Shown here: piece after piece, positions 1-64,000 of the stretch | Position numbering within the stretch: position 1 is the first letter of the stretch | Layout: each line of letters starts with the position of its first letter | Source of the DNA: Candidatus Poribacteria bacterium | Lineage (GTDB): Bacteria; Poribacteria; WGA-4E; UBA9662 | Assembly (NCBI GenBank): GCA_012963885.1 | Contig: DTUY01000218.1 | Coordinates: 44,264-108,263, forward strand | Direction: 5' to 3' | Length of the DNA stretch: 64,000 bases | The notes under the pieces: generated by a model | What the model was told of the DNA's origin: nothing | Databases searched by the model: none | What the model saw: the letters and a program-made list of their open reading frames with translations, nothing else | Position numbers and translations under genes: made by a program

Positions 1-442
1 TGGCGTGGTTTTGTTGAGCGCAGTACGAAAGTTGCCAATCTATGGTTTGCTGAATTTGTTCTTGTATCTGTGTATGTGATTTACCAAGTAACTGTTGAAC
101 CGCACTATAAAGCAAGGTATTGTTGATGCATATACAAGCTGTTGCATCTGCGCCGACGGTAATACCATTTGCCGAGTTCACGTTGTCAACCTGAACGCTG
201 ATCGGGATTGTTGACAGGTCGATTGATTGAATACTTTGGATAAAAGGAATAATAGTTGTCCACCTCGATTTTTGGATTCGGAAGCCATATTGCTTTCCGT
301 TAACATTAGTCTTTGTCCCTCCTGTAACAACAAGGATGTGATTTGAGGGACAGACACGGATGAGTGCTCGTAGCAATCCAACCAACACAATAAAGGCGAT
401 GATCCCAAGGATCCCACCAACCGTTGCAAAACCTTCACCAGT
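1..442 (-). pseudogene. Flotillin/SPFH (band 7) protein fragment, frameshifted and cut
   Basis: Reading leftward from about 442, the frame gives a transmembrane stretch (GGILGIIAFIVLVGLLRALI), then an SPFH-like domain with V-T-G-G, a 'FIQSIQSIDLSTIPI' segment and 'LLGKSHTQIQEQIQQTI'. This order matches flotillin-like membrane scaffold proteins, in which the L-G-K-S-x-x-x-I stretch precedes the repeat-rich C-terminus. No good start codon is seen, because at about 440 the sequence runs into an IS982 remnant on the other strand. Near 20-30 the frame breaks: removing one base from the run of T on the coding strand restores RTALNKTTP, which suits the family better. The gene also runs off the window at base 1. 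I read it as a flotillin-like gene broken at its 5' end and carrying one frameshift. The identification rests on pattern recognition only. Confidence 0.55.
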
Positions 443-614
443 AATTGTCGTATCTTCAAGCGTGACTACAACCCGCACGTCTGCCGGTATCTGCGCTGGG
501 CATTCCCTCAATTAGTCAGCTACAATCGGTTTGTGCAGTTGATGGCTGACGCGTTGTTACCATTCTTGGCCAAGACGGCTAAGTGGAGGGAGAACTCCGT
601 TGGTTGGTTCTATG
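431..614 (+). pseudogene. IS982-family transposase, 5' remnant
   Basis: The plus-strand frame from about 443 reads NCRIFKRDYNPHVCRYLRWA, then FPQLVSYNRFVQLMADALLPFL, then KTAKWRENSVGWFY. The F-P-x-L-V-S-Y-N-R-F-V block and the S-x-G-W-F-Y block are characteristic of IS982 transposases. About 55-60 residues that should precede it, and the left terminal repeat, are missing. The frame is cut after GWFY at 614, where an IS5-family element begins. The rest of this transposase resumes at 1569 with GFKLHL, so the two pieces were once contiguous. Confidence 0.75.
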
Positions 615-633
615 AACCTATCCCAATAATAGG
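615..633 (+). repeat. Left terminal inverted repeat of the IS5-family element
   Basis: The sequence GAACCTATCCCAATAATAG matches the inverse of 1550-1568 with two mismatches. Confidence 0.8.
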
Positions 634-735
634 CCTTGTGTATGACTCAACAATCTCCTAACTTTTGTCTCTTGGACCGATGCAAGAGGTTTAATGTAAG
701 ATAGATGTTACCCTAAAACGATTTAGCTAAAGAGT

Positions 736-1564
736 TTGAGATGGTCAGGAAGATTCGAAGGGTTGAACGACATGCAATGGACGATACTCCAACCCCTCTT
801 CTACCCATTACCTGAGAAGCGAGGTCGAGGGAAACTGCCATCTGACCGACGTCGGGTGCTGAATTCGATTCTCTACATTCTGATCACTGGTTCGCGCTGG
901 TGTGATCTACCTCAGGCAGAACAGTGGGCAGCCCGTTCGACCTCCCATCGTTGGCTCAAGATTTGGAGTCAGAACGGCACTCTGGAACGCCTGAAACAGG
1001 GAATACTCTCGCTGGCCCAATGACAAGGGCTAATCAATTGGTAAGCCGCCAGCGTTGACGGCTCCTTTTCCCCTTGGCAAAGGGGGAGGAGATGAGGTTG
1101 AATATGGTTACAAAGGTGAGGGGTACTGATCCACTCACTGGTTGATGCCTTAGGAATGCCACTGGCTGTTCGTGTCACCTCGGCCAAGGCCAGCGAAGGT
1201 GAACAAGTAATCCTGCTTGTTGACTTCATCAAAATCTCTATGGGTAAGTCTGGGCGCCCACGCTCACGTCCCATCCAACTGGCGGCGGACATAAGGTTAT
1301 GATAGTCGTTGGCTACGCCTAGCCCTACGAAAGGGAGGGATCCGTCCAGAACTGCGGCGACGTGTCTGCAAACATCGCCGCCAAACAGCAGGAAGGAAGC
1401 TGAATAAGAAAGTCTGTCGCTATGTAGTGGAGCGTAGTTTTTCTTGGTATCAGAGAAAGTGCAGAAGGTTGGCAACTCGATGGGAGCGTCAGTCAAAAAT
1501 TTTCAGCGGTTTGGTGTTGCTTGGCTTCTCTCTGATTTGGATCGATCGGTTATTGTTGGGATAG
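736..1564 (+). pseudogene. IS5-family transposase, multiply disrupted
   Basis: The first 95 codons (from a TTG at 736) give the N-terminal DUF4096 domain of IS5 transposases: MQWTILQPLF, then GRGKLPSDRRRVLNSILYIL and GSRWCDLP. After LSLAQ there are two in-frame stops (TGA at 1021, TAA at 1042). Then frame changes at about 1075, 1122 and 1292 recover, in order, the DDE-domain pieces DEVEYGYKGEG, LIHSLVDALGMPLAVRVTSA, then KGYDSRWLRLAL and the C-terminal VVERSFSWYQRKCRRLATRW block ending at a TAG at 1562-1564. Joined, these make a typical full-length transposase, so this is a recently complete but now inactive gene. Confidence 0.8.
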
Positions 1565-1568
1565 GTTC
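1550..1568 (-). repeat. Right terminal inverted repeat of the IS5-family element
   Basis: Read on the minus strand it is GAACCTATCCCAACAATAA, matching the left repeat at 17 of 19 positions. Confidence 0.8.
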
Positions 1569-2018
1569 ATGGTTTCAAACTTCATCTGATGGTCAATGAT
1601 GGAGGCTAATTGCTGGCGGTTCAGCTAACGGCTGGCAATGTCGATGATAGAACCTTGGTGCCATGATGGTCAAAGATCTGTTTGGAAAACTGTTTGCAGA
1701 TAAGGGCTATATCTCACAGAAGCTGTTTGACCTTTTGTTGGCTGATGGTGTCCAGCTGGTAATCAAGGTAAGGAGGAACATAAAAACCAGCTGCTGCCAT
1801 TGTGGGATAAGCTTCTGCTAAGCAAACGAGCCGTGATTGAAACCACTAGCCACCAGTTGAAAAACATCTGTCAGATTGAGCATAGCAGGCATGACAGTGG
1901 GATTAACTTTTTGCTCAATATCATTTTAGCTTTGATTGCCTACTCTTACCGGGAGAAGAACCCCTCGTTGAATCTGCGAGTTAAGGACTTAGCTGATTTA
2001 CCAGTGGTTGTCATTTAG
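1569..2018 (+). pseudogene. IS982-family transposase, 3' remnant
   Basis: This continues the transposase begun at 431: GFKLHLMVNDGG, an in-frame TAA, then LLAVQLTAGNVDDRTLVP, a frameshift near 1665, then MMVKDLFGKLFADKGYISQK and [12 protein letters not shown] last open stretch from 1800 gives [20 protein letters not shown] and ends at 2018. The D-K-G-Y-I and R-x-x-I-E-T motifs are those of the C-terminal half of IS982 DDE transposases. Stops and shifts show it is dead. I could not identify the element's right end with confidence; it should lie between 2018 and about 2060. Confidence 0.75.
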
Positions 2019-2082
2019 TTCCTTATGTCGAACTCATAGTAAAATCGAACGCGCCTAGCTGTAGATTAAGTTCGATAGCCAG

Positions 2083-2529
2083 TTAGCCGAAAAGCTCTAC
2101 AAGATTTTGGGCTAACCTTTTGGTTTGGGTAATGACTGCTGTGCCAGCCTGATTGAGGATTTGATGTAGTGTGAGATCTGTAGTTTTTGAATTGAAATCT
2201 TCAACTTTCTTGAAATTAGATGAACTGAGGCTGTGTACTATTTCGGTCAGATCTTTGCTTTTGTTAGATGATATTCTGTCAGGTGGTTCAAAATAACGCT
2301 TTTCAGCCGTGTGTTTTATGGGAGTAGACAGATTAAAGGGATGTTGGCCTGCTAACTTCGTATAACCGTCATTATTGGAGGACTCTTCGTAGTTTCTTTC
2401 TCTGGCTGAATTCCGCTTTCCATCTGGAAAGCTGTCCTGTTTGTCGGCATCCGCAGAAGGTGCATGTGGTATGAGTGCATTGTAGGTAAATGCGGATGCT
2501 GAATAATGTTTGGATTTTGACGTTCTCAT
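2083..2529 (-). CDS. Hypothetical hydrophilic protein, 148 aa
   Basis: I do not recognise the family. The ATG at 2529 has AGGTGA about 8 bases upstream, which supports it as a real gene. The first 110 residues are polar, rich in Ser, Asn, Lys and Asp, and probably disordered. The last 40 or so (DLTLHQILNQAGTAVITQTK and onward to LVELFG) look like an amphipathic helix. There is no signal peptide or membrane segment. It stands alone on its strand between the insertion-sequence debris and the SDR gene, so context gives no function. Its start (MRT) and composition faintly recall the gene at 36373-36696, but I cannot show homology. Confidence 0.5.
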   Translation of the reverse strand: MRTSKSKHYSASAFTYNALIPHAPSADADKQDSFPDGKRNSARERNYEESSNNDGYTKLAGQHPFNLSTPIKHTAEKRYFEPPDRISSNKSKDLTEIVHSLSSSNFKKVEDFNSKTTDLTLHQILNQAGTAVITQTKRLAQNLVELFG

Positions 2530-2777
2530 CGCAATTTCACCTGTGACAGGGAATTAACTAGCTGAATTTTCTATAGTTGTTAAAAATCGATTTCAGCGGA
2601 GTCAACTATATATCGGCAAAATTGACAAATAACTTTAGGCTTTCAGATAAAAAAATTGAATTTTTAATACTGCTAAAAATTAACAATGGAATCAAAACCA
2701 ATGAATGTTTGAGGTTTAGGTACATCAAGATCTTCATCAAACGAGATTTAATAAAATATGGGTTTCTGAATTGATGT

Positions 2778-3509
2778 TTACTGGTAAATCTGTGATGTTG
2801 GCTTCATAATCAATTCTGGAACGCATACTCTTGATGGAAGCCCAGTGATAAATAACACTGCCGTAGCAACATCGCTGGGTTGAAGAATTCGCGCTCGATG
2901 TTCAGCACTAACGACTTCAGGTCTGCGATCTAGAATCGGAGTTTCGACTTCGCCTGGACAAATAACAGACGCACGGATGTAGTAGTCCATTTCTTCTTCA
3001 TTAATAGAGTGTGTCAAAGCGACCATGCCGAACTTGGAAGCAGAATAAGCGGCACCAGCAAGCTTACTCGCACGAACCCCGGCAATCGAAGAAATATTGA
3101 TAATAATACCGTCCTTTTGTTTCCGCATATCTGGCAACACTGCGCGTACGGTATTAAATGCACCTGTCAGGTTGATGTCGATGGTTCGATCCCAGTCGGA
3201 CGGATTAACCTCGGCAACGGATCTAGGATTTGTGTTGATCCCTGCGTTATTGACCAGAATGTTGATCGTTCCAAAATGTTTTGTTATCTGCTGAATTGTA
3301 GAGTTTACTGTGTTACGGTCTGACACATCGCAAGAGAAACAGAGCGTTCGAGATGCTGGTAATTTTTCAGCGGTTTCATGTAGTTTCTCCAGTCTGCGTC
3401 CCACGAGGGCTACACGAGCTCCGGCCTTGGAAAACTTTTCCACTACAGCTTGACCAATGCCCGTACCTGCACCTGTAACAACAATTACCTTGTCTGTAAA
3501 TTGACTCAT
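2778..3509 (-). CDS. Short-chain dehydrogenase/reductase (SDR)
   Basis: A cytosolic NAD(P)-dependent oxidoreductase of the classical SDR family. The cofactor motif TGAGTGIG lies near residue 15, the structural NNAG motif near residue 90, and the catalytic Ser and Tyr-x-x-x-Lys (YSASK) at about 143 and 156-160. The length (243 aa from this start) is normal. A GTG nine bases upstream would add three residues, but ATG at 3507-3509 has GGAGAG at a good 8-base spacing, so I prefer it. The substrate cannot be read from sequence; SDRs of this type are often annotated as 3-oxoacyl-ACP reductase-like or sugar dehydrogenase-like. It is transcribed leftward, with no partner gene on its strand. Confidence 0.85.
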   Translation of the reverse strand: MSQFTDKVIVVTGAGTGIGQAVVEKFSKAGARVALVGRRLEKLHETAEKLPASRTLCFSCDVSDRNTVNSTIQQITKHFGTINILVNNAGINTNPRSVAEVNPSDWDRTIDINLTGAFNTVRAVLPDMRKQKDGIIINISSIAGVRASKLAGAAYSASKFGMVALTHSINEEEMDYYIRASVICPGEVETPILDRRPEVVSAEHRARILQPSDVATAVLFITGLPSRVCVPELIMKPTSQIYQ

Positions 3510-3786
3510 TTTATCCACTCTCCATTTGTAAATACATGGGATTTTATATCACTATCTATCAGTAGGAAGCAATCTATTAATTTTGTAAGATAGGGAACTG
3601 TGATAAAATGCAAGTTCAGATCTATGACTGGTTTCAATGATTGTATTGAGGACAGCCAATAAATACAGTTTTTGATGATGCGATGTTACGGTTTGATCCC
3701 GTCAGTTTTAGCATGGCTGTGCGAGATAGAATATGTCATTAATGATCCTACTCTCTAACAAAATTAAAAATGTAGAGAAGAAAAGC

Positions 3787-4665
3787 ATGCATATGGATAG
3801 GGTACGAATGATTTTCCCAAGTTTAATGTTGGTGTTGGTAATCAGCATGGTAGTAGTTGGATGTAGCAACGACGCAACCGATCAAGACCTTGATCCCTCT
3901 GGCTCTGCGACTTTATCAGGTACACCAATTCAGTTCGTGCCACAAGAAATTATTTTTCCCAAGGATGGAGCTAAGATGGTTCTAATTCCTGGAGAAGAAT
4001 TTAAGATGGGTGATCATTTCAATGATGGGTTAAAAGATGAAGTCCCAATACACACTGTATATGTCGATGCATTCTATATGGATGCGTACGAAGTAACGAA
4101 TCAACAATACCAAAAATTCATTGATGCGACAGGTTACCAACCTCCTAAACAGTTAGAAGATCCCAAGTTCAATTCACCGAATCAACCTGTTATTGGCGTA
4201 GATTGGTTTGATGCAGTTGGATATGCAAAGTGGGCTGGAAAAAGATTGCCAACCGAAGCTGAGTGGGAAAAAGCAGCACGAGGTAGCTTCATAGGAAAAA
4301 GATATCCATGGGGAAATTATATTACTCATAATGACGCCAACTACAATGGAAGTAATGGTCGTGATCAATGGGTGTGGAAGCCTGCGTCTGTAGGTAGTTT
4401 TCCGCCTAATCGTTATGGATTATATGATATGGCAGGTAATGTCTCTGAATGGTGTTGGGATTGGTATGACTCTAACTATTACAGCCTTTCAGCAAAGAAA
4501 AATCCGAAAGGACCAATTCAGGGTGCATATCGAATAGTGCGTGGTGGGTCTTGGAATAGTAACAAGTACTATCTTAGGGTCGCAACCCGAAACTTTAATT
4601 CTCCAGAATCCTATTATCAGTATTGTGGGTTTCGCTGCGTTTGTGATGCAACAACTATTTTTTAG
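3787..4665 (+). CDS. SUMF1/FGE-sulfatase-domain lipoprotein
   Basis: The protein starts with a lipoprotein signal (hydrophobic run ending V-V-V-G-C), so the mature protein is probably lipid-anchored in the envelope. After a short linker comes a formylglycine-generating-enzyme-like domain: MVLIPGEEFKMGD, then DAFYMDAYEVTNQQY, the R-L-P-T-E-A-E-W-E-K-A-A-R-G block, YGLYDMAGNVSEW and VRGGSW near the end. The two catalytic cysteines of true FGE, which follow the RGGS motif, are absent (RGGSWNSNKYYLRVATRN). It is therefore a structural or ligand-binding relative rather than a sulfatase activator. An in-frame ATG at 3733 is possible, but the ATG at 3787 has GAGAAG just upstream and gives a normal signal peptide. 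A second such domain is at 29093-30088. Confidence 0.8.
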   Translation: MHMDRVRMIFPSLMLVLVISMVVVGCSNDATDQDLDPSGSATLSGTPIQFVPQEIIFPKDGAKMVLIPGEEFKMGDHFNDGLKDEVPIHTVYVDAFYMDAYEVTNQQYQKFIDATGYQPPKQLEDPKFNSPNQPVIGVDWFDAVGYAKWAGKRLPTEAEWEKAARGSFIGKRYPWGNYITHNDANYNGSNGRDQWVWKPASVGSFPPNRYGLYDMAGNVSEWCWDWYDSNYYSLSAKKNPKGPIQGAYRIVRGGSWNSNKYYLRVATRNFNSPESYYQYCGFRCVCDATTIF

Positions 4666-4677
4666 TAGCTCCTCATA

Positions 4678-5133
4678 ATGAGAATGCAAGTTCCTCCTCA
4701 GATTTTGGTTGTTGCAATTTGTGCAGTAACTTCACTGCTGGGGATTCAGCGTTGTATACTGTCCTACCGGCAAACTATCGGCAACTTGGTATTCAACTGA
4801 CTTAATGTAAGTGTTTTTCTTAGTGTTAACCGATTTGTACGAATATTATTTGCCAACACGCTAGCTGGTTATATTCATGATCATTATCATGTGTGGTGGC
4901 ATTTTGTTGCCATCCTGTCAATTGCTGAAATGACTTCTAATATCGATAGTAGAAAGATAGTCAGTGCCTATACAATTTTTGCTGATGCAGGTTCTGCTTT
5001 CGGGTTACTTGTAGGTTTCGTTCTTAGTGACATACTTCATCTAGAATTAGGGTTGCCAATACTTTACTTGGCAGGCATTGTTTTACTGTTATCAGCTGGG
5101 TTTGCGTTGTGCGTGCCGTGGTTAGGAGGGTGA
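4678..5133 (+). pseudogene. Major facilitator superfamily transporter, decayed
   Basis: Three frames must be joined to read this. The ATG at 4678 starts MRMQVPPQILVVAICAVTSL, a first membrane helix. A shift near 4746 gives ALYTVLPANYRQLGIQLT. A further shift near 4803 gives VNRFVRILFANTLAGYIHDH, the R-x-x-x-x-x-x-A-G-x-x-x-D loop typical of MFS helices 2-3. The frame is then open to 5133 and ends with two hydrophobic helices that resemble the C-terminal end of such carriers. A full MFS protein has about 12 helices and 400 residues, so the middle is deleted as well. No function is likely to remain. Confidence 0.65.
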
Positions 5134-5227
5134 ATAGTCTAAATTGTCTGAATGGAATATATAAGTTTATTGTTTAGGGAGTCGAACTTCGGTCATCAGA
5201 TATTTTAATTAAACCAAAGGTAAATCA

Positions 5228-6226
5228 ATGGATAAAAGAAATAGAAGCATGGGCACGCAGATTATCGTCAAACCAGATGATACTATTGCTGTGGAGGATT
5301 TCGAGATAGGGCAACCGGATTGTGGTGAGGTATTGATCGAAACAGTTAGCACTCTGATTAGTGCGGGTACAGAACTTGGCACGCAAGAACAAACAAGAAT
5401 AAATGACTTTGCACCCGGCTACTCAAATGCAGGTCAAATCATTGCCGTTGGTCAGGATATTAAGGACTATGCTGTTGGTGACCGTGTTCTTTCGCTTGGT
5501 CGACATGCTACACATGTCACAGTCCCCGCAACTGTACAGTCCCTAGCGGTGATACCAAATGACGTTACGTTCGATCAAGGTACATATGGTGTGTTAGGTA
5601 GTGTGTCACTTCACGGTGTGCGGCGGGCTAAGGTTGAACTGGGTGAATTTGTGGTCATTACTGGAATGGGGCTTGTGGGGCAACTTGCGTTGCAACTGGT
5701 TTCTCAAACTGGATGCGAAATTTTAATTGCGCTAGATCTAAGCGATCGACGTCTTGAAGTAGCAAAGGATTCTGGGGCAACACACGTCTTGAATCCTCAA
5801 CATGCGGATGTATGCAGTGAGATTAATCGCATTACTGCGGGTAGAGGTATAGATCTCGTAATTGAGGCTTCCGGTTATCCAGAGTTGTTGCCGGTTGCGT
5901 TTCAGTTGGCGCGAATTGGTGGTCGCGTTATGTTGCTCGGATCAATATGGCACCGGAAAATAGAGGTTGATTTTATGGACTTTCATGAAAAAGAACTAAC
6001 GTTGATGGGTTGTCATCAACCCAAATGTCCGACAACATCAACTCACCATTTCCCATGGACACAACAGTACAACAGACGACAAATCCTCAAAATGATCTCA
6101 CATAATCAACTTGACGTTGATGGTTTAACAACGCACCGGTTTCCATGCCGCCAAATTGCTGAAGCCTATCGATTGCTCCGTGACGAACGAGATAAATCAC
6201 TTGGCATCCTGCTATCATGGAATTAA
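5228..6226 (+). CDS. Medium-chain dehydrogenase (zinc-type alcohol dehydrogenase-like)
   Basis: A 332-residue NAD(P)-dependent dehydrogenase of the MDR superfamily. The N-terminal GroES-like half has SAGTELGTQEQ and YSNAGQIIAVG. The Rossmann half begins with ITGMGLVGQLALQLV near residue 143, followed by the acidic residue at the end of strand 2 (ALDLSDRRLEVA). The usual catalytic-zinc ligands (G-H-E motif and cysteine) are not evident, as in zinc-free members that act on sugars or polyols, so the substrate is unknown. ATG at 5228 has AAAGG about 8 bases upstream. It lies alone after the MFS pseudogene and before the Kelch protein. Confidence 0.8.
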   Translation: MDKRNRSMGTQIIVKPDDTIAVEDFEIGQPDCGEVLIETVSTLISAGTELGTQEQTRINDFAPGYSNAGQIIAVGQDIKDYAVGDRVLSLGRHATHVTVPATVQSLAVIPNDVTFDQGTYGVLGSVSLHGVRRAKVELGEFVVITGMGLVGQLALQLVSQTGCEILIALDLSDRRLEVAKDSGATHVLNPQHADVCSEINRITAGRGIDLVIEASGYPELLPVAFQLARIGGRVMLLGSIWHRKIEVDFMDFHEKELTLMGCHQPKCPTTSTHHFPWTQQYNRRQILKMISHNQLDVDGLTTHRFPCRQIAEAYRLLRDERDKSLGILLSWN

Positions 6227-6348
6227 AGGAATGAGAGCGGGAATAGGTGGTAGACCCTAGCATGGGTAGAAGCGTGAATTTTCTTGAAAAACACACCTGT
6301 TTGTGCTATTTTAGCCGCATCGAGAACGCAGTTATAAAGGAGTTTTGA

Positions 6349-9300
6349 ATGCAGAGGTTCGTCGCCTGTTTCCTATTGTTTTGTACTATCCTATTGGTGA
6401 TTCTAGCCACAGATGGTGAGTGCTCAAGTCTTCCTCAGCTTACTATTGACCAGATCGAAGGAAACAACGGGATTATAAAAATCCATTATACGACCAGTGA
6501 CCCAATGGGAAGATTGTTGTCAACGGCAAACTGGAAATATAGTACGAATGGCGGCGCGACTTGGATAATAATTAATCAATCTGCAATTCAAAACAATGAA
6601 CCAAAGCTATCTGGTCAGCACTTTATTCTCTGGAATACAAATGAGGGTTTGAACAACCTTTCGGGGCTATATCAACCGTCTATTCTCCTCCGCATGGAAG
6701 CATTTGATATTGATGTTGGTCCTGCGGGACAATGGCGAAAAATCGAAGATATGAGTTTCGCTCGTGCATTCTTAACTGCTGCTGTTATTAACGATGATAT
6801 TGTGGTTATCGGCGGTCAGGATAAAGGAAAGTTGGCGCCAACAGAATCATATAACCTGATAACCGAAGAATGGATCGGTCAAGTGTCAATGCCAGTTGAT
6901 GCCCGGATAGATCTTGGTGCGGCTTTTTCCAGTCAGAGGCTCTATCTTGTGGGTGGATATGATGGTCGACGTCTCTCCACGGTGGAATTATATATCATTA
7001 GGGATGACATATGGAAGATTGTCAAACCGATGCCCACGCCAAGACAAGGACTTTCTGCCGCCATTGTTGATGGAAAACTTTACGCCCTTGGTGGTCGGTC
7101 GGAAAGCATATTGGATGTAAACGAGGTGTATGATCCAGCAACTGACTCATGGAAAACTGTTGCACCGATGATAAATTTTCGCCAGTCTTTTGCAACTGCT
7201 ACATTAAATAATCGAATATATGCTATTGGTGGGCACGGTAATGAATTTCTTTCTGATGTCGAAGCCTATGATCCTAGAATGGATAAATGGCAACCTGTTG
7301 CTTCGATGCCTACAACGCGGTATGGTCTTACTGCTACTATTGTTAATGGACAGATATATGCTATTGGAGGGAGTAGTAGCGGTAAAGCAATAGCAACTGT
7401 CGAAATTTACGATCCCAAGACTGATACATGGCGAACTTCAGCCCCAATGACTACACCACGTCGAAATCTGGCTTCGGTCAGTATTGGAGAGAAAATTTAT
7501 GCTATTGGTGGCGCGAATGAAGGTGGAGCCTTGGCAACAGTCGAGGAATTCACAATTCCAAGAACATCCGATGTGGCTATATCCAACACTTTTGCTGTTG
7601 CCAATCACATGATAGCAGAAATTATCTCACCGCCCTCAGATACAAAACACAGTGGAACTGTGTCTATTCGAGGCACCGCGATTGGTGAGAATTTCCAGAG
7701 TTGGACACTTGATTATCAAGGGAAAGATGATTTGGATAAAGGCTTCGTACCGATCAGTTTTTCCAACCATTTTGTTGATTCTGGGAGCCTAGGTGAGTGG
7801 GATGTGCATGATTTCCCGGATGGGGAGTATCTTGTGCGTTTGCGAATAACTGATAATCGAGCTGTGACTATCGCTGATCAGATTACTGTTGCGGTTGATA
7901 ACACACCGCCTATATTTACATGTAGGATATTGGGTGCTGGATTAGAGGAAGAGTACATCCGAAACAACACTGCTATCATTGTGAGTGGAACTTCAGAGCC
8001 TAAAATAAGTGTCGTTGAAGCTGCACTGGTTCTGGGTGATGGTTCGAATCAAGCTGATGTCACTGATTTTATCCAAGTGGATCAAGGGGGTCGCATTTCT
8101 GGTAAGATTCTAGGATTTGAGTTGACTGATATTTTCACTATTCGGCTTTCCATAATAGTTGCTGACGTGGCTGGAAATCAAGTTGTCTCCGGTTCGAATC
8201 ATCTTATCGTTGATAATGAACCTCCAGTGGTTGAAATCACTTCACCAGCTGTGGGTGCAAATTTCAGTGGTGGTAAGGTTCTGCTGAGTGGAAACGTTTC
8301 GGATGAATTTTCAGGTGTGCGCCGGATTGAAGTGGATGGAGGGTTTGGCTGGGTGCTGGTTGCTGATACTTCTTATCCCAACTTTCGATCAAGTGCCACT
8401 AAATGGTCTTACGAATACGCACCGCCGATTGGCGATGTTTTACTTTCATTCCGTGCTCGTGCAACCGACAAAGCGGGCAACATACAAATTAGCAATCCCA
8501 AATTAGTCAACTATATGTTGAACCTACCAAGTGTAAATATTTCTGAGCCGACTGACGGTGCTAATTTGATTGGCAGCATATCAATTACTGGAACAGTTGA
8601 TGCTGTCGATTTAGGATGGAAGTTAGAGTATGCGCCTGGTAGTAACGCCGAGGATGGTTGGATTAAGATCGCATCAGGTAAAGAGAATCGAGTTGTCACT
8701 GGGCTACTGGCATTATGGGATATGATGTTATTGCCAGATGGTCCTTATACGTTGCGTCTCACAGCTGAAAATGCGTTCTCCACAGTATCTGTCAAACGAC
8801 AGAACTTATTCAAAACGCCACGTAAACCAGAGGTATCTTTTCAGCCAAATACACCGGCAAACATCGAATTTCCTGACTTAACGCTTTTACGAAAACAGTT
8901 AGATCAGAGAGAGGGTATCACCTTCAAGTCTTCCGCGTTTTCTGATCCTAATATAGAAGATGTCCATACGCGTTCACAATGGCAGATTCGAAGTGCAGAA
9001 GGTAATTATGACAGTCCAGTTTATGATAGTGGAGCGGATAGTGCAAGTTTAACAGATCTTAATCTACTAACTTCACTTGACGTGGATCGGATTTACTATT
9101 GGCGTGTACGACATCAAGACTCAAGTGGTAAGTGGTCAGAATACTCAGCAGAATCCTTTTTCACTACAAAGGCTGTTGGGCGTTTTACCGTCTCGCTAAA
9201 GAAGGGATTAAATTTTATGTCGATGCCAGTTCGTCCTATTGTTCCAATGGATGCAGTTTCACTTGCCCAGAAACTTAAAGCAACTCTCATCATACGCTTT

Positions 9301-10083
9301 GATGCCGAATTGCAAGACTTCGTTTCATACGTGCCTGGGATTTCACGTGATGTTAATTTTTCCATTACTGGTGGTGAAGGGTATATCGTTAATATTTTGG
9401 AATCGAAATCAGTTCCTTTTGAAGGTACAATCTGGGAGGATGTAAATGCGGCACCCCCGCTTGCAATTGATTCTTTTCCGCCATCGACTTGGGCGTTTGT
9501 AATCGGTTTGGAAAAAGCAGTGAATCTGCCGGATAACAGTCTTATTGAGGTCATAAATCGTCGGACGAATAAATCGAGAACTCGAGTCAATAATCAGCAT
9601 GGTTCGACACAGCTTTTCTCTTTCGTTGATATGGATTATCGGTCTGTAGTTGATTTGGGCGATCCTATCCGGATTCGTGTAACTGATACTAGTGGTTATT
9701 CCCTCTTTGAGCCGATAAATTTGATTGTGACAACTGCCGATCTATTACGTGCGGTCCATGTGGTGAGTTTTAATCCGTTAGAACTTCCCGATCAAACCCG
9801 ACTTTTTCAAAACTATCCCAACCCTTTTAATCCTGAAACTTGGATTCCATTCGAGCTTACCGAGGATTCAAACGTGAAAATCACGATCTATGATGTCTCG
9901 GGAAGTCCCGTTCAGAATCTTGATCTTGGTTTCTTATTTGGTGGTAAATACCGGTCTCAAACACGTGCAGCATATTGGAACGGTCAAAATCAGTTGGGTG
10001 AGCTAGTGGGATCGGGGATATATTTCTACCGTTTGAGTACAGACCGTTTTTCGTCAGCTAAGAAGATGATTGTTGTTAAGTAA
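6349..10083 (+). CDS. Large secreted Kelch/Ig-like protein with type-IX-like C-terminal domain
   Basis: A 1244-residue exported protein. A signal peptide ends near residue 25. Six Kelch repeats at about 125-405 (each with a G-G and a Y-D-P or W block, e.g. LYALGGRSESILDVNEVYDP) should form a beta-propeller. Several Ig-like modules follow (residues about 420-830), marked by the repeated V-D-N-x-P-P and I-S-x-P-x-x-G pattern. A fibronectin-like stretch is at about 840-940. The last 100 residues begin FQNYPNPFNPETWIPFEL and end SSAKKMIVVK. This is the FlgD-like/TIGR04183-type fold used as a secretion signal by type IX systems, and it is also common in phyla with no proven system. AAGGAG lies just before the ATG. 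Its stop overlaps the next start by one base, so it leads a coupled unit. Confidence 0.85.
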   Translation: MQRFVACFLLFCTILLVILATDGECSSLPQLTIDQIEGNNGIIKIHYTTSDPMGRLLSTANWKYSTNGGATWIIINQSAIQNNEPKLSGQHFILWNTNEGLNNLSGLYQPSILLRMEAFDIDVGPAGQWRKIEDMSFARAFLTAAVINDDIVVIGGQDKGKLAPTESYNLITEEWIGQVSMPVDARIDLGAAFSSQRLYLVGGYDGRRLSTVELYIIRDDIWKIVKPMPTPRQGLSAAIVDGKLYALGGRSESILDVNEVYDPATDSWKTVAPMINFRQSFATATLNNRIYAIGGHGNEFLSDVEAYDPRMDKWQPVASMPTTRYGLTATIVNGQIYAIGGSSSGKAIATVEIYDPKTDTWRTSAPMTTPRRNLASVSIGEKIYAIGGANEGGALATVEEFTIPRTSDVAISNTFAVANHMIAEIISPPSDTKHSGTVSIRGTAIGENFQSWTLDYQGKDDLDKGFVPISFSNHFVDSGSLGEWDVHDFPDGEYLVRLRITDNRAVTIADQITVAVDNTPPIFTCRILGAGLEEEYIRNNTAIIVSGTSEPKISVVEAALVLGDGSNQADVTDFIQVDQGGRISGKILGFELTDIFTIRLSIIVADVAGNQVVSGSNHLIVDNEPPVVEITSPAVGANFSGGKVLLSGNVSDEFSGVRRIEVDGGFGWVLVADTSYPNFRSSATKWSYEYAPPIGDVLLSFRARATDKAGNIQISNPKLVNYMLNLPSVNISEPTDGANLIGSISITGTVDAVDLGWKLEYAPGSNAEDGWIKIASGKENRVVTGLLALWDMMLLPDGPYTLRLTAENAFSTVSVKRQNLFKTPRKPEVSFQPNTPANIEFPDLTLLRKQLDQREGITFKSSAFSDPNIEDVHTRSQWQIRSAEGNYDSPVYDSGADSASLTDLNLLTSLDVDRIYYWRVRHQDSSGKWSEYSAESFFTTKAVGRFTVSLKKGLNFMSMPVRPIVPMDAVSLAQKLKATLIIRFDAELQDFVSYVPGISRDVNFSITGGEGYIVNILESKSVPFEGTIWEDVNAAPPLAIDSFPPSTWAFVIGLEKAVNLPDNSLIEVINRRTNKSRTRVNNQHGSTQLFSFVDMDYRSVVDLGDPIRIRVTDTSGYSLFEPINLIVTTADLLRAVHVVSFNPLELPDQTRLFQNYPNPFNPETWIPFELTEDSNVKITIYDVSGSPVQNLDLGFLFGGKYRSQTRAAYWNGQNQLGELVGSGIYFYRLSTDRFSSAKKMIVVK

Positions 10084-10382
10084 TGAAATTACCACTGATC
10101 CCGGATGAAATCTCTGAAGTTGAAAAAGTAGATCTCATTGAAAAAGTTGCAAGGTTTATCGTTAATCGAAAACTGACTGCACCTGCCATCCTTATGCTCG
10201 AGGTTTGTAAACCAATTAACTTTGTTGGCAGCCAATTTATGTTGGCTCTAAACCCTTTTGTACAAGCAATATTTAATACCATAGAGTACCAAAAATTTGC
10301 TTTGATTATCGAAAAGGATGAGAATCTTGAGTTGCTGATTCAGTGCATTGAAAAACTAGATGCAGATAAGCAGGGAAAATAG
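10083..10382 (+). CDS. Small protein coupled to the GlmL/MutL-like gene, 99 aa
   Basis: The start overlaps the previous stop as TAATG, and the next gene begins immediately after its stop, so translation is probably coupled. It has no signal peptide. A helical N-terminus is followed by a hydrophobic centre (KLTAPAILMLEVCKPINFVG, then FMLALNPFVQAIF) and a charged C-terminal helix (EKDENLELLIQCIEKL). From memory, similar roughly 90-residue proteins occur beside MutL-type genes in other bacteria, but I cannot name a family. It may be a membrane-associated partner of the ATPase that follows. Confidence 0.7.
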   Translation: MKLPLIPDEISEVEKVDLIEKVARFIVNRKLTAPAILMLEVCKPINFVGSQFMLALNPFVQAIFNTIEYQKFALIIEKDENLELLIQCIEKLDADKQGK

Positions 10383-12188
10383 GTGGATAATCAGATTAGA
10401 TATATTTTGGCTACAGATTGTGGAAGCACGACTACAAAAGCCATTTTAATCGAGAAAATTGGAGGTGAATACCATCAGACTTATCGGGGCGAAGCTCCAA
10501 CGACAGTTGAAGCCCCCGTTGAGGATGTAACAGTTGGAGTGATTAATGCCATTACCGAAGTACAAGAACTCGCTGAGCGTAAGTTACTGGACAACAACCA
10601 AATTATTAAGCCACGGACAAATGATGAAGGAGTTGATTTGTACATATCAACCAGCAGTGCTGGTGGTGGCCTACAAATGATGGTTGCGGGTGCTGTTCGC
10701 AATTTAACTGCTGAAAGTGCAGAGCGTGCGGCTTTAGGTGCTGGCGCAATAGTAATGGATGTCATCGCTTCTAATGATAAACGATTGCCTCATGAAAAGA
10801 TTGATCAGATACGTCAACTTCGGCCTGATATGATTTTATTATCTGGTGGGGTTGATGGTGGATCGGTTACGCATGTTGCTGAGTTAGCTGAAATTGTTGC
10901 TGCTGCAAACCCTAAGCCGCGCCTTGGCGTTTCCTACCAGATGCCGGTAATTTTCGCAGGCAATAAGGATGCAACTGATATTGTTCGTGAAAAGCTTGGA
11001 AGTCGGATGTCACTTGAGGTAGTTGACAATTTGCGCCCGACTATGGAGCGCGAAAATTTGATGCCGACTCGCTTGAAAATTCAAGACCAGTTTCTTGAAC
11101 ATGTCATGATGCACGCACCGGGTTATAAGAAATTAATCGAATGGACTGACACCGAGATTATGCCGACGCCCGGCGCAGTCGGTGCGATTATGCAAACGAT
11201 CGCTGAACAGAACCGGATCCAAGTTGTTGGAGTTGATATCGGAGGAGCGACAACAGATGTTTTTTCTGTTTTTCAAAATCAGTTGGGAGAATCTGTATTC
11301 AATCGAACGGTAAGTGCAAACTTGGGAATGAGCTATAGCATTTCAAATGTGTTAGCTGAAGCCGGAATGGGAAATATCCTGCGATGGTTACCCTTCGATA
11401 TCAACTTAGCGGATCTGCAAAATCGGATTAAGAACAAAATGATCCGACCGACGACTATACCACAGTTGCTGGAAGAATTAATTATTGAGCATGCAATTGC
11501 ACGTGAAGCACTACGTTTGGCGTTTGAACAACATAAGAAATTAGCCGTTGAGCTTAAAGGCGTACAGCAACAACGCACAATTTCTGAAGCGTTTGCCCAG
11601 ACAGAAACAGGGAATACACTTGTTAATATGTTTAATCTCAATCTAATTGTTGGAAGTGGAGGGGTATTATCTCACGCACCACGCCGGCAACAATCAATGT
11701 TGATGATGATTGATTCGTTTTTACCCGAAGGTGTAACCCAACTTGCTGTTGATAGCATTTTTATGATGCCTCAACTTGGTGTTTTATCACAAGTTAATAA
11801 GGAAGCAGCAACACAAGTATTCAATCGTGATTGTTTAATCCATCTTGGTACGTGCATTGCCCCAACGGGGCAAGCTAAAAAGGGAAGTTCCTGTCTGGAA
11901 ATATCAGTAAATATGTCCTCTGGAATAATAGAAGAAACAATTCCTACCGGTGAACTAAAATTGTATAAAATGGGGATGAATGAAGTCGCGCTGGTTAAAA
12001 TTCAACCCAACCGCCACTTTGATGTAGGTGCAGGGAGCGGACAAGTCGTTGAAACAGAGGTACGAGGTGGTGTGGTTGGGCTTGTAATTGACACACGCGG
12101 TCGTCCCTTAGAAATGCCTACGGATACTGCACAATATGTCGCGGATCTAAAGAAATGGATGCAGACATTGGATGTTTATCCTTTATGA
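10383..12188 (+). CDS. GlmL/MutL-family ASKHA ATPase (glutamate mutase accessory-like)
   Basis: A 601-residue protein of the family annotated as methylaspartate (glutamate) mutase accessory protein GlmL/MutL. Two phosphate-binding motifs of the actin/Hsp70/sugar-kinase fold are visible: ATDCGSTTTKAIL at residues about 9-21 and VVGVDIGGATTDVFSVF near 280. ISTSSAGGGLQMMVAGAVRN and MILLSGGVDGG are further family hallmarks. The known genetic association is with B12-dependent mutases, where it may help maintain the cofactor, but no mutase subunit (GlmS or GlmE) is present in this window. It begins with GTG directly after the preceding stop, with AGGG upstream. Its stop overlaps a further ATG (ATGA) that opens only a 21-codon frame. 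Confidence 0.85.
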   Translation: MDNQIRYILATDCGSTTTKAILIEKIGGEYHQTYRGEAPTTVEAPVEDVTVGVINAITEVQELAERKLLDNNQIIKPRTNDEGVDLYISTSSAGGGLQMMVAGAVRNLTAESAERAALGAGAIVMDVIASNDKRLPHEKIDQIRQLRPDMILLSGGVDGGSVTHVAELAEIVAAANPKPRLGVSYQMPVIFAGNKDATDIVREKLGSRMSLEVVDNLRPTMERENLMPTRLKIQDQFLEHVMMHAPGYKKLIEWTDTEIMPTPGAVGAIMQTIAEQNRIQVVGVDIGGATTDVFSVFQNQLGESVFNRTVSANLGMSYSISNVLAEAGMGNILRWLPFDINLADLQNRIKNKMIRPTTIPQLLEELIIEHAIAREALRLAFEQHKKLAVELKGVQQQRTISEAFAQTETGNTLVNMFNLNLIVGSGGVLSHAPRRQQSMLMMIDSFLPEGVTQLAVDSIFMMPQLGVLSQVNKEAATQVFNRDCLIHLGTCIAPTGQAKKGSSCLEISVNMSSGIIEETIPTGELKLYKMGMNEVALVKIQPNRHFDVGAGSGQVVETEVRGGVVGLVIDTRGRPLEMPTDTAQYVADLKKWMQTLDVYPL

Positions 12189-12714
12189 GTATTCTTCAAT
12201 TTTCTACCGCTACCCGACAAATTTTAGCTGACTTATCTCCAGGTGGTTGATCACCCCAAATTCAATGCCACCGTTTTCGGTGTCAATTTAATAGCCTTAA
12301 ACCAGTTCCTCATTCACAGTGGATAAAAAGACTCTTCATTTTTAGTGCATTATTGTTGTATTGCCTATTTGGTTCATTTTCTTAGACAGAGATGGTGAAT
12401 TCGAATGACTTAACAATTAATTATTCAAGGTATTGCTAAATTATTCGATCCAACGTTTCAAAAGTTACCTGAAGGCATTAGAGTTGATATTCATAGAATG
12501 TTGGTGTAAGGAGAATAATTCAGAAGTGATTTTATGTTTGGTTGCTTGGTTTAAGGCTAAAATGCTATATTCTTCGTGTTGACTTATATTAATTTGGAGT
12601 CACCATAGCTCTCAGGGATTTTGACTCCAGTATCGAAAGTACATTTAAGATGCTGCTTGAAAATTTTGTCTCAGATTATTAAAATCAAATCTTTTTTAGA
12701 GGAGGATTTTGAAA
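12189..12714. other. Non-coding 526-bp gap with short ORF debris
   Basis: An ATG overlapping the GlmL-like stop (12185) opens a 21-codon frame ending in TGA at 12248-12250. The same frame stays open for a further 50 or so codons after that TGA, and a 5-bp hairpin (CACCG/CGGTG) follows, but I recognise no protein family. Another short frame at about 12421-12509 reads GIAKLFDPTFQKLPEGIRVD and also matches nothing I know. No promoter or terminator stands out. Confidence 0.35.
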
Positions 12715-13359
12715 ATGAAGGTTTTGGTTCTGTCTGGTGGTAACCATCAGTTTGAAAGTAGTGCAGCCGTTATCAATGATTTCTTGTCGTCACGAGGTGA
12801 TATGTCAGTCACATTGACCAATGACAAAAATATCTTGGCCTCTTCAGAATTGAATCAGTTTGACGCTTGTGTCTTTGGAACTGGATTTACACGCACTGTC
12901 CGTCAAGAAGATGGTACCCTAACTCGCCAACCGGAGTTAACTCCCAAACAAGAAGATGGGTTCTTTCATTATATACATGATGGAAAGGGATTAGTCGGCA
13001 TTCACGGCACAGCTTGGTGGATTGGAGGGCGAGCCGTTGACCTCATTGGAGGCCATTCTAACTGGCATCCTCCTGGATCTACATTTACTGTTAAGATTGA
13101 AGATAGCGAACATTCGATTACTCAAGATCTTGATGATTTTGAAGTAGAAGATGAGATCTATATATCTGCCTATGATCCTTATATCCATATTCTTGCTTCG
13201 GCAGAATGGCATAACAGAAGCCATCCAATGGCATGGACAAAAGATTACGGTAAAGGGCGTGTTTTCTATACAACTTTAGGCCACAGTTCTGACACCTTTG
13301 AACGCCCAGCTATGCAGCAGCTAATTAGTCAAGGAGTTGCTTGGGCTGCCAAAGCCTAA
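12715..13359 (+). CDS. ThuA-like domain protein
   Basis: A 214-residue protein of the ThuA family, which has a class-I-glutamine-amidotransferase-like fold and is named from a trehalose-utilisation gene. Its enzymatic role is unclear. Visible family features are the start (KVLVLSGGNHQFESSAAVIN), the central GLVGIHGTAWW, the G-G-H-x-x-x-H-P-P block, EDEIYISAYDP and the C-terminal GKGRVFYTTLGHSSDTF. No signal peptide is seen, so it is probably cytosolic. GAGGAGG is about 8 bases before the ATG at 12715; a TTG two codons upstream is less likely. ThuA proteins often accompany carbohydrate-processing genes, as elsewhere in this window. Confidence 0.85.
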   Translation: MKVLVLSGGNHQFESSAAVINDFLSSRGDMSVTLTNDKNILASSELNQFDACVFGTGFTRTVRQEDGTLTRQPELTPKQEDGFFHYIHDGKGLVGIHGTAWWIGGRAVDLIGGHSNWHPPGSTFTVKIEDSEHSITQDLDDFEVEDEIYISAYDPYIHILASAEWHNRSHPMAWTKDYGKGRVFYTTLGHSSDTFERPAMQQLISQGVAWAAKA

Positions 13360-13404
13360 GCAATTTCTAAAACCGGGGTAGTAGATAAACTGTCATAACA
13401 AGTT

Positions 13405-14070
13405 CTAGTGATGTACAGTTGGAGTTTCAACGGGGCCGTATATCTCTATCTCCAAAATCTCTGGAGGGATAAAATCGTAGTATTTTCTGGTAATTATATC
13501 TTGATTTTTTCTATTAACTACTTTGTCCATTGAGTCAAATTTAGTCCATGTTGGAAGTCGAAGCCGAACTTGTTCTGTTTTGATTGCGGGGAATCGAATT
13601 ACTGTTTCCATGCCGTTAATGGTAAAAAAATCGATTAGTTTCCATTCTTTATCCTGATAGATGTGAAGTTCGCAACGTTTGCCCTTGAATCGTCCTTCTT
13701 GTAGTTCGCGACTGAGCAGAATAATTTGACTCACCAGTTTCGGTTGTGGAAGTAAAACATAGGCTTCGGATGTTCGATGTAATGTTGAATAGCCTGGTCT
13801 AATTTCCCCTCTTCCGCCTGTGTTCACGTTGCCATCAATCATAGAGGGATCAGTTGCCCGCGCTTCTTCGAGCAATGCATAGTTGTTACTCCATCCTTGT
13901 TGCTTCATGAGATATGATAAATTGCATCCGGTTATAAGTAGGCTACCACCGAGCAGGACGTAAAGAAAAATCGAAAGTGTCCTGCTTTTTGATTTAGCTT
14001 GTAGGCTTGCATGCATTAAATTTCGCATACAATATGAGTTTGTCCTGCTGTAACGAAGTCGTGTATACAT
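13405..14070 (-). CDS. Putative lipoprotein with discoidin-like domain
   Basis: The protein has a hydrophobic segment ending in a lipobox (LLITGC), so the mature part is probably lipid-anchored. The remainder is about 170 residues of mainly beta character, with YVLLPQPKLVSQIILLSREL and VRLRLPTWTKF resembling discoidin/F5-8C carbohydrate-binding domains; this is a weak call. The start is uncertain. ATG at 14070 has AGGAAA at suitable distance but leaves a long basic stretch before the membrane segment; ATG codons at 14028 or 14016 would give a more usual signal peptide. It stands alone on its strand. Confidence 0.55.
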   Translation of the reverse strand: MYTRLRYSRTNSYCMRNLMHASLQAKSKSRTLSIFLYVLLGGSLLITGCNLSYLMKQQGWSNNYALLEEARATDPSMIDGNVNTGGRGEIRPGYSTLHRTSEAYVLLPQPKLVSQIILLSRELQEGRFKGKRCELHIYQDKEWKLIDFFTINGMETVIRFPAIKTEQVRLRLPTWTKFDSMDKVVNRKNQDIITRKYYDFIPPEILEIEIYGPVETPTVHH

Positions 14071-14431
14071 TTTGTTTCCTAGCGTCAGCATGGTTCAGTT
14101 CGATTTATTTAGTAAACAACAGTTTTACACTGCTTAATGAATCAATTCTGATTGTGTTTTGATACACTTAATTTATAAAATCAACATTAGTTAGGTTTTT
14201 CAACCCTAAGTGTGATTAAAAATAGTTTGAATATCATATTTAGTAGAATGAGATCTATGTCATGGAAGATGCTTCTTGCTTAAAGAGGATAGTGATTTTT
14301 CGGTGACGTTTACTAGTTTCTTAAATACTTGCTTGGTCTCAAATCATGGTTGACTGATAGTTAATATTGGAGCTAGTGCTTAGTTATTCAGGTCAATAGC
14401 ATGGCTATAGCAAAAAAGACGACGGACGTGA
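14071..14431. other. Intergenic region, 361 bp
   Basis: This AT-rich spacer separates divergent genes and so must hold the promoters for both, but I see no clear -35/-10 pair, operator or RNA element in it. Confidence 0.4.
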
Positions 14432-15556
14432 ATGTCATTCATTATATCATTAATTATTCTATTATTTGGATTATTGGGTTCGTCTGTTGAGGCTTTTCCT
14501 GAGTTTGCTCATCTAGTTGATCAGGACTGTTCTTTTTGTCACCTGGATCCAAATGGCAGTGGGCCTCGGAACCCCGTTGGTCAGTTTTTTGACGAAAATG
14601 ACTTTGAATTCCCTGAGGATTTCGATCCTGAAACCTTTATGGCTAAAGCGAATCTTGTAACTCAAAGCCATTCCTTTACTGGAGATATCCGCGTTGCCTA
14701 CATAAAAACATCTCAAGTCAGTCATCGTGATCAGGAAACAGCTGGTTGTATCTCTTGCCATTCCTCTGTGGATACGTTCTTGTTGATGAAATCGGAAGTT
14801 GCTGTTCATGCTCGCGTATCGGATAAGGTTCAGGTTACCTTGTCTCATAATCTTGGGAACCCTTTTGACGCTTTCGGACGAGTTGAAATCATTTCTGATC
14901 GTCTGTGGATAAGAATTGGACAGTTCCAACTACCATTTGCTCTTCGTCAGGATGATCACAATATTCTAGTTAGGAATGGTTACGATTTGGGATCGAATAA
15001 ACGCGATCTTGGCCTTGAGATAATTGGTAACTACAAGAATCTGTTCTTCAATTCAGCTGTTTTCAACGGAAACCGTAACACACTAGCTGATCGAAATCAG
15101 CATAAAGGTCTTTTAACAACCATTGGAGGTGAATTTACTTTCATCCGAGGTGGTATTTCTCATTTGCTTGATAAGCTTGAGGTTCGGGGGGAAGCAATTT
15201 CTGCTGCTTTCCTAATAGCTAATATTAGTAAATTGTCAGTTGAGCTTGAATGTGATTTTAAAGCCCAAAATGGATTCAAAAGTCTCGTTTCCGCTGGCTA
15301 TTATGTGGGAGCTAAATATCGTTTGACGCCTGGATTTTCAGTCTCAGGGCGTTATGAAGCATTTGATCCGGATGGAAGAGTCAAAGGGGATTTAGAACAG
15401 CGGATCATAACCTTTGCTCGGTACAGATTTGCCAAGAATGCATCATTTGAAATCTATTATTGGGGAAACATTGAAAATAATAACAGGGATGATAACAAAA
15501 ATCGGCGACTGAACGGTGTGGATCAAGTGATTTTAATGTCAAGCTTCTGGTTTTGA
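14432..15556 (+). CDS. Outer-membrane porin-like protein with two c-type haem motifs
   Basis: A 374-residue exported protein. A signal peptide ends near residue 22. Two haem c attachment motifs follow: CSFCH near residue 33 and CISCH near residue 107. From about residue 120 the sequence becomes a run of alternating beta strands with polar turns, many ending in aromatic residues, and the last residue is Phe (SSFWF), the usual signature of an outer-membrane beta-barrel. The combination suggests a barrel carrying a two-haem N-terminal domain in the periplasm, perhaps for electron transfer across or at the outer membrane. The family is not recognised. No strong ribosome-binding site precedes the ATG. 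The DUF547 lipoprotein gene follows after 27 bases and may be co-transcribed. Confidence 0.7.
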   Translation: MSFIISLIILLFGLLGSSVEAFPEFAHLVDQDCSFCHLDPNGSGPRNPVGQFFDENDFEFPEDFDPETFMAKANLVTQSHSFTGDIRVAYIKTSQVSHRDQETAGCISCHSSVDTFLLMKSEVAVHARVSDKVQVTLSHNLGNPFDAFGRVEIISDRLWIRIGQFQLPFALRQDDHNILVRNGYDLGSNKRDLGLEIIGNYKNLFFNSAVFNGNRNTLADRNQHKGLLTTIGGEFTFIRGGISHLLDKLEVRGEAISAAFLIANISKLSVELECDFKAQNGFKSLVSAGYYVGAKYRLTPGFSVSGRYEAFDPDGRVKGDLEQRIITFARYRFAKNASFEIYYWGNIENNNRDDNKNRRLNGVDQVILMSSFWF

Positions 15557-15583
15557 TGTGGATTGGTAACTTGAATTCGTTGC

Positions 15584-16471
15584 ATGAATCGGATAAGAAA
15601 TAGGTTGACTGCAAGGCAGATGCTGAACTGGACAAGAATCAATATATTGTTAGTAATCACTATCGTCTTAGGGGGATGTATATTCAGCGGTTGCAAAAGT
15701 AGGGATTTAAAGTCTGATCAACTTTACCAACAAACCGATGTGAGCTTTGAAAGCAAAGCGGATGCTTACCAATCGTATGATGAGGTATTACAAACCTATG
15801 TGGATTCAAGTGGCCGTGTCGATTACAATAACCTAGGCCAAAACCCACTTCAATTGAACAATTTCATAGGTTTTCTCGCAAAGGTAAGTCCGGAAAATCA
15901 TCCTGAGTTATTCCCAACTCAAAATGATAAAAAGGCCTACTGGATCAATGCTTACAATGCTTTAATGATGAAGTCTGTTATTGATAATCCTGATATTACC
16001 AGTGTTAATCAGATAAGTTGGGGAAAAGGGATATTTTGGAGAACTAAATTCATAGTTGGGGGAAAAGAGCGTACTTTGCACCAGATTGAAAATGGTATCC
16101 TACGTAAAAGGTACAAGGATCCACGAATCCATTTTGCTATAAATTGTGCGTCTAACAGCTGTCCTCCGCCAGGCAATCAAATTCTGTCGGGCGACAGTTT
16201 GGATGAACAACTCAATTACAAATTGCAACAATTTATTCGGAATTCATCCAACGTTTTTGTGAGCCATGACACAAAGGAGATAAAATTATCCAGAATTTTC
16301 AAATGGTACAAGAGTGACTTTACTGCAAATGGAATGTCCTTAAAAGAATATGTGCTGCAATCCTTACTTGATATTCCTGATCGGAAAAGGAAAACTGTCC
16401 TTCAGGATTATAAAGTGGGTTATTTTAAGTATGACTGGGGTCTAAATGGGATGACGCTTGATAAACCGTAG
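15584..16471 (+). CDS. DUF547 lipoprotein
   Basis: A 295-residue protein with an N-terminal membrane segment and a lipobox-like Cys (VLGGC or FSGC, residues about 28-37), so it is probably anchored in the envelope. The rest is the DUF547 domain: KKAYWINAYNALMMKSVID, then GKERTLHQIENGILR, DPRIHFAINCASNSCPPP and FKWYKSDF. The conserved N-C-A-S-x-S-C-P-P motif is intact. The biochemical function of DUF547 is not established; the conserved Cys and His suggest a catalytic role. It lies just downstream of the haem-porin gene. Confidence 0.85.
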   Translation: MNRIRNRLTARQMLNWTRINILLVITIVLGGCIFSGCKSRDLKSDQLYQQTDVSFESKADAYQSYDEVLQTYVDSSGRVDYNNLGQNPLQLNNFIGFLAKVSPENHPELFPTQNDKKAYWINAYNALMMKSVIDNPDITSVNQISWGKGIFWRTKFIVGGKERTLHQIENGILRKRYKDPRIHFAINCASNSCPPPGNQILSGDSLDEQLNYKLQQFIRNSSNVFVSHDTKEIKLSRIFKWYKSDFTANGMSLKEYVLQSLLDIPDRKRKTVLQDYKVGYFKYDWGLNGMTLDKP

Positions 16472-16658
16472 GATGTCTGCAATAAAGCGTCTAGCGTATC
16501 TATAAAATGGCGGAGGAGACTTGTGGTTATCTATATTTGCTTCAAAGACTATTTTATATAACACCGTTTCTCAGTTAATCTAGTACTAATTCTGTTTTGA
16601 TTTGTGATTGGTTTGTAATTAGGTTTGCAAGAGCAATTGTTACGAGAAAGAGAATCAA

Positions 16659-17696
16659 ATGAAAATAACACGATTAGAGCGTATCGTTGTCTGTGTGCCT
16701 TTTCTATCTGGTATTCTTCCCCCACCGGAATATGAGGAATTTAGCACCAGCTATCCGGCTCCACTTGGTCAAAGGAGACAGGATGTGCTACGTATTCATA
16801 CGGATGAGGAACTGACCGGAATCGGTATGAGTGGACCGTATTATGGCGAGCGGGCTGACTCGGTACCTGACATAATTGGTAAAGATCCGCTTGAGTTTGA
16901 ACCTCGAGACTTGAGGGGTGGTGGATACAATATTGCCTTGCTAGACCTGATTGGTAAGGCCATTGGTTGGCCACTGTGCCGTATTTTCGGTGGAAAGTTT
17001 CAGGAAAACATACTGGTAGATTACTGGATAAGCCGAATGGGACCAGAAGCATCGGCTGACGCCGCCCGACGTGCTGCGCGACAGGGATTCAAGGGGATCA
17101 AGATAAAATGCAAAATGGATGATGGTGATGTTGCAGATCGAGTACATGCAATCCATGAAGTTGCGCCTTCTCTACGCATTGTTCTGGATCCAGGCCACCG
17201 CTTTTACACAATTAAACAGACACTTGAGTTGGCACGACAGATCGAAAGGTACGATCTGGTTTTTGAGGATCCGATTCCCAAGGATGACATGGAGGATTAT
17301 CGCCGGTTGAAAGAAGAAACTGATATTATCATCGCAGCCCATCTTCAAAACCCAAGGCAAGTGATTGAGGCAGTACACACCCAATCTGTAGATGCGATTA
17401 ATGTCGCTCCCTCAGATTGGGGGTTCTTGGATATGGCTCGAATTGCAGAGACTGGCGATATTCCGGTTTGGCAGGCTTCCAATGTTGATTTAGGTGTCTT
17501 TGATGCCTTTCGGCTTCATGCTTCTGCCGCCGTTGCCAACTGTACACTGGGAAGTGATCTATGCGGTAATTTCGTCCACGAACACAGCTTATTGGTTGAA
17601 CCTTTAGTGCAAGGTGGGTATGCTGTGGTTACGGACAAACCCGGGTTGGGGGTTGAGTTGGATGAAGGTGCCGTGATGCGGTATGCCCTCGTTTGA
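16659..17696 (+). CDS. Enolase-superfamily enzyme (mandelate racemase/muconate lactonizing-like)
   Basis: A 345-residue enzyme. The capping domain is at the N-terminus and a barrel from about residue 120. The K-x-K region (FKGIKIKCKMDD), the first metal-binding Asp (RIVLDPGHRF), the second ligand (LVFEDPIP) and a later segment AINVAPSDWG are in the family's order. These enzymes abstract an alpha-proton from a carboxylate, typically to dehydrate an acid sugar or racemise a substrate. Substrate specificity cannot be read here. The usual D-x-N is D-P-G-H, a departure shared by some members. GAGAAAGAG lies about 10 bases before the ATG. It has no strand partner immediately beside it. Confidence 0.8.
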   Translation: MKITRLERIVVCVPFLSGILPPPEYEEFSTSYPAPLGQRRQDVLRIHTDEELTGIGMSGPYYGERADSVPDIIGKDPLEFEPRDLRGGGYNIALLDLIGKAIGWPLCRIFGGKFQENILVDYWISRMGPEASADAARRAARQGFKGIKIKCKMDDGDVADRVHAIHEVAPSLRIVLDPGHRFYTIKQTLELARQIERYDLVFEDPIPKDDMEDYRRLKEETDIIIAAHLQNPRQVIEAVHTQSVDAINVAPSDWGFLDMARIAETGDIPVWQASNVDLGVFDAFRLHASAAVANCTLGSDLCGNFVHEHSLLVEPLVQGGYAVVTDKPGLGVELDEGAVMRYALV

Positions 17697-17819
17697 TCAA
17701 AGGGGTTGTGCTGTTAGCATTTGATGTGGTTGCTAGCAACGATCCTCGATTCGCTACCGAAGCTAGTAAAAATTATAAAAAATTTGGCAGTGACGGCAAC
17801 TCAGGTTGAGGGGATGAGA

Positions 17820-18740
17820 CTAGAACGGTAAATCAAAATCATCTTCCGCAGGCCCTTTAGGGATAGTGATGCGTTTACTGAGACCACCAAGCATCAGGTT
17901 AAACTGAATTCCGGGAGCGGTTGTGAAGTTGACTGAAAGCGAAGCCTGATCTGAAAGGTTGTATCTTAAACCGAATCCAGTTGGCCTTTTTATTTCGATG
18001 CCATTTGTTATAATTCTGTTTGAATAGTTACCAAGAACCCAAATTTTCTCGTTCAGTTCAAGCTCCCCGCCAATTTGCCAAAAGAAATTTAGGTTACTAA
18101 AGAAGTGGGATCCGATAACAGCATGCATATGGAAATCCGGCATCACTGGTTGCGTTATTGCCATATAAGGTATAACTCCGAGAAAAGACGCTCCGTCTGC
18201 CGGGGAAGTATCTGAAAATTTTTTGTCGATCGTATGATCAATGGTGAAGCCTGTCTGAAATTCGCCACCAACAGAGATGGTTGGTAAACCATCACCAACA
18301 TCAGGCTTGATATTATATTTCATTCCGATTATCGTCTCGAAAACAGGTTGATTGTAAGCGCGTCGGTCGCGATGCATGTCACCGGTATTATAAAAGTCCC
18401 TTACTATTTTCTTGGCTTCTCCACTAGCGAGTGTTCCTCCTAGAATCAAATCCAGGTGATCTCCAATGCCGTAAGTCAATCGAATTGGAATTAGTTTAAC
18501 ATTGGCCAGGAGTTCTAAAATACGTAGTTCTTCAAAATTCCCGATAATGACATCTTGCTTTGTTTCGGAGATGTTCTCTTTCTCATATTGGGTAACTCCG
18601 ATAGAGGTTATGTAGCCACCTTTTCCCAATGTATGAGCTGTCTGCATGGCACCAAGTTCGGTAGGAAATGGCTGAGCGTCGGTAGCTTGTACAGCAATCG
18701 TCACCAGTATCAAGATGATAGTAAACAACGATTTTTCCAT
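17820..18740 (-). CDS. Putative outer-membrane beta-barrel protein, 306 aa
   Basis: A signal peptide (FTIILILVTIAVQATDAQ) is followed by a long series of alternating hydrophobic strands and short polar turns, as in outer-membrane barrels. Features include YGIGDHLDLILGGT, the start of an early hairpin, and PTGFGLRYNLSDQASLSVNF near the end. The last residues (AEDDFDLPF) end in Phe. I do not recognise a named family. It is the last gene of a leftward group (VanZ-like, small membrane protein, FN3 lipoprotein, this), with only a 21-base gap from the previous gene, so these products may act together in the envelope. Confidence 0.65.
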   Translation of the reverse strand: MEKSLFTIILILVTIAVQATDAQPFPTELGAMQTAHTLGKGGYITSIGVTQYEKENISETKQDVIIGNFEELRILELLANVKLIPIRLTYGIGDHLDLILGGTLASGEAKKIVRDFYNTGDMHRDRRAYNQPVFETIIGMKYNIKPDVGDGLPTISVGGEFQTGFTIDHTIDKKFSDTSPADGASFLGVIPYMAITQPVMPDFHMHAVIGSHFFSNLNFFWQIGGELELNEKIWVLGNYSNRIITNGIEIKRPTGFGLRYNLSDQASLSVNFTTAPGIQFNLMLGGLSKRITIPKGPAEDDFDLPF

Positions 18741-18761
18741 TATTTTTTCTCTCGCACTAAA

Positions 18762-19916
18762 TTATTCTCCGGTGCCTGGCAATGGCACGGCGACTTTTTC
18801 GCTTTCGTCTATTTTCCCATTTGAATTGGGGGTGTCATCAAACGCTGTCAAAAAGTATTGTCTTGGTACGAGATCTTGTGTTTCCAGATCAAGGATAAAA
18901 TCCTCTCCTTCTAGTATGACAGAATTGAATTTGTCATCTACCTTTCGGCGTGGTGTTGGGTCACCTCCACCTTGTTTGGTAGAATAAACCCAATATCCTG
19001 CTAGATCCGGTTCCTGATTCCGAGTCCAAGTTAATGCTACGTCGTATCTGTTGCTAAACATACTACGCATTTGATATTTGGCCTTCACATCCCTTGGCGG
19101 TGCAGGTGAAACATCGGGCGCTTTCACTTTAATAGTGGCGATGCTTTCAACACCAAATTTGTCGTATGCAATAATGCGATAGGTTTTTTCTTCACCGTCT
19201 CGCGCAAAAGAAATATCTCTGTAGAAACGGGTATCAGGATCAAGATCCGGGATTTCGATAAAGACATTCCGAGTTGGTGTCGTATAAAATATCCGAAACT
19301 CCTTGAAGTCCAGAGGGGAATTATAATCTGGCCAGATGATTGTGACTGTTAGATTCTCCTCTTTACCTAGAATTATGTCTGGAACTGGGGGTGGGTCGCT
19401 TGGAGTTGTCTTCCGAGTGATCCACACGCGTGGTGGGTCGTCACTCTGACTAGGTGGATCAGTTGGATCTGGTATTTCAATGCCACGATCATCGATGTAT
19501 GAAATTCGATATTCGTAATAAAGTTGATCGCCTGTTATTATACTTATCTGATCGTTTTTGATTTCGTGCTTATCAATATAAATGTTTTGACTAGCCGGAA
19601 TTGAATCTAATGAATTATTGTTTTTATCAAACAAAGGGATGGGTTCAAAATCCGCGTCTGGATCTTCAGTAAAACGGCGGTAGATTCGGTAACCCTTGAT
19701 TCCTTCAACAATTCTGGAATTAAGTTCTCTCCAAGATACAGTTACCTGCCGATCGCCTGGGGTAAGTGTTAGACCGGGTGGGGAGCCGGCAGTTCGAAGG
19801 TTCTGTGGGTCTAGTGGATTCGCGTAATCTTCGTCACTAGTACAGCTGAAGCACACCAGTACTATAAAGGCAACTGCGGCCAAATATAAGGCAGAAGAAA
19901 ATTTCACCATAGACAT
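18762..19916 (-). CDS. Fibronectin type III lipoprotein
   Basis: A lipoprotein signal (hydrophobic run then CFSC) starts the protein, and DYANPLDPQNL follows. Three or more fibronectin-III-like modules are visible: TLTPGDRQVTVSWRE and GYRIYRR in the first, a second with TVTIIWPDYNSPLDFKEF, and a third with RYDVALTWTRNQEPDLAGYW. The longer frame starting at 19994 would run inside the upstream gene's 3' end, so I take ATG at 19916, five bases after that gene's stop. No strong ribosome-binding site is seen, which fits coupled translation. Function is probably binding or scaffolding at the membrane. Confidence 0.75.
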   Translation of the reverse strand: MSMVKFSSALYLAAVAFIVLVCFSCTSDEDYANPLDPQNLRTAGSPPGLTLTPGDRQVTVSWRELNSRIVEGIKGYRIYRRFTEDPDADFEPIPLFDKNNNSLDSIPASQNIYIDKHEIKNDQISIITGDQLYYEYRISYIDDRGIEIPDPTDPPSQSDDPPRVWITRKTTPSDPPPVPDIILGKEENLTVTIIWPDYNSPLDFKEFRIFYTTPTRNVFIEIPDLDPDTRFYRDISFARDGEEKTYRIIAYDKFGVESIATIKVKAPDVSPAPPRDVKAKYQMRSMFSNRYDVALTWTRNQEPDLAGYWVYSTKQGGGDPTPRRKVDDKFNSVILEGEDFILDLETQDLVPRQYFLTAFDDTPNSNGKIDESEKVAVPLPGTGE

Positions 19917-19920
19917 CTTT

Positions 19921-20373
19921 TTAAAACGATCTTTGTAAAATGAGTGCTGCTTTGTATTGATCTGGATCATATAACGGAAGAATACGAATAGCATTAGCAG
20001 TTTGTTGGTCGGGACTAGAAATAACCTCAGCTTGATTAAGTATTGATATAAGTGTTGCTAAACCGATTAATCCAATCCCTGTTCGCTTTATAATCAAGCT
20101 GAGGTTGCTGCGACTCTTATAGTTGTCTCTATGTGATACCATTTTTGAGCCAACTGAGTAGAGGTATTGGTCATAGCTATCCTGAGCAGATGTTCCCACC
20201 AATGTGCCCGCAAACTGCAATCCAAATCCTCCAATAAACATAACTGGTGCTAAATTCTTGGGCCTATTAAGGGCTTGAACCGTTGTAGCTGAGCAAAAAA
20301 AACAAAATAACACCCAGCATACTGAAGCGTGGATCCAACTTCGATAATTTAATTTTGTAATATTTGGATTCAT
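19921..20373 (-). CDS. Small membrane protein, unknown, 150 aa
   Basis: From ATG at 20373 (AAGGAAG directly upstream) the protein has an N-terminal hydrophobic segment (ASVCWVLFCFFCSATTVQAL) that looks like a signal peptide, then a Gly-rich hydrophobic stretch (APVMFIGGFGLQFAGTLVG) and a second hydrophobic run near residue 95 (GIGLIGLATLISIL). The longer frame from 20442 overlaps the VanZ-like gene and is unlikely. I do not recognise the family. It sits between VanZ-like and FN3-lipoprotein genes, with spacing of 13 and 4 bases, and is surely in one transcript with them. Confidence 0.6.
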   Translation of the reverse strand: MNPNITKLNYRSWIHASVCWVLFCFFCSATTVQALNRPKNLAPVMFIGGFGLQFAGTLVGTSAQDSYDQYLYSVGSKMVSHRDNYKSRSNLSLIIKRTGIGLIGLATLISILNQAEVISSPDQQTANAIRILPLYDPDQYKAALILQRSF

Positions 20374-20386
20374 AACTTCCTTGTTA

Positions 20387-20812
20387 TTAATTGGGAAAAT
20401 CCCCCGAAAATCTTTGCCACGCATACATTGCGAAGGCACCAAACACTCCTCCTAAAGAATCTGCAATCCAGTCTGCAATATCTGGCGTACGTGTCTTGAC
20501 ATACAATTGGTGCCATTCATCACTTGCCGCATAGAGAATGACTACCAAAATTGTGGCTGCCCAGGGCAAATATGATGAAACTTCCTGATTGACACTTAAG
20601 AATGCACGCATTACCCAAAAACTTAATCCAGCATAAGCAGTGAAATGAAAGAATTTATCGATTCCTTCCAAACCAACATCCGGTGATGGGGGATTTGAAA
20701 GGGAGGACAGAAAAAAGATTAGTCCCATACACAAAAAGGGGGGTAGCCAATAGTTCAGAAAGTATAGAGCAATCCGCATTAAGATTATAGTAGGTACGAT
20801 AGACCTAACCAT
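20387..20812 (-). CDS. VanZ-family membrane protein
   Basis: A 141-residue polytopic membrane protein with the VanZ pattern: four hydrophobic helices, KFFHFTAYAGLSFW after the first, and the conserved ASDEWHQLYVKTRTPDIADW, then IADSLGGVFG. VanZ-like proteins are named for a teicoplanin-resistance accessory protein, but most members have no defined role. It is the first gene of the leftward envelope cluster ending at 17820. Confidence 0.85.
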   Translation of the reverse strand: MVRSIVPTIILMRIALYFLNYWLPPFLCMGLIFFLSSLSNPPSPDVGLEGIDKFFHFTAYAGLSFWVMRAFLSVNQEVSSYLPWAATILVVILYAASDEWHQLYVKTRTPDIADWIADSLGGVFGAFAMYAWQRFSGDFPN

Positions 20813-21086
20813 CTATAGTCTAAAATGTTATTCTACCTATCATAAGCAGGCTTTGTCAAGACTCGTAATATATCTGCTAGTTAACTGACGAAAATGTCAT
20901 GTTTGAAAGCAATTGATTATCTGATTGAGATGGAGTATAATCTCGCCATCTCAATATGCAATGGTTAATATTGAGTGTGAAAAAGAGAACTATAATGTAA
21001 CCGAACTGTTTGGTCGTCTATCGAGGAAAACAGAGGACAAAATTTTAAACACATCATGAGGACAGAATTAGTAAACGGAGTTGGGT

Positions 21087-22160
21087 ATGACAGGATTTAA
21101 TGGCCTTGGACTACATCTTGGAAATATATCGCGTTTATCAAATGCCGAAACGCGGTCGATAAGCCCAGAAAATTTCACTGGTGAAAAAGGTGAGGGTGGT
21201 ATGGCCATTCAAGGTACCGGCCAAGATTGTGCCAGAGATCTTGGGCAAGGCTGGAAGATTTCCCCATCAATCCCGATTGAACCAGGAGAAACCCGCCAAT
21301 TGGCAAACATTGATGGATCCGGTGCAATTCAACAGATTTGGATGACACCAACTGGGCATTGGCGGTTTAGTATCTTAAGGGTTTACTGGGATGATTCGGA
21401 ACTTCCCTCTATCGAATGTCCGGTTGGTGATTTCTTCGCTTGCGGTTGGAACAAATATGCACAGGTCAGTTCATTACCAGTTTGTGTAAACCCAGGTAGT
21501 GCTTTTAATTGTTACTGGGAGATGCCATTTCGAAAGAAATGTCGTATTACCATGACCAATATTGGGCCTGAGACGATGAAACTTTACTATCAGATTAATT
21601 ATACGCTTACAGATGTGCCTGACGATACGGCCTACTTTCATGCCCAGTTCCGGCGAACAAATCCGCTTCCTTACAAAGAGGCATACACAATTGCAGATGG
21701 TATAAAAGGTTGGGGACAGTATGTTGGTACTTATATGGCATGGGGAGTGAACAACACTGGCTGGTGGGGGGAAGGCGAAATTAAGTTTTATATGGACGGA
21801 GATACTGAATTTCCGACTATTTGTGGAACCGGTACTGAAGACTATTTTTGTGGATCCTACAATTTTGACGTTGATGGCTACCGTGAATTCACAACACCAT
21901 ACGCCGGATTGCCGCAGGTTATTCGTCCTAATGGTGTCTACCAATCTCAACAAAGGTTTGGCATGTACCGTTGGCACATTATGGATCCCATCCGATTTGA
22001 GCAAGACCTCCGCATTACGATCCAAGCACTCGGTTGGCGAAATGGTGGGCGTTATCTGCCTTTACAGGATGATATTTCTTCGGTTGCGTATTGGTATCAG
22101 ACTTTGCCAAGCGCACCATTCCCAGAACTTCCAGACCGAGATCAATTAGAAATTATCTAA
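21087..22160 (+). CDS. DUF2961 / glycoside hydrolase family 172-like protein
   Basis: A 357-residue protein of the DUF2961 (GH172) family. Visible blocks are IDGSGAIQQIWMTP, RVYWDDSELPSIECPVGDFF, CYWEMPFRKKCRITMTN, GEGEIKFYMDGD and EFPTICGTGTEDYFCGSY, the last carrying conserved acidic residues. GH172 members studied elsewhere form trimers or hexamers acting on fructose dianhydrides or D-arabinan, so a glycan target is likely here; the exact substrate is unknown. No signal peptide is obvious. ATG at 21087 has GGAG 6 bases upstream; a TTG two codons earlier is less likely. Confidence 0.85.
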   Translation: MTGFNGLGLHLGNISRLSNAETRSISPENFTGEKGEGGMAIQGTGQDCARDLGQGWKISPSIPIEPGETRQLANIDGSGAIQQIWMTPTGHWRFSILRVYWDDSELPSIECPVGDFFACGWNKYAQVSSLPVCVNPGSAFNCYWEMPFRKKCRITMTNIGPETMKLYYQINYTLTDVPDDTAYFHAQFRRTNPLPYKEAYTIADGIKGWGQYVGTYMAWGVNNTGWWGEGEIKFYMDGDTEFPTICGTGTEDYFCGSYNFDVDGYREFTTPYAGLPQVIRPNGVYQSQQRFGMYRWHIMDPIRFEQDLRITIQALGWRNGGRYLPLQDDISSVAYWYQTLPSAPFPELPDRDQLEII

Positions 22161-22248
22161 GAGGTATATCGGTATATCGGAAGGTTTAGAAGCATTGCTC
22201 CGAATTCCAACCACTAACAATGCCCTTTGGTGCGTGCTGAGATTCCAG

Positions 22249-23616
22249 TTATCTCTTCAAGTTTCCCCACGTTGTTACCAGTTTACCTCTGGCTTCAACA
22301 CTGACCGCCTTAGTGGAAACCAGCTTGACTAAACCAGTTTTCTCCGCTTGCTTGGCAAAGACTATGGAATGAGGGAACCACCCCCCCCAACCCTTAAACC
22401 CTTTTTGGCTTACTGGATGATTATCACCATCACCAACACAAATGCCCATACCGAATTCCATGCCATCCTTAAATTGACTCATGCCAACAGGAGCCATCTC
22501 CTTGGCAGTGAATCTGAATTCATAGTATGTCTTCTTTTGGCTTTCATCTCGGGCGATGGCAACGTCTGCCTTTTGAAGTCCCCCAGTACCGCCAGCAGGT
22601 TGTTGGTTATCGATAATAACCCTGCCATCATTGCTGCTTAAAGCTACATTATAAAGAAATAATGGAAGTCCCTTGGTACGTTTACCCGTTGGTTCAAAAG
22701 CAAGCTGGGCGGCATCACCATTCCAGCCGCTATCATCGTTTTGGTGTTGATCATCAATTACAATCAAACAAAGATAAATAGCAGTTGGATCCCAAGTCAT
22801 CTTAAAGGCAACTGTGTGATCAAATGGGCCTATCCATTTGCCGCCAGCATATTCTTCAAAGGATCTCTTTGGGCCGGAGCCATTGATTCCGGTTTCGTTT
22901 TGGACTCCTATAAAAGTAGGTACGTTAGCCCATTCACCAATATCGGCATCAATCTTTACCTTGATACCAGTCAGAGATTCATAAACATCGTAAGAGTCGA
23001 AGTGCCACTTTTTTGCCAAAGCCAGTGGGTCTTCTTTCAGTTTGAGATCTGTTGGCGTCTTCGTTGGGTCTGAAGTTGTTGGGTCTACCGAATCTTTTGG
23101 CTCAGACGTATCTTTGGGGTCTGGTTCATCTGATTCGCTAACCTTTTTAATCTTGGAAGTGAACTCTTCTGCATTGCCGTCAGCAAGCTTGACCTGAGTT
23201 AGTCTAATTATCGATTTCTTTTTATCAAGTACCTTGAAAGTTGCAGTTGCCAGAATCCCATCTGCTTTTTCGGAAAGCTTACCGCGCGGTGCAGCGACCG
23301 CATAGCGAATAACCCCATCGGATGCTTTGGGTGGGACTTCAAAAACATCGAATGGCAAATAATCGCCAATTTTTACGCTGATGTACTCTAGAGCAGTTGT
23401 GTCATAGGATAGAGTGAACTGAAATCCCGCAATGCCTTTACCTCCGGTGATCTTAACCTCAACCGTTAACTGTTCCCCAATTGCTTGTGATTTTATTACT
23501 GCTGGCTGAACTGAAACCTCCGCAATGGAGAAAGCGGTTGACGGCATAACGAGAACAGAAACTATGGCATATATCACCATGGCACAAAAATTCTGGATGG
23601 TTTTTCTAGCAACCAT
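22249..23616 (-). CDS. Secreted cohesin plus CBM9-like protein with KLxTTWxxxK tail
   Basis: A 455-residue exported protein. The signal peptide ends near residue 31. Residues about 33-150 look like a cohesin domain (VEVKITGGKGIAGFQFTLSY, and GDYLPFDVF), the partner of dockerin. A linker rich in Asp, Pro, Thr and Ser covers about 155-195. Residues about 205-435 resemble a CBM9/DOMON-type sugar-binding domain (DADIGEWANVPTF, AFKMTWDPTAIYLCLIVIDD, GMGICVGDGDN). The last 11 residues (ARGKLVTTWGNLKR) match the end of the LamG protein at 39020. It may display dockerin-bearing proteins such as that at 29093. It stands alone on its strand. Confidence 0.75.
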   Translation of the reverse strand: MVARKTIQNFCAMVIYAIVSVLVMPSTAFSIAEVSVQPAVIKSQAIGEQLTVEVKITGGKGIAGFQFTLSYDTTALEYISVKIGDYLPFDVFEVPPKASDGVIRYAVAAPRGKLSEKADGILATATFKVLDKKKSIIRLTQVKLADGNAEEFTSKIKKVSESDEPDPKDTSEPKDSVDPTTSDPTKTPTDLKLKEDPLALAKKWHFDSYDVYESLTGIKVKIDADIGEWANVPTFIGVQNETGINGSGPKRSFEEYAGGKWIGPFDHTVAFKMTWDPTAIYLCLIVIDDQHQNDDSGWNGDAAQLAFEPTGKRTKGLPLFLYNVALSSNDGRVIIDNQQPAGGTGGLQKADVAIARDESQKKTYYEFRFTAKEMAPVGMSQFKDGMEFGMGICVGDGDNHPVSQKGFKGWGGWFPHSIVFAKQAEKTGLVKLVSTKAVSVEARGKLVTTWGNLKR

Positions 23617-24020
23617 ATCTGTTTCCTATATGATTCTACAGTCTAAGAAAATGCGACATGCTTCTGGACTTACGATGATTGAAATAGTACCACGAACCTA
23701 TGGGAAACGTCAAAAAAGGCCCAAAGTTGCCGTTCCTTTGCCACTGACGTCTTCATGAGAACTGATGTGAAAATGAAAGACAGGGAATCCTATAAAAGTA
23801 TTGGTATGCAGACAAGCCCAACTTTGAGGTTAGTCATTGGGGGATTCAGATGCAGTTTCGCATCTAGATTACGTGACACGCCGATGTGATCCCGCGTTGC
23901 GGAGATAGCGTTGAATTGGTTAGTGAGGGAACCCCACACAATGCTTAATTTTGTAAATGGTTCTTCTCAAGCAGGCGGATGCTTTGGCGATAGGCATTAA
24001 TGCTCAGAATATGTATTCAC
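23617..24020. other. Intergenic region, 404 bp
   Basis: It lies between the 3' end of pheA and the 5' end of the cohesin-like gene, so it should contain the latter's promoter. I see no gene, RNA or repeat that I can support. Confidence 0.4.
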
Positions 24021-25085
24021 CTAAGTTCCTCGTGGATATGCACCTAAAACCTTGAGAAACAGGCATCGATCAGTTATTTCCTTAAGAGCGATTTGTACGT
24101 TTGGATCCTCTGTATGCGCATCAAGATCAGCAAAAAAGACATATTCCCACGGTTTGTGTTGTGATGGAAACGAATCTATTTTGCTCATATTGATTTGATT
24201 TGATTCCAAAATGTTGAGGATTTGGCATAACGCACCTACTTCATCATTTATGCCGAAAAGAATTGATGTACGATCATTCCCTAATTTTTGCGCGGATTGG
24301 TTTCCAATAACCAAGAATCTGGTGATGTTGTTTGGATTATCCATAATTGAATTTGCAACAATAGGGACATCATAAATCTCACTGGCCAAGTTGCTGGCGA
24401 TTGCAGCAGATGCGGGTTCTTTACTGGCAATCTCAGCGGCAACAGATGTGCTTGCAACCTCGATTTGTTCGATGTTAGACAGGTTCTGATGTAACCATCG
24501 CCTGCATTGTGCAAAAGATTGGGGATGTGAATAGATTTTCGAGATGTTCTTCAGGTCTGACTGAGCAAGTAAATGATGCCTAATTGGAAGTAACCGCTCA
24601 GAGCAAATATGGAGTGGGGAGTGCAAAAACATTTCCAGAACATCTCGAACAGTACCGTAGGTGGAATTTTCAATAGCCACAACACCATAGTCTGCACGGT
24701 GCGATTCTACTTCAGCAAAAATATCCGTTTGAGGAACAATCGGTATGAATTCAGCTGATAATCCAAAGTGTTCTAAACTGGCTGTATGGCCGTGACTGCC
24801 AATCGGGCCAAGGTAGGCAACTTGTATTTTTTTTTCTAGCGATCTACAGGCGGAAATAATCTCGGTGAAAATCTTTGCTAGAGGTTTTTCTGGGAACTGA
24901 TCGCAGTTTATCGATTTCAGTCGATCTATAATTTGTTTTTCACGATGCGGCGCATAAACACTAGTTTTTCCGGTTTCTTCCTTCAGTTTCCCAACTTTTA
25001 TTGCTAACTTCGAACGCTCGTGCAATAATGACAGGATCTGTTTATCGATTTCATCGATTTCAGCGCGGCAATCTGTTAGATCCAA
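24021..25085 (-). CDS. pheA: Bifunctional chorismate mutase/prephenate dehydratase (P-protein)
   Basis: The 354-residue protein makes phenylpyruvate from chorismate in phenylalanine biosynthesis. Residues 1-90 are an AroQ-type chorismate mutase (IDEIDKQILSLLHERSKLAI). Residues about 95-270 are prephenate dehydratase (VAYLGPIGSHGHTASLEHFG, then VVAIENSTYGTVRDVLEMF, and the T-R-F motif in NITRFLVIG). The rest is an ACT domain that normally senses phenylalanine (GALCQILNILESNQINMSKI); the usual ESRP motif is DSFPSQ here. The start is a TTG with GGAG about 10 bases upstream. It is the last gene of a leftward run and starts 49 bases after the DUF5069 gene. Confidence 0.95.
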   Translation of the reverse strand: MDLTDCRAEIDEIDKQILSLLHERSKLAIKVGKLKEETGKTSVYAPHREKQIIDRLKSINCDQFPEKPLAKIFTEIISACRSLEKKIQVAYLGPIGSHGHTASLEHFGLSAEFIPIVPQTDIFAEVESHRADYGVVAIENSTYGTVRDVLEMFLHSPLHICSERLLPIRHHLLAQSDLKNISKIYSHPQSFAQCRRWLHQNLSNIEQIEVASTSVAAEIASKEPASAAIASNLASEIYDVPIVANSIMDNPNNITRFLVIGNQSAQKLGNDRTSILFGINDEVGALCQILNILESNQINMSKIDSFPSQHKPWEYVFFADLDAHTEDPNVQIALKEITDRCLFLKVLGAYPRGT

Positions 25086-25134
25086 TATCTTTTATCTCCA
25101 GAAATAAATATGATAGAAAGAATAACTCTTCCTC

Positions 25135-25380
25135 CTAATCTCTGAGGGATCTGATTGCAGTGATCATGTCTTCGTCCGATGGATTATCCTGCACGATTTC
25201 AGTGAATTTATCAGCTTTCATCTTAAGTTCCTCCAGGAACTTTTGATCAGCTGGTCAGGGGTAGACATAATCCCCAAGTGTACCTTCAATTTTTGCACGC
25301 GCCTTATCGGTAATCCGTGCAAGCCACGGAATATTGCCTATTACTATATCGCGATGACGTGGTTTCCAATCGAGTCCCAT
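25135..25380 (-). CDS. DUF5069 protein, candidate selenoprotein (in-frame TGA at codon 42)
   Basis: ATG at 25380 is preceded by GAGG at a good distance. The frame reads MGLDWKPRHRDIVIGN, IPWLARITDKARAKIEG, TLGDYVYP, then TGA (25255-25257), then PADQKFLEELKMKADKFTE, IVQDNPSDEDMITAIRSLRD and TAG. DUF5069 proteins as I know them carry Y-x-Y-x-C-P-x-D-Q-x-F at this place, so the TGA sits exactly at the conserved cysteine and the frame continues in the family pattern on both sides. A perfect hairpin follows 12 bases after the TGA. TGA is a normal stop elsewhere in the window, so selenocysteine is the natural reading; a nonsense mutation is the alternative. The gene is 21 bases after a glutaredoxin-thioredoxin reductase gene. 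A reinitiation site at Met54 (GGAGG 8 bases upstream) is possible. The role of DUF5069 is unknown; a redox role is inferred. The product would be 81 residues. Confidence 0.7.
25225..25242 (-). promoter_or_regulatory. Candidate bacterial SECIS hairpin
   Basis: On the coding strand AAGTTCC, loop TGGA, GGAACTT form a perfect 7-bp stem. The loop starts 19 bases after the TGA, inside the 16-37 range of the published bacterial SECIS model, and has a G in its second position as the model asks. The same bases carry GGAGG before Met54, so part of the pairing could be coincidental with a ribosome-binding site. Confidence 0.6.
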
Positions 25381-25401
25381 ATTCTACCTCGCTATTGTTA
25401 C

Positions 25402-26628
25402 CTACCCTGGGTAGGCTCTATTTTCAAGTTCAGCAACGAATTTTTCTGCCATAATGCCGGCAGCGGCTCCCGCGCCGGCAGCTGTGATCGCTTGCCGAAA
25501 CACATGATCATGAACATCGCCAGCGGCGAAAACGCCTTCAATGTTTGTCTGTTGCTTTTCATCAACAAGGATGTACCCTTGGTCGTTTAGGTCAATAACC
25601 CTTTTGAATAATTCGGTATTTGGTATATGGCCGACGAAAATGAATACCCCGTCAATCGGAAACATCTCCTTTTCATCGGTTTTTATGTTTCTCAGTAGCG
25701 TTCCGGTTACTTTTTGCTCCTCACCTTGGATCTCGTCGACAACAGTATCCCAGATGAATTTAATTTTATCATTCTTAAAAGCCCTTTCCTGCATGATTTG
25801 GCTAGCACGTAGCTGGTCACGGCGATGAACGATGATAACCTCCGAGGCGTATTTTGTCAGGAAAATTCCCTCTTCCAACGCTGCATCACCACCACCGACA
25901 ACAATCAACCTCTGATCTTGAAAGAAAAAACCGTCGCAAGTGGCGCAATAAGAAACACCTCGTCCCCCATATTCCTTTTCACCAGGAATATCAAGAGTAC
26001 GCGGTGAGGCTCCGGTGCATATTACGATTGTTTTCGCCGAATACTGATTGTCATAAGTCTTGACAGAAAATGGATGACTGTTGAAGTCAACTTCAGTAGC
26101 ATATTCAAATCGAGTTTCTGTTCCAAACCTTTCTGCTTGTTCCTTAAGCCCATTTACGAACTCACCTGCTTGATGACCGAAATACCCTGGGTAATTTTCC
26201 AGATCAAGTGTCAGTGAAAGTTGGCCACCAAGTGCGTCACCTACCAACAGAAGCGGTTCCAGCATGGCTCGCGATGTGTAGACTCCTGCGGCGTATCCAG
26301 CCGTGCCACCGCCTATGATAATTACATTCCGTTCTTCGATTGTGTTGCCATTTTTTGCTACATCATTATCTTCTTCCTTTAACAACTTGTCCAATTCTCC
26401 TGACCTGGCTAACTCGGTTAAATTATCATCATCGCCTATATGCTGATCGTCAATGAAAATTTGTGGGACATCACGTCTACCCGTAAGTTCTTCAATATGA
26501 TCACGCATCTCGGAATCGCCATGGATATTTATCTCTTCGTACTCGATTTTCTTGCTTTCTAGAATTCGCTTTGCAACATCGCAATATGAACAAAAGTCAG
26601 TTGTGTAAACTTTAACTCGTGGCATCAT
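25402..26628 (-). CDS. Glutaredoxin-thioredoxin reductase fusion
   Basis: A 408-residue flavoenzyme. Residues 1-85 are a glutaredoxin with C-S-Y-C at 13-16 and the R-D-V-P-Q-I-F-I-D glutathione-site motif. A short linker leads to a low-molecular-weight thioredoxin reductase (about 100-408): FAD motif IIGGGTAGYAAG, NADPH motif VVGGGDAALEEG, redox pair C-A-T-C at 228-231, and the C-terminal GVFAAGDVHDH. It should pass electrons from NADPH through FAD and the C-A-T-C pair to its own glutaredoxin domain or to a thioredoxin. Two ATG codons are adjacent (26628 and 26625) after AGGGAGGG, with tight spacing. It is followed in the same transcript by the DUF5069 gene. Confidence 0.92.
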   Translation of the reverse strand: MMPRVKVYTTDFCSYCDVAKRILESKKIEYEEINIHGDSEMRDHIEELTGRRDVPQIFIDDQHIGDDDNLTELARSGELDKLLKEEDNDVAKNGNTIEERNVIIIGGGTAGYAAGVYTSRAMLEPLLLVGDALGGQLSLTLDLENYPGYFGHQAGEFVNGLKEQAERFGTETRFEYATEVDFNSHPFSVKTYDNQYSAKTIVICTGASPRTLDIPGEKEYGGRGVSYCATCDGFFFQDQRLIVVGGGDAALEEGIFLTKYASEVIIVHRRDQLRASQIMQERAFKNDKIKFIWDTVVDEIQGEEQKVTGTLLRNIKTDEKEMFPIDGVFIFVGHIPNTELFKRVIDLNDQGYILVDEKQQTNIEGVFAAGDVHDHVFRQAITAAGAGAAAGIMAEKFVAELENRAYPG

Positions 26629-26686
26629 CCCTCCCTGAAGTTTTTTGGGTAGTATCTTTTTCGATCTTATGCTTTGTTAAAAGAAT

Positions 26687-27178
26687 TCATCTTTTCCTGT
26701 CAAGTTTCTGAACGTCTTGATAATGTTTAGCAATATCTTGCTGTACGGTTGTTCCTATTATTTCACGTTGATCAGATAACTCGTCGGCGTTTGCTGTTGA
26801 GGGTTGCTTTACTACAGTGTTTGAAACCAGATCATGTTTAATCTGGTAATGCAATTGAACAGTTGATCTATATTCTTTGATTGTGCCGTTTTCAACTGCG
26901 GCCGTTTGACGAACGACTTCCATTTCGTTAATCGATGGAAAATGCTGTGTTGTTGTTTTCAGCGCGCGGCGTGTAGCATCATCCCAACTATGTGGTGATG
27001 TTTCTTCTACCTCAATAATGCGGATGTCTGAAACTAAATTCGAATCTAAAGATTCAGAAGAAATCTGCGATTGATGAGATTCAAGTTGACTTTGACTAGA
27101 GGTCATTTCTTGATGCAACTCGTCTGTAAAAGGCTTCGCAGTTTCGTCAACTTTTCTAACTTTTTCTTCACTAGGCAT
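26687..27178 (-). CDS. Dodecin-like flavin-binding protein with long polar tails
   Basis: Residues about 52-112 form a dodecin domain: IRIIEVEETSPHSWDDATRR, then EMEVVRQTAAVENGTIKEYR and VQLHYQI. The T-S-P-x-S-W-x-D-A block, with the conserved Trp that stacks on flavin, is intact. Dodecins are normally about 70 residues and assemble as flavin-storing dodecamers. Here a 50-residue polar N-terminus (Ser, Gln and Glu-rich) and a 50-residue polar C-terminus flank the domain, making 163 residues. It lies 58 bases upstream of the FAD-dependent thioredoxin reductase gene on the same strand, consistent with a flavin-related role. No signal peptide is present. Confidence 0.8.
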   Translation of the reverse strand: MPSEEKVRKVDETAKPFTDELHQEMTSSQSQLESHQSQISSESLDSNLVSDIRIIEVEETSPHSWDDATRRALKTTTQHFPSINEMEVVRQTAAVENGTIKEYRSTVQLHYQIKHDLVSNTVVKQPSTANADELSDQREIIGTTVQQDIAKHYQDVQKLDRKR

Positions 27179-27192
27179 CGGGTTATTTCACC

Positions 27193-28017
27193 TTAAGTTT
27201 CCAGTATCAGTCTTGGAATACCACCAACGATGGGATAATCGGTATCACAGTGGCTGCAATAGATAATTTTGTCTTCCCATTTGACTTCTTCTTTACAACT
27301 GGGACAAACGACAATATCACGTAGAGTTTTAGACGGCTGACGTCGTTGTTTTGCTATCATTGTTTTTAAGCTGGAAACCATTTTCCTTGGAATTAGATCT
27401 TTGATGATGGGCTGCCATTTCTCCAACCATGGTACATTTTGTACATCCATCAGCATTCTGTTGATAATCTCGGACGAGTTGAAATCCAATGCTGGTGCGT
27501 TCGAGTCACGAAATTCACAGTCAATTTTTTGTTCCCATTCATAATGTACTAGAAATATTGGATGGTATTTCTTGTGGAAATGCAAGAAGTTTTTATCCTG
27601 TGTTACCAGCGTGTGGAACAGTTGACCAAATTGATTTAGATCTACCTTCTTTTGAATTAACAGTTTGCCATCGATTAGATTGAAAATCCATAGGTGGTAA
27701 GACCATCCGTAAAGACGCTCTGAAATCTCCGACGGCACTTCGATATAGCCACGCGATGCAACCCGTTCTAGCTCGGAGATCATTAACTTTGGGTTTTCAA
27801 CATGCTCAAGTACATGTGAACAAATCACATAGTCAAATGATCTGTCAGCAAAAGGCAAATGTTGTCCATCTGCCTCAATCATACTTCGATCTGCGACAAT
27901 CCCTCCACCACGCTGATGGTCATCATCAATGAATTTGTCGCATAGAACATCTGATCTCGCTTTTGGATTGTGTCCGCTGCCGATTTCCAGCACAAAATCA
28001 GCAGGTCGAATGTTCAT
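27193..28017 (-). CDS. SAM-dependent methyltransferase with C-terminal zinc-ribbon
   Basis: A 274-residue class I methyltransferase. The SAM motif is VLEIGSGHNPKARSD near residue 10, followed by DGQHLPFADRSFDYVICSHV and LEHVENP typical of Methyltransf_11. The C-terminus (VCPSCKEEVKWEDKIIYCSH, then CDTDYPIVGGIPRLI) is a Trm112-like zinc ribbon with two C-x-x-C pairs. The start ATG overlaps the previous gene's stop by four bases, so it is coupled to the other methyltransferase. The substrate is unknown; this arrangement is common in polysaccharide or lipid modification clusters. Confidence 0.85.
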   Translation of the reverse strand: MNIRPADFVLEIGSGHNPKARSDVLCDKFIDDDHQRGGGIVADRSMIEADGQHLPFADRSFDYVICSHVLEHVENPKLMISELERVASRGYIEVPSEISERLYGWSYHLWIFNLIDGKLLIQKKVDLNQFGQLFHTLVTQDKNFLHFHKKYHPIFLVHYEWEQKIDCEFRDSNAPALDFNSSEIINRMLMDVQNVPWLEKWQPIIKDLIPRKMVSSLKTMIAKQRRQPSKTLRDIVVCPSCKEEVKWEDKIIYCSHCDTDYPIVGGIPRLILET

Positions 28018-28907
28018 TTTTCAGCGACCATACTAATATACAAGCTGGTTCTTGGAAAAAAGGTCGCCATTATTTTACCTTTAAATCCAAAACCAACACA
28101 AAGTTTTTTTATACGTAGGCTATGTTGCCGAAAAAACTTTTCCAGATCAATCGGGCTGGCAATATAAGTACTATCAGCATCGCCTCCGATGATTTGGTCT
28201 TCAAGGTCTGGCTCACGATACAGAAATTGTGGTAGTTGTCCAAAACGTTTTGTGAAATAGAGATTTGTGTTTTTTAGCGCGTTTTGGAGGGCCTGCTGCT
28301 TTGTTTCTGCCCAAATTGGTCTGCCGTTTCCTCCGAAGACCATCTGCACAAAATCAAGCAGCGGCATGATAGGTGAACACAAGTTAGGTCCTGCAACTAC
28401 GATCCTCCCACCTTTTCGGGTAACACGAATCATTTCAAGGAGAGTCGTCTCCACATCAGGTGTATGCTCGATTAACTCGTTTGAACAAACAACACCAAAC
28501 TGTCCAGATTCAAAATCAAGGTTCAAAGCATCACCTACACGATACTTTAGACTGTCGTTCTCCCACTTTTTCGTTTCTTTTAGAAAGAGTGGTGAAATAT
28601 CAACACCAACAACGTTTCTACCCCGATCATGCAGCATTTTAGATGAAATTCCATTACCACACCCTAGATCAAGCGTATATTCATCTGGTGGAGTGTGCAG
28701 GTCAACGAGATCAACATAAGATTTTAAATAAGCGTGATTGTGCTGATTTAGTAATCCTTTGTAGGCTTCGGAGGTTTCATAGAATTCACGCATCCGGTTA
28801 CGAAGTGATTGGTCAGGTGAAATAGGTGTCTGAGCAGATTCCATGGCTGTCTCCATTATACTATTCCGGCTTGATTCGAACAATGAAAAAGTCATAGTTT
28901 CAGACAT
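28014..28907 (-). CDS. SAM-dependent methyltransferase
   Basis: A 297-residue class I methyltransferase with motif I YTLDLGCGNGISSKMLHDRG, the acidic strand-2 end VVGVDIS, and post-motif NELIEHTPDVETTLLEMIRV. The first 30 residues are variable; the second Met at residue 18 is an alternative start. It is the first gene of the leftward run that continues through the second methyltransferase, dodecin, glutaredoxin-thioredoxin reductase, DUF5069 and pheA. The substrate is not evident. Confidence 0.85.
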   Translation of the reverse strand: MSETMTFSLFESSRNSIMETAMESAQTPISPDQSLRNRMREFYETSEAYKGLLNQHNHAYLKSYVDLVDLHTPPDEYTLDLGCGNGISSKMLHDRGRNVVGVDISPLFLKETKKWENDSLKYRVGDALNLDFESGQFGVVCSNELIEHTPDVETTLLEMIRVTRKGGRIVVAGPNLCSPIMPLLDFVQMVFGGNGRPIWAETKQQALQNALKNTNLYFTKRFGQLPQFLYREPDLEDQIIGGDADSTYIASPIDLEKFFRQHSLRIKKLCVGFGFKGKIMATFFPRTSLYISMVAEK

Positions 28908-29092
28908 TTAAACTGTGTCGATGCAAATAATGAGGACACATTTGTTATTATGCATTGACAAGGCTGATAAATTATCCAGAACGATTTTTCATCGTGCTTT
29001 TCTTATGGGAAAGGTAAAAGCCTAGACCTGGAAGATAGATCTAAAATCGGGTTGGTAAAGAAATCCAGATTTTCTGAATAGTACTGAAGCAG

Positions 29093-30088
29093 TTAATCAA
29101 TCCGATCACCAAAGTGATTCGCTACAGCCACGAGGTCTAGAATATCAACAACTCCATCTTTGTTTACATCACCGTTTGGTGCGTTAACCATTTCAAAGTA
29201 AATGGCGACAATTACCAAATCGAGAATATCAACAATTCTATCTTTATTCAGGTCCCACGGCAAATTATCGTGTGACGCCTGTTGGGAGGCCGTTATTGCG
29301 CAGCGGAACCCAATTGTGTTGTCACTGAGATTGGGTAACAAAGTGTATCTCATTGTACTTCTTACCTTTAGCGGAGGCTTCCTCCATGATCCACCACGTA
29401 AAACCCGGCCGAGGAAATTACTGGGATTTTTGTTCTCTGGGTTTTCAACTGGACTGTTTGCGTAGTAGTTCTCATCGTACCAATCAGAGACCCACTCTAA
29501 GGCGTTACCAGCAAGATCATGTACTCCGAATTGGCTTATACCTGTGGGAAAACTTCCGATAGGAGCGGTTTTATCGAATCCGTCAGTGTCACCTGCAACA
29601 TTTGCATGATTAACCCTGCCACTAATTTCAGCCTCAAATTGATTTCCCCAAGGATATTGGTTCTCATTAGTTCCACGAGCGGAAAACTCCCACTCCGCTT
29701 CGGTAGGCAACCGTTTGCCTGCCCAATTTGCATAGCGAGATGCTCCCTCAAAACTTACCCCAACAACAGGTTGATCGGGCCGATTTAGATCAGGATCGTT
29801 CCAGAAACGGGGTGTAGCATGTCTTGTTTCCGATAGGAAAAGAGCATACTGCACATTAGTAACTTCAAACTTGTCAATATAGAATGCATCAAGTTTAATA
29901 ATATGGATCGGCGTTTCATCTGGATCGGCTATGTCTTTGGTTGATCCCATCATGAATTTTCCATTGGGCACAAGCACCATCAGAGAATTATCTTTTTCAT
30001 GTATGATTTCAGATGCAGGCATTGACCATAAATGGATTGTAATTAGGAATAGCATTTTACAAGGCAAGTAAACTCTTCCAAATATCAT
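29093..30088 (-). CDS. Secreted SUMF1-like protein with dockerin-like C-terminus
   Basis: A 331-residue exported protein: signal peptide at 1-25, SUMF1/FGE-like domain at about 28-265 (NGKFMMGSTKDIADPDETPI, DAFYIDKFEVTNVQYALFL, RLPTEAEWEFSARG, FGVHDLAGNALEWVSDWYDE, RVLRGGSW). The active-site cysteines of FGE after RGGS are missing. Residues about 275-331 carry two dockerin-type calcium repeats, DLNKDRIVDILDLVIVA and DVNKDGVVDILDLVAVANHF, about 30 residues apart. Dockerins bind cohesins, and a cohesin-like domain lies in this window at 22249-23616. It is read leftward and has no obvious operon partner. Confidence 0.85.
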   Translation of the reverse strand: MIFGRVYLPCKMLFLITIHLWSMPASEIIHEKDNSLMVLVPNGKFMMGSTKDIADPDETPIHIIKLDAFYIDKFEVTNVQYALFLSETRHATPRFWNDPDLNRPDQPVVGVSFEGASRYANWAGKRLPTEAEWEFSARGTNENQYPWGNQFEAEISGRVNHANVAGDTDGFDKTAPIGSFPTGISQFGVHDLAGNALEWVSDWYDENYYANSPVENPENKNPSNFLGRVLRGGSWRKPPLKVRSTMRYTLLPNLSDNTIGFRCAITASQQASHDNLPWDLNKDRIVDILDLVIVAIYFEMVNAPNGDVNKDGVVDILDLVAVANHFGDRID

Positions 30089-30167
30089 GAGAAAAGGTGA
30101 TAATAATTGTTAGCTTCATCAGGAGGCAATAACACAAGCAATATGTGAAAACCATTGACTTTTAGGG

Positions 30168-30977
30168 ATGAATCTGCTAATCTTAATTGCGGTTCTGACC
30201 CCGCTAGGTGTAAGTAATTTTATTATAAAAAATGCGATAAAGATGTTATACCAGCAACAGGTTATCAGGGAATGTACTGAGCAGATCGAAGCCAAGCCAA
30301 AAAATCCGAATCACTATTTTAACCGGGCTCAGGCATACAAGGAAATTGGTGATTATAATGCAGCAATTGCCGATTTGACAAGAGCAATTCACATGTCACC
30401 CAATAGTCCTCAGGCTTACTTGTTGCGCGGTACAATCTACTATAACCTTAAGGATTACCAAAACGCAAGCCGTGATTTTTCCGCGGCAGTACGGATTAAA
30501 GCAGATTATGCAGATGCGTACATTCTCCGCGGGAACATCCATCGGAAGATTGGCGAATTACCTCTGGCAATAGCTGATGCAAGCGCTGCCATTAGCTATG
30601 CACCAGATGATGTACAAGCCTATGTGCTACGTGGAAAATGCCAACAAGACCTAGGAAATTGCGACTATGCCATTGAAGATTATTCGAAGGCTATTCAGAT
30701 TAATCCCAATTATGCGAATGCCTATTATTTCCGTGGGAATTGTTATCATTCAGTTGATCAAGATGGAGAAGCTATTGAGGACTACCAAAAAGCTGTTAAA
30801 ATAGCTCCAGATTCTTATTCTGGCCGTTTGGCTATACAACGCCTAAAAAACCTAGGTGCTGATATTGTCTCACCAGAGACACCCAAAAGAGCCATAGATG
30901 TATTTCGCCCGAAAATTCCGAGTAAAGCGATAAAAAAGCATTTCGTGAAAATCTGGAGTGAAGTGACAAAGCGGTGA
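30168..30977 (+). CDS. TPR-repeat protein with N-terminal membrane segment
   Basis: A 269-residue protein. A hydrophobic N-terminus (LLILIAVLTPLGVSNFII) is probably a signal anchor. At about residues 38-230 there are five to six tetratricopeptide repeats of 34 residues, marked by the Y-F-N-R-A-x-A-Y-K-E-I-G-D-Y-x-x-A-I-x-D and A-Y-x-x-R-G pattern (GDYNAAIADLTRAIHMSP, CDYAIEDYSKAIQINPNYAN). TPR domains mediate protein-protein binding; no partner can be named. The C-terminus is basic. No clear ribosome-binding site precedes the ATG. Confidence 0.85.
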   Translation: MNLLILIAVLTPLGVSNFIIKNAIKMLYQQQVIRECTEQIEAKPKNPNHYFNRAQAYKEIGDYNAAIADLTRAIHMSPNSPQAYLLRGTIYYNLKDYQNASRDFSAAVRIKADYADAYILRGNIHRKIGELPLAIADASAAISYAPDDVQAYVLRGKCQQDLGNCDYAIEDYSKAIQINPNYANAYYFRGNCYHSVDQDGEAIEDYQKAVKIAPDSYSGRLAIQRLKNLGADIVSPETPKRAIDVFRPKIPSKAIKKHFVKIWSEVTKR

Positions 30978-30993
30978 ATTCGTCGCTTTGTCA
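30964..30993. terminator. Hairpin between convergent genes
   Basis: TGACAAAGCG and CGCTTTGTCA form a perfect 10-bp stem with a 10-base loop, overlapping the last codons of the TPR gene. There is no strong T run, so a terminator role is only likely from its place between two convergent genes. Confidence 0.45.
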
Positions 30994-31002
30994 TCGAACA
31001 CG

Positions 31003-32172
31003 TCATTTACTGGTGTTGTAAACATTTTCAGCAGTTTGTACTGCTTCAGCAGCCGACCTTTCCGGTAGTATCTCTCCCAGTGCAGTGAGTAAACCGATGA
31101 CATTTTCCCGACGGCAGGTTTCTCCCATCAAGCCAATACGCCACGCTTTACCCTTGAGTGTTCCTAGCCCCGCTCCAATTTCGATGTTATAGGTGTGAAG
31201 CAACTGGTTTCGTACTTTCGCTTCATCAACATCATCGGGAACCGAAACGGAGGTTAACATCGGTGCACGAAATCCTTCTTGAGCAATCCGTTCAATACCG
31301 AGCGCGCTGAGTCCATCTGCCAAAGCTTGAGAATGAAGGCTATGCCTTCTATATCGCGTATCAAGTCCTTCTTCGCAAACTATTTTTAGGGATTCGTTAA
31401 GCGCATAATTCATAGAAATAGGTGCTGTGTGATGATAAACTCGATCGTCTCCCCAATATTTGGAAATCATTCCCATATCCAAGTACCAACTCGTTACTTT
31501 TGTGCTGCGATTATGAATTGCGTTGATGGCTCGTTTGCTAAAGCTCACCGGTGAAAGTCCGGGTGGGCAACTCATACACTTTTGCGTGCCACTATAAGCG
31601 GCATCAATACCAAGTTCATCAAGATTAACTGGTGTGCCACAAAGAGAAGTTACACAGTCAACAACTAACAAGGCATCATGTGCTTTAGCCAATTCCGCAA
31701 TTTCCACAAGCGGTTGCAAAATGCCGGTTGAAGTCTCAACGTGCACGATGGCAATTAATTTTGGTTTTACTATATCCTTGAGCTTATCAGCTACATCTTG
31801 TGGATCAATAATGCGTCCCCAAGGTGCGTCAACAGTATGCAGGTTGCCTCCGTACCTGTCAACAATGTCAGACATTCTCATTCCAAAGACGCCATTGACA
31901 CAAACAAGGACATCGTCGTCCGGTTCAATTAGGTTGCATAAGGTTGCTTCCATGCCCGCGCTTCCAGTTGCAGAAATTGGAAGCGTTAATCTGTTTTTAG
32001 TTCCAAAAACCTGACGCAACAATTTCATGTTCTCATCCATTATTTCAAGGAAGATAGGGTCTAAATGTCCAATCATAGAATGGCTCATTGCTTCAAGCAC
32101 ACGCGGATGAACGTTGCTTGGGCCTGGCCCCATCAGTATGCGTTGAGGGATTTGTGAATTATTACTCGTCAT
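31003..32172 (-). CDS. Class V aminotransferase (alanine/serine-glyoxylate type)
   Basis: A 389-residue PLP enzyme of the AGXT-like family. The start (RILMGPGPSNVHPRVLEAMS) and the PLP-lysine segment (AAYSGTQKCMSCPPGLSPVS) are characteristic, as is the C-terminal IGAGLGTLKGKAWRIGLMGE. It should transfer an amino group from alanine or serine to glyoxylate, or act on a similar pair. ATG at 32172 has AGGAAA directly upstream. It is the third gene of a leftward set with HAD-GDPD and inositol-dehydrogenase-like genes. Confidence 0.9.
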   Translation of the reverse strand: MTSNNSQIPQRILMGPGPSNVHPRVLEAMSHSMIGHLDPIFLEIMDENMKLLRQVFGTKNRLTLPISATGSAGMEATLCNLIEPDDDVLVCVNGVFGMRMSDIVDRYGGNLHTVDAPWGRIIDPQDVADKLKDIVKPKLIAIVHVETSTGILQPLVEIAELAKAHDALLVVDCVTSLCGTPVNLDELGIDAAYSGTQKCMSCPPGLSPVSFSKRAINAIHNRSTKVTSWYLDMGMISKYWGDDRVYHHTAPISMNYALNESLKIVCEEGLDTRYRRHSLHSQALADGLSALGIERIAQEGFRAPMLTSVSVPDDVDEAKVRNQLLHTYNIEIGAGLGTLKGKAWRIGLMGETCRRENVIGLLTALGEILPERSAAEAVQTAENVYNTSK

Positions 32173-32201
32173 ATTTCCTTTCCTGCTTTTTATACGGAAT
32201 T

Positions 32202-33203
32202 TTAAATTTTTATCGGCTTGTTTTTTAAATAGGATTCCTTAGCTGCTAATGCGATTTGTATTGCTTCCAGGCCATCGTTACCAACCACTGACGGGATGGC
32301 GTCATTTGAGATACAGTGCAGAAACTCAATCATTTCTGCCGCATATGAGGATTTATAACGATCCAGGAAAAAATACGGTAGTGGCGGTTGATGCGAGCCT
32401 TTAGCATTACTTAAAACGCAGGTGTCTGTTTCAACGTTTTTTGCCTGAATCATACCATTAGATCCAAAGATCTCGACGCGTTGATCATAACCGTAAACTG
32501 CTTGACGGCTGTTATCAATAGAGCCAACTACACCATTGGCAAATTTTAGCGTGACGATCGCTGTATCAATATCTCCGGCATTACCAATGGCTTCGTCAAT
32601 CATCACCCCGCCTGCTGCGTATACCTCAACCACTTCACTCCTAACAAGATAACGTGCCATATCAAAATCATGAATCATCATGTCAAGAAAGATCCCGCCT
32701 GACGTCTCGATATACGATATTGGAGGTGGGGCTGGATCTCGACTAGTGATTCTCAAAATATGCAGATCACCAATTTCTCCTTCTAAAATCCTACCTCGTA
32801 GGGCCTGGAAATTGGAATCAAAACGCCTATTGAAACCGACTTGGAATTTTACGCCAGTGTTCTTTACACATTCCAAGGTTTGTCGCGTTCGATCCAAGTC
32901 AAAATCAATTGGTTTTTCACAAAAAACATGTTTGCCAACATTGGATGCTTGCTGAATGATCTGTGTGTGCGTATTCGTTGGTGAGCAAATGATGACTGCA
33001 TCTATCTCCGGATGATCAATAATCTGATGGTAATCGTCAAAACAATTGGGGATATTAAGATTTTCAGCCACTTTCTTCACTAATTCCAAATTGATGTCAG
33101 CAATTGCAACTAATTCGACGTTTGGGATGTGATAAGTTAGATTATCAGCGTGGAGTTTACCGATTCGTCCAGCACCAATTAGACCAACCTTAATGTCTTT
33201 CAT
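32202..33203 (-). CDS. iolG: Inositol 2-dehydrogenase-like oxidoreductase (Gfo/Idh/MocA)
   Basis: A 333-residue enzyme of the Gfo/Idh/MocA family. The Rossmann motif is KVGLIGAGRIGKLHADNL, and FCEKPIDFDLDRT carries the conserved EKP. GGIFLDMMIHDFDMARYLV has the catalytic D-x-x-x-H-D-x-D. Residue patterns are typical of myo-inositol 2-dehydrogenase, but this is family-level. The ATG at 33203 overlaps the 3' end of the HAD-GDPD gene by 14 bases; a longer frame starting at 33236 would lie deeper inside it. The gene symbol is a best guess. Confidence 0.8.
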   Translation of the reverse strand: MKDIKVGLIGAGRIGKLHADNLTYHIPNVELVAIADINLELVKKVAENLNIPNCFDDYHQIIDHPEIDAVIICSPTNTHTQIIQQASNVGKHVFCEKPIDFDLDRTRQTLECVKNTGVKFQVGFNRRFDSNFQALRGRILEGEIGDLHILRITSRDPAPPPISYIETSGGIFLDMMIHDFDMARYLVRSEVVEVYAAGGVMIDEAIGNAGDIDTAIVTLKFANGVVGSIDNSRQAVYGYDQRVEIFGSNGMIQAKNVETDTCVLSNAKGSHQPPLPYFFLDRYKSSYAAEMIEFLHCISNDAIPSVVGNDGLEAIQIALAAKESYLKNKPIKI

Positions 33204-34446
33204 CGTAAAATACTTGAGCAATTTTTGTGAATGCATCAGCGTGATTGAGATTCACCATTTCAACACCCCACTCCAGAATGTCATAAAATGCCTTTGCGTC
33301 CTTTTGCTGATGATAGATCATGATTTTAATGCTATAGTGTTGACAAACTTTAACTAAATCTTGGGTGGTATTGTCGAGGGAAACCTCAACGATACTCGCA
33401 CCGTAAGTTTTGTGAGCATCAATCACTTCGTCAACAGTTTTAACATTAATCTTTATTGGCAGGCTTGGATCAAGTTGATGCATTGTCTTCAACCATTCAT
33501 CATCGCTCGACCAGAAAAAGCATTCATTCTCAATCCCAAAGCTGTAAACAAGGTCAATCAGTTTCTTGGGATCAGCAGCCTTTACATCGAAAAAGACTTT
33601 TGCTTTGCCCTTGATCCATTCTAGAAGCTTTTCAAGTCGTGGGACCCTTTGATGTGAAAATTTTGGATTAAACCAACTGCCAGCATCCAATTGGTCAACC
33701 TCGCTGGACAACAGACGGTCAATCTTTCCTTTACCGTTTGTTGTTGACTCAAGTTCTGGGCCGTGGAAATTATATAACACCCCATCTCTACTGGTATTAA
33801 CATCGACTTCAAGGTAGTCCACCCCCCATCCGACACAGATCTCTGCAGCAGCAAAAGTGTTTTCGGGAGCATATTCATTCGCTCCACGATGGCAGACAAT
33901 TTCAATTCGCTGTTGTAGTTGAAACTGGTTTTCTAGGGATTCAATGAGAGGAATTAGATCTAGAGGCTGTTCAATCGTGTGTTGTGGTACTTCCAAATCG
34001 TCGGCCGGGATTTTCGATCGACGCGGTGACCAATGGAGCCATACAGAGATAATTCCTAGAGCATTTGCTCCTCTAATATCACGTTCTAAATTGTTGCCAA
34101 CCATTAACACACGGTTGTAATTGGTACGACTGATACCAAGTTGGTTCATAGCATGAACAAACATACGTTGATCGGGTTTATCTACACCAACTTCGTCTGA
34201 TATGGCAAAAGCGTCAAACAAATGGTGTAGGTTGTGTTGCGTGAGAACGTTTTGAAAGGTGGCGGAAGGACCGTCAGCTACCAGAGCAACACGATATCCG
34301 CAACGTTTAACTTTGTGAACCATTTCCGTCGCGCCAGGGATCAGTTCAGCTTCTAAAGTTGCCCCAGCTGAGTTCTTAATCTCTGTTCCTTCATCGACAA
34401 GTGTGTCTCCACAATCAAGAAGAACCGCGACAATTTTATTTTCCAT
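33190..34446 (-). CDS. HAD phosphatase - glycerophosphodiester phosphodiesterase fusion
   Basis: A 418-residue two-domain protein. Residues about 1-170 are a HAD-like hydrolase (motif I LLDCGDTLVDEG, later DKPDQRMFVHAM and VGNNLERDIRGANALGI). Residues about 181-415 are a glycerophosphodiester phosphodiesterase domain: EIVCHRGANEYAPENTFAAA, then DYLEVDVNTSRDGVLYNFHG, and FFDVKAADPKKLIDLVYS. The HRG and E-N-T motif and the acidic metal ligands are present. Together they could cleave a glycerophosphodiester and dephosphorylate the product. It is the first of a leftward trio with an inositol-dehydrogenase-like gene, overlapping it by 14 bases. Cytosolic, with no signal peptide. Confidence 0.88.
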   Translation of the reverse strand: MENKIVAVLLDCGDTLVDEGTEIKNSAGATLEAELIPGATEMVHKVKRCGYRVALVADGPSATFQNVLTQHNLHHLFDAFAISDEVGVDKPDQRMFVHAMNQLGISRTNYNRVLMVGNNLERDIRGANALGIISVWLHWSPRRSKIPADDLEVPQHTIEQPLDLIPLIESLENQFQLQQRIEIVCHRGANEYAPENTFAAAEICVGWGVDYLEVDVNTSRDGVLYNFHGPELESTTNGKGKIDRLLSSEVDQLDAGSWFNPKFSHQRVPRLEKLLEWIKGKAKVFFDVKAADPKKLIDLVYSFGIENECFFWSSDDEWLKTMHQLDPSLPIKINVKTVDEVIDAHKTYGASIVEVSLDNTTQDLVKVCQHYSIKIMIYHQQKDAKAFYDILEWGVEMVNLNHADAFTKIAQVFYDERH

Positions 34447-35803
34447 ACTCTTGTATCTGAAAATCTAGTTAGCCAAAGTCCAATACTTTTTTGTTAATCA
34501 CGGTTTGACCCTCGATTTCCTGCGAACTTTTCATGCTGGCTAAAATGTTTTGTTCAACAACAATTCAGACGTCATAATCATAATTAGTCAAACAGTTTAC
34601 AGTATGTGGGAAAGTCAACTCCACCTTGGCCTAATTCACAAAATATGCCTTTATTGAGCTGATTGAAATTGGTTCAACAGATTTAACTGAGATTTAAATT
34701 GTGCATCAGAACGGCCAGTAAGCATTTCCATTCTAACATGGACTTTAAATTTTTTCTAGTGTCTGTTGTGAACTAGTATCCAAGCAGCATGCACTTTTAA
34801 ATTGGGGGTGGTGTGATCTAGGCCGCTTTTTTATTTCAAGTTTACTCTTTTAAATATCTTAAAGATACCAAGTTCTGTTGATGTTTCAACATCGCTAGAT
34901 AAGAGAACTGACGAGATGCAGAAAACCGAGGTAACACTAAGCTGACTTCCGGAATCGACTGGATATCCGTCGATAAGGTTTGGCCTTATTGATCAAGTAT
35001 TCAACCGGGTGCTCTTGCCTGTAGATACTTGTCATTTGAGAATGGAGGAATTACCACTATTGCTCCATCGTCTTTAATTGCCTTGATGGAACTTGTTGGC
35101 TAGACGGTGTGGCAATTACATAGTCAGCATCGGTATGTCGAAATTAAGACTTGGGCTACGGTGATATACATCTTGGTGTAAATCTACCCCTACTTGGCCC
35201 GAGTGCTTGATTGGCCCTGGCATTCATGATAATCACTGGGACTCTAAAATTTCGCTGGAATGGTAGATGCGCTGGCTGGAAGTAACCGTGAAAACTGCTA
35301 GGCCAGAATGATTTTCCAAGCGTGGAAAGAATTTAACAGAACATCGAATGAGAAGGATACAAAGCCCTCAAGAACTGTGGGCGTCTGAACTCAACCAATT
35401 GTTAGGATACTGTCGGATACTATTAAGATCAATGGAACAGACATGCGTAGTTTGGATGCATTGCAAAAAGAAACCCAAGGAATCAAAGACACTACCCAAC
35501 AAAAGGACGAACAAATCGACCAACTGAAGCATCGTGTTTTTGAGCTTCAATCTTCCGTTATTCAAAGAAAATGGCTGAGTTCGGTACAAAATTTGATATT
35601 ATCCTGGAACCAAGCAAGATGTCTTTCAGATTTATGAAGATTATCTTGATGTTGTGTGGCGGAAGTATGTTTGGAATGGTTGACGGGACAGAATGTGAAG
35701 TTTCGAGAAATTTATTTTAACTTGAAGTTCTCTGCCGGTGGTAACAAAACAAGTTTAATCCATCACACCGGTCGTGAAGCATTTTAACCCGTTTCTGCGT
35801 GTT
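34447..35803. other. Decayed region without an intact gene, 1.36 kb
   Basis: No long frame is open. On the plus strand, pieces near 35130-35230 (KTWATVIYI, then YPYLARVLDWPWHS across stops) faintly recall an IS3-type integrase core, a weak reading. From 35443 to 35637 a frame gives a 60-residue coiled coil (LQKETQGIKDTTQQKDEQID). Both may be remains of larger genes. The rest shows nothing I can support. Confidence 0.35.
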
Positions 35804-36274
35804 TTAGAATCGATGGAGAATGGTCTGGATCACATTGGTAGTGGATTTCCCTTCGATGTTTAAACCAACGATGACTCGTCCTCCGTTTTCTTCAACAACT
35901 TGGCGTTCAATGACTTGTTCAATTGTGTAGTCGCCGCCTTTGACGTGAATATCAGGTTTAAGTTCTGACAATAGGCTGATTGGATCAAGTTCTGGGAATA
36001 TGACAACATAGTCAACACAATCCAATCCAGCTAGCATCTCAGCGCGTTCATCTTCCGGAATAAGAGGTCGTCTTTCACCTTTCAGTTCTCGAACTGAATT
36101 ATCGCTGTTTACCCCGACAACCAACAGGTCCCCTAAATTCTTTGCTGCCTGTAAATACCGTAGATGTCCGACGTGCATCAAATCGAAACACCCGTTGGTT
36201 GTCACAACAGTTTTCTCTCTATCTTTTTCCTGATTGATGATAATAGTAAGCGCTTTGCGTGTCTGAACTTTCAC
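35804..36274 (-). CDS. rfaE2: D-glycero-beta-D-manno-heptose 1-phosphate adenylyltransferase
   Basis: A 156-residue nucleotidyltransferase corresponding to the C-terminal half of HldE (RfaE domain II). It makes ADP-heptose from heptose 1-phosphate for lipopolysaccharide inner core. The signature GCFDLMHVGHLRYLQAAKNL with the H-x-G-H motif, GVNSDNSVRELKGERRPLIP, and VKGGDYTIEQV are all present, with the I-E-G-x-S-T-T end. It stands alone with no kinase half beside it. I prefer the GTG at 36274, which has GAG upstream, over the TTG at 36286. Confidence 0.9.
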   Translation of the reverse strand: MKVQTRKALTIIINQEKDREKTVVTTNGCFDLMHVGHLRYLQAAKNLGDLLVVGVNSDNSVRELKGERRPLIPEDERAEMLAGLDCVDYVVIFPELDPISLLSELKPDIHVKGGDYTIEQVIERQVVEENGGRVIVGLNIEGKSTTNVIQTILHRF

Positions 36275-36372
36275 CTGAATTCTCAAAGTTGTTTTATTTA
36301 TTATGCCACCTAGATATCTGATAAGTAAATAAGTTTTTCAGCAGCTTTTGTGACTGAATTAATTTGGTAAGA

Positions 36373-36696
36373 TCAGGCTCTTACATCCAGATTGTCGCCC
36401 AAGTCTCGAGACTGAGACTCTTCATGTTGAGTGTTAGGTTCTTCTTCTGGTTGAGGTGGAGTTTCTTCTTGCTGAGAATCTACTTCCTGTTGAGAATTTG
36501 CTTCTTGAGAAGCGGATTGCTCTTGAGGGGGAACCTGCTCAGGTCTCTCATCTTCAGGTGGTGTCGCTTCTGTCGCTTGGCTTTCGTTGACAAAGTTTTC
36601 GGCTTCATCAGCCCTACGTTGATATTGTTCATTATTTGCTTGATGAGTGGATAAAGCGAATGAAGTAACACTGTTTTCTAGACCAGTGGTTCTCAT
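36373..36696 (-). CDS. Hypothetical disordered Gln/Glu/Pro-rich protein, 107 aa
   Basis: ATG at 36696 has GGAG in a fair position. After a 40-residue start (MRTTGLENSVTSFALSTHQ) the sequence is almost wholly Gln, Glu, Pro, Ser and Asp (e.g. PPQEQSASQEANSQQEVDSQ). It has no domain, membrane segment or signal. The composition repeats loosely (Q-Q-E, P-P-x-E) but not as an exact unit. I do not recognise it. Confidence that it is coding is moderate, since such composition also arises by chance from simple DNA. Confidence 0.45.
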   Translation of the reverse strand: MRTTGLENSVTSFALSTHQANNEQYQRRADEAENFVNESQATEATPPEDERPEQVPPQEQSASQEANSQQEVDSQQEETPPQPEEEPNTQHEESQSRDLGDNLDVRA

Positions 36697-36967
36697 AACA
36701 AATCATCTCCGTATAATGTTTTTTTGGTTAATTGGATGCATGCAAGATGCTATTTTCCTTTAGGACTTGCTGCCTACAATAAGATGCAGATATAATGATG
36801 CTTGATTACTTATCGGCAAGAGGGAACAGAAACTTTAGGATGATGCAGAAAAAACTTGATTTTATTTTGCTAACATCTGCTAATTGATGCAGGATTGCGG
36901 ATTCTTTTGTTGGTTAGAAAGTGTGATTCTAGTAGTAGGGATAGACCAAAATTAGAGGAGTGTTATT

Positions 36968-37834
36968 GTGGAATTTATTCGGCTAACCGATGAACAACTT
37001 CATCACTTTGACGAAAATGGATATCTGGTTGTACCGCAAGCCATGGATCAGGATGCAATTGAGAGAATCGTCGAAATGGGTGATCGGTTCATGGAATTTG
37101 AACTCTGCCGTTTACATGGAGATCCTAAACCAATAAACTACTATTTTAACCGTTATTTTGATCTTACCCAAAATGAAATTTTGCTTCAAGTCGTTACCAA
37201 TTCGAATACAGTACCATTAGTAGTTCAGCTACTTTCGTCGGATATTCGATTAAGTGGCGGGAACCTGATTTATAAGTATCCTCAGCCGGCTTCATCTACT
37301 CCCGTTTATCCTGACGGGGATGGTAGATCTTTTCGAAATTGGCATCGAGATCTCAATAATTTCGCTCCAAACCACCCGATCCGGAATACGGTTGCTATCA
37401 GAGTTACTTACTGCCTAACTGACTTCAGTCAACCAAACTCTGGTATCACTCTGCTGGTTTCAGGTAGTCATCGGCTGATAGAACCACTACATTTTGATAA
37501 ACGGGATTCTCAACAACCAGAAGCGGATATTTATCCCGGTAAAGTGATAGAGCTTTCCTTACGTCCTGGTGATGCTTACTTATTCAGTACTTTGATCTAT
37601 CACACTCCCGCAGTGAATTTTACTGACAGTGTTGCTAAGGTGCTGATGGCCAACTACGCCTATCGCTGGTGGGGAGATCTGGTTTATCAAACAGCAGATG
37701 AAGTATTTGATAAAGTCGACGACATCGGAACGCAACTTCTCGGTAAAAACATTAATGGGAATTTACCGTTAACTGAATGGGCAAAAGAATATGGTATTCT
37801 GTTGGATGAGCAACAGATGCGTATTTATGTTTAG
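36968..37834 (+). CDS. Phytanoyl-CoA dioxygenase-family protein (PhyH) A
   Basis: A 288-residue Fe(II)/2-oxoglutarate dioxygenase. The metal triad is His126 and Asp128 (NWHRDLNN) and the distal His212 (IYHTPAVNF). FDENGYLVVPQAMD is the usual PhyH N-terminal block. It should hydroxylate an unknown substrate using O2, iron and 2-oxoglutarate in the cytosol. The start is GTG, with GAGG 9 bases upstream. The next gene (37883) is a homologue with the same layout, so the pair arose by duplication. PhyH families are expanded in several sponge-associated and marine bacteria. Confidence 0.9.
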   Translation: MEFIRLTDEQLHHFDENGYLVVPQAMDQDAIERIVEMGDRFMEFELCRLHGDPKPINYYFNRYFDLTQNEILLQVVTNSNTVPLVVQLLSSDIRLSGGNLIYKYPQPASSTPVYPDGDGRSFRNWHRDLNNFAPNHPIRNTVAIRVTYCLTDFSQPNSGITLLVSGSHRLIEPLHFDKRDSQQPEADIYPGKVIELSLRPGDAYLFSTLIYHTPAVNFTDSVAKVLMANYAYRWWGDLVYQTADEVFDKVDDIGTQLLGKNINGNLPLTEWAKEYGILLDEQQMRIYV

Positions 37835-37882
37835 TCGTGGTAGATCAACAAATAACTTTTAGTATCGATCTAGGGAGATCTT

Positions 37883-38731
37883 ATGGATTTTGTCCGGCTA
37901 ACCGAAAAACAGCGTCAGGATTTTGACGGGAATGGATATTTGATTGTACCGCAAGCCATTGATGCACAGACCGTTGCACTTCTAACTGAATCCGGTGACC
38001 GATTAATGGCGTCGTTTGAATACGAAGGTTTTTACGCGCATAAACGTCATGGGTTAGTCCAAGAAGAGGCGTTCTTATCTCTGGTGGCGAACTCAAGTAC
38101 GGTGTCTTTGATCGTTCAATTGCTAGGTACGAATATTCATATGACAAATACCTCTCTAATTTATAAACATCCACAAGATAAAACGCTTGTTTCTGAGAGG
38201 AATTGGCATCGTGACGTTGGGGTACATTTAGATTTGGGGCATGATCATCTGCCCCGTGTTGGCTTAAAGGTTGGTTACTGTCTGACAGATTGTATGGAAC
38301 CGAATTCGGGATCGACTTTGCTTGTAGCGGAAAGCAATAATTTGACTCAGCCGTTAGTTATTCCCGCCGATCAAACGGACCCGCCTGAATTTGATGAGCC
38401 GTTTTTGAAAGCCGGCGATGCTTTCCTTTTTGAAAGCCGTACCTACCACGCACCAGCACTTAATTTTACCGATTCAATCGCCAGATCAGTCATTTATGGC
38501 TACCACTACCGTTGGATTAAACCCGACTATTATCTACGATATTATGATGGTCAGCAACAGCCGGCAGAATATTTGTTAACAAAGATGGACGATATCACCA
38601 GACAGCTTTTAGGCGCACAAATGGATACAACGAGCCGTCCAGCTCCGGATGGCATTGAGTGGCCAATAAGAGAATGGACCGAACGTCACAACATTGCACC
38701 GGAACAAATTCCTCAAGTGAATAAGGTTTGA
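37883..38731 (+). CDS. Phytanoyl-CoA dioxygenase-family protein (PhyH) B
   Basis: A 282-residue paralogue of the preceding gene, 48 bases downstream and in the same direction. The metal ligands are His109, Asp111 (NWHRDVGV) and distal His189 (TYHAPALNF). The N-terminus (RQDFDGNGYLIVPQAIDAQT) and the C-terminal FTDSIA correspond to those of the neighbour. AGGGAG precedes the ATG at a good distance. Two dioxygenases side by side suggest either successive steps or divergent substrates. A bidirectional terminator follows at 38908. Confidence 0.9.
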   Translation: MDFVRLTEKQRQDFDGNGYLIVPQAIDAQTVALLTESGDRLMASFEYEGFYAHKRHGLVQEEAFLSLVANSSTVSLIVQLLGTNIHMTNTSLIYKHPQDKTLVSERNWHRDVGVHLDLGHDHLPRVGLKVGYCLTDCMEPNSGSTLLVAESNNLTQPLVIPADQTDPPEFDEPFLKAGDAFLFESRTYHAPALNFTDSIARSVIYGYHYRWIKPDYYLRYYDGQQQPAEYLLTKMDDITRQLLGAQMDTTSRPAPDGIEWPIREWTERHNIAPEQIPQVNKV

Positions 38732-38907
38732 TTAACTCAGTTATGGTTGTTGAGTTCGTTACTTAATAAGTGAATTTAAATCTACCGAAACAAAGGGAAA
38801 TTTAAGCCTTATATAATCAATGTTATATGAGGCGACATAATACAATTTTAGTTAGTGGCTGTTTAATCTTGTCCAAGCTACCACTAACGTTTTCTAAGAA
38901 TAAAAAA

Positions 38908-38947
38908 CGGTCAAGCAACTGATGAATATTGCTTGACCGCATTTTTG
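38908..38947. terminator. Bidirectional rho-independent terminator
   Basis: CGGTCAAGCAA and TTGCTTGACCG form a perfect 11-bp stem with a 10-base loop. TAAAAAA precedes it and TTTTTG follows, so each strand ends in a T run. It sits between the convergent PhyH B gene and the LamG gene. Confidence 0.85.
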
Positions 38948-39019
38948 ATGTAGCTACTTACGAGTAATTATTAAACTTCAATATTTAACCTGAGATTGAA
39001 GTTTCAAAAGAAATCCTGA

Positions 39020-39785
39020 TTATTTCCTAGACTTTATTCGGCTCCATGTTGTGGCTAGTTTTGACTGGGGTTCGACAGCAAAGGCATCCTCCCAACCGTT
39101 TAGCAATTGACCGATTTCGTCGGCATCTAAAGCACGATTACAAATGACAATCTCATCTATGCCACCAGTGAATGGTTCTGAACCGAACTTAAGTTGCAAA
39201 GTTGAACCGGGATGAATATCTCCACCCCACTGCGGTTTCCAGTCAGCACCGCCAGCATCTAAGGCACCTTCTTTGCTTTCAGGTTTGCCGTCAACATACA
39301 TTTCCACGTTTTTACCATCATAAGTTCCAGCGACGTGATACCATTTCTTTTGTTCTAACTCGGTTTGTCCGTAGAAACCGGGAGTGATTCCCTGCGTAGT
39401 CCAAATTCTAAATGAAAATCCGTGTTTCACCGGTTCACTACTGGATTGATCTTCCAGCAGATAAGCGCCATTTTTCCTCGGGCCCGTGTCAGAATCAGCG
39501 TCAACCCGAAACCAAGCGGCAATTGTCATTTCCTTCTTGACGCTGAGTAAGCTATCCGAATCTTTGACGTCAATGCTGCCACCTCCTTTAGCAAAGACAG
39601 CCTTACCAAACTTACCCTTTTCGAATTTAAAGTCTCCAGTTTCTTTTCCCTTATTGTCGTTTCCGGATGAATCCTCGTAATCGCCATCGAGGAGCCAAAC
39701 ACCAACTATCGCTTTATCATCCGGTTCTAGAGCCCATAAGGACGCAGATACAAACAAAGCGAGGCATACTGTAATATCTTTTCAT
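39020..39785 (-). CDS. Secreted LamG-domain protein, apparent frameshift in signal peptide
   Basis: The open frame starts only inside the signal peptide (CLALFVSASLWALEP). The proper start is ATG at 39785 with AAGGAG upstream, but an A4 run at 39779-39782 puts it out of frame; with three As it reads MKDITVCLALFVSAS. So the gene has a one-base shift, or the run is miscalled. The rest is a LamG/concanavalin-like domain (GVWLLDGDYEDSSGNDNKG, then MTIAAWFRVDADSD and WYHVAGTYDGKNVEMYVDGK, and GGIDEIVICNRALDADEI) that would bind sugars or calcium. The last residues are SKLATTWSRIKSRK, matching the tail of the cohesin protein at 22249. Confidence 0.75.
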
Positions 39786-39990
39786 CACATAACTCTCCTT
39801 TTAACGCAAAAAAACCCGACTGGTTATCGAGGTTTGATGAGTCTCAATTTAGGATCTCCAATCAAATTGTAGCATAATATTATATGTACTGTTTTCGCAA
39901 AATCAAAAAAAACAGAAAAACTTAATATTGAAAATTGAGTCAGGTATAATTTATATCCTGTTTTCTCAAAAACATCTAAGGAAGTATCAG

Positions 39991-40764
39991 ATGAAAATTA
40001 ATAAATCCTATTTTGACAAAATTAGGTTCGTTTGGCTTTTTTTTCTTATTCATGCAAATCCCCTGATAGGTGAGATTAATAGTGGCAACCCAATTGAATC
40101 AACTGCTTACTATTTGCAGCTAACACCACCTAGTGCTGATGGGATCGGTAAATTTTACTTTGGTCGTGAAATCTCGCATGTCATGGGACATCAAGGCGCT
40201 AACTGGTTAGAACGTCCTGAACGCGAGTTGGAGGAGCGACCTGATATACTGATCGAGTCACTAAATATAAAACCACAAGATGTCGTCGCCGATATGGGAG
40301 TTGGAACTGGATACATTGCTTGGCGTATGGCCAGAAAATTATCATCTGACGGTTTAGTCTATGGGGTTGACATTCAACAGGAGATGCTTGATTTGTTCGT
40401 TAAGAACATGACGGATCGAGGGTTTACAAATGTTAAGGCAACGCTTGGTACCATCATCAATCCCAAATTGCCACCGAACTCGATAGATCTTGTCATTATG
40501 GTTGATGTCTACCACGAGTTTTCACACCCGTATGAAATGGTGCAGGGAATCTGTCGCGCGTTAAAGGTCGGTGGACGAGTCGCTTTCGTCGAATACCGTG
40601 CAGAGGACCCCAGTGTGCCTATTAAACGTCTACACAAGATGACCGAACTGCAGGTGTTAAAAGAAGCCACACCCCATCCTTTGGAGTGGGTGGAAACAAT
40701 TGATGCTTTGCCTCGTCAACACCTGATTATCTTTAAGAAAATTTCCTATCTAGAGAATAATTAA
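39991..40764 (+). CDS. Exported SAM-dependent methyltransferase-like protein
   Basis: A 257-residue protein from ATG at 39991 (AAGGAAG upstream); the longer frame from 39928 is unlikely. The first 30 residues include a hydrophobic segment (FVWLFFLIHANPLIG) resembling a signal peptide. The methyltransferase domain starts with DVVADMGVGTGYIAWRMARK and contains GVDIQQEMLDLFVKNMTDRG and VDVYHEFSHPYEMVQGICRA. A signal before a SAM-dependent fold is unusual because SAM is cytosolic, though several such annotated proteins exist in this group of bacteria. An overlong N-terminus is an alternative explanation. Confidence 0.75.
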   Translation: MKINKSYFDKIRFVWLFFLIHANPLIGEINSGNPIESTAYYLQLTPPSADGIGKFYFGREISHVMGHQGANWLERPERELEERPDILIESLNIKPQDVVADMGVGTGYIAWRMARKLSSDGLVYGVDIQQEMLDLFVKNMTDRGFTNVKATLGTIINPKLPPNSIDLVIMVDVYHEFSHPYEMVQGICRALKVGGRVAFVEYRAEDPSVPIKRLHKMTELQVLKEATPHPLEWVETIDALPRQHLIIFKKISYLENN

Positions 40765-40805
40765 AGAACCTTTTAATCCATCAATAGAAACTGAAGGAGA
40801 CTCAT

Positions 40806-41852
40806 GTGCCGATCTTTACAGAGACGGAACTAACTCAGACCTGCTTGAAAATGCTGAAGAGCGTTGGAGTATCAAATACAGAGGCTGAGATTGTAACTAA
40901 GTCGATGGTCGATGCCAATCTGGTCGGGCACGATTCTCATGGGATCATCCATTTACCCAAATATATTCAGGGCATAACAGATTCCTCAATCCAGCTAGAT
41001 GCAAAAGTAGAAACTGAGCGGGAGTCTCCATCTATAGCAGTATTGAATGGAAACTGGGGGTTAGGCCCCGTGATAGCAACACATGCGATGGAATTGGCGG
41101 TTCAAAAAGCTGGACAAACCGACATTAGTTCGGTAGCTGTACGTAATTGCAATGAAGTCGGTCGATTGGGAGGTTATGGTATAGTTGCAACAGAGCAAAA
41201 TATGATCAGTATCATATCAGTTAATGATCATGGTGCAGGTCAGTGTGTTGTCCCACACGGTGGAATTGAAGCCAGACTTTCAACCAACCCGATTGTTTAT
41301 GCTATCCCAGTCTTAGGTCGAGAACCAATTCTTTTGGATATGTCAACCAGCGTGGTGGCATCAGGCAAAGTCCGGATAAAAAAGAACCGAGAAGAGTCAG
41401 CACCTGAAGGATGGATTATCGATGCAGAAGGCAATCCAACAACCAACGTCGATGATTTTTATGGGCCTCCGCCAGGTGCACTGTTGCCTTTGGGAGGCAT
41501 TGCTGCCCATAAAGGGTTCGGTCTCAGTTTTATTGTTGATATTTTGTCAGGTGCGTTAGGAGAGGCAGGTTGCAGCCAAGAAGGAGCATCCAGAATTGGT
41601 AATGGTTTTTTTGTCATTATCATCAAAATTGATAGCTTTACGGATTTTTCAACTTTCAGCCAAGAAGTTGACCGCTTTATCAGGTACGTTAAGTCTGCCA
41701 AAAGATCGTCTGAATCGGAAGAGATCTATCTACCTGGCGAACGTGGATTTCGCGAGAGAGATCGGCGCTGCCGAAATGGGATCTTTATCGAAGAGGAAAC
41801 GTGGGAACAAATTCGGGTGACGGCAGAGGAATATCAGGTCAAGCTCGATTGA
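40806..41852 (+). CDS. Malate/L-lactate dehydrogenase-family protein (Ldh2)
   Basis: A 348-residue NAD(P)-dependent oxidoreductase of the Ldh2 family, unrelated to the usual Rossmann-type lactate and malate dehydrogenases. DSHGIIHLPKYIQGI holds the conserved S-H-G, followed by NGNWGLGPVIATHAMELAV and LLDMSTSVVASGKVRI. The C-terminal GLSFIVDILSGALGEAG is the family's dimer region. The exact substrate (malate, ureidoglycolate, sulfolactate and others) cannot be read. The start is GTG with AAGGAG upstream. Confidence 0.88.
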   Translation: MPIFTETELTQTCLKMLKSVGVSNTEAEIVTKSMVDANLVGHDSHGIIHLPKYIQGITDSSIQLDAKVETERESPSIAVLNGNWGLGPVIATHAMELAVQKAGQTDISSVAVRNCNEVGRLGGYGIVATEQNMISIISVNDHGAGQCVVPHGGIEARLSTNPIVYAIPVLGREPILLDMSTSVVASGKVRIKKNREESAPEGWIIDAEGNPTTNVDDFYGPPPGALLPLGGIAAHKGFGLSFIVDILSGALGEAGCSQEGASRIGNGFFVIIIKIDSFTDFSTFSQEVDRFIRYVKSAKRSSESEEIYLPGERGFRERDRRCRNGIFIEEETWEQIRVTAEEYQVKLD

Positions 41853-41882
41853 GAACTTGTCTCTTCCACAAAACAGATAGAT

Positions 41883-43205
41883 CTAACAATCAATACTTGT
41901 TAGAATGTCCTTTAAGGTTTCAACGATTTGATCTGCTTCATCCAGAGTTAGAATCAGCGGAGGGGCGATAAAAATAATATTCTCTGGTTCATCAGCGGCA
42001 TGACTGATCTTACCGATTAAAATACCACGCTCTTTCATCTGGCTAACAATTGTGCTGGTTTTCATTGTGTCCAGGTTGGTTTTGTCTGCATTAATTAATT
42101 CGACTCCAATCATTAAACCTTTGCCTCGAACTTCGCTGACAATGGGAAAATCTTGTAACAGTTTTAGTCTTTCTAGTAGATGGGTTCCAACCTTTGTCGC
42201 ATTTTCCCACAGCCGTTCTTCTGTCAGGATTTTCAGGTTTGCCAGACCTGCCGCGCAGGTAACAGGATGGCCGGCATAGGTGCAGACTTGACCAAACTCT
42301 TGTTTGTCGCCAGGATCCCCCAAAAAAGCATTAAACACTTCTGTTGTCGCCACACAAGCAGAGAGTGGCAGATAACCGCTTGTCAATCCCTTAGCTAACG
42401 TAATAATATCAGGTTGTATATCCCAGTGTTCACAGGCAAACATAGTTCCTGTTCTGCCAAAACCAGTTATTACTTCATCAATTATTAATAACAGATTGTG
42501 TTGATCACAAATTTCACGCAGCTTTGAAAAATAATCATCGGGTGGAACAATTACACCACCACCTCCGATAATTGGTTCTGCTATAATGGCGATGACCGTT
42601 TCAGCGCCCTCCCAACGAATGGTACGTACAATTTCATCAACGCAAGTTGGATGAACGTGCTTAAAACCTGGGACAAGCGGTTCAAACGCCGTTCTTCGCG
42701 GAGACTGGCCTGTAGCCGACATGGAACCGTAAGTGAATCCGTGATATCCACGATAACGGCTAATAATCTTATAACGGTTTTGTTCCGGATACATTTGTCG
42801 TCCATACTGACGTGCGATCTTGATAGCTGTTTCGTTAGCTTCCGAACCACTATTACTGAAATAAACGTGATCTAGATTTCCCGGTAACAAGTCTGCTAAT
42901 TGTTTGGCTAACAGTGTTGCAGGCATATTGATCTGTGAATGTGGGTAATACGGTAATTTTCGGATCTGTTGGTAAACGGCATCCGCAATCTCCTCTCGAC
43001 CATAACCGACGTTGACATTCCAAAGTCCTGAGTAGGCATCTAGATACTGACGTCCGTCTGTGTCAGTAATTGTTGTGCCTTTTGCTTCTTCAAATATGGC
43101 AAGGTCAACCTGTTCCAGATTTTGGTGCTGAAAAAGTGGATGCCAAACATGATCTCGGTCGATTTTCCTATAGTCCTGCGAGGAAAGTTCTTCCTGTATG
43201 TTCAC
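41883..43205 (-). CDS. Class III omega-aminotransferase
   Basis: A 440-residue PLP enzyme. The key blocks are VYFSNSGSEANETAIKIARQ (PLP phosphate), LLLIIDEVITGFGRTGTMFA and DIITLAKGLTSGYLPLSACV, whose Lys binds PLP. Sequence style suggests a beta-alanine/taurine:pyruvate or gamma-aminobutyrate-type transaminase rather than a BioA, but specificity is not certain. It is convergent with the Ldh2-type gene, 30 bases apart. Confidence 0.9.
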   Translation of the reverse strand: MNIQEELSSQDYRKIDRDHVWHPLFQHQNLEQVDLAIFEEAKGTTITDTDGRQYLDAYSGLWNVNVGYGREEIADAVYQQIRKLPYYPHSQINMPATLLAKQLADLLPGNLDHVYFSNSGSEANETAIKIARQYGRQMYPEQNRYKIISRYRGYHGFTYGSMSATGQSPRRTAFEPLVPGFKHVHPTCVDEIVRTIRWEGAETVIAIIAEPIIGGGGVIVPPDDYFSKLREICDQHNLLLIIDEVITGFGRTGTMFACEHWDIQPDIITLAKGLTSGYLPLSACVATTEVFNAFLGDPGDKQEFGQVCTYAGHPVTCAAGLANLKILTEERLWENATKVGTHLLERLKLLQDFPIVSEVRGKGLMIGVELINADKTNLDTMKTSTIVSQMKERGILIGKISHAADEPENIIFIAPPLILTLDEADQIVETLKDILTSIDC

Positions 43206-43716
43206 AATGATTCCTCTCTAAAGTGTTGCCTAAACTTGGGATATGAATCTTAAAATGAGATATTCTTGCTCAAAGCGAAGTAATCTGTGTTCAAAGAGTT
43301 ATAAATACCTAAACTGAATACCTTGTTGGGTTCTATTAAGACGAAACTATTCTAGCATAGAGCCTAATTTCAAGCAATGCTTTAATACTACTGTGGATTT
43401 TTGTGTGTCAGTGACTTGGGCTATTTCAGTTTGATTGTAATTAGTTTACATCAAAGTATAAATCTGGTATCTTTTTCTTTGATCAACTGTTTACGGTTTC
43501 TGATTAACGTTCATTTGATTTTGGTTTGCCTCTTTTTGAGCGTTACCAGCGCGATTTTGTTCAGTTGAATTTACACTCATAGTATGTTGTGGTATGAATA
43601 ATTTTTTGGGATGTTTCCGGATGAAAACAATTTTGGTTTTAGTAAAGGACTTGTTTCGTAGGTTACCCAGTATTCAGCCATAGCCTAACAGCATATTTAA
43701 TGGAGGTTCGATTCCT
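43206..43716. other. Divergent intergenic region, 511 bp
   Basis: It lies between the start of the aminotransferase gene and the start of the PIG-L gene, so promoters for both must be here. A GGTTCGATTCC at about 43705 recalls a tRNA T-loop but has no acceptor or D arm around it. It is rather the region of the PIG-L ribosome-binding site (GGAGG). No other structure is supported. Confidence 0.4.
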
Positions 43717-46359
43717 GTGTTAATTTTGATCGGTACACTTTTCACTATTGCAATTAATCCTGTTGAAGGCCAAAATGCCGCAGAGGTCTGGCAATCGCTC
43801 AAACGTTTGAACACTACAGCAACAGCACTTCACACCACTGCGCATCCGGATGATGAGGATGGCGCTTTGCTAACCTGGCTAAGTCGAGGTCAGGGTATTC
43901 GTACCGGATTATTTTCGCTCACTAGAGGTGAAGGTGGAGCCAACCTCATCGGGCCGGAGTTGTTCGATGCACTTGGTATCCTGCGAACAGAAGAGCTACT
44001 GGCAGCTGCTCGGTATTATGATGTTGATCTCTTCTTTGGTAAGACAGTCGACTTTGGTTACTCCAAGCGATTGGATGAATCGATAGAAAAATGGGATCAT
44101 CGCCTTTTACTTGAAGATACAGTGCGATTGATCCGAACTTATCGGCCTGAAGTGATTATTGCGAAGTACGCTGGTAATCCAGGAGATGGTCATGGTCAGC
44201 ATCAAACCTCCGGAGTGATTACCCGAGAGGCATTTGGTATGGCTGCTGATCCGACTCAATTTCCTGAACAGATTCGTGCTGGGTTGCAGCCTTGGCAAGC
44301 AAAGAAATTGTACACCGCACGATCTCGACGGAGGAACAACGATACCGAACCATCCAACCTGCTGCGGATCGATACGGGAGCATATGATCCGCTACTCGGA
44401 CAGTCTTACCATGAAATTGCGCGTAAGGGGTTGAGTTACCAGCGATCACAAGGAGCTGGACAACGGCAGGCTTCCAGAGGCAGTTGGTTTTCTTCACTTC
44501 AACTGGTCGATACTGTTTTGCCCGAAGATAAATTAGAAAAGAATCCTTTCGATGGTATTGATACAACTATTATGGGAATGAGCCGTTTTACCGAACAGAA
44601 CGCTGATCTGAATGCAATGCTGGTCAAACTTCAGAGGTCTATCGAAGATGCCTTAGCTGCCTGTTCGCATCGGCAACCATGGGTTGTTTTGCCTTATTTG
44701 GTAGGGGGGTTGCGGCAGACACGGGAATTGGTCGCAACCGTTGACGTTACGGAACTTCAGGAATTTAATAAAAACCACCTGTACTTTCTGTTGAAAAACA
44801 AAGAGCAAGAGTTCATGGATGCCGCTAACAAAGCATTGGGCCTTTCGATAGAAGTACTAGTTGACCCACCGCCAGCCGAAGACGGTGCTCCCAGCTTTTT
44901 TCGCTCACCAGAAACGTTCAATGTCGCGATTCCAGGTCAGGTGTTTGCGCTGACCACTAAGGTGGTTAATCCGAGTCCGTTAAGGATTGAACCGATCCAA
45001 GCAACCCTTCATATGCCAAAGCATTGGGTAGTTCGCGCCCTTCAGCAAGATCTGCCCGCGCTGAGTCATAATGGTGAAGCCCGAGCGCGTTTTGAGGTAC
45101 GTGTGCCTGAGGAGGCTAATTATTCTCGACCTTATTGGTCTCGCCAATCGGAATACCATGACGACGTTTACACGGTCGATCGACCAGAGTTTGCTCATCT
45201 GCCTTTTCAACCTCCGGAAGTCGTTGGTGTGTTAACCTATCGGATTGAAGGGGTTGAATTCAAAATAACCCAACCCGCCCAAACGGTGCAAATGATCCAG
45301 CCTTGGGGTGAACGCCGTCGGTTATTGATGGTAGCCCCTGCTTTCAGTCTAACAGTTTCTCCCTCTATCGGAGTGATTTCGGTTGAAACAGGGCAACAGA
45401 CTTTTACGGCACGGGTTGAAGTTCTAAACAATGTCAAAGGGATTGCTGAAGGAAAAGTTCATCTTCAGATCCCAGAAAACTGGACGGTGACACCTAACGA
45501 ACATCGTCTCCGTTTCACACATGAAGGCGAAATTCAGACTTTCCCCTTTCAGATTTCGGTGTCCCAAAATCTTGAAGTCGACGTCGATTATACTGTGCGA
45601 GCCATGGCTGAATACAACGGGAAACAGTACACTGAAGGGTATCAAGTGATTGATCATCGCGATCTGGAACCGCGTTACCTTTATCGACCCGCATCCATGG
45701 AGTTACACACAGTTGATGTCAAAGTCGAGCTGGGTTTGAAGATCGGTTATATCATGGGCGTCGGTGACAAAGTGCCGCAGGCATTAGAACAAATCGGTAT
45801 CAAAGTCCAGATGCTCGGCAGCGAGGATCTGGCATCCGGTGATTTGAGTTCGTTTAATACAATTGTCATTGGTATCCGCGCTTACGCAGTCCGGACAGAT
45901 CTGAAGGCCTATAATCGTCGATTGCTTGATTATGTCCACCATGGTGGGAATCTTGTGGTGCAGTATCAGACACCGGAGTTTGACGCGGCACCATATGGGC
46001 CTTATCCGTATAAAATGGGTCGACGACCGGAGGAAGTATCGGAAGAAGATGCTGAGGTCACGATTCTGGAACCCAATCACCCGATTTTCAAAAGTCCAAA
46101 TCAGATTACGTCCACTGATTTTAACGGGTGGGTTGAGGAACGCGGTTCCAAGTTCATGACGGAATGGGATTCTGGCTACAAACCGTTGTTGCTGTGCCGT
46201 GACAAAGATCAAGATCCACAAAATGGTGGTCTGCTAGTGGCTGACTATGGGATAGGCACTTACACCTACACGGCTTATGCTTTTTACCGTCAACTGCCTG
46301 CGGGTGTCACTGGAGCCTATCGACTTTTTGCCAATTTAATTAGTTCTGGTAATAATTAG
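43717..46359 (+). CDS. Large PIG-L family deacetylase
   Basis: An 880-residue protein. After a short signal-like N-terminus comes a PIG-L/LmbE deacetylase domain: the zinc motif HPDD at residues 43-46, RGEGGANLIGPELFDALG, and the later H-x-x-H of GDGHGQHQTSG. The middle (about 400-640) contains NPCBM- or alpha-galactosidase-associated Ig-like domains (LEVLNNVKGIAEGKVHLQI style). Residues about 680-870 look like a class-I amidotransferase/ThuA-like fold (IGYIMGVGDKVPQALEQIGI, then IVIGIRAYAVRTDLKAYNRR). PIG-L enzymes remove N-acetyl groups from sugars. The start is GTG with GGAGG upstream. Confidence 0.85.
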   Translation: MLILIGTLFTIAINPVEGQNAAEVWQSLKRLNTTATALHTTAHPDDEDGALLTWLSRGQGIRTGLFSLTRGEGGANLIGPELFDALGILRTEELLAAARYYDVDLFFGKTVDFGYSKRLDESIEKWDHRLLLEDTVRLIRTYRPEVIIAKYAGNPGDGHGQHQTSGVITREAFGMAADPTQFPEQIRAGLQPWQAKKLYTARSRRRNNDTEPSNLLRIDTGAYDPLLGQSYHEIARKGLSYQRSQGAGQRQASRGSWFSSLQLVDTVLPEDKLEKNPFDGIDTTIMGMSRFTEQNADLNAMLVKLQRSIEDALAACSHRQPWVVLPYLVGGLRQTRELVATVDVTELQEFNKNHLYFLLKNKEQEFMDAANKALGLSIEVLVDPPPAEDGAPSFFRSPETFNVAIPGQVFALTTKVVNPSPLRIEPIQATLHMPKHWVVRALQQDLPALSHNGEARARFEVRVPEEANYSRPYWSRQSEYHDDVYTVDRPEFAHLPFQPPEVVGVLTYRIEGVEFKITQPAQTVQMIQPWGERRRLLMVAPAFSLTVSPSIGVISVETGQQTFTARVEVLNNVKGIAEGKVHLQIPENWTVTPNEHRLRFTHEGEIQTFPFQISVSQNLEVDVDYTVRAMAEYNGKQYTEGYQVIDHRDLEPRYLYRPASMELHTVDVKVELGLKIGYIMGVGDKVPQALEQIGIKVQMLGSEDLASGDLSSFNTIVIGIRAYAVRTDLKAYNRRLLDYVHHGGNLVVQYQTPEFDAAPYGPYPYKMGRRPEEVSEEDAEVTILEPNHPIFKSPNQITSTDFNGWVEERGSKFMTEWDSGYKPLLLCRDKDQDPQNGGLLVADYGIGTYTYTAYAFYRQLPAGVTGAYRLFANLISSGNN

Positions 46360-46486
46360 CTGAATTATGTCTACCTCTAGCCCTATAGCACCTGAAATAC
46401 GAACCAATGGTTTCGCTATTTAATGAAACTTGACTTTAATCTCCGATCATCTGCTGTTTGGTTGTGTCAGATGCACTGGTAAATCT

Positions 46487-46603
46487 TCAGGAGATATCCG
46501 TTCGTCCGAACAGTCCATCGCGTAAAATTTCAAACAATCCGAAAATAAAATGCCATGCGACTGCACCTGATACGGCAAAACCCAGTAGCGTAAACGGCGT
46601 ATG
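46487..46603 (-). pseudogene. Short hydrophobic ORF fragment
   Basis: A minus-strand frame reads TPFTLLGFAVSGAVAWHFIF, then GLFEILRDGLFG and a stop, with a stop codon (TAG) immediately upstream and no Met. It resembles the end of a membrane protein. I could not assign it, and it may simply be chance. Confidence 0.25.
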
Positions 46604-46648
46604 CTAAGCTATATAATTCATATGCGGATATAAGATGTCTCTTGAAAA

Positions 46649-48349
46649 TTACGAACCATGATAAGGGACCAAAAACGAAAGCTGTAAAGCTGTAGACAAT
46701 GCTATCAATTTTTTGCGATTCTCGTGAACTGTCCGAAAGAGTTCTTCTTTTAGACAGTACTTGGATACAAACTCCCAATCCTCTCTTGGCCAGATTTGTT
46801 GGTTGTTTTTCAAAATTTTCAGTTGGATACCGTCTCCAACTCTTTTTCTTTCTTTGTATAAGGAATGACGCTCACTAGCGGGAGAAAAAATATATCTGAT
46901 GAGAGTAGATGATTCCTTGGTTATACGTTTTGACTGTATTTCTCTGTCAAATTTAAGGTTCAAATCATGTTGTTCCTTCAAGTGTCCAGTCCAAGCGATA
47001 TGCCTTGTTTTTTCCGCGCTAAAGTTGTTCGCCATACATATTAGGAAAACAGCACATACTGTGTAACTCTCGAATGATTTAGATTGGTTACGGCGACTGA
47101 GAAGTGACAGAACAATCACAAATCCAACAATCAGAATAAGCGTCACGCTTTGATAATAGTATCCTCCTCTCCAAATGTCAGGCCAGGCAAGTGGATTATG
47201 ACGCAAAAAAAGAAGCATAGTCATGAACACACAGAAAGCTAGTCCGGTCACAAGTATTGTCACTAACGCAATCATACCCGTTAAATCCTGTCTAGAATTT
47301 CTATTGGTACTAGAGGAACTATCGGCTACTTTCTTGATGCATAATAGAACTAATAGAATGTATGAAACTAATGTAATCATCCATGACAGCAAGTTACCGT
47401 CCAAGATGTTCCCAAAGACCATCTGAATCTGTAGCACCACCAATTTTAGTCCAGTCCACATACCTCCAATGTATGAAGAAAGATCCAGTTGCAGAAAAAA
47501 ACTTAAGGAAGACCAACCACGGTCAGGGTAGTTTCCCCTAACGGACTTGATGATGTAGGGACATAAGCTGTAATCCCAATAAAGATAGAAACAGAAAGCT
47601 AACGTGAAGGATAAGGCAAATAATAGAATGCGCCAGTGGGCTTGTTTGTATGACAGGCGAATAATTGCCATTAAAAGACTCAAGCCGATTAACCACAAGC
47701 CGATAAGGACTCCTTGCTTATCTGTGATAAATGATAAAAAGATACCTAGAGGTAATAGGATATATAGGGCTATATTTTGCGGCTTAGCAGATGCTTTGAG
47801 ACATCTGATGAAATATAGTATCCAAAGTGAAGCCCAGAACGCGGTAACGGTCTTACCACATCGAAAGTAAACTTTCTGCATGGCGAGCATCTGCGTTGAA
47901 AGAGGAAAGAGCATAGCCAATACCAAACAAGACTTCGGATTAAATTCAGCCAAAAACTCCCTAGTAATGAAATAGAGCATAATTCCAGTTAGAATAGTAA
48001 ATGTTATTTGGGTAATACTGCGAAAGCCGTATGAAAAGATAGTGATTCTATTTGCCAGTAGCACCATTTGAGCATCAATGTACTCAAAGACATAACCCAA
48101 TTCTCTCGCCTGATAGTTGTTCCAGTCAGTGTGTCTTGGATCAAAGAACTTTTTAATCTCACCCCAAAATCCTTCAGTAGATGGATTCCCGTAAAACACC
48201 AGAAAGGATTCAGTTTCATTGTGTATCATGGGCCGAGTGTTAATTATGTTGGTTATCCAGGTTATCACCAAAATTATTAGGACCAACTCGGTCAGAACTT
48301 GAGGTCTTCTAATGAACTTCCCTCTTAAATTTTGTATGATTGTGTTCAT
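46649..48349 (-). CDS. Polytopic membrane protein, unknown, 566 aa
   Basis: A hydrophobic protein with about 11-12 predicted membrane segments (e.g. LTELVLIILVITWITNIINT, then ITQITFTILTGIMLYFITRE, and LYILLPLGIFLSFITDKQGV). A long loop after helix 1 is rich in aromatic and acidic residues (FWGEIKKFFDPRHTDWNNYQ), as seen in GT-C type glycosyltransferases, which use a membrane-bound lipid-sugar donor. That assignment is only a guess. The C-terminal 100 residues are soluble and charged. It is convergent with the PIG-L gene and divergent from PhyH C. Confidence 0.6.
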   Translation of the reverse strand: MNTIIQNLRGKFIRRPQVLTELVLIILVITWITNIINTRPMIHNETESFLVFYGNPSTEGFWGEIKKFFDPRHTDWNNYQARELGYVFEYIDAQMVLLANRITIFSYGFRSITQITFTILTGIMLYFITREFLAEFNPKSCLVLAMLFPLSTQMLAMQKVYFRCGKTVTAFWASLWILYFIRCLKASAKPQNIALYILLPLGIFLSFITDKQGVLIGLWLIGLSLLMAIIRLSYKQAHWRILLFALSFTLAFCFYLYWDYSLCPYIIKSVRGNYPDRGWSSLSFFLQLDLSSYIGGMWTGLKLVVLQIQMVFGNILDGNLLSWMITLVSYILLVLLCIKKVADSSSSTNRNSRQDLTGMIALVTILVTGLAFCVFMTMLLFLRHNPLAWPDIWRGGYYYQSVTLILIVGFVIVLSLLSRRNQSKSFESYTVCAVFLICMANNFSAEKTRHIAWTGHLKEQHDLNLKFDREIQSKRITKESSTLIRYIFSPASERHSLYKERKRVGDGIQLKILKNNQQIWPREDWEFVSKYCLKEELFRTVHENRKKLIALSTALQLSFLVPYHGS

Positions 48350-48775
48350 CCGATATTTTTTATTAAATACATTTAATGAGAGGAAGATAAATATTGATAA
48401 GAATGATCAAGAATAGCGCAATTATATGTTGACAAAGAACGAACAACAGCTTCTTTACCAGTTGTCTGTAACATTTAAGATTCCTCCCTTTGACTTCACT
48501 GATTGCTGATTAACATACTCAACCAAAAGATACAATACTGTTGAGGTGAAAGTGTATGAAGTATTTACTATCTTTAATGAATTTGGGATCTAAATCATAT
48601 GGATTTTCATCGTATTGACAATACTTGTACCAAACTTGCTTCTCTACAATTGAAGTAGATAACAAGCTAAAAAAACTGTTAAAATATATAGTAAAAGTTT
48701 GTCAATTTATTATGTGAATGTCATTGAACACATACAGTAATTTTGAATCCATAGTCTGATTAAGGAGTAATTACC
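48350..48775. other. Divergent intergenic region, 426 bp
   Basis: This AT-rich spacer lies between the starts of the membrane-protein gene and the PhyH C gene. No motif stands out clearly enough to call. Confidence 0.4.
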
Positions 48776-49759
48776 ATGCCTTTAACCAAAGAACAACTGG
48801 ATCAGTTTTACCGAGATGGTTTTATTATTGTAGATGATGTCTTTGACAAAAAAGATGTCGAAGCGGCCTTTATAGAAATGGAAAAAATCTTTTATGGTGA
48901 AAGTTTTAAGGAGTATCTCGCCAGGTCCGATAAAAATGGTATAGCTAAACCTGTTGAACCCAAAACAACAGGGGCGGTCTCTCATTATGGTGCGACACAA
49001 TATGGCCGTCCTCAGTTTCCAACTGGAATTGAAGCCTTAGATCGGCTGATTGAGAATGATGATTGGCTTGATATGTATGAACAATGTTTGGGGACACAAG
49101 ACTTGAGTTACTGTAATGGGCATCTGTTTCTACGATCTGGACCAACCGACAAAAGGCATGCCGAGCATTCATGGCAAGGATACCACATTGACAATGCGAC
49201 AAACACTTTTTTACCACCGCATAGAGAAACGGGTCTGTATAATTACGTGAACTCCAGTATTTATCTCCATGACGTACCTGAGGATTGTGCCCCAATGAAA
49301 ATTATCCCTGGCAGCCATCGTCAAATTATGGATTTGTTACCTAAACTTATTCGTGATGGGAATTGGGTTGGTCGCGGAGAAATTAAGGATATTCGAAAAG
49401 TTCCTGAATTTGCCTTGCCTGTTCCTGCTACAGGCAAGGTGGGAAGCGTTCGATTCAATAGTTCTTTCGGTGTACATGCTGCGATTCCGTTCGAAAACAA
49501 ACGAAGGCAAAGAGGATACTCGACGTTTTCGTTCTGCAGAGCGGATACCAGCCAATGGATAAAGTTATCAAACTTGTGGCGTGAACAGGAATTCTCCGTT
49601 CCTTTTTGGAAAAATACTACTCCAAGGGTTCGTTCTTTGTTTGGTTGGCCTAAACCAGGACATCCGTATTATACGGCTGAAACACTTAATCTATTGGGTG
49701 AGTGGTATCCGGGAATAGATTTAACTCCTTATCAGGATCAGTTACGTACTGGAGAATGA
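48776..49759 (+). CDS. Phytanoyl-CoA dioxygenase-family protein (PhyH) C
   Basis: A 327-residue Fe(II)/2-oxoglutarate dioxygenase. The iron ligands are His137 and Asp139 (YHIDN) and the distal His234 (SSFGVHAAIP). The N-terminus, LDQFYRDGFIIVDDVFDKKD, has the PhyH pattern, and KIIPGSHRQI is the conserved I-P-G-S-H. AAGGAG lies before the ATG. It is more distant from the tandem pair at 36968-38731 than those two are from each other. Confidence 0.9.
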   Translation: MPLTKEQLDQFYRDGFIIVDDVFDKKDVEAAFIEMEKIFYGESFKEYLARSDKNGIAKPVEPKTTGAVSHYGATQYGRPQFPTGIEALDRLIENDDWLDMYEQCLGTQDLSYCNGHLFLRSGPTDKRHAEHSWQGYHIDNATNTFLPPHRETGLYNYVNSSIYLHDVPEDCAPMKIIPGSHRQIMDLLPKLIRDGNWVGRGEIKDIRKVPEFALPVPATGKVGSVRFNSSFGVHAAIPFENKRRQRGYSTFSFCRADTSQWIKLSNLWREQEFSVPFWKNTTPRVRSLFGWPKPGHPYYTAETLNLLGEWYPGIDLTPYQDQLRTGE

Positions 49760-50130
49760 TTCACCATCTAAAGTGATTTCCATTGGCCTGATTACACCCA
49801 TAACAAACTAATAAGGGAATAATTTCTGAAGAATCCAAGGAACTTTCGTCTCTTCGGCATATGCTGATGGAGTATGCCACCATTGTTGCTTACGTCCGAC
49901 ATTATCAGGATCGGTTGCTAGGAACTACTGACACTCTGTAATAAATATGGATGTCGCTGGCTCAACGGAAACGATCGGCCAAGATTTTATGGAGAAGGGA
50001 CTACTAGTTTCTATTACGGAACAGCCGGGAGCAGTATTAATCGTCTACGAACGTCTCGAATGAGATTAAACCAGCGAGACTTCATTAGCTCTCCAGTGTG
50101 ACACATTATATTAGGCTGATCAGACGCAGG
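49760..50130. other. Intergenic region with possible gene debris, 371 bp
   Basis: A plus-strand stretch at about 49945-50100 stays open for 50 residues (KYGCRWLNGNDRPRFYGEGT), but I cannot match it, and it lacks a start and ribosome-binding site. Confidence 0.3.
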
Positions 50131-51309
50131 TTAAGCTCGCAGATCTTTTGTCTCTACTGCTAGTCCCGAAAAAGTGTTTTTTTCGAGAACCAGTTCGGTA
50201 ACCTTTTGACCAATTTGGAGTCCGATACGTTCAGCTGGTTCTCGTGTTTCAATGATCTGATTCTTCAGCAACATGATGGAACGAGTTTCACCTTGGATAT
50301 CAATACCGATTTTTCCGCTATTAATAATTTGGTTGTCTCCCAGTAGATTGCGGTGAGGACAGCGTTCTTCATTCGGCTCGTTGCGAAAGATGACCCCCAC
50401 TTCACCGTTTCCTTCGATCCGGTTTTTTCGGATAATATTGTCAGTGTCCCGATGACCGATAGAAACGCCGAACTGGAGGTTGTTGAAGATCCGATTCTTT
50501 TCGACCATACTATGCTTAACACCCCAACAGAAAAAGAGCCCGATTCGGTTACCTTCTAGGTGATTTTGGCGAATGATTGGTCGCAGCGAACCTGAACCGG
50601 GATGTAACCCCAGATCAGCGTTGTTCCTGCTGAGACAATTGGTCACAGTCACATCATGGCAAATCTGCCAGGAGATACCATCGCCATTATAATTCCGCGT
50701 TTCGACATTTTTGATATGAATGCTTTGACAGTTTTGCAGGAAAATACAGCCGGCATAGTTCCCATCCAGATGCTGGTTTTGAGACCTGTTTCCATCGAGA
50801 ACAAGGTCGCAGATTTCCAGATTGTGAATATGTTCGCCAGTTAGGATGGGAAACAGCGTGGCGATCTGAGCTTGATGGTCGGTCCAGAAATTCTTCTCCA
50901 GTGGTTCATCAAGCCAAAACCGATTTTCCTGTCTGGCTACCAGTGTTCGCTTAATGACGTTATATCCATTATGATTGGGCGCCTCGGCTTTCAGGCAGAC
51001 ACCATACCCCACCTCAAAACCGTCGCTGTTGACTAGCGTCACATGATCTTCGTACCAATCTGCATCAGCAACCAGAGTTGTCTGGACAGAAGGATTCTTG
51101 ATCAGTACTGTTTCGGTGCCGCTGCCCTGAATGCGGATATTGTTTCTCAAGTAGATGGCATTGTCGAGTTGATATTGACCGGGCAGGATCTTCAGCGTTC
51201 CACCACCCAGTGCTGCTAGATAATCGACCCCAGCCTGAATGGCACGATTATCTTGGCCATTGATCTCAGCACCGCTGGTGCCAACTGTAATGGAAAGCGA
51301 ATGTTCCAT
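50131..51309 (-). CDS. Right-handed parallel beta-helix protein
   Basis: A 392-residue protein made of pectate-lyase-like PbH1 repeats: NNIRIQGSGTETVLIKNP, then IHIKNVETRNYNGDGIS, DVTVTNCLSRNNADLGLHPG and DNIIRKNRIEGNGEVGVIFR. Such helices usually bind or cut polysaccharides, but no catalytic residues can be assigned. No signal peptide is visible, so it may be cytosolic or exported by another route. ATG at 51309 has AAGGAG upstream, and the longer frame from 51327 begins with TTG. Confidence 0.85.
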   Translation of the reverse strand: MEHSLSITVGTSGAEINGQDNRAIQAGVDYLAALGGGTLKILPGQYQLDNAIYLRNNIRIQGSGTETVLIKNPSVQTTLVADADWYEDHVTLVNSDGFEVGYGVCLKAEAPNHNGYNVIKRTLVARQENRFWLDEPLEKNFWTDHQAQIATLFPILTGEHIHNLEICDLVLDGNRSQNQHLDGNYAGCIFLQNCQSIHIKNVETRNYNGDGISWQICHDVTVTNCLSRNNADLGLHPGSGSLRPIIRQNHLEGNRIGLFFCWGVKHSMVEKNRIFNNLQFGVSIGHRDTDNIIRKNRIEGNGEVGVIFRNEPNEERCPHRNLLGDNQIINSGKIGIDIQGETRSIMLLKNQIIETREPAERIGLQIGQKVTELVLEKNTFSGLAVETKDLRA

Positions 51310-51403
51310 GCTGACTCCTTTTTTCAATGAGCGTTTTCTGCCGTCTCAACCGATAGGAAGTGAGAAAGAGACAACAAACCAAAAAACTCTGCTATATTTA
51401 GCA

Positions 51404-51799
51404 CTACCAAAAACTCTGTTTCAGATGAACCAACCAGAGACCGAGACAAAGTAGAATGAGGATGGAAGCGATAATTCTCTGTTTGACCAAAGAAACAGCC
51501 TCCCATATTTTCTGAGTATATTCTGGTAGAAACGCGCTCAGAATCGCTAATCCAAATAACAGAAATGAAAAAGGATGATATCGCCAAGCGGTTGAAAACT
51601 CTCCTTGGAAAATTGCCAAGCAGGCACGCGTCATACCACACCCGGGACATGGTATGCTTGTCACACTCTTAAAAACGCAGGGCAAGAAATGGACTGTCTC
51701 AAATGCCTGACCTGAAAGTCGAATATATATGCCTGCAAGAACAAGCAACATTAGAAACATTTTAGCCAACAGCATGGGATTAAGTGTCTGTTTTAACAT
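51404..51799 (-). CDS. DUF2752 membrane protein
   Basis: A 131-residue protein with three or four hydrophobic helices and the family signature CVFKSVTSIPCPGCGMTRAC, which holds a cysteine cluster. DUF2752 has no known role. It overlaps the end of the DUF4234 gene by 20 bases; an alternative ATG at 51775 would avoid the overlap. Both are probably co-transcribed. Confidence 0.85.
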   Translation of the reverse strand: MLKQTLNPMLLAKMFLMLLVLAGIYIRLSGQAFETVHFLPCVFKSVTSIPCPGCGMTRACLAIFQGEFSTAWRYHPFSFLLFGLAILSAFLPEYTQKIWEAVSLVKQRIIASILILLCLGLWLVHLKQSFW

Positions 51800-52190
51800 A
51801 GAACCTGTTGATTTCGGCTTGCTGAATCGCCATTGACACGATGCTTAAACCAATTAGTGTCAGGATCAGGCATATCGTGGCAACATTGTTAACCATTAGG
51901 TTATTCTGTTCTTGAATTTCGACGATGCCTCGTGCCATTTTGTACTCGTTATATACTCCGTAAATACCGCACGTTATAATGCTCAGTAAGAACCACATAC
52001 CGAAAGTATATTCACGTCTGTTTAACCAAAAATTCAGGACTTTCATCTGTTTGTATTGCCAAACAAGTCCATAAATACCACAGGTGATTATGGAAAGAAG
52101 AACGGCAATCCCAATGTTCATTCTTGGTTTTGCGCTAAGGTGCTCCTCCCATCTGGGTGGAGCACTATCATCGTTCATGTTATTATTCAC
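51780..52190 (-). CDS. DUF4234-type membrane protein
   Basis: A 136-residue protein with three hydrophobic helices. The repeated LLSIITCGIYGLVWQYKQMK and LLSIITCGIYGVYNEYKMAR are the two DUF4234-like half-repeats. The ends are polar. It is coupled to the DUF2752 gene downstream. Function unknown. Confidence 0.85.
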   Translation of the reverse strand: MNNNMNDDSAPPRWEEHLSAKPRMNIGIAVLLSIITCGIYGLVWQYKQMKVLNFWLNRREYTFGMWFLLSIITCGIYGVYNEYKMARGIVEIQEQNNLMVNNVATICLILTLIGLSIVSMAIQQAEINRFYVKTDT

Positions 52191-52643
52191 CCTTAGACAG
52201 ATTGAAGTTACTGCTAGGGTTTATTCATTAAAACGTGAGTCTCGACATCTTATAATTACATGAAAGTGAGAATTAGCAAATCTTGCAGGGAAATTTAACT
52301 ATGAGCGTAGAAATTTAATTTGAGTGACAATTAGTCTGGCACCCACTATTTGTTATCTGCATATGATGAGAGACAACAATTTAAGATCAGGAGAATTTTA
52401 GCGATAAAAAGATGTTCCTAATCTTATTTAGTTATGGTTGTCTATCTAGACTGTTTACACTAATTGATCGGTCTTTCTTAATGTATCAGAGTATGATATA
52501 TTGTAATAAATTGGAGTTCGACTATAGATCTTCCATGACCTGGCGAAATTTGGGATTGAGATGGTTGTGTTGATCATAAGCAAGCAAGTTGAGTCTTGAT
52601 AGGGACTTTAATCCTAACTTATAATTGTTGGAAAAGTTTGTAA
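52191..52643. other. Divergent intergenic region, 453 bp
   Basis: AT-rich spacer between divergent genes. I see no supported promoter, RNA or repeat. Confidence 0.4.
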
Positions 52644-54986
52644 ATGTATGTGTCAAAGCTCTTTTTTTATGTTGCTACTTATCTTGTATACAGTATGTTT
52701 GTCGGTTCGGATATTATCGCTCCAGAGGTTAATCGGGAAGATAAATTAAACCAGCAGCAGGATACTCCCTTTATTGTTTATGCACGTGATTATATGCAAC
52801 CTTGTTTTGCTGATTATGTGCCCCATCGGGCTGAAATAGAAAGCTCATTTACTGTGGGGGTAGCTCAGAACGAGTATGAACCGATACAGGTAGGCATTTA
52901 TGTCCCGTCACAACGTAAATATCCTTTGAGAAACGTTAGCCTGACAATCCACAGTAACATACAGTATGAGATAGGGTGTTTGTATTATTTGGAAACTGCT
53001 CGTTCAAGACAACTTGACCAAGGTCAGGTCTATGAAGGAAGGCGACCCGCCATGCCTGTATACCTGATACCTAAAAATAGAATAAATAAAATCGAACCGG
53101 GTCGTTCCGCTGCTTTCTGGATTACATTCCATCCGGATGCTACTGTACAACCAGGGCAGTATGAAATACCGACAACCATCTCAGTTGAAGGCGAAAAACC
53201 AAGGACATTTTCTCTGCATCTAACAGTGCATTCTCTCATTTTGCCTCGCCCAGATGCGGCCTTTGGATGCTATTACAGAATCGACCGTATTGCTGGATGT
53301 GATGTGCCAGTGGAAATTGAGGTTCCTTATCGCGGCAGAAAATATCAAGAAATGTATGCTCTGGACATGGCCAAACATGGTCACAATACGGTACAAATCA
53401 CTTCATTCTTTCCCGGGTTTGGCACTGATAGCTACCAACAGTCTGGACGTGCCAAACCACCATCATGGTATCATCCCTGGTTGACGCTGATGGATGAATC
53501 CGATTTTACAGATGATGGTTTGATAGATCCCATCAGATTCATCGAAGAACAACTTGAAATTTATAAACAAGTGGGGTTAATCAGCCTAGATATTCCTATT
53601 TGGACTGTATCTGAGGGTAGTAGTAACAGGAAGGCTTTTGTTGCTGATACCCTGCGTCGAATAGTTATTGACAAAAAATATCCAGAGATATTGTTGTATC
53701 AGCGGGATGAACCTCCAGTTTGGCCCGATGAAACTTTTTCCAAGGAAGAAATTGAACATGTTAAACAGTTCAAGAAACTGGGAAATTGTCGCGGCGTTGC
53801 GGCCATGGGCGGATCTGCCGTTCTGGCTTGGGGACATCTGCATGATGTTTGGATTGTATATGGTGGCAGAATAACTCCGGAGATGGTTGCTGAAGCTGAA
53901 AGGCAAGGGGCAGAGGTCTGGACTTATCTCCACGATCTCCGTATTACCAATCCATTAGCACATCGCTACTTTGCCGGACTGTATACTTGGGGGTTGAGAT
54001 TAAACGGGAATCTGGTTTACTGTTATCAACATGGTGAGGTTGGTCAACCCCATCCTGTCTGGTTATCCGACCAGCATCGACCATCCAAAGAGCAAATTTT
54101 AGGCTTAGTTATACCCAGTCAAAATGGACCAATTCCTGGTGTGGGTTACGAAGGCCGACGAGAAGGGATCGACGATTATCGTTATTTGCAATTACTGGAG
54201 TCAAGAATAACAGTCGCGTCTTTAAACTCTCCGATTAGAAACGAAGCGGAAAAATGGTTGACAGAGCTGAGAGAGAGAATCGTTCAATCTGCGATTGATG
54301 GCAAGTTGTTTAACCACGTCACAGTTTGGGATTTAGATTGGCTAAATCCTAGCCCTGACCTATTCCCTCATGACTATTACCAGATCAGACAGAAAACCCT
54401 ACAGTACATCTCTCAGTTGGAGTATGTCTGCGAGGAAGATAGTACCGCGCAGATGCTTGGCTCAAGATCCTTTCCTGTTAGTGGGTTGGAAGGTACAGAT
54501 TATGAAGATGAAAGTATCACCACCTGTATTCAAGCAATCGAAAACGGGGCTGTTGAATCAAAGAGATCTGCTGCCTGTGCCTTAGCTCTACGGAACTTTG
54601 GAACGGAGGAGGCACTGGAAGCGTTGGTATTAATGCTTGACTTTCCTGACGTACGCATACCGGCAATTCGGGCCATTCGATCCATGGGGGTACAGGCTAT
54701 ATCAGCGATGCCTGCAGTCGGCCGGTTACTGCAAAATACAGATCCCTTTATTCGAGCGCATGCTTTGCTAACACTAGAAGCGATAGGAATGAAGGCGGCT
54801 GAAGGTCTCATTAGAGGTCTAAAAGATCCTTTTCCTATGAATGCTTATTTGGCTGCTGTTTGTTTGGGCAGACAAGGAGAAGTAGCTATTCAAGCTCTAC
54901 CTGCACTGCGTAATAATCTTAAATCTCCGATATATCTGATCCGTCAAGGGGCTAATAAAGCCATTCAGCAAATTGACAAAAAATAG
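52644..54986 (+). CDS. DUF4091-like glycoside-hydrolase-type protein with C-terminal HEAT repeats
   Basis: A 780-residue protein. A hydrophobic N-terminus is probably a signal peptide. Residues about 40-200 have an Ig-like fold (VGVAQNEYEPIQVGIYVPSQ). About 210-610 resembles a DUF4091/TIM-barrel glycosidase: LDMAKHGHNTVQITSFFPGF, then EILLYQRDEPPVWPDETFSK. The final 140 residues are HEAT-like helical repeats (AAEGLIRGLKDPFPMNAYLA, and PAIRAIRSMGVQAISAMPAV), unusual beside such an enzyme. Catalytic residues are not certain. No ribosome-binding site is clear. Confidence 0.75.
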   Translation: MYVSKLFFYVATYLVYSMFVGSDIIAPEVNREDKLNQQQDTPFIVYARDYMQPCFADYVPHRAEIESSFTVGVAQNEYEPIQVGIYVPSQRKYPLRNVSLTIHSNIQYEIGCLYYLETARSRQLDQGQVYEGRRPAMPVYLIPKNRINKIEPGRSAAFWITFHPDATVQPGQYEIPTTISVEGEKPRTFSLHLTVHSLILPRPDAAFGCYYRIDRIAGCDVPVEIEVPYRGRKYQEMYALDMAKHGHNTVQITSFFPGFGTDSYQQSGRAKPPSWYHPWLTLMDESDFTDDGLIDPIRFIEEQLEIYKQVGLISLDIPIWTVSEGSSNRKAFVADTLRRIVIDKKYPEILLYQRDEPPVWPDETFSKEEIEHVKQFKKLGNCRGVAAMGGSAVLAWGHLHDVWIVYGGRITPEMVAEAERQGAEVWTYLHDLRITNPLAHRYFAGLYTWGLRLNGNLVYCYQHGEVGQPHPVWLSDQHRPSKEQILGLVIPSQNGPIPGVGYEGRREGIDDYRYLQLLESRITVASLNSPIRNEAEKWLTELRERIVQSAIDGKLFNHVTVWDLDWLNPSPDLFPHDYYQIRQKTLQYISQLEYVCEEDSTAQMLGSRSFPVSGLEGTDYEDESITTCIQAIENGAVESKRSAACALALRNFGTEEALEALVLMLDFPDVRIPAIRAIRSMGVQAISAMPAVGRLLQNTDPFIRAHALLTLEAIGMKAAEGLIRGLKDPFPMNAYLAAVCLGRQGEVAIQALPALRNNLKSPIYLIRQGANKAIQQIDKK

Positions 54987-55183
54987 TAGCTACACTTCTA
55001 GAACCTAATGAAATCAAGACGGGATACTTGGTGAAAAACACTTGTTACCATATTTTAAAATATGTTACTTTCTCCCGTTTGTCTTAAGGATAAGTTGTCT
55101 AATATAAAGCAACATGGACTGGAAGTTTGGTTTTTATTAAATATGGTCGTCTGTATTCGCTTTTTTTTCATAAGTGTTAGAAG

Positions 55184-56827
55184 ATGAATTCGAGTATGAA
55201 TCAGTTCCTTGTTTTTTTATTTATCTGTGTGCTAGCTATGGTGATTTCGCCTTTAGCAATACCAGATTATGTCAACATTACAAAGCAAGCTGGAATAGAA
55301 TTTAAGCACAACAACGGTGCCTTTGGACAGAAGTATTTACCTGAAACAATGGGATCTGGATCTGCGTTCATTGATTACAATAAGGATGGATGGCAGGATA
55401 TAATTTTGGTTAATTGTAAGGATTGGCCTGGACATCCGACTGGAAACAATCAGACTATGGCACTCTATCGGAACGATGGTGATGGGAGTTTTACAGATCA
55501 GACGCAGTTAGCTAAATTAGATATAAAACTCTATGGGATGGGAATTTCGGTTGCTGATTATGATAATGATGGGCATCAAGATTTTTATTTGACTTGTCTT
55601 GGTATGGATCGGCTTTTCCAAAATCAGGGTGATGGTACATTTGTTGATGTGACTGAAAAATCAAATATCAGTAATCCATATTTTGGTACTAGTTGTGCCT
55701 GGTTTGATTATGATAAAGACGGGTACTTGGATCTCTACGTGGCTAACTATGTCGAATGGTCAGTTGAAACCGATTTGTTTTGTACACTTGATGGGACTAG
55801 TAAATCCTACTGCACTCCAGAATCCTACCGGGGACAACCGAGCAAGCTTTTCAGGAACAGGGGGGACGGGACATTTAGCGATGTATCTAAGATTGCAAGA
55901 ATCGCCGACCCAACCAGTAAATCACTTGGTGTCTGTACTTTTGATTATGATGGTGATGGATTGGTTGATGTTTTTGAAGCCAATGATACACAACCAAATA
56001 AACTCTATCGAAACAATGGTGATGGTACCTTCATTGAACAGGGAATGCTGGCTGGCATTGCTTATAACGAAGATGGCAAAGCCACAGGAGCGATGGGCGT
56101 TGATGCCGGTGACTATGATGGCAGTGGTACTGAGAGTCTGATAATTGGAAATTTTTCAAATGAAATGATTAACCTTTATCATAATGAAGGGGATTTTTTT
56201 ATCGATGATGCTCCAGTTGCCAATATTGGCATGGTCAGTCTTTTAACATTAACTTTTGGGTGTTTCTTTTTCGATTTTGACCTTGATGGGAAACTGGATA
56301 TTTTTACTGCCAATGGTCATCTTGAAAACGACATTAACCGCGTACAGAGTGAAGTTACCTATAAACAGTCTCCCCATCTTTTTCGTAACATCGGTAATGC
56401 TAAGTTTGTTGATGTAGCCAATCAAAACGCTGAGTTAATGGAACCAATTGTTGGTCGTGGCGCGGCTTACGGTGACATTGATAATGACGGCGATTGGGAT
56501 CTTATAGTTACCAACTGCAATGGTCGCCCACGACTTTTCCGCAATGATAGACAAGCATCACATAACTGGATCAAGATTAAACTGGTCGGAGAGAAATCAA
56601 ACCGTGACGGGATCGGATCAAAAATCATAGTCACAACTGAGTCAGGTTCCCAAGTACGCACATTGAGAAGCGGATCAAGTTATTGCTCGCAAAGCGAATT
56701 GTCAATAATCTTTGGCCTTGGTAATGATAGACAGATTCGTCAAATCGATATAAATTGGCCGAGTGGTCTGGTAACAAGCTTAACAGAGGTTGCGTTGAAT
56801 CAATCAATTACCATCAAAGAGAACTAA
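55184..56827 (+). CDS. Secreted FG-GAP/ASPIC-UnbV (CRTAC1-like) protein
   Basis: A 547-residue exported protein. The signal peptide ends near 26. Repeated calcium-binding loops (DYNKDGWQD, DYDNDGHQD, DYDKDGYLD, DYDGDGLVD, DFDLDGKLD, DIDNDGDWD) form a beta-propeller of VCBS/FG-GAP type. The C-terminus GIGSKIIVTTESGSQVRTLR, then IDINWPSGLV, is the ASPIC/UnbV domain. Known relatives are cell-surface or matrix-like proteins. Role unknown. Weak ribosome-binding site. Confidence 0.9.
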   Translation: MNSSMNQFLVFLFICVLAMVISPLAIPDYVNITKQAGIEFKHNNGAFGQKYLPETMGSGSAFIDYNKDGWQDIILVNCKDWPGHPTGNNQTMALYRNDGDGSFTDQTQLAKLDIKLYGMGISVADYDNDGHQDFYLTCLGMDRLFQNQGDGTFVDVTEKSNISNPYFGTSCAWFDYDKDGYLDLYVANYVEWSVETDLFCTLDGTSKSYCTPESYRGQPSKLFRNRGDGTFSDVSKIARIADPTSKSLGVCTFDYDGDGLVDVFEANDTQPNKLYRNNGDGTFIEQGMLAGIAYNEDGKATGAMGVDAGDYDGSGTESLIIGNFSNEMINLYHNEGDFFIDDAPVANIGMVSLLTLTFGCFFFDFDLDGKLDIFTANGHLENDINRVQSEVTYKQSPHLFRNIGNAKFVDVANQNAELMEPIVGRGAAYGDIDNDGDWDLIVTNCNGRPRLFRNDRQASHNWIKIKLVGEKSNRDGIGSKIIVTTESGSQVRTLRSGSSYCSQSELSIIFGLGNDRQIRQIDINWPSGLVTSLTEVALNQSITIKEN

Positions 56828-56898
56828 GGTCATGAAAACGGCAAAAACAGGTACGTTGCTGCTAATTTCAGCAAGTACTCAAAATTATTGGTAAGTAA

Positions 56899-57858
56899 AT
56901 GGAATCTTCAAGAAGAAGGACGGGGCTTGTTTATGATGAAAATTACCTTGAGCATGATACCGGTCATGGACATGTTGAACGGCCTGACCGGCTTAGGTCC
57001 TGTTTGCAATCTCTGAAACAATCGGATTTTTGGAATCAACTTCATCATATTGAGGCAACCCCAGCGACACTGGATCAACTCTGCTACGTGCATGATCGTG
57101 ACCATATTGATCGGGTGAAATTATACTGCCAACGAAAAATGCCGCTTGACTACGACACTCCGGTGTCGAAAAAATCTTTCGATATCGCACTTTTAGCTGC
57201 CGGTGGTGCGTTACGTGCCGTTGACCGAGTTATTGCCGGCGACGTTGATAATGCTTTTGCTCTTGTACGTCCACCGGGACATCATGCTACACCAAATCGG
57301 GCAATGGGATTCTGTTTGTTTAACAACGTGGCTATTGCGGCACGCTACCTCCAATCTGAACACGGTCTGAACAAGATTGCAGTAGTTGATTGGGATGTTC
57401 ATCATGGAAACGGCACTCAGGATATATTTTATGCGGATCCATCTGTTTTTTTCTTTTCCATCCATCAGCACCCGCTCTACCCCGGATCTGGTCTAGCCAA
57501 TGAGACCGGATTGGAAACAGCAACTGGTACGACATTGAACTGTCCGGTGTCTTCTCATAGCGATATTAATGATTATATACACATCTTTGAAGAGAGATTG
57601 GCACCCGAATTGATTGAATTTAATCCCGATTTTATGTTGGTTTCATCGGGTTTTGATGCGCATCAACTTGACCCATTATCAACCATCAATGTCACAGCAG
57701 AAGGATTTGGAAACTTAACTGGTATTCTTTTGTCAATTGCTGATCAAGTTTGTGGGGGAAGTGTCGTATCCGTTTTGGAAGGTGGTTATGATCTTTCCGG
57801 ACTATCTGAGTCCGTTGTGGCACATGTAAAACGTTTGATTAACTACGACATATTGTAG
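56899..57858 (+). CDS. Histone deacetylase-family protein (AcuC/AphA-like)
   Basis: A 319-residue zinc enzyme of the arginase/deacetylase fold. RPPGHHATPNRAMGFCLFNN, VVDWDVHHGNGTQDIF and SSGFDAHQLDPL hold the zinc ligands and catalytic His-His pair. Bacterial members deacetylate acetylpolyamines or acetyl-lysine. It is followed after 51 bases by an MqnD-like gene in the same direction. Confidence 0.92.
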   Translation: MESSRRRTGLVYDENYLEHDTGHGHVERPDRLRSCLQSLKQSDFWNQLHHIEATPATLDQLCYVHDRDHIDRVKLYCQRKMPLDYDTPVSKKSFDIALLAAGGALRAVDRVIAGDVDNAFALVRPPGHHATPNRAMGFCLFNNVAIAARYLQSEHGLNKIAVVDWDVHHGNGTQDIFYADPSVFFFSIHQHPLYPGSGLANETGLETATGTTLNCPVSSHSDINDYIHIFEERLAPELIEFNPDFMLVSSGFDAHQLDPLSTINVTAEGFGNLTGILLSIADQVCGGSVVSVLEGGYDLSGLSESVVAHVKRLINYDIL

Positions 57859-57909
57859 TACAATATCCGTCTATATGTATGGTAGCTTGAATAGAAAGGA
57901 CAATTGATT

Positions 57910-58749
57910 ATGGAGCAGATCAGGATTGGACACAGTCCGGATTCTGATGACGCTTTTATGTTTTACGCGCTGGCGAAGAAACTAATTCCGACCGATGGGT
58001 TCGAAGTTGTGCATGTCATTGAAGACATTGAATCGTTGAACAAACGCGCGTTGAACTCGGAACTCGAAGTCACCGCTATTTCCATACATGCTTACGCTTA
58101 CGTGTCACAGGATTATGCCTTGATGCCCTGTGGGGCAAGTATTGGGGATCGATATGGTCCGATCGTGGTCTCAACATCTCCAATTGATCTGCATAATCTG
58201 TCAGGCAAAAGAATAGCTATTCCTGGTACGATGACAACCGCCTATTTAACGCTTCGGTTGTTTGAACCAGATTTCATTCCTGAGGTTGTCCCGTTCGACC
58301 AGATTCTCGATCATGTAAAACAGGGGAAATCAGATGCTGGGCTAATCATTCATGAAGGTCAATTGACATATCAGAGTCAGGGATTTCACAAAGTTATAGA
58401 CTTAGGAGAATGGTGGTATCAGGAAACTGATCTGCCCTTACCATTGGGAGCGAACGTAATTCGTCGAGACCTTGGTCCGGAGAAGATTAAGAAAATCACA
58501 TCTTTGCTGAGACAGAGCATTCAATATTCTCTGTCCCACCGTCAAGAGGGATTGGAATACGCAATGGTTTACGCGCGCGATATGGAATCCGATTCCACTC
58601 TAGCGGATCGTTTTGTTAGTATGTATGTAAACGATTATACGCTAGATTATGGACAGAAAGGTCGAGCGGGTGTCCACGAATTATTAAATCGCGGTTATCA
58701 GTCTGGCGTAATTACATCGCTAGCTGATATTGATTTTGTAGAACTTTAA
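57910..58749 (+). CDS. MqnD/menaquinone-biosynthesis-like protein
   Basis: A 279-residue periplasmic-binding-protein-like fold of the MqnA/MqnD family. The N-terminal HSPDSDDAFMFYALAKKLIP block, then ELEVTAISIHAYAYV and GPIVVSTSPIDL, are family features. MqnD makes 1,4-dihydroxy-6-naphthoate in the futalosine route to menaquinone, but the family also has members of unknown role, so I do not assign a symbol. ATG at 57910 follows AAAGGA by 9 bases; the longer frame at 57904 starts with TTG. Confidence 0.75.
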   Translation: MEQIRIGHSPDSDDAFMFYALAKKLIPTDGFEVVHVIEDIESLNKRALNSELEVTAISIHAYAYVSQDYALMPCGASIGDRYGPIVVSTSPIDLHNLSGKRIAIPGTMTTAYLTLRLFEPDFIPEVVPFDQILDHVKQGKSDAGLIIHEGQLTYQSQGFHKVIDLGEWWYQETDLPLPLGANVIRRDLGPEKIKKITSLLRQSIQYSLSHRQEGLEYAMVYARDMESDSTLADRFVSMYVNDYTLDYGQKGRAGVHELLNRGYQSGVITSLADIDFVEL

Positions 58750-58761
58750 TGATTTAGATCA

Positions 58762-58959
58762 ATGCAACGCAAAAAGAAACAAGAAGAGCGGAATAGATCT
58801 TTCCTCGGTGTTACTTTCAGTTGTTGTAAAGTCTATACACGAATTCATATCAATAGAAAAAGAGACGCTTATGTTGGTTGGTGTCCCAAGTGTTGCAGAA
58901 AAGCTGAGGTTAAAATTTCACCTTATGGAACCAAATCCAGGTTTTTCAGTGCTAACTGA
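58762..58959 (+). CDS. Small Cys-rich zinc-ribbon-like protein, 65 aa
   Basis: Only 12 bases after the previous gene. It is basic and contains GVTFSCCKVYTRIHINR, GWCPKCCRKAEV and SPYGTKSRFF. From memory, many Planctomycetes and related bacteria have a similar small protein with this CC, C-x-x-C and G-G-T-x-x-R-F-F order. The pattern suggests one metal-binding site. Its role is unknown. No ribosome-binding site is visible, so translation may be coupled. Confidence 0.65.
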   Translation: MQRKKKQEERNRSFLGVTFSCCKVYTRIHINRKRDAYVGWCPKCCRKAEVKISPYGTKSRFFSAN

Positions 58960-59095
58960 CTTCATCTTTGGTCATCAACCTAATTAATTGCAAGCATTCT
59001 TGATTGTAATTAATCAGGTATTCTGTCGTTTCGACTGAGGAATTGACACTCTAGAATGAGTCTTGTTTTGATCTTTTTAGTTGAGGAGAGGATTC

Positions 59096-60016
59096 TTGAA
59101 GGTACGTTTTTGGGGAGTACGTGGTTCAATCCCTTCACCAGGACCAGAAACAGTTCGCTATGGTGGTGATACAACTTGCATAGAGATGAGAGTTGGTACG
59201 GAAACTATCATATTTGATGCAGGTTCCGGCATCCGCCCATTGGGACTGAAACTGCTTGGTGAGGCTCAAGGCGCGCCTATCAAAGCACATCTGTTTATAA
59301 CCCACACTCATTGGGACCATATTCAAGGGTTCCCGTTTTTTGTCCCTGCTTTTATTCCAAATAATCATATCATGATTTATGGTGCCGACCATGAAACGAT
59401 GACGCTTCCAGAACTCTTCTCTGGACAAATGGAAAAAGGGTACTTTCCCATTCCAATTGCGGCCATGGAAGCAGAACTCGAATTTATTCCAATATCTGAA
59501 GAGACGCTTAGAATTGGTGATATTGAAATTTCATCTATGTTTGTCAACCATCCAAGTATGGCATTCGCCTACCGTGTAGATTGCAATGGGCGTTCTTTTG
59601 TCTTTGGCGGGGACCATGAGCCATATAACAACATGTTATCATATAGCAAAATAGCGTACCAAGTCGACGGAAAACAGTTGGATATTGAAGAAAATGGGAA
59701 AGAAAAATTTTCTAAGAAACTGGATGAAAAATTAGCATCCTTTTGTCAAGATGCTGATTTGCTTGTTTTTGATACTGCCTATACCTTGGACTTATATCAG
59801 CAACGAGAAGGGTGGGGGCATTCTTACCCGGAGTATGCAGTTCATATTGCCAAGATGGCAGGGATAAAACGACTCGCTCTCACTCATCATGATCCAACTG
59901 ACACCGACGAGAAGGTGGACGCAAAAGTAGAAAATACCCGCCAGTTTATCAAAGCATCCAATTTGAGCATTGAATGTTTCGCCGCGCAAGTTGCGCTTGA
60001 AGTAAGCATTGAGTAA
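59096..60016 (+). CDS. Metallo-beta-lactamase-fold hydrolase
   Basis: A 306-residue enzyme with the zinc motif THTHWDHIQG and further ligands FGGDHE and H-H-D-P near the end. FWGVRGSIPSPGPETVRYGG is a typical start for a MBL group often annotated as phosphodiesterase or phosphonate-related. The reading frame begins with TTG at 59096, preceded by GAGGAGAGG; a TTG at 59081 lies before that site and is unlikely. It is convergent with hslU, 28 bases apart. Confidence 0.9.
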   Translation: MKVRFWGVRGSIPSPGPETVRYGGDTTCIEMRVGTETIIFDAGSGIRPLGLKLLGEAQGAPIKAHLFITHTHWDHIQGFPFFVPAFIPNNHIMIYGADHETMTLPELFSGQMEKGYFPIPIAAMEAELEFIPISEETLRIGDIEISSMFVNHPSMAFAYRVDCNGRSFVFGGDHEPYNNMLSYSKIAYQVDGKQLDIEENGKEKFSKKLDEKLASFCQDADLLVFDTAYTLDLYQQREGWGHSYPEYAVHIAKMAGIKRLALTHHDPTDTDEKVDAKVENTRQFIKASNLSIECFAAQVALEVSIE

Positions 60017-60044
60017 CCTGCCTGACTTTTAGCAAAATTTCTTA

Positions 60045-61598
60045 TCACAGAATGTATTTGCTCAAATCCTGATCTTTGACAATATCTGATAACTCTTGGT
60101 CTACGTATTCTGACGAAATGGTAATTTCTTGGCTCTCAAGATCGGGTGCCTCAAACGAGATGTTCTCAAAGAGCTTTTCCATAATTGTATGCAGTCGACG
60201 TGCGCCAATATCCTCGATAGATTCATTGACCTGAAAAGCTAACTCAGAAATACTCTTTATTGCATCATCCGTCATTTCAATCTTAATCCCTTCTGTTTGC
60301 ATCATCGCGATATATTGTTTTGTCAACGCGTTTTTAGGTTCGGTTAGAATACGTTTCAGATCTGATTGGTCTAGGCTTTTTAGTTCAACACGAATTGGGA
60401 ATCGCCCCTGTAACTCGGGAATCATGTCCGAAGGTTTTGCTGAGTGAAATGCCCCTGCTGCAATAAAGAGGATATGGTCCGTCTTTACCATTCCGTGTTT
60501 AGTCATTACATTGCAGCCTTCAACAATCGGCAATATGTCGCGCTGGACTCCCTCACGAGAAACATCTGGACCGGATGCTGACGAAGATTCACGACCAGCA
60601 ATCTTATCGATTTCATCCAGAAAAACAATACCTGAATTTTCGACTCGGCCAATTGCTTCACTGACAACTTTGTCCATATCAATTAGTTTTTCAGCTTCTT
60701 CTTGAATCAGGATCTCGCGTGCTTCAGTAACAGTCACAAGTCGTTTTTTGGTCTGTTTCGGCATCATACTTCCGAAGACGTCTTTAAAATTGATGTCCAT
60801 TTCTTCGATACCACTGGGAGAAAAGATCTCAATGAATGGCATCGTTCGGTTTTTTACGTCAATTTCGATCGGTTTATCTTCGAACTTGCCATCTTTCAGC
60901 ATCCGACGAAATTTCTCTCGCGTTCGAGAATACCTTTCGTGTTCTGGATTCGCCTTTATTTCCTGCTGACCTGAATCCAGCCTGGCATTTTCGTTTTGAT
61001 TCTCTTCTTCTATCAGAAAATCACCGATCTGGATTTCAAATTGAATTTCGTCATCATTCTGATCCTCTTCTACAGATTGATCTTCTGTTTCTACAGATTG
61101 ATCTTCTGTTTTCTCCTCAACTTCCTCTTTTTTATCCGGGCGTGCGGGTGGCGGTGGTATCAGAAAATCCAGTATACGCTCTTCAACCAGTTCAATTGCC
61201 TTTTCTCTTACTGTTTCAGCCTGTTCGGCTTTTACCATGTTAATTGATAGATCGCTAAGATCACGGATCATTGATTCAACATCACGACCAACATAACCAA
61301 CTTCTGTGTACTTTGAGGCTTCGACCTTTATAAAAGGTGCATCGACCAACCGAGCTAACCTCCGAGCAATCTCTGTCTTTCCAACACCTGTTGATCCGAT
61401 CATAATGATGTTTTTGGGAGCGACTTCATCTTGCATGTCGTCCTCTAGCATTTGACGACGTATTCGGTTACGAAGTGCAATTGCCACTGAACGCTTGGCT
61501 TCGTCCTGCCCGATAATATATTTATCTAATTCCTCAACGATTTGTTTGGGTGTAAGTGTTTCTAGTAACTTGTTCTGAGAAGGTGAAGGTTTACTCAT
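60045..61598 (-). CDS. hslU: ATP-dependent protease ATPase subunit HslU
   Basis: The AAA+ unfoldase that feeds the HslV peptidase. The Walker A motif GSTGVGKT is at residues 68-75, the Walker B motif [11 protein letters not shown] is near 320, and [20 protein letters not shown] is the pore loop. At 517 residues it is longer than the usual 440-470, because the insertion (I) domain contains an acidic stretch ([20 protein letters not shown] and more) partly made from a 21-bp tandem duplication. The order hslV-hslU on one strand with 36 bases between is normal. Confidence 0.95.
61070..61111. repeat. Two-copy 21-bp direct tandem repeat in hslU
   Basis: Bases 61070-61090 and 61091-61111 are identical (plus strand ctacagattgatcttctg and three Ts). 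The unit is seven codons, so the frame is kept, and it encodes T-E-D-Q-S-V-E twice in the acidic insert. A recent slippage duplication is likely. Confidence 0.9.
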
Positions 61599-61634
61599 AA
61601 CCTACACGAACCTCCAATTCACCTATGATTTGGG

Positions 61635-62165
61635 TTATTTTGTTAATTTTTCAATCTCAATCTGATTATTGGTATAGATGCAAATTTCACTTGCAATCTT
61701 GAGCGATTCGGACACAATTTCAACTGCGCTCAATTCTGAATGTTGTATTAAAGATCTGGCTGAGGCTAGAGCAATATCCCCACCGGATCCGATTGCCAAA
61801 ACCCCATCATCTGGCATAATGAGATCCCCATTACCGGAAATTAAATAGGAAGTATCAGCATCAGCGGCGATCATCAAAGCCTCCATACGTCTGAGGATGC
61901 GATCTGTCCGCCATTCCTTGGCAAGTTCATGCGCTGCTCTTTGAAGATGCCTGTGCTGCTCTAGTTTATTTTCTAGCATTTCGTATAGTGTAAGTCCATC
62001 CGCAGCTGACCCTGCAAAACCAATCAGCACACGATCGTCGTAGATTTTTCGGATTTTTTTAGCTCCATGTTTAACGATAGTATCACCGAGCGTTACTTGC
62101 CCGTCACCACCAATAGCAACACCACCATTTCTTCTAACGGTGATAATTGTTGTTGATTTAATCAT
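61635..62165 (-). CDS. hslV: ATP-dependent protease peptidase subunit HslV
   Basis: A 176-residue threonine peptidase of the HslUV proteasome-like complex, in the cytosol. The catalytic block is [20 protein letters not shown]. The active N-terminal Thr is at residue 5 from this ATG, so a tetrapeptide (M-I-K-S) would have to be removed. [20 protein letters not shown] and [14 protein letters not shown] are family features. AAGGAAG precedes ATG at 62165. The longer frame from 62204 overlaps the previous gene. Confidence 0.92.
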
Positions 62166-62193
62166 CTTCTTCCTTCTGTATGATCTCTTTATT

Positions 62194-62928
62194 CTAGCGT
62201 CCAATGCCTAATCGATCAGCATGCCAACTTGGAAGCCCTTCTTTACGGATTTGGTCCTGCGCGCTACGAATATCGTACTCAATTCGTTTCCAGTAGATCA
62301 CTTTTTCATCGGTATCAAGAATTGCGATACTTGCACGTGAGTCGAGGTCTCGCGGTTGACCAACTGCTCCAGGGTTGATCAGGTACCGCTTTTTCTTTGA
62401 AAGAGGATAGTAAAAATCACTCTCTGGATAAAGTGTTGAAACTTTAGTGTCGATCGAATGCATCACCGCAATATGCGTGCGTGCAAACAGAGTAATCCAA
62501 TTCTTGAATTTCCGAAATTCCCTTTTTACATCTCTTCGGCTTAAGATGTAAAAATCTTTGCTATGAGGGCTACCGTGCGTAATCTCAATACCGTCTTCAA
62601 TCTTCATCAATCCGTTATTAAATGTGCCTAAGTATTCTTTGTTGCCGGACGTAACCTGTTGTCGAGTCCATAAAATGCTGTAGCGTGCATGCGTCTGGAA
62701 ATCGATTGCCGGCGCGTTATCAACAACAATCCGATCATGGGTTCCACAAACCGCAACGTGCAATTTGATCGTTCTCAATAATTCAATAGTTTCATTCGGT
62801 TGTGCACCATACCCAACAAGATCCCCCAAAAAAAGGGATTGATCAACCCTTTCTTGCTTTAGTACAGATAAAATGGCTTTTAAGGCCTCAAGATTCGCGT
62901 GAACATCAGCAAAAACGAAGTAACGCAT
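62194..62928 (-). CDS. Metallophosphoesterase (YfcE/MJ0936-like)
   Basis: A 244-residue calcineurin-like phosphoesterase. [11 protein letters not shown] has the D-x-H motif, [10 protein letters not shown] the G-D motif, CGTHDRI the usual G-N-H-D as G-T-H-D, and ITHGSP a later His. It should hydrolyse phosphomono- or diesters with two metal ions. The gene ends 28 bases before the hslV start and may be co-transcribed. Confidence 0.88.
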
Positions 62929-63299
62929 GGAATCCCCAACTTCAGATGCAATCTATTTTCCTACTGTCAAATTTAACTTTTTGGTTACGAATGAATGGAA
63001 AATGTCATTCAAGTATCAGATTTGATTTGGAAATAGTATGAAGGCAAACAACGTTGATCTTCAGCAGTTGGGACAAATTGATGTTCTAACATTTATCGAG
63101 TAGACTTTAGACTCTTTGCAAACAAAATTAAATGGTGATTCCTTACAATAAACAAATTCACGCTAGATTAAGTATCACCAACATGTTGATAGATTAGAGC
63201 CATGTACCATTGATTGGTTAAAAAATATACCTTGCTGTACTTTCGTATAGACAGACTTGATTATATCAGAACGCTTTAACAGTCGCAAGTAGAAAGTAA
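62929..63299. other. Intergenic region, 371 bp
   Basis: The AT-rich spacer holds a 21-codon frame (63038-63103, MKANNVDLQQLGQIDVLTFIE) that I cannot match to anything. No regulatory element is supported. Confidence 0.35.
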
Positions 63300-64000
63300 C
63301 TAAGAACCCGACTGAAAATTTGCAATCATTTTACCGTCTGTTAGATCCCAAATCCGTATTATACCATCACGTCCTCCACTAACGAGAAAACGGCCTTCAA
63401 TACTGAGATTGACTGCGTAAACTTCATCGTCTGGTTGATTGAATTCAAAGAGTTTATTACCCGATTGAAAATCCCAGACAATAACCGAGTGATCAGCACT
63501 TCCTGAAACAATGATTACTTGGCCATTAAAAACCCCGCAGTCAACTGCGTAAACCGGACCATTGTGCTCATAATAAACACGGTTCAGTATCCCACGTATA
63601 CCACGATCTGATTCGATGATCCGCCAAGAACGAACAACATGATCCGTTGAACCGGAAACGATTAGGTTATCAGGACCAAATCGGACGGTATTCACTGCAC
63701 CATCATTTTGATCAAAGCTGACTACCACAAGGTATGTTTCGGCAGACCAGATCTTGATGGTCTTGTCTGCCCCAGCAGTTGCAAAGTATTTGCCATCGTG
63801 ACGAAAGTCTGCGGCTAAAACCCGATCAACATGCTGCGTTAAGATTTGCTTTTCTCCATTGAACGAAATGTTCGTTAGTATTACTGTTTTGTCCATACTG
63901 GCGGTTACAATCTTTTCGCCAGATGGGCTAACTGAGATGGCTTCAATCGTGTCTGCATGGATTTGAATATTTTGATATGGTTCAGAGTCATCGTCCAATA
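63300..64000 (-). CDS. WD40-repeat protein, 5' end beyond the window
   Basis: The 3' part of a WD40 beta-propeller: repeats end in S-A-D-K-x-I-K-I-W, S-T-D-H-V-V-R-S-W, S-A-D-H-S-V-I-V-W and G-R-D-G-I-I-R-I-W about 42 residues apart (e.g. YFATAGADKTIKIWSAETYL). About five repeats are visible and it ends with MIANFQSGS. The first Met-like codon in the window is a TTG with no ribosome-binding site, so the gene continues past 64000. Such proteins scaffold complexes; no partner is visible. Confidence 0.85.
   Translation of the reverse strand, partial: LDDDSEPYQNIQIHADTIEAISVSPSGEKIVTASMDKTVILTNISFNGEKQILTQHVDRVLAADFRHDGKYFATAGADKTIKIWSAETYLVVVSFDQNDGAVNTVRFGPDNLIVSGSTDHVVRSWRIIESDRGIRGILNRVYYEHNGPVYAVDCGVFNGQVIIVSGSADHSVIVWDFQSGNKLFEFNQPDDEVYAVNLSIEGRFLVSGGRDGIIRIWDLTDGKMIANFQSGS

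Follow-up and report, generated by a model that had tools for sequence, protein, structure and literature searches.

Two haem motifs in one chain: a conserved cytochrome-porin of the Poribacteria and candidate outer-membrane electron conduit

The Poribacteria are mostly uncultured and often sponge-associated bacteria. A gene in a 64,000-nucleotide stretch of a Poribacteria genome, here termed the window, raises the question of whether a cytochrome and a porin can be combined in a single small protein which carries electrons across the outer membrane. The open reading frame (positions 14432-15556, forward strand; ATG start, TGA stop) encodes 374 amino acids, in which the initial annotation had distinguished a signal peptide and the motifs C-S-F-C-H and C-I-S-C-H. 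These are confirmed by the translation, and the two motifs also by their conservation. The signal peptide, delimited by eye, spans residues 1-21 (14432-14494), is hydrophobic and ends in VEA, with the final alanine (residue 21) nearly invariant in an alignment of thirty-eight orthologues (A1). The same alignment delimits an N-terminal cytochrome segment (residues 22-78; 14495-14665; FPEFA...CSFCHLDPNGSGPRNPVG...) incorporating haem motif I (CSFCH; residues 33-37; 14528-14542). The remainder of the chain (residues 79-374; 14666-15553) is predicted to form a sixteen-stranded porin barrel, with haem motif II (CISCH; residues 106-110; 14747-14761) situated in the loop between strands 1 and 2 (L1; residues 94-114; 14711-14773). 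Among the ninety-six open reading frames of at least 80 amino acids in the window, only this one contains CxxCH, and since both motifs are also conserved, the pair is not considered to have arisen by chance.

The exact start of the gene is uncertain because the ATG at 14432 immediately follows an in-frame TGA and gives an n-region without Lys or Arg; the true start may be other than 14432. By eye, an ATG in another frame just upstream (window 14401-14432; MAIAKKTTDV...) would give a charged n-region. Promoter-like and terminator-like sites were rarer than in shuffled sequences.

The closest named match is found in Candidatus Poribacteria SP142, with 79 % identity over the protein. The gene was matched in 58/58 relatives and orthologues were identified in 75/84 genomes of the phylum, both counts including the window's own genome (G000), while a later family profile matched 78/84. 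Of the nine genomes without a match in the 75/84 search, seven are less than 90 % complete (61-88 %). The initial annotation had proposed a search for homologues sharing the two CxxCH motifs, and this bore out the pairing: motif I is intact in 38/38 rows of A1 (and in 62/62 rows of the wider family), and motif II in 37/38. A1 comprises full-length rows, one per genome, with those of the remaining genomes mostly outside it. Omitted from it are the same-locus copies L001, L002, L040, L041, L042 and L051, as well as L019, which has an interrupted reading frame and in which motif II was seen, L033, which is split into two frames with both motifs on the first piece, and L039, a further and weaker hit in which CxxCH is lacking. 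The sole A1 row lacking motif II, that of G002, has an alignment gap at this position and retains the barrel part. Within the family to which the window belongs (G000, G001 and G002), two of the three genomes retain both haem motifs. There is good sequence support for regarding this protein as a conserved cytochrome-porin that carries its two haem motifs on a single chain.

Relatives with a single haem motif occur both within and beyond the phylum. The profile of the family alignment A5 matched 141/386 genomes, 78/84 in the phylum and 63/302 outside it, with many of the outside matches being weak or partial. In the twenty strongest outside loci, derived from eighteen genomes, each porin contains exactly one CxxCH (20/20) and motif II is absent; this CxxCH is followed by Pro in 17/20 rows and by a GxR pattern in 19/20. 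Likewise, the Poribacteria family f7 has a single CxxCH in 5/5 loci, and its five proteins were kept out of A1 as alignment A2. Comparison of A1 and A2 with hhalign gave a probability of 99.7 % over 314 columns. These monohaem relatives thus share motif I with the window protein and are homologous to it over most of its length, but contain one CxxCH where the latter has two. Among the loci examined, the second CxxCH is confined to the Poribacteria. No Pfam or NCBIfam model was matched over the cut-off by the window protein, or in the family by the nine members scanned against Pfam and the five against NCBIfam, and a plasmid search with one outside relative gave no match. In a tree of forty-nine rows, from which thirteen near-identical rows had been dropped, the dihaem rows group with the outside row L107, which has a long branch, and include the monohaem G002, which adjoins the window protein with support values of 95/84. 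The branches of this tree are long and the position of L107 beside the dihaem clade is unsure. The simplest reading is that motif II was gained once in the Poribacteria and lost once in G002.

The initial annotation had also described a beta-rich barrel with a terminal Phe and proposed structure prediction as a check, with the lack of a barrel as a refutation. Sixteen strands were predicted with AlphaFold2 in both the window protein (mean pLDDT 64; pTM 0.63) and the orthologue of G012 (pLDDT 70; pTM 0.67), and the chain ends in Phe-374 (MSSFWF), in agreement with that description. Both models matched porins by Foldseek and VIA-align, with OmpT, OmpU, PorB and OprO/OprP among the best. Z-scores against solved structures were 19.9-21.6 for the window protein, among the fifty matches shown, and 21.9-24.1 for the orthologue, for which OprO ranked first; the OprO/OprP matches to the two models scored between 20.8 and 24.1. 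The porin alignments to the window-protein model mostly begin at residue 71-81, approximately at the first strand. Hydrophobicity alternation over the sixteen predicted strands, calculated across A1, averaged 2.27 versus 1.36 ± 0.25 in shuffles, 2/2000 of which reached this value, and supports membrane strands overall, with strands b7, b8, b10 and b12 alternating little (<1.0). Direct sequence search of the PDB with the porin gave nothing useful (best E 0.48), and the one PDB profile match (E 0.056) covered only 37 positions of a multihaem cytochrome.

Linkers after the odd-numbered strands comprise 21, 5, 24, 12, 8, 4, 12 and 17 residues, and those after the even-numbered strands 4, 3, 2, 2, 2, 2 and 2. 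The N- and C-termini of porins are periplasmic, and on this basis the long linkers, including L1 with motif II, are predicted to be extracellular; L1 is the same loop in the orthologue model. Low pLDDT values in the window-protein model are found at residues 16-77, 97-113 and 176-185, which correspond to both haem segments and part of the loop L3, and the N-terminal cytochrome segment is mostly of low pLDDT in both models. Because of this low confidence, the exact place of the haem segments and of this part of L3 is inferred, while the barrel and the extracellular side of L1 represent predictions of fair quality.

Loop L3 (residues 167-190; 14930-15001) contains a conserved Asp175-His176 pair. 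Apart from the histidine of the motif I CxxCH, His176 (codon 14957-14959) is the only histidine that is invariant in both A1 (38/38) and A5 (42/42). It is kept in 58/62 rows of the wider family, with the Asp-His pair in 4/4 f7 rows and the histidine in 16/20 rows from outside the phylum, where it is absent from the other four. His176 is thus a likely candidate, on grounds of conservation, for the second iron ligand of haem I. L3 is the constriction loop of classical porins, so that haem I is probably located in the lumen. Met119 was considered as a haem ligand, being present in 58/62 rows, but by strand alternation it lies on the face that is hydrophobic and probably points outward, and His176 was preferred. 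For haem II, no clear second (distal) ligand was found among the conserved residues. Direct predictions for spectroscopy and mutagenesis follow from the conserved histidine of L3 and the haem motif of L1.

Taken together, the protein is rather likely to represent a single-chain, probably two-haem conduit which relays electrons across the outer membrane. It would be exported by Sec, loaded with haem in the periplasm by the Ccm machinery and folded as a sixteen-stranded porin. Haem I, in the N-terminal segment, would probably plug the barrel with His176 as its likely second ligand, and haem II would lie at the outer mouth in L1. The two haems may then relay electrons between an external substance and periplasmic carriers, as is proposed for Cyc2 with its one haem. 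Inward flow, in which an external reductant is oxidised and feeds the aerobic chain, is favoured only slightly over outward flow.

The initial annotation would have been undermined by a genome without cytochrome c maturation genes, which does not apply here. A CcmE match occurs in G000 (contig C420), 353 bp from a match to Cytochrom_C_asm, and a second Cytochrom_C_asm match, with an in-frame stop, is found on contig C296. ResB, of System II, was not matched in G000 and occurs in 2/84 genomes of the phylum; System I is therefore the likely maturation route. G000 can thus probably attach haem. Judging from profile matches to COX1 and to CBB3-type cytochrome c (PF13442; two over the cut-off and four further below it), an aerobic chain is also present.

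The gene neighbourhood provides further evidence on function. Across the order, the product of the gene just upstream resembles a lipoprotein and carries a Cytochrome_P460 domain, for which the two proteins scanned scored 44.0 and 45.7 bits (PF16694; cut-off 27); a C-terminal CxxCH is present in 8/8 aligned proteins. The gene has this position in 58/75 porin genomes (same contig and strand; 102-1439 bp between matches), and one also adjoins an outside-phylum relative (L100; 35.7 bits against the cut-off of 27). The protein could on this account be the outer-membrane partner of P460 in hydroxylamine or NO oxidation or detoxification, with the window lineage having lost P460 and retaining a relic or a porin with another partner. 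The seventeen porin genomes in which this arrangement was not matched are G000, G001, G002, G003, G005, G006, G020, G052, G062-G066 (five), G068, G069, G072 and G079. Among these, a search for PF16694 gave no match in the window's family (G000, G001 and G002), yet the porin is kept in all three and both motifs in two of them, which renders such a partnership unlikely as the explanation. As P460 was not found in this family and motif II is missing from G002, neither appears to be indispensable.

In the window itself, no redox gene adjoins the cytochrome-porin. The DUF547 lipoprotein which the initial annotation noted as following it is indeed encoded 27 bp downstream (15584-16471; PF04784, E 7e-25), but a relative is found at no other of loci L001-L113, the corresponding stretch of the sibling genome included. 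Its adjacency was therefore treated as chance and the protein was rejected as a partner.

Among the twenty outside loci, the immediate neighbour most often over the Pfam cut-off is YceI (8/20; L097, L098, L099, L100, L103, L104, L106 and L111). In these eight the YceI-like gene lies directly downstream of the monohaem cytochrome-porin, which suggests a conserved two-gene unit. Other outside neighbours over the cut-off include a PSCyt1 cytochrome (L096 and L101), the P460 of L100, and a plastocyanin-type copper protein (L105), with a cytochrome c over the cut-off also close by in L093. Below the cut-off are CBB3-type cytochromes in L095 (two proteins), PSCyt1 in L102 and P460 in L101. No redox family was found in L107-L110 and L112 (5/20), for which a single neighbour was scanned per locus. 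The redox-type neighbours fit an electron-transfer protein. They argue against the protein serving as a diffusion porin plugged or gated by haem, or as a haem-based sensor, rather than as an electron wire. Its general porin fold and a gate formed by the conserved N-terminal segment and L3 would agree with such a role, but redox genes recur beside family members and a second haem motif, needless for a gate, is retained in one clade, so that this appears quite improbable.

For the preferred reading of an electron conduit, the initial annotation had taken MtrA/MtrB as its comparator in proposing that cytochrome and porin are combined in one small protein. MtrAB, PioAB and MtoAB are described, in the excerpted text of PMC10654088, as comprising a separate decahaem cytochrome and a separate porin. 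Haems and an outer membrane barrel for electron passage across the outer membrane would be common to these and the window protein, whereas there two proteins are involved and here one chain with two motifs. An MtrA/MtrB-type system was rejected as the window encodes no other CxxCH protein among its open reading frames of at least 80 amino acids. The fusion itself stands and electron transfer is inferred; the proper comparator is Cyc2, which the excerpted text of PMC8406198 describes as a fused cytochrome-porin with one haem, recognised by AXPXFAR[Q/K][T/Y] upstream of CXXCH, PXL downstream and a length of at least 365 residues, and with a barrel likewise matched to OprO/OprP structures (PMC8406198). 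A fused cytochrome-porin is therefore not itself new; the window protein differs in carrying a second haem motif, in where this motif lies in the barrel, and in belonging to a sequence family of its own. In the literature excerpts retrieved, nothing was found on this protein or on described di-haem or porin-fusion relatives, and those retrieved for Poribacteria together with cytochromes or extracellular electron transfer held nothing on this protein.

Like Cyc2, the window protein combines in one chain a signal peptide (by eye) and a short N-terminal CxxCH segment with a predicted sixteen-stranded outer membrane porin domain of the OprO/OprP type. It has AxPxFA at the Cyc2 spacing upstream of CxxCH and, at 374 residues, exceeds the Cyc2 minimum length. 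In contrast to Cyc2, it has two CxxCH motifs and the conserved L3 Asp-His, HLV (TEL, AEL, AQE or similar in orthologues) replaces R[Q/K][T/Y], and PxL is absent, with CHLDPNGSGPRN, that is DPxGxGPRN(xxG), following motif I. A motif peptide was used to find annotated plasmids, and six of their proteins were assigned to the Cyc2 type by their motifs; the exact AxPxFARQT is present in three of these, the others having AxPxFAAQT or AxPxFNRQT. With hhalign, the family matched the six at a probability of 83.5 % (E 8e-6) over 31 N-terminal columns only, and the monohaem f7 branch matched them at 92.7 %. A Cyc2 profile matched 6/84 genomes of the phylum, G000 not among them, and four of the six matches are N-termini of the window protein's own family. 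The other two, at L114 (G021) and L115 (G063), look like genuine Cyc2-type proteins (AMPAFARAYGMTCNTCH... and AIPPFSRRYSTSCSTCH...), their open frames being 477 and 497 residues long. At L093 (1124-2617) and L094 (954-2507), a Cyc2-like protein (IPAFARREKMPCHRCHDSWPRLNKFG in L093) adjoins a GGG-type member of the cytochrome-porin family. Close to both Cyc2-like genes is a two-CxxCH protein, that of L094 resembling that of L093. As Cyc2-like proteins occur in these two other Poribacteria genomes and, at L093 and L094, beside a family member, both kinds of protein coexist. That the window protein is a true Cyc2-type iron oxidase whose sequence has diverged and which has acquired a further haem motif is very doubtful, given that the shared spacing, the hhalign matches and the similar barrel are set against a similarity limited to 31 columns, DPxGxGPRN in place of the diagnostic residues (the Arg of which, in the exact AxPxFAR form, is present in three of the six reference rows) and the existence of distinct Cyc2-like proteins. 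From sequence and models, the protein probably functions like a Cyc2-type cytochrome-porin and should not be filed as Cyc2.

A fuller reading may tentatively be put forward, in which the mature chain of approximately 353 residues would be a complete two-haem outer membrane wire, with haem I held in the pore by the constriction-loop histidine and haem II covalently attached to the first extracellular loop, and which would have evolved once from a widespread, unnamed monohaem cytochrome-porin family to become a core trait of the Poribacteria. If so, electrons could cross the outer membrane via one small two-haem protein, far simpler than the decahaem complexes, and a second cytochrome-porin family, extending well outside the phylum, would stand beside Cyc2. 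For the Poribacteria, the protein would also be a conserved feature that ties respiration to the exterior in a way that can be tested.

Several other genes in the window encode secreted or barrel-like proteins or carry recognisable domains. A secreted Kelch-like protein of 1244 amino acids with a FlgD/T9SS-like C-terminal segment (by eye) is encoded at 6349-10083 on the forward strand, with a relative at the corresponding position of the sibling genome. On the reverse strand, the product of 22252-23619 contains a cohesin domain (PF00963) and, below the cut-off, a region resembling CBM9. A second small barrel-like protein (17820-18740, reverse strand; OMP_b-brl below the cut-off) adjoins a 410-amino-acid open reading frame, and the sibling genome has relatives of both at the equivalent position.

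What the first reader, a model, noticed from the sequence alone, without database searches (positions are those of the whole stretch)
25135..25380. Candidate new selenoprotein: DUF5069 with TGA in place of the conserved Cys and a SECIS-like hairpin
Seen: a single TGA (25255-25257) interrupts an otherwise good frame with its own ATG and GAGG. The residues on both sides follow the DUF5069 pattern, in which the TGA falls exactly on the conserved Cys of the C-P-x-D-Q-x-F motif. A perfect 7-bp stem with a UGGA loop (25225-25242) starts 12 nt after the TGA and has its loop at 19 nt, within the 16-37 nt of the bacterial SECIS model. Known: Cys-to-Sec replacement at a redox site, with a close downstream hairpin, is the usual pattern of bacterial selenoproteins. 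TGA is a stop in many other genes here. I recall no DUF5069 selenoprotein, so this may be new. Caveats: the family alignment is from memory, and a GGAGG before Met54 overlaps the hairpin.
Basis: partly seen in the sequence, partly recalled or inferred. Interest (0 to 1): 0.95.

Follow-up and report, generated by a model that had tools for sequence, protein, structure and literature searches.

The report
New selenoprotein family: short DUF5069
An 81-amino-acid protein of unknown function in uncultured Poribacteria uses selenocysteine, coded by a 'stop' codon and a small RNA hairpin, at the position where its relatives have cysteine; the same arrangement was found in 111 genomes from three bacterial phyla and is absent from published selenoprotein lists.

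Summary
Window 25380-25135 (-) is an 81-codon gene whose only interruption is a TGA (25257-25255). Read through, it matches Pfam DUF5069 above cut-off. The same TGA sits at the same column in 112 loci of 111 genomes: 72 Poribacteria, 36 Latescibacterota, 3 Chloroflexota. Relatives without TGA that were read have Cys there. The hairpin is kept in the TGA genes of the first two phyla; its four codons (TTC CTG GAG GAA) show no synonymous variation across 71 distinct poribacterial genes, and the six poribacterial Cys genes lack it. Chloroflexota TGA genes use a different hairpin, pointing to a separate Cys-to-Sec change. selA, selB, selC and selD (itself with a TGA) are in the genome. Purifying selection acts on both sides of the TGA. 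Neither DUF5069 nor PF16798 occurs in the searchable open-access papers, and a 119-entry catalogue of May 2026 lacks it. The selenoprotein reading is near certain on genomic evidence; no protein-level proof exists. Function is inferred only: probably a small helical one-Sec redox protein resolved by an external thiol system. Conserved neighbours (pheA in Poribacteria, an NAD-binding oxidoreductase in one Latescibacterota group) do not settle it.

The parts
25135..25380 (-). Short DUF5069 selenoprotein gene, 81 aa with Sec42, stop TAG at 25137-25135
   Evidence: sequence; PF16798 55.8 bits with TGA read through; orthologues with TGA at same column
25255..25257 (-). In-frame TGA read as selenocysteine (residue 42), motif Y-V-Y-P-U-P-A-D
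   Evidence: TGA in 73 poribacterial loci, TGC/TGT in 6; 36 Latescibacterota and 3 Chloroflexota loci also TGA
25225..25242 (-). SECIS hairpin: 7-bp stem AAGUUCC/GGAACUU, UGGA apical loop 19 nt after UGA
   Evidence: loop UGGA in 96 of 96 distinct sequences, stem kept with changes on both sides
25212..25253 (-). Extended predicted SECIS structure including lower stem segments
   Evidence: MFE structure of the 46 nt from UGA; the lower part varies among relatives
25387..25390 (-). GAGG ribosome-binding-site-like sequence before the ATG
   Evidence: Read from sequence; not tested
25402..26628 (-). Upstream neighbour: glutaredoxin-thioredoxin reductase fusion protein, 21 nt before the DUF5069 start; possible reducing partner in this taxonomic family only
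   Evidence: Pfam/NCBIfam hits; adjacency seen only in the window and two same-family genomes
24021..25085 (-). Downstream neighbour: chorismate mutase/prephenate dehydratase-like gene (pheA), conserved synteny
   Evidence: Same strand and order in 56 loci, Sec and Cys forms alike; named from sequence resemblance, not scanned against Pfam

Best explanation
The gene encodes a selenoprotein. SelB with Sec-tRNA binds the hairpin at 25242-25225 and decodes the UGA at 25257-25255 as selenocysteine, giving an 81-aa protein of the short DUF5069 type with Sec in place of the family Cys (supported by comparative genomics; not shown by protein chemistry). The protein probably is a small all-helical redox or nucleophilic-selenol protein: Sec sits just before the start of a predicted helix, in the motif Y-P-U-[P/G]-x-D, and the window protein has no Cys, so an oxidised Sec would have to be resolved by an outside thiol system such as glutathione/glutaredoxin/thioredoxin reductase (inferred, about 0.5). 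The confidence given is for the selenoprotein claim.
For: TGA at one fixed column in 72 poribacterial, 36 Latescibacterota and 3 Chloroflexota genomes. Cys at that column in relatives without TGA, in several phyla and in PDB 3OMD. Zero synonymous variation in the four hairpin codons over 71 distinct genes against a mean of 1.1 bits at 50 other columns, only one of which is near zero. Stem pairs formed in 91.7% of cells against 79.8% in shuffles (0 of 1000 reach it) and at most 68% when slid; one core pair is G-C in 82, C-G in 13, A-U in 1. Hairpin absent in the six poribacterial Cys genes although the protein sequence is similar. selA, selB, tRNA-Sec(UCA) next to selB, and a TGA-containing selD with a similar hairpin in the same genome. 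pN/pS 0.13 before and 0.20 after the TGA. AF2 model (pLDDT 76.6) with a helix starting at residue 43; top PDB match 3OMD, TM 0.79.
Against: No proteomic, selenium-labelling or reporter data. The named genomes bearing TGA are metagenome-assembled. selB was not found in 4 of 72 poribacterial genomes (73-84% complete), nor in 1 of 3 Chloroflexota genomes, and only below cut-off in 1 of 36 Latescibacterota genomes; incompleteness is the likely reason. The redox role rests on the chemistry of Sec and on neighbours that differ between phyla; the strongest synteny, with pheA, is not with a redox gene. The Foldseek match is just above E 0.001.
Confidence: 0.95

Rival explanations
1. The TGA is a true stop: the gene makes a 41-aa peptide, and the downstream part is a remnant or a separate small ORF starting at Met54.
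For: A GGAGG lies 8 nt before ATG54; TGA ends other open frames of the window.
Against: Codons after TGA are under purifying selection (pN/pS 0.20) and conserved across phyla; codon 54 is not ATG in most relatives; Cys relatives read through the site.
Confidence: 0.01
2. Sequencing or assembly error turned TGC/TGT into TGA.
For: The window genome is a fragmented assembly (420 contigs).
Against: Same TGA in 111 genomes, including one-contig assemblies (G012, G015, G041), with a co-conserved hairpin.
Confidence: 0.005
3. UGA is decoded, but as Cys or Trp by a suppressor or variant tRNA rather than as Sec.
For: Cys is the residue in relatives; tRNA-based UGA recoding exists elsewhere (own knowledge).
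Against: A SelB-type hairpin is conserved at the synonymous level, which a suppressor would not need; tRNA-Sec with UCA anticodon and selA/B/D are present. The whole genome was not scanned for other UCA anticodons.
Confidence: 0.02
4. It is a selenoprotein, but the Sec serves a non-redox role, for instance metal or ligand binding, perhaps tied to aromatic amino acid synthesis. (A rival to the proposed role, not to the Sec claim.)
For: Conserved synteny with pheA in Poribacteria, Sec and Cys forms alike; no second Cys/Sec in the window protein and no thioredoxin fold.
Against: Most selenoproteins are thought to serve redox functions (PMC13188914); neighbours in one family are a Grx-TrxR fusion and in one Latescibacterota group an NAD-binding oxidoreductase.
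Confidence: 0.35

Closest known systems
DUF5069 (Pfam PF16798), solved example PDB 3OMD from Leptospirillum rubarum
   Same: Sequence match above curated cut-off; fold match TM 0.79, 41% identity over 73 columns; 3OMD has Cys at the Sec column (YTYNCPLDQ).
   Different: The window protein covers only positions 4-75 of the 133-position model and carries Sec instead of Cys; function of both unknown.
Bacterial selenoproteins with an in-frame SECIS (for example SelD, formate dehydrogenase)
   Same: UGA plus hairpin with G in the apical loop 16-37 nt downstream, Cys homologues, sel genes present; the same genome's selD has a TGA followed by a comparable hairpin with GGUC loop.
   Different: None of the 119 families/subfamilies listed in the 2026 review is DUF5069 (PMC13188914); the protein is all-helical in the model rather than thioredoxin-like and has no UxxC/CxxU motif.

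Membership tests
Bacterial selenoproteins | In-frame UGA with coding constraint on both sides | tested here: met
   pN/pS 0.13 upstream, 0.20 downstream; TGA column fixed in 112 loci
Bacterial selenoproteins | Homologues with Cys at the UGA position | tested here: met
   TGC/TGT in 6 class-level relatives and in relatives from other phyla; Cys in 3OMD
Bacterial selenoproteins | SECIS hairpin matching the bacterial model | tested here: met
   7-bp stem, UGGA loop, spacing 19 nt, -7.7 kcal/mol against the model constraints; conserved. bSECISearch itself was not run
Bacterial selenoproteins | selA, selB, selC, selD in the genome | tested here: met
   selA 515 bits, selB 359 bits, tRNA-Sec 70 bits with anticodon TCA, selD 359 bits with one TGA
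Bacterial selenoproteins | Selenium present in the protein | not testable with these tools
   Needs mass spectrometry or 75Se labelling
DUF5069 (PF16798) | Score above curated cut-off | tested here: met
   55.8 against 27 bits
DUF5069 (PF16798) | Full domain length (133 positions) | tested here: not met
   Only positions 4-74/75 matched; short-form relatives are about 80 aa, so this is a short subfamily rather than a truncated copy
DUF5069 (PF16798) | Cys at the Sec column across the family | tested here: inconclusive
   Cys in short forms, some single-domain long forms and 3OMD; Ser/Gly in tandem-domain paralogues

The most novel reading that the evidence does not exclude
Short DUF5069 is an unreported selenoprotein family in at least three phyla, in which Cys was replaced by Sec at least twice independently (the Chloroflexota branch has its own, unrelated hairpin), and it is a non-thioredoxin, single-Sec protein with a new biochemical role, possibly linked to aromatic amino acid synthesis.
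Probability: 0.45. Interest if true: 0.8.

Novelty: new member of a known kind. Interest (0 to 1): 0.68.

Why it matters
It adds a selenoprotein family to the catalogue, carried by nearly all sampled Poribacteria of one order and by most Latescibacterota that have a short DUF5069, lineages whose selenoproteins seem undescribed in the papers searchable here. A gene caller that treats TGA as a stop would cut these genes at codon 42, so they are easily missed. For DUF5069, a family without known function but with a solved structure, the repeated Cys-to-Sec exchange marks one residue as the likely reactive centre and makes the function directly testable.

Tried and rejected
Internal start at Met54: not conserved. 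Sequencing error: same TGA in 111 genomes. General partnership with the Grx-TrxR fusion: adjacent only in the window's taxonomic family. Rfam scan of the window found nothing at gathering thresholds. NCBIfam has no model that hits this protein. A plasmid search with the gene gave no match. Pfam gave no name for the upstream neighbour shared by Latescibacterota and Chloroflexota. Short DUF5069 in Bacillota: 5 of 399 genomes, none with TGA. The genome-contig scan showed only Cys outside Poribacteria because its two patterns demand a Cys codon or a poribacterial N-terminus; the phylum-level searches corrected that.

Full report
OBSERVATION. The minus strand 25380-25135 reads ATG, 40 codons, TGA, 39 codons, TAG. 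With TGA read as a residue the 81-aa product matches Pfam DUF5069 (PF16798) at 55.8 bits against a cut-off of 27, positions 4-74 of 133; among the eight DUF5069 matches in this genome it is the only one with a stop inside. The 46 nt from the UGA fold at -15.0 kcal/mol, z -4.1.

THE TGA IS CONSERVED. Searching 98 genomes (own and relatives) with the read-through protein gave 79 orthologous loci; the codon at this column is TGA in 73, TGC in 5 and TGT in 1. The 73 TGA loci lie in 72 genomes. Named copies of these loci are Candidatus Poribacteria, so the window is poribacterial. Extending to the phylum of the Latescibacterota relative gave 36 more genomes with TGA and 7 without; Chloroflexota gave 3 with TGA among 37 genomes with the gene; Bacillota gave 5 genomes, none with TGA. 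I read the fetched loci and confirmed that each TGA is at the same motif position, Y-x-[YF]-P-U-[P/G/A]-x-D (for many Latescibacterota rows my script's column index was one codon early, and the TGA is the next codon, as one search corrects).

THE HAIRPIN IS SELECTED AS RNA. Over 71 distinct poribacterial TGA genes the codons for F48 L49 E50 E51 are always TTC CTG GAG GAA, although Leu has six codons and the others two; 50 other conserved columns average 1.1 bits of synonymous variation and only one of them is near zero. In 96 distinct sequences from Poribacteria and Latescibacterota the loop is always UGGA; the seven stem pairs are formed in 91.7% of cells against 79.8% in shuffles (0 of 1000) and at most 68% in slid versions; the third pair is G-C in 82, C-G in 13 and A-U in 1. 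The counts of pair types and of pairs with two-sided changes did not exceed the shuffles, so compensatory changes are seen in individual cases but are not statistically strong; the synonymous freeze and the percentage paired carry the argument. In the poribacterial locus L040 a whole codon is inserted before the stem, and the stem is rebuilt as GUAUUCC/GGAAUAC. The six poribacterial Cys genes code similar residues there but do not form this hairpin. The Chloroflexota TGA genes have a different element, GCUC-GGU-GAGC or GAGU.

MACHINERY. The same genome holds selA (515 bits), selB (359 bits), tRNA-Sec with UCA anticodon beside selB, and selD with one internal TGA. The selD TGA is followed by a comparable stem with a GGUC loop, an internal positive control. 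selB was found in 68 of 72 poribacterial TGA genomes (my count; the four without are 73-84% complete), above cut-off in 35 of 36 Latescibacterota and in 2 of 3 Chloroflexota (my count). Cys-bearing genomes also mostly have selB, so presence of selB does not by itself discriminate.

PROTEIN CONSTRAINT. pN/pS is 0.13 before and 0.20 after the TGA. W19, Y38, Y40, P41, C/U42 and D45 are invariant in a diverse set of 19. The AF2 model (mean pLDDT 76.6) is helical, with a helix from residue 43, directly after the Sec; Foldseek's best PDB hit is 3OMD, TM 0.79, E 1.1e-3, and the profile search finds the same entry at 1.3e-16 with Cys aligned to the Sec column. In longer DUF5069 proteins the column is Cys in some and Ser/Gly in tandem-domain paralogues.

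EVOLUTION. On a 69-row protein tree the Sec/Cys label needs at least four changes, and the three Chloroflexota Sec rows sit beside a Chloroflexota Cys row. With their unrelated hairpin this points to a separate Cys-to-Sec change there. The alignment is short, so the exact number of gains and losses is not settled.

CONTEXT AND FUNCTION. pheA follows the gene in 56 named loci, in Sec and Cys forms; in the poribacterial Cys group further genes resembling an aminotransferase, prephenate dehydrogenase and EPSP synthase follow (named by eye from sequence). The Grx-TrxR fusion upstream of the window gene is adjacent only in the same taxonomic family. In one Latescibacterota group the next gene carries an NAD-binding oxidoreductase domain. 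My preferred role, a one-Sec redox protein resolved by an external thiol system, is inference; I give that sub-claim about 0.5.

NOVELTY. No paper in the held library mentions DUF5069 or PF16798; Poribacteria together with 'selenoprotein' gives none. The May 2026 inventory of 119 prokaryotic selenoprotein families/subfamilies does not list it (PMC13188914). NCBIfam of June 2026 has no model hitting it. A groundwater-MAG selenoprotein survey cited in that review mentions unspecified novel candidates and was not read, and subscription papers and preprints are not held, so priority cannot be claimed with certainty.

Noticed in passing
25402-26628: Glutaredoxin domain fused to the N-terminus of a thioredoxin reductase in a single 408-aa protein.
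   Followed up: partly
L131 (G000:C46:18580-19500): selD of the same genome has an internal TGA (context T-C-G-U-A-A-K) followed by a SECIS-like stem with GGUC loop, so SelD looks like a selenoprotein here too.
   Followed up: partly
L002-L006 (G000:C175 and C414): Tandem DUF5069 proteins with two or three domains in which the Cys column is Ser/Gly, suggesting a different function.
   Followed up: partly
L254: Record titled Gemmatimonas phototrophica groups with Latescibacterota in the gene tree and in the genome grouping, so its title may be mislabelled.
   Followed up: no
L277:1619-2989 and L301:1909-2943: Gene immediately upstream of DUF5069 shared by Latescibacterota, Chloroflexota and others; no Pfam hit at 1e-5, by eye kinase-like.
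   Followed up: partly
14432-16471: Two ORFs in one frame (374 and 295 aa) separated only by a short stretch with in-frame TGA; probably two adjacent genes rather than recoding.
   Followed up: no
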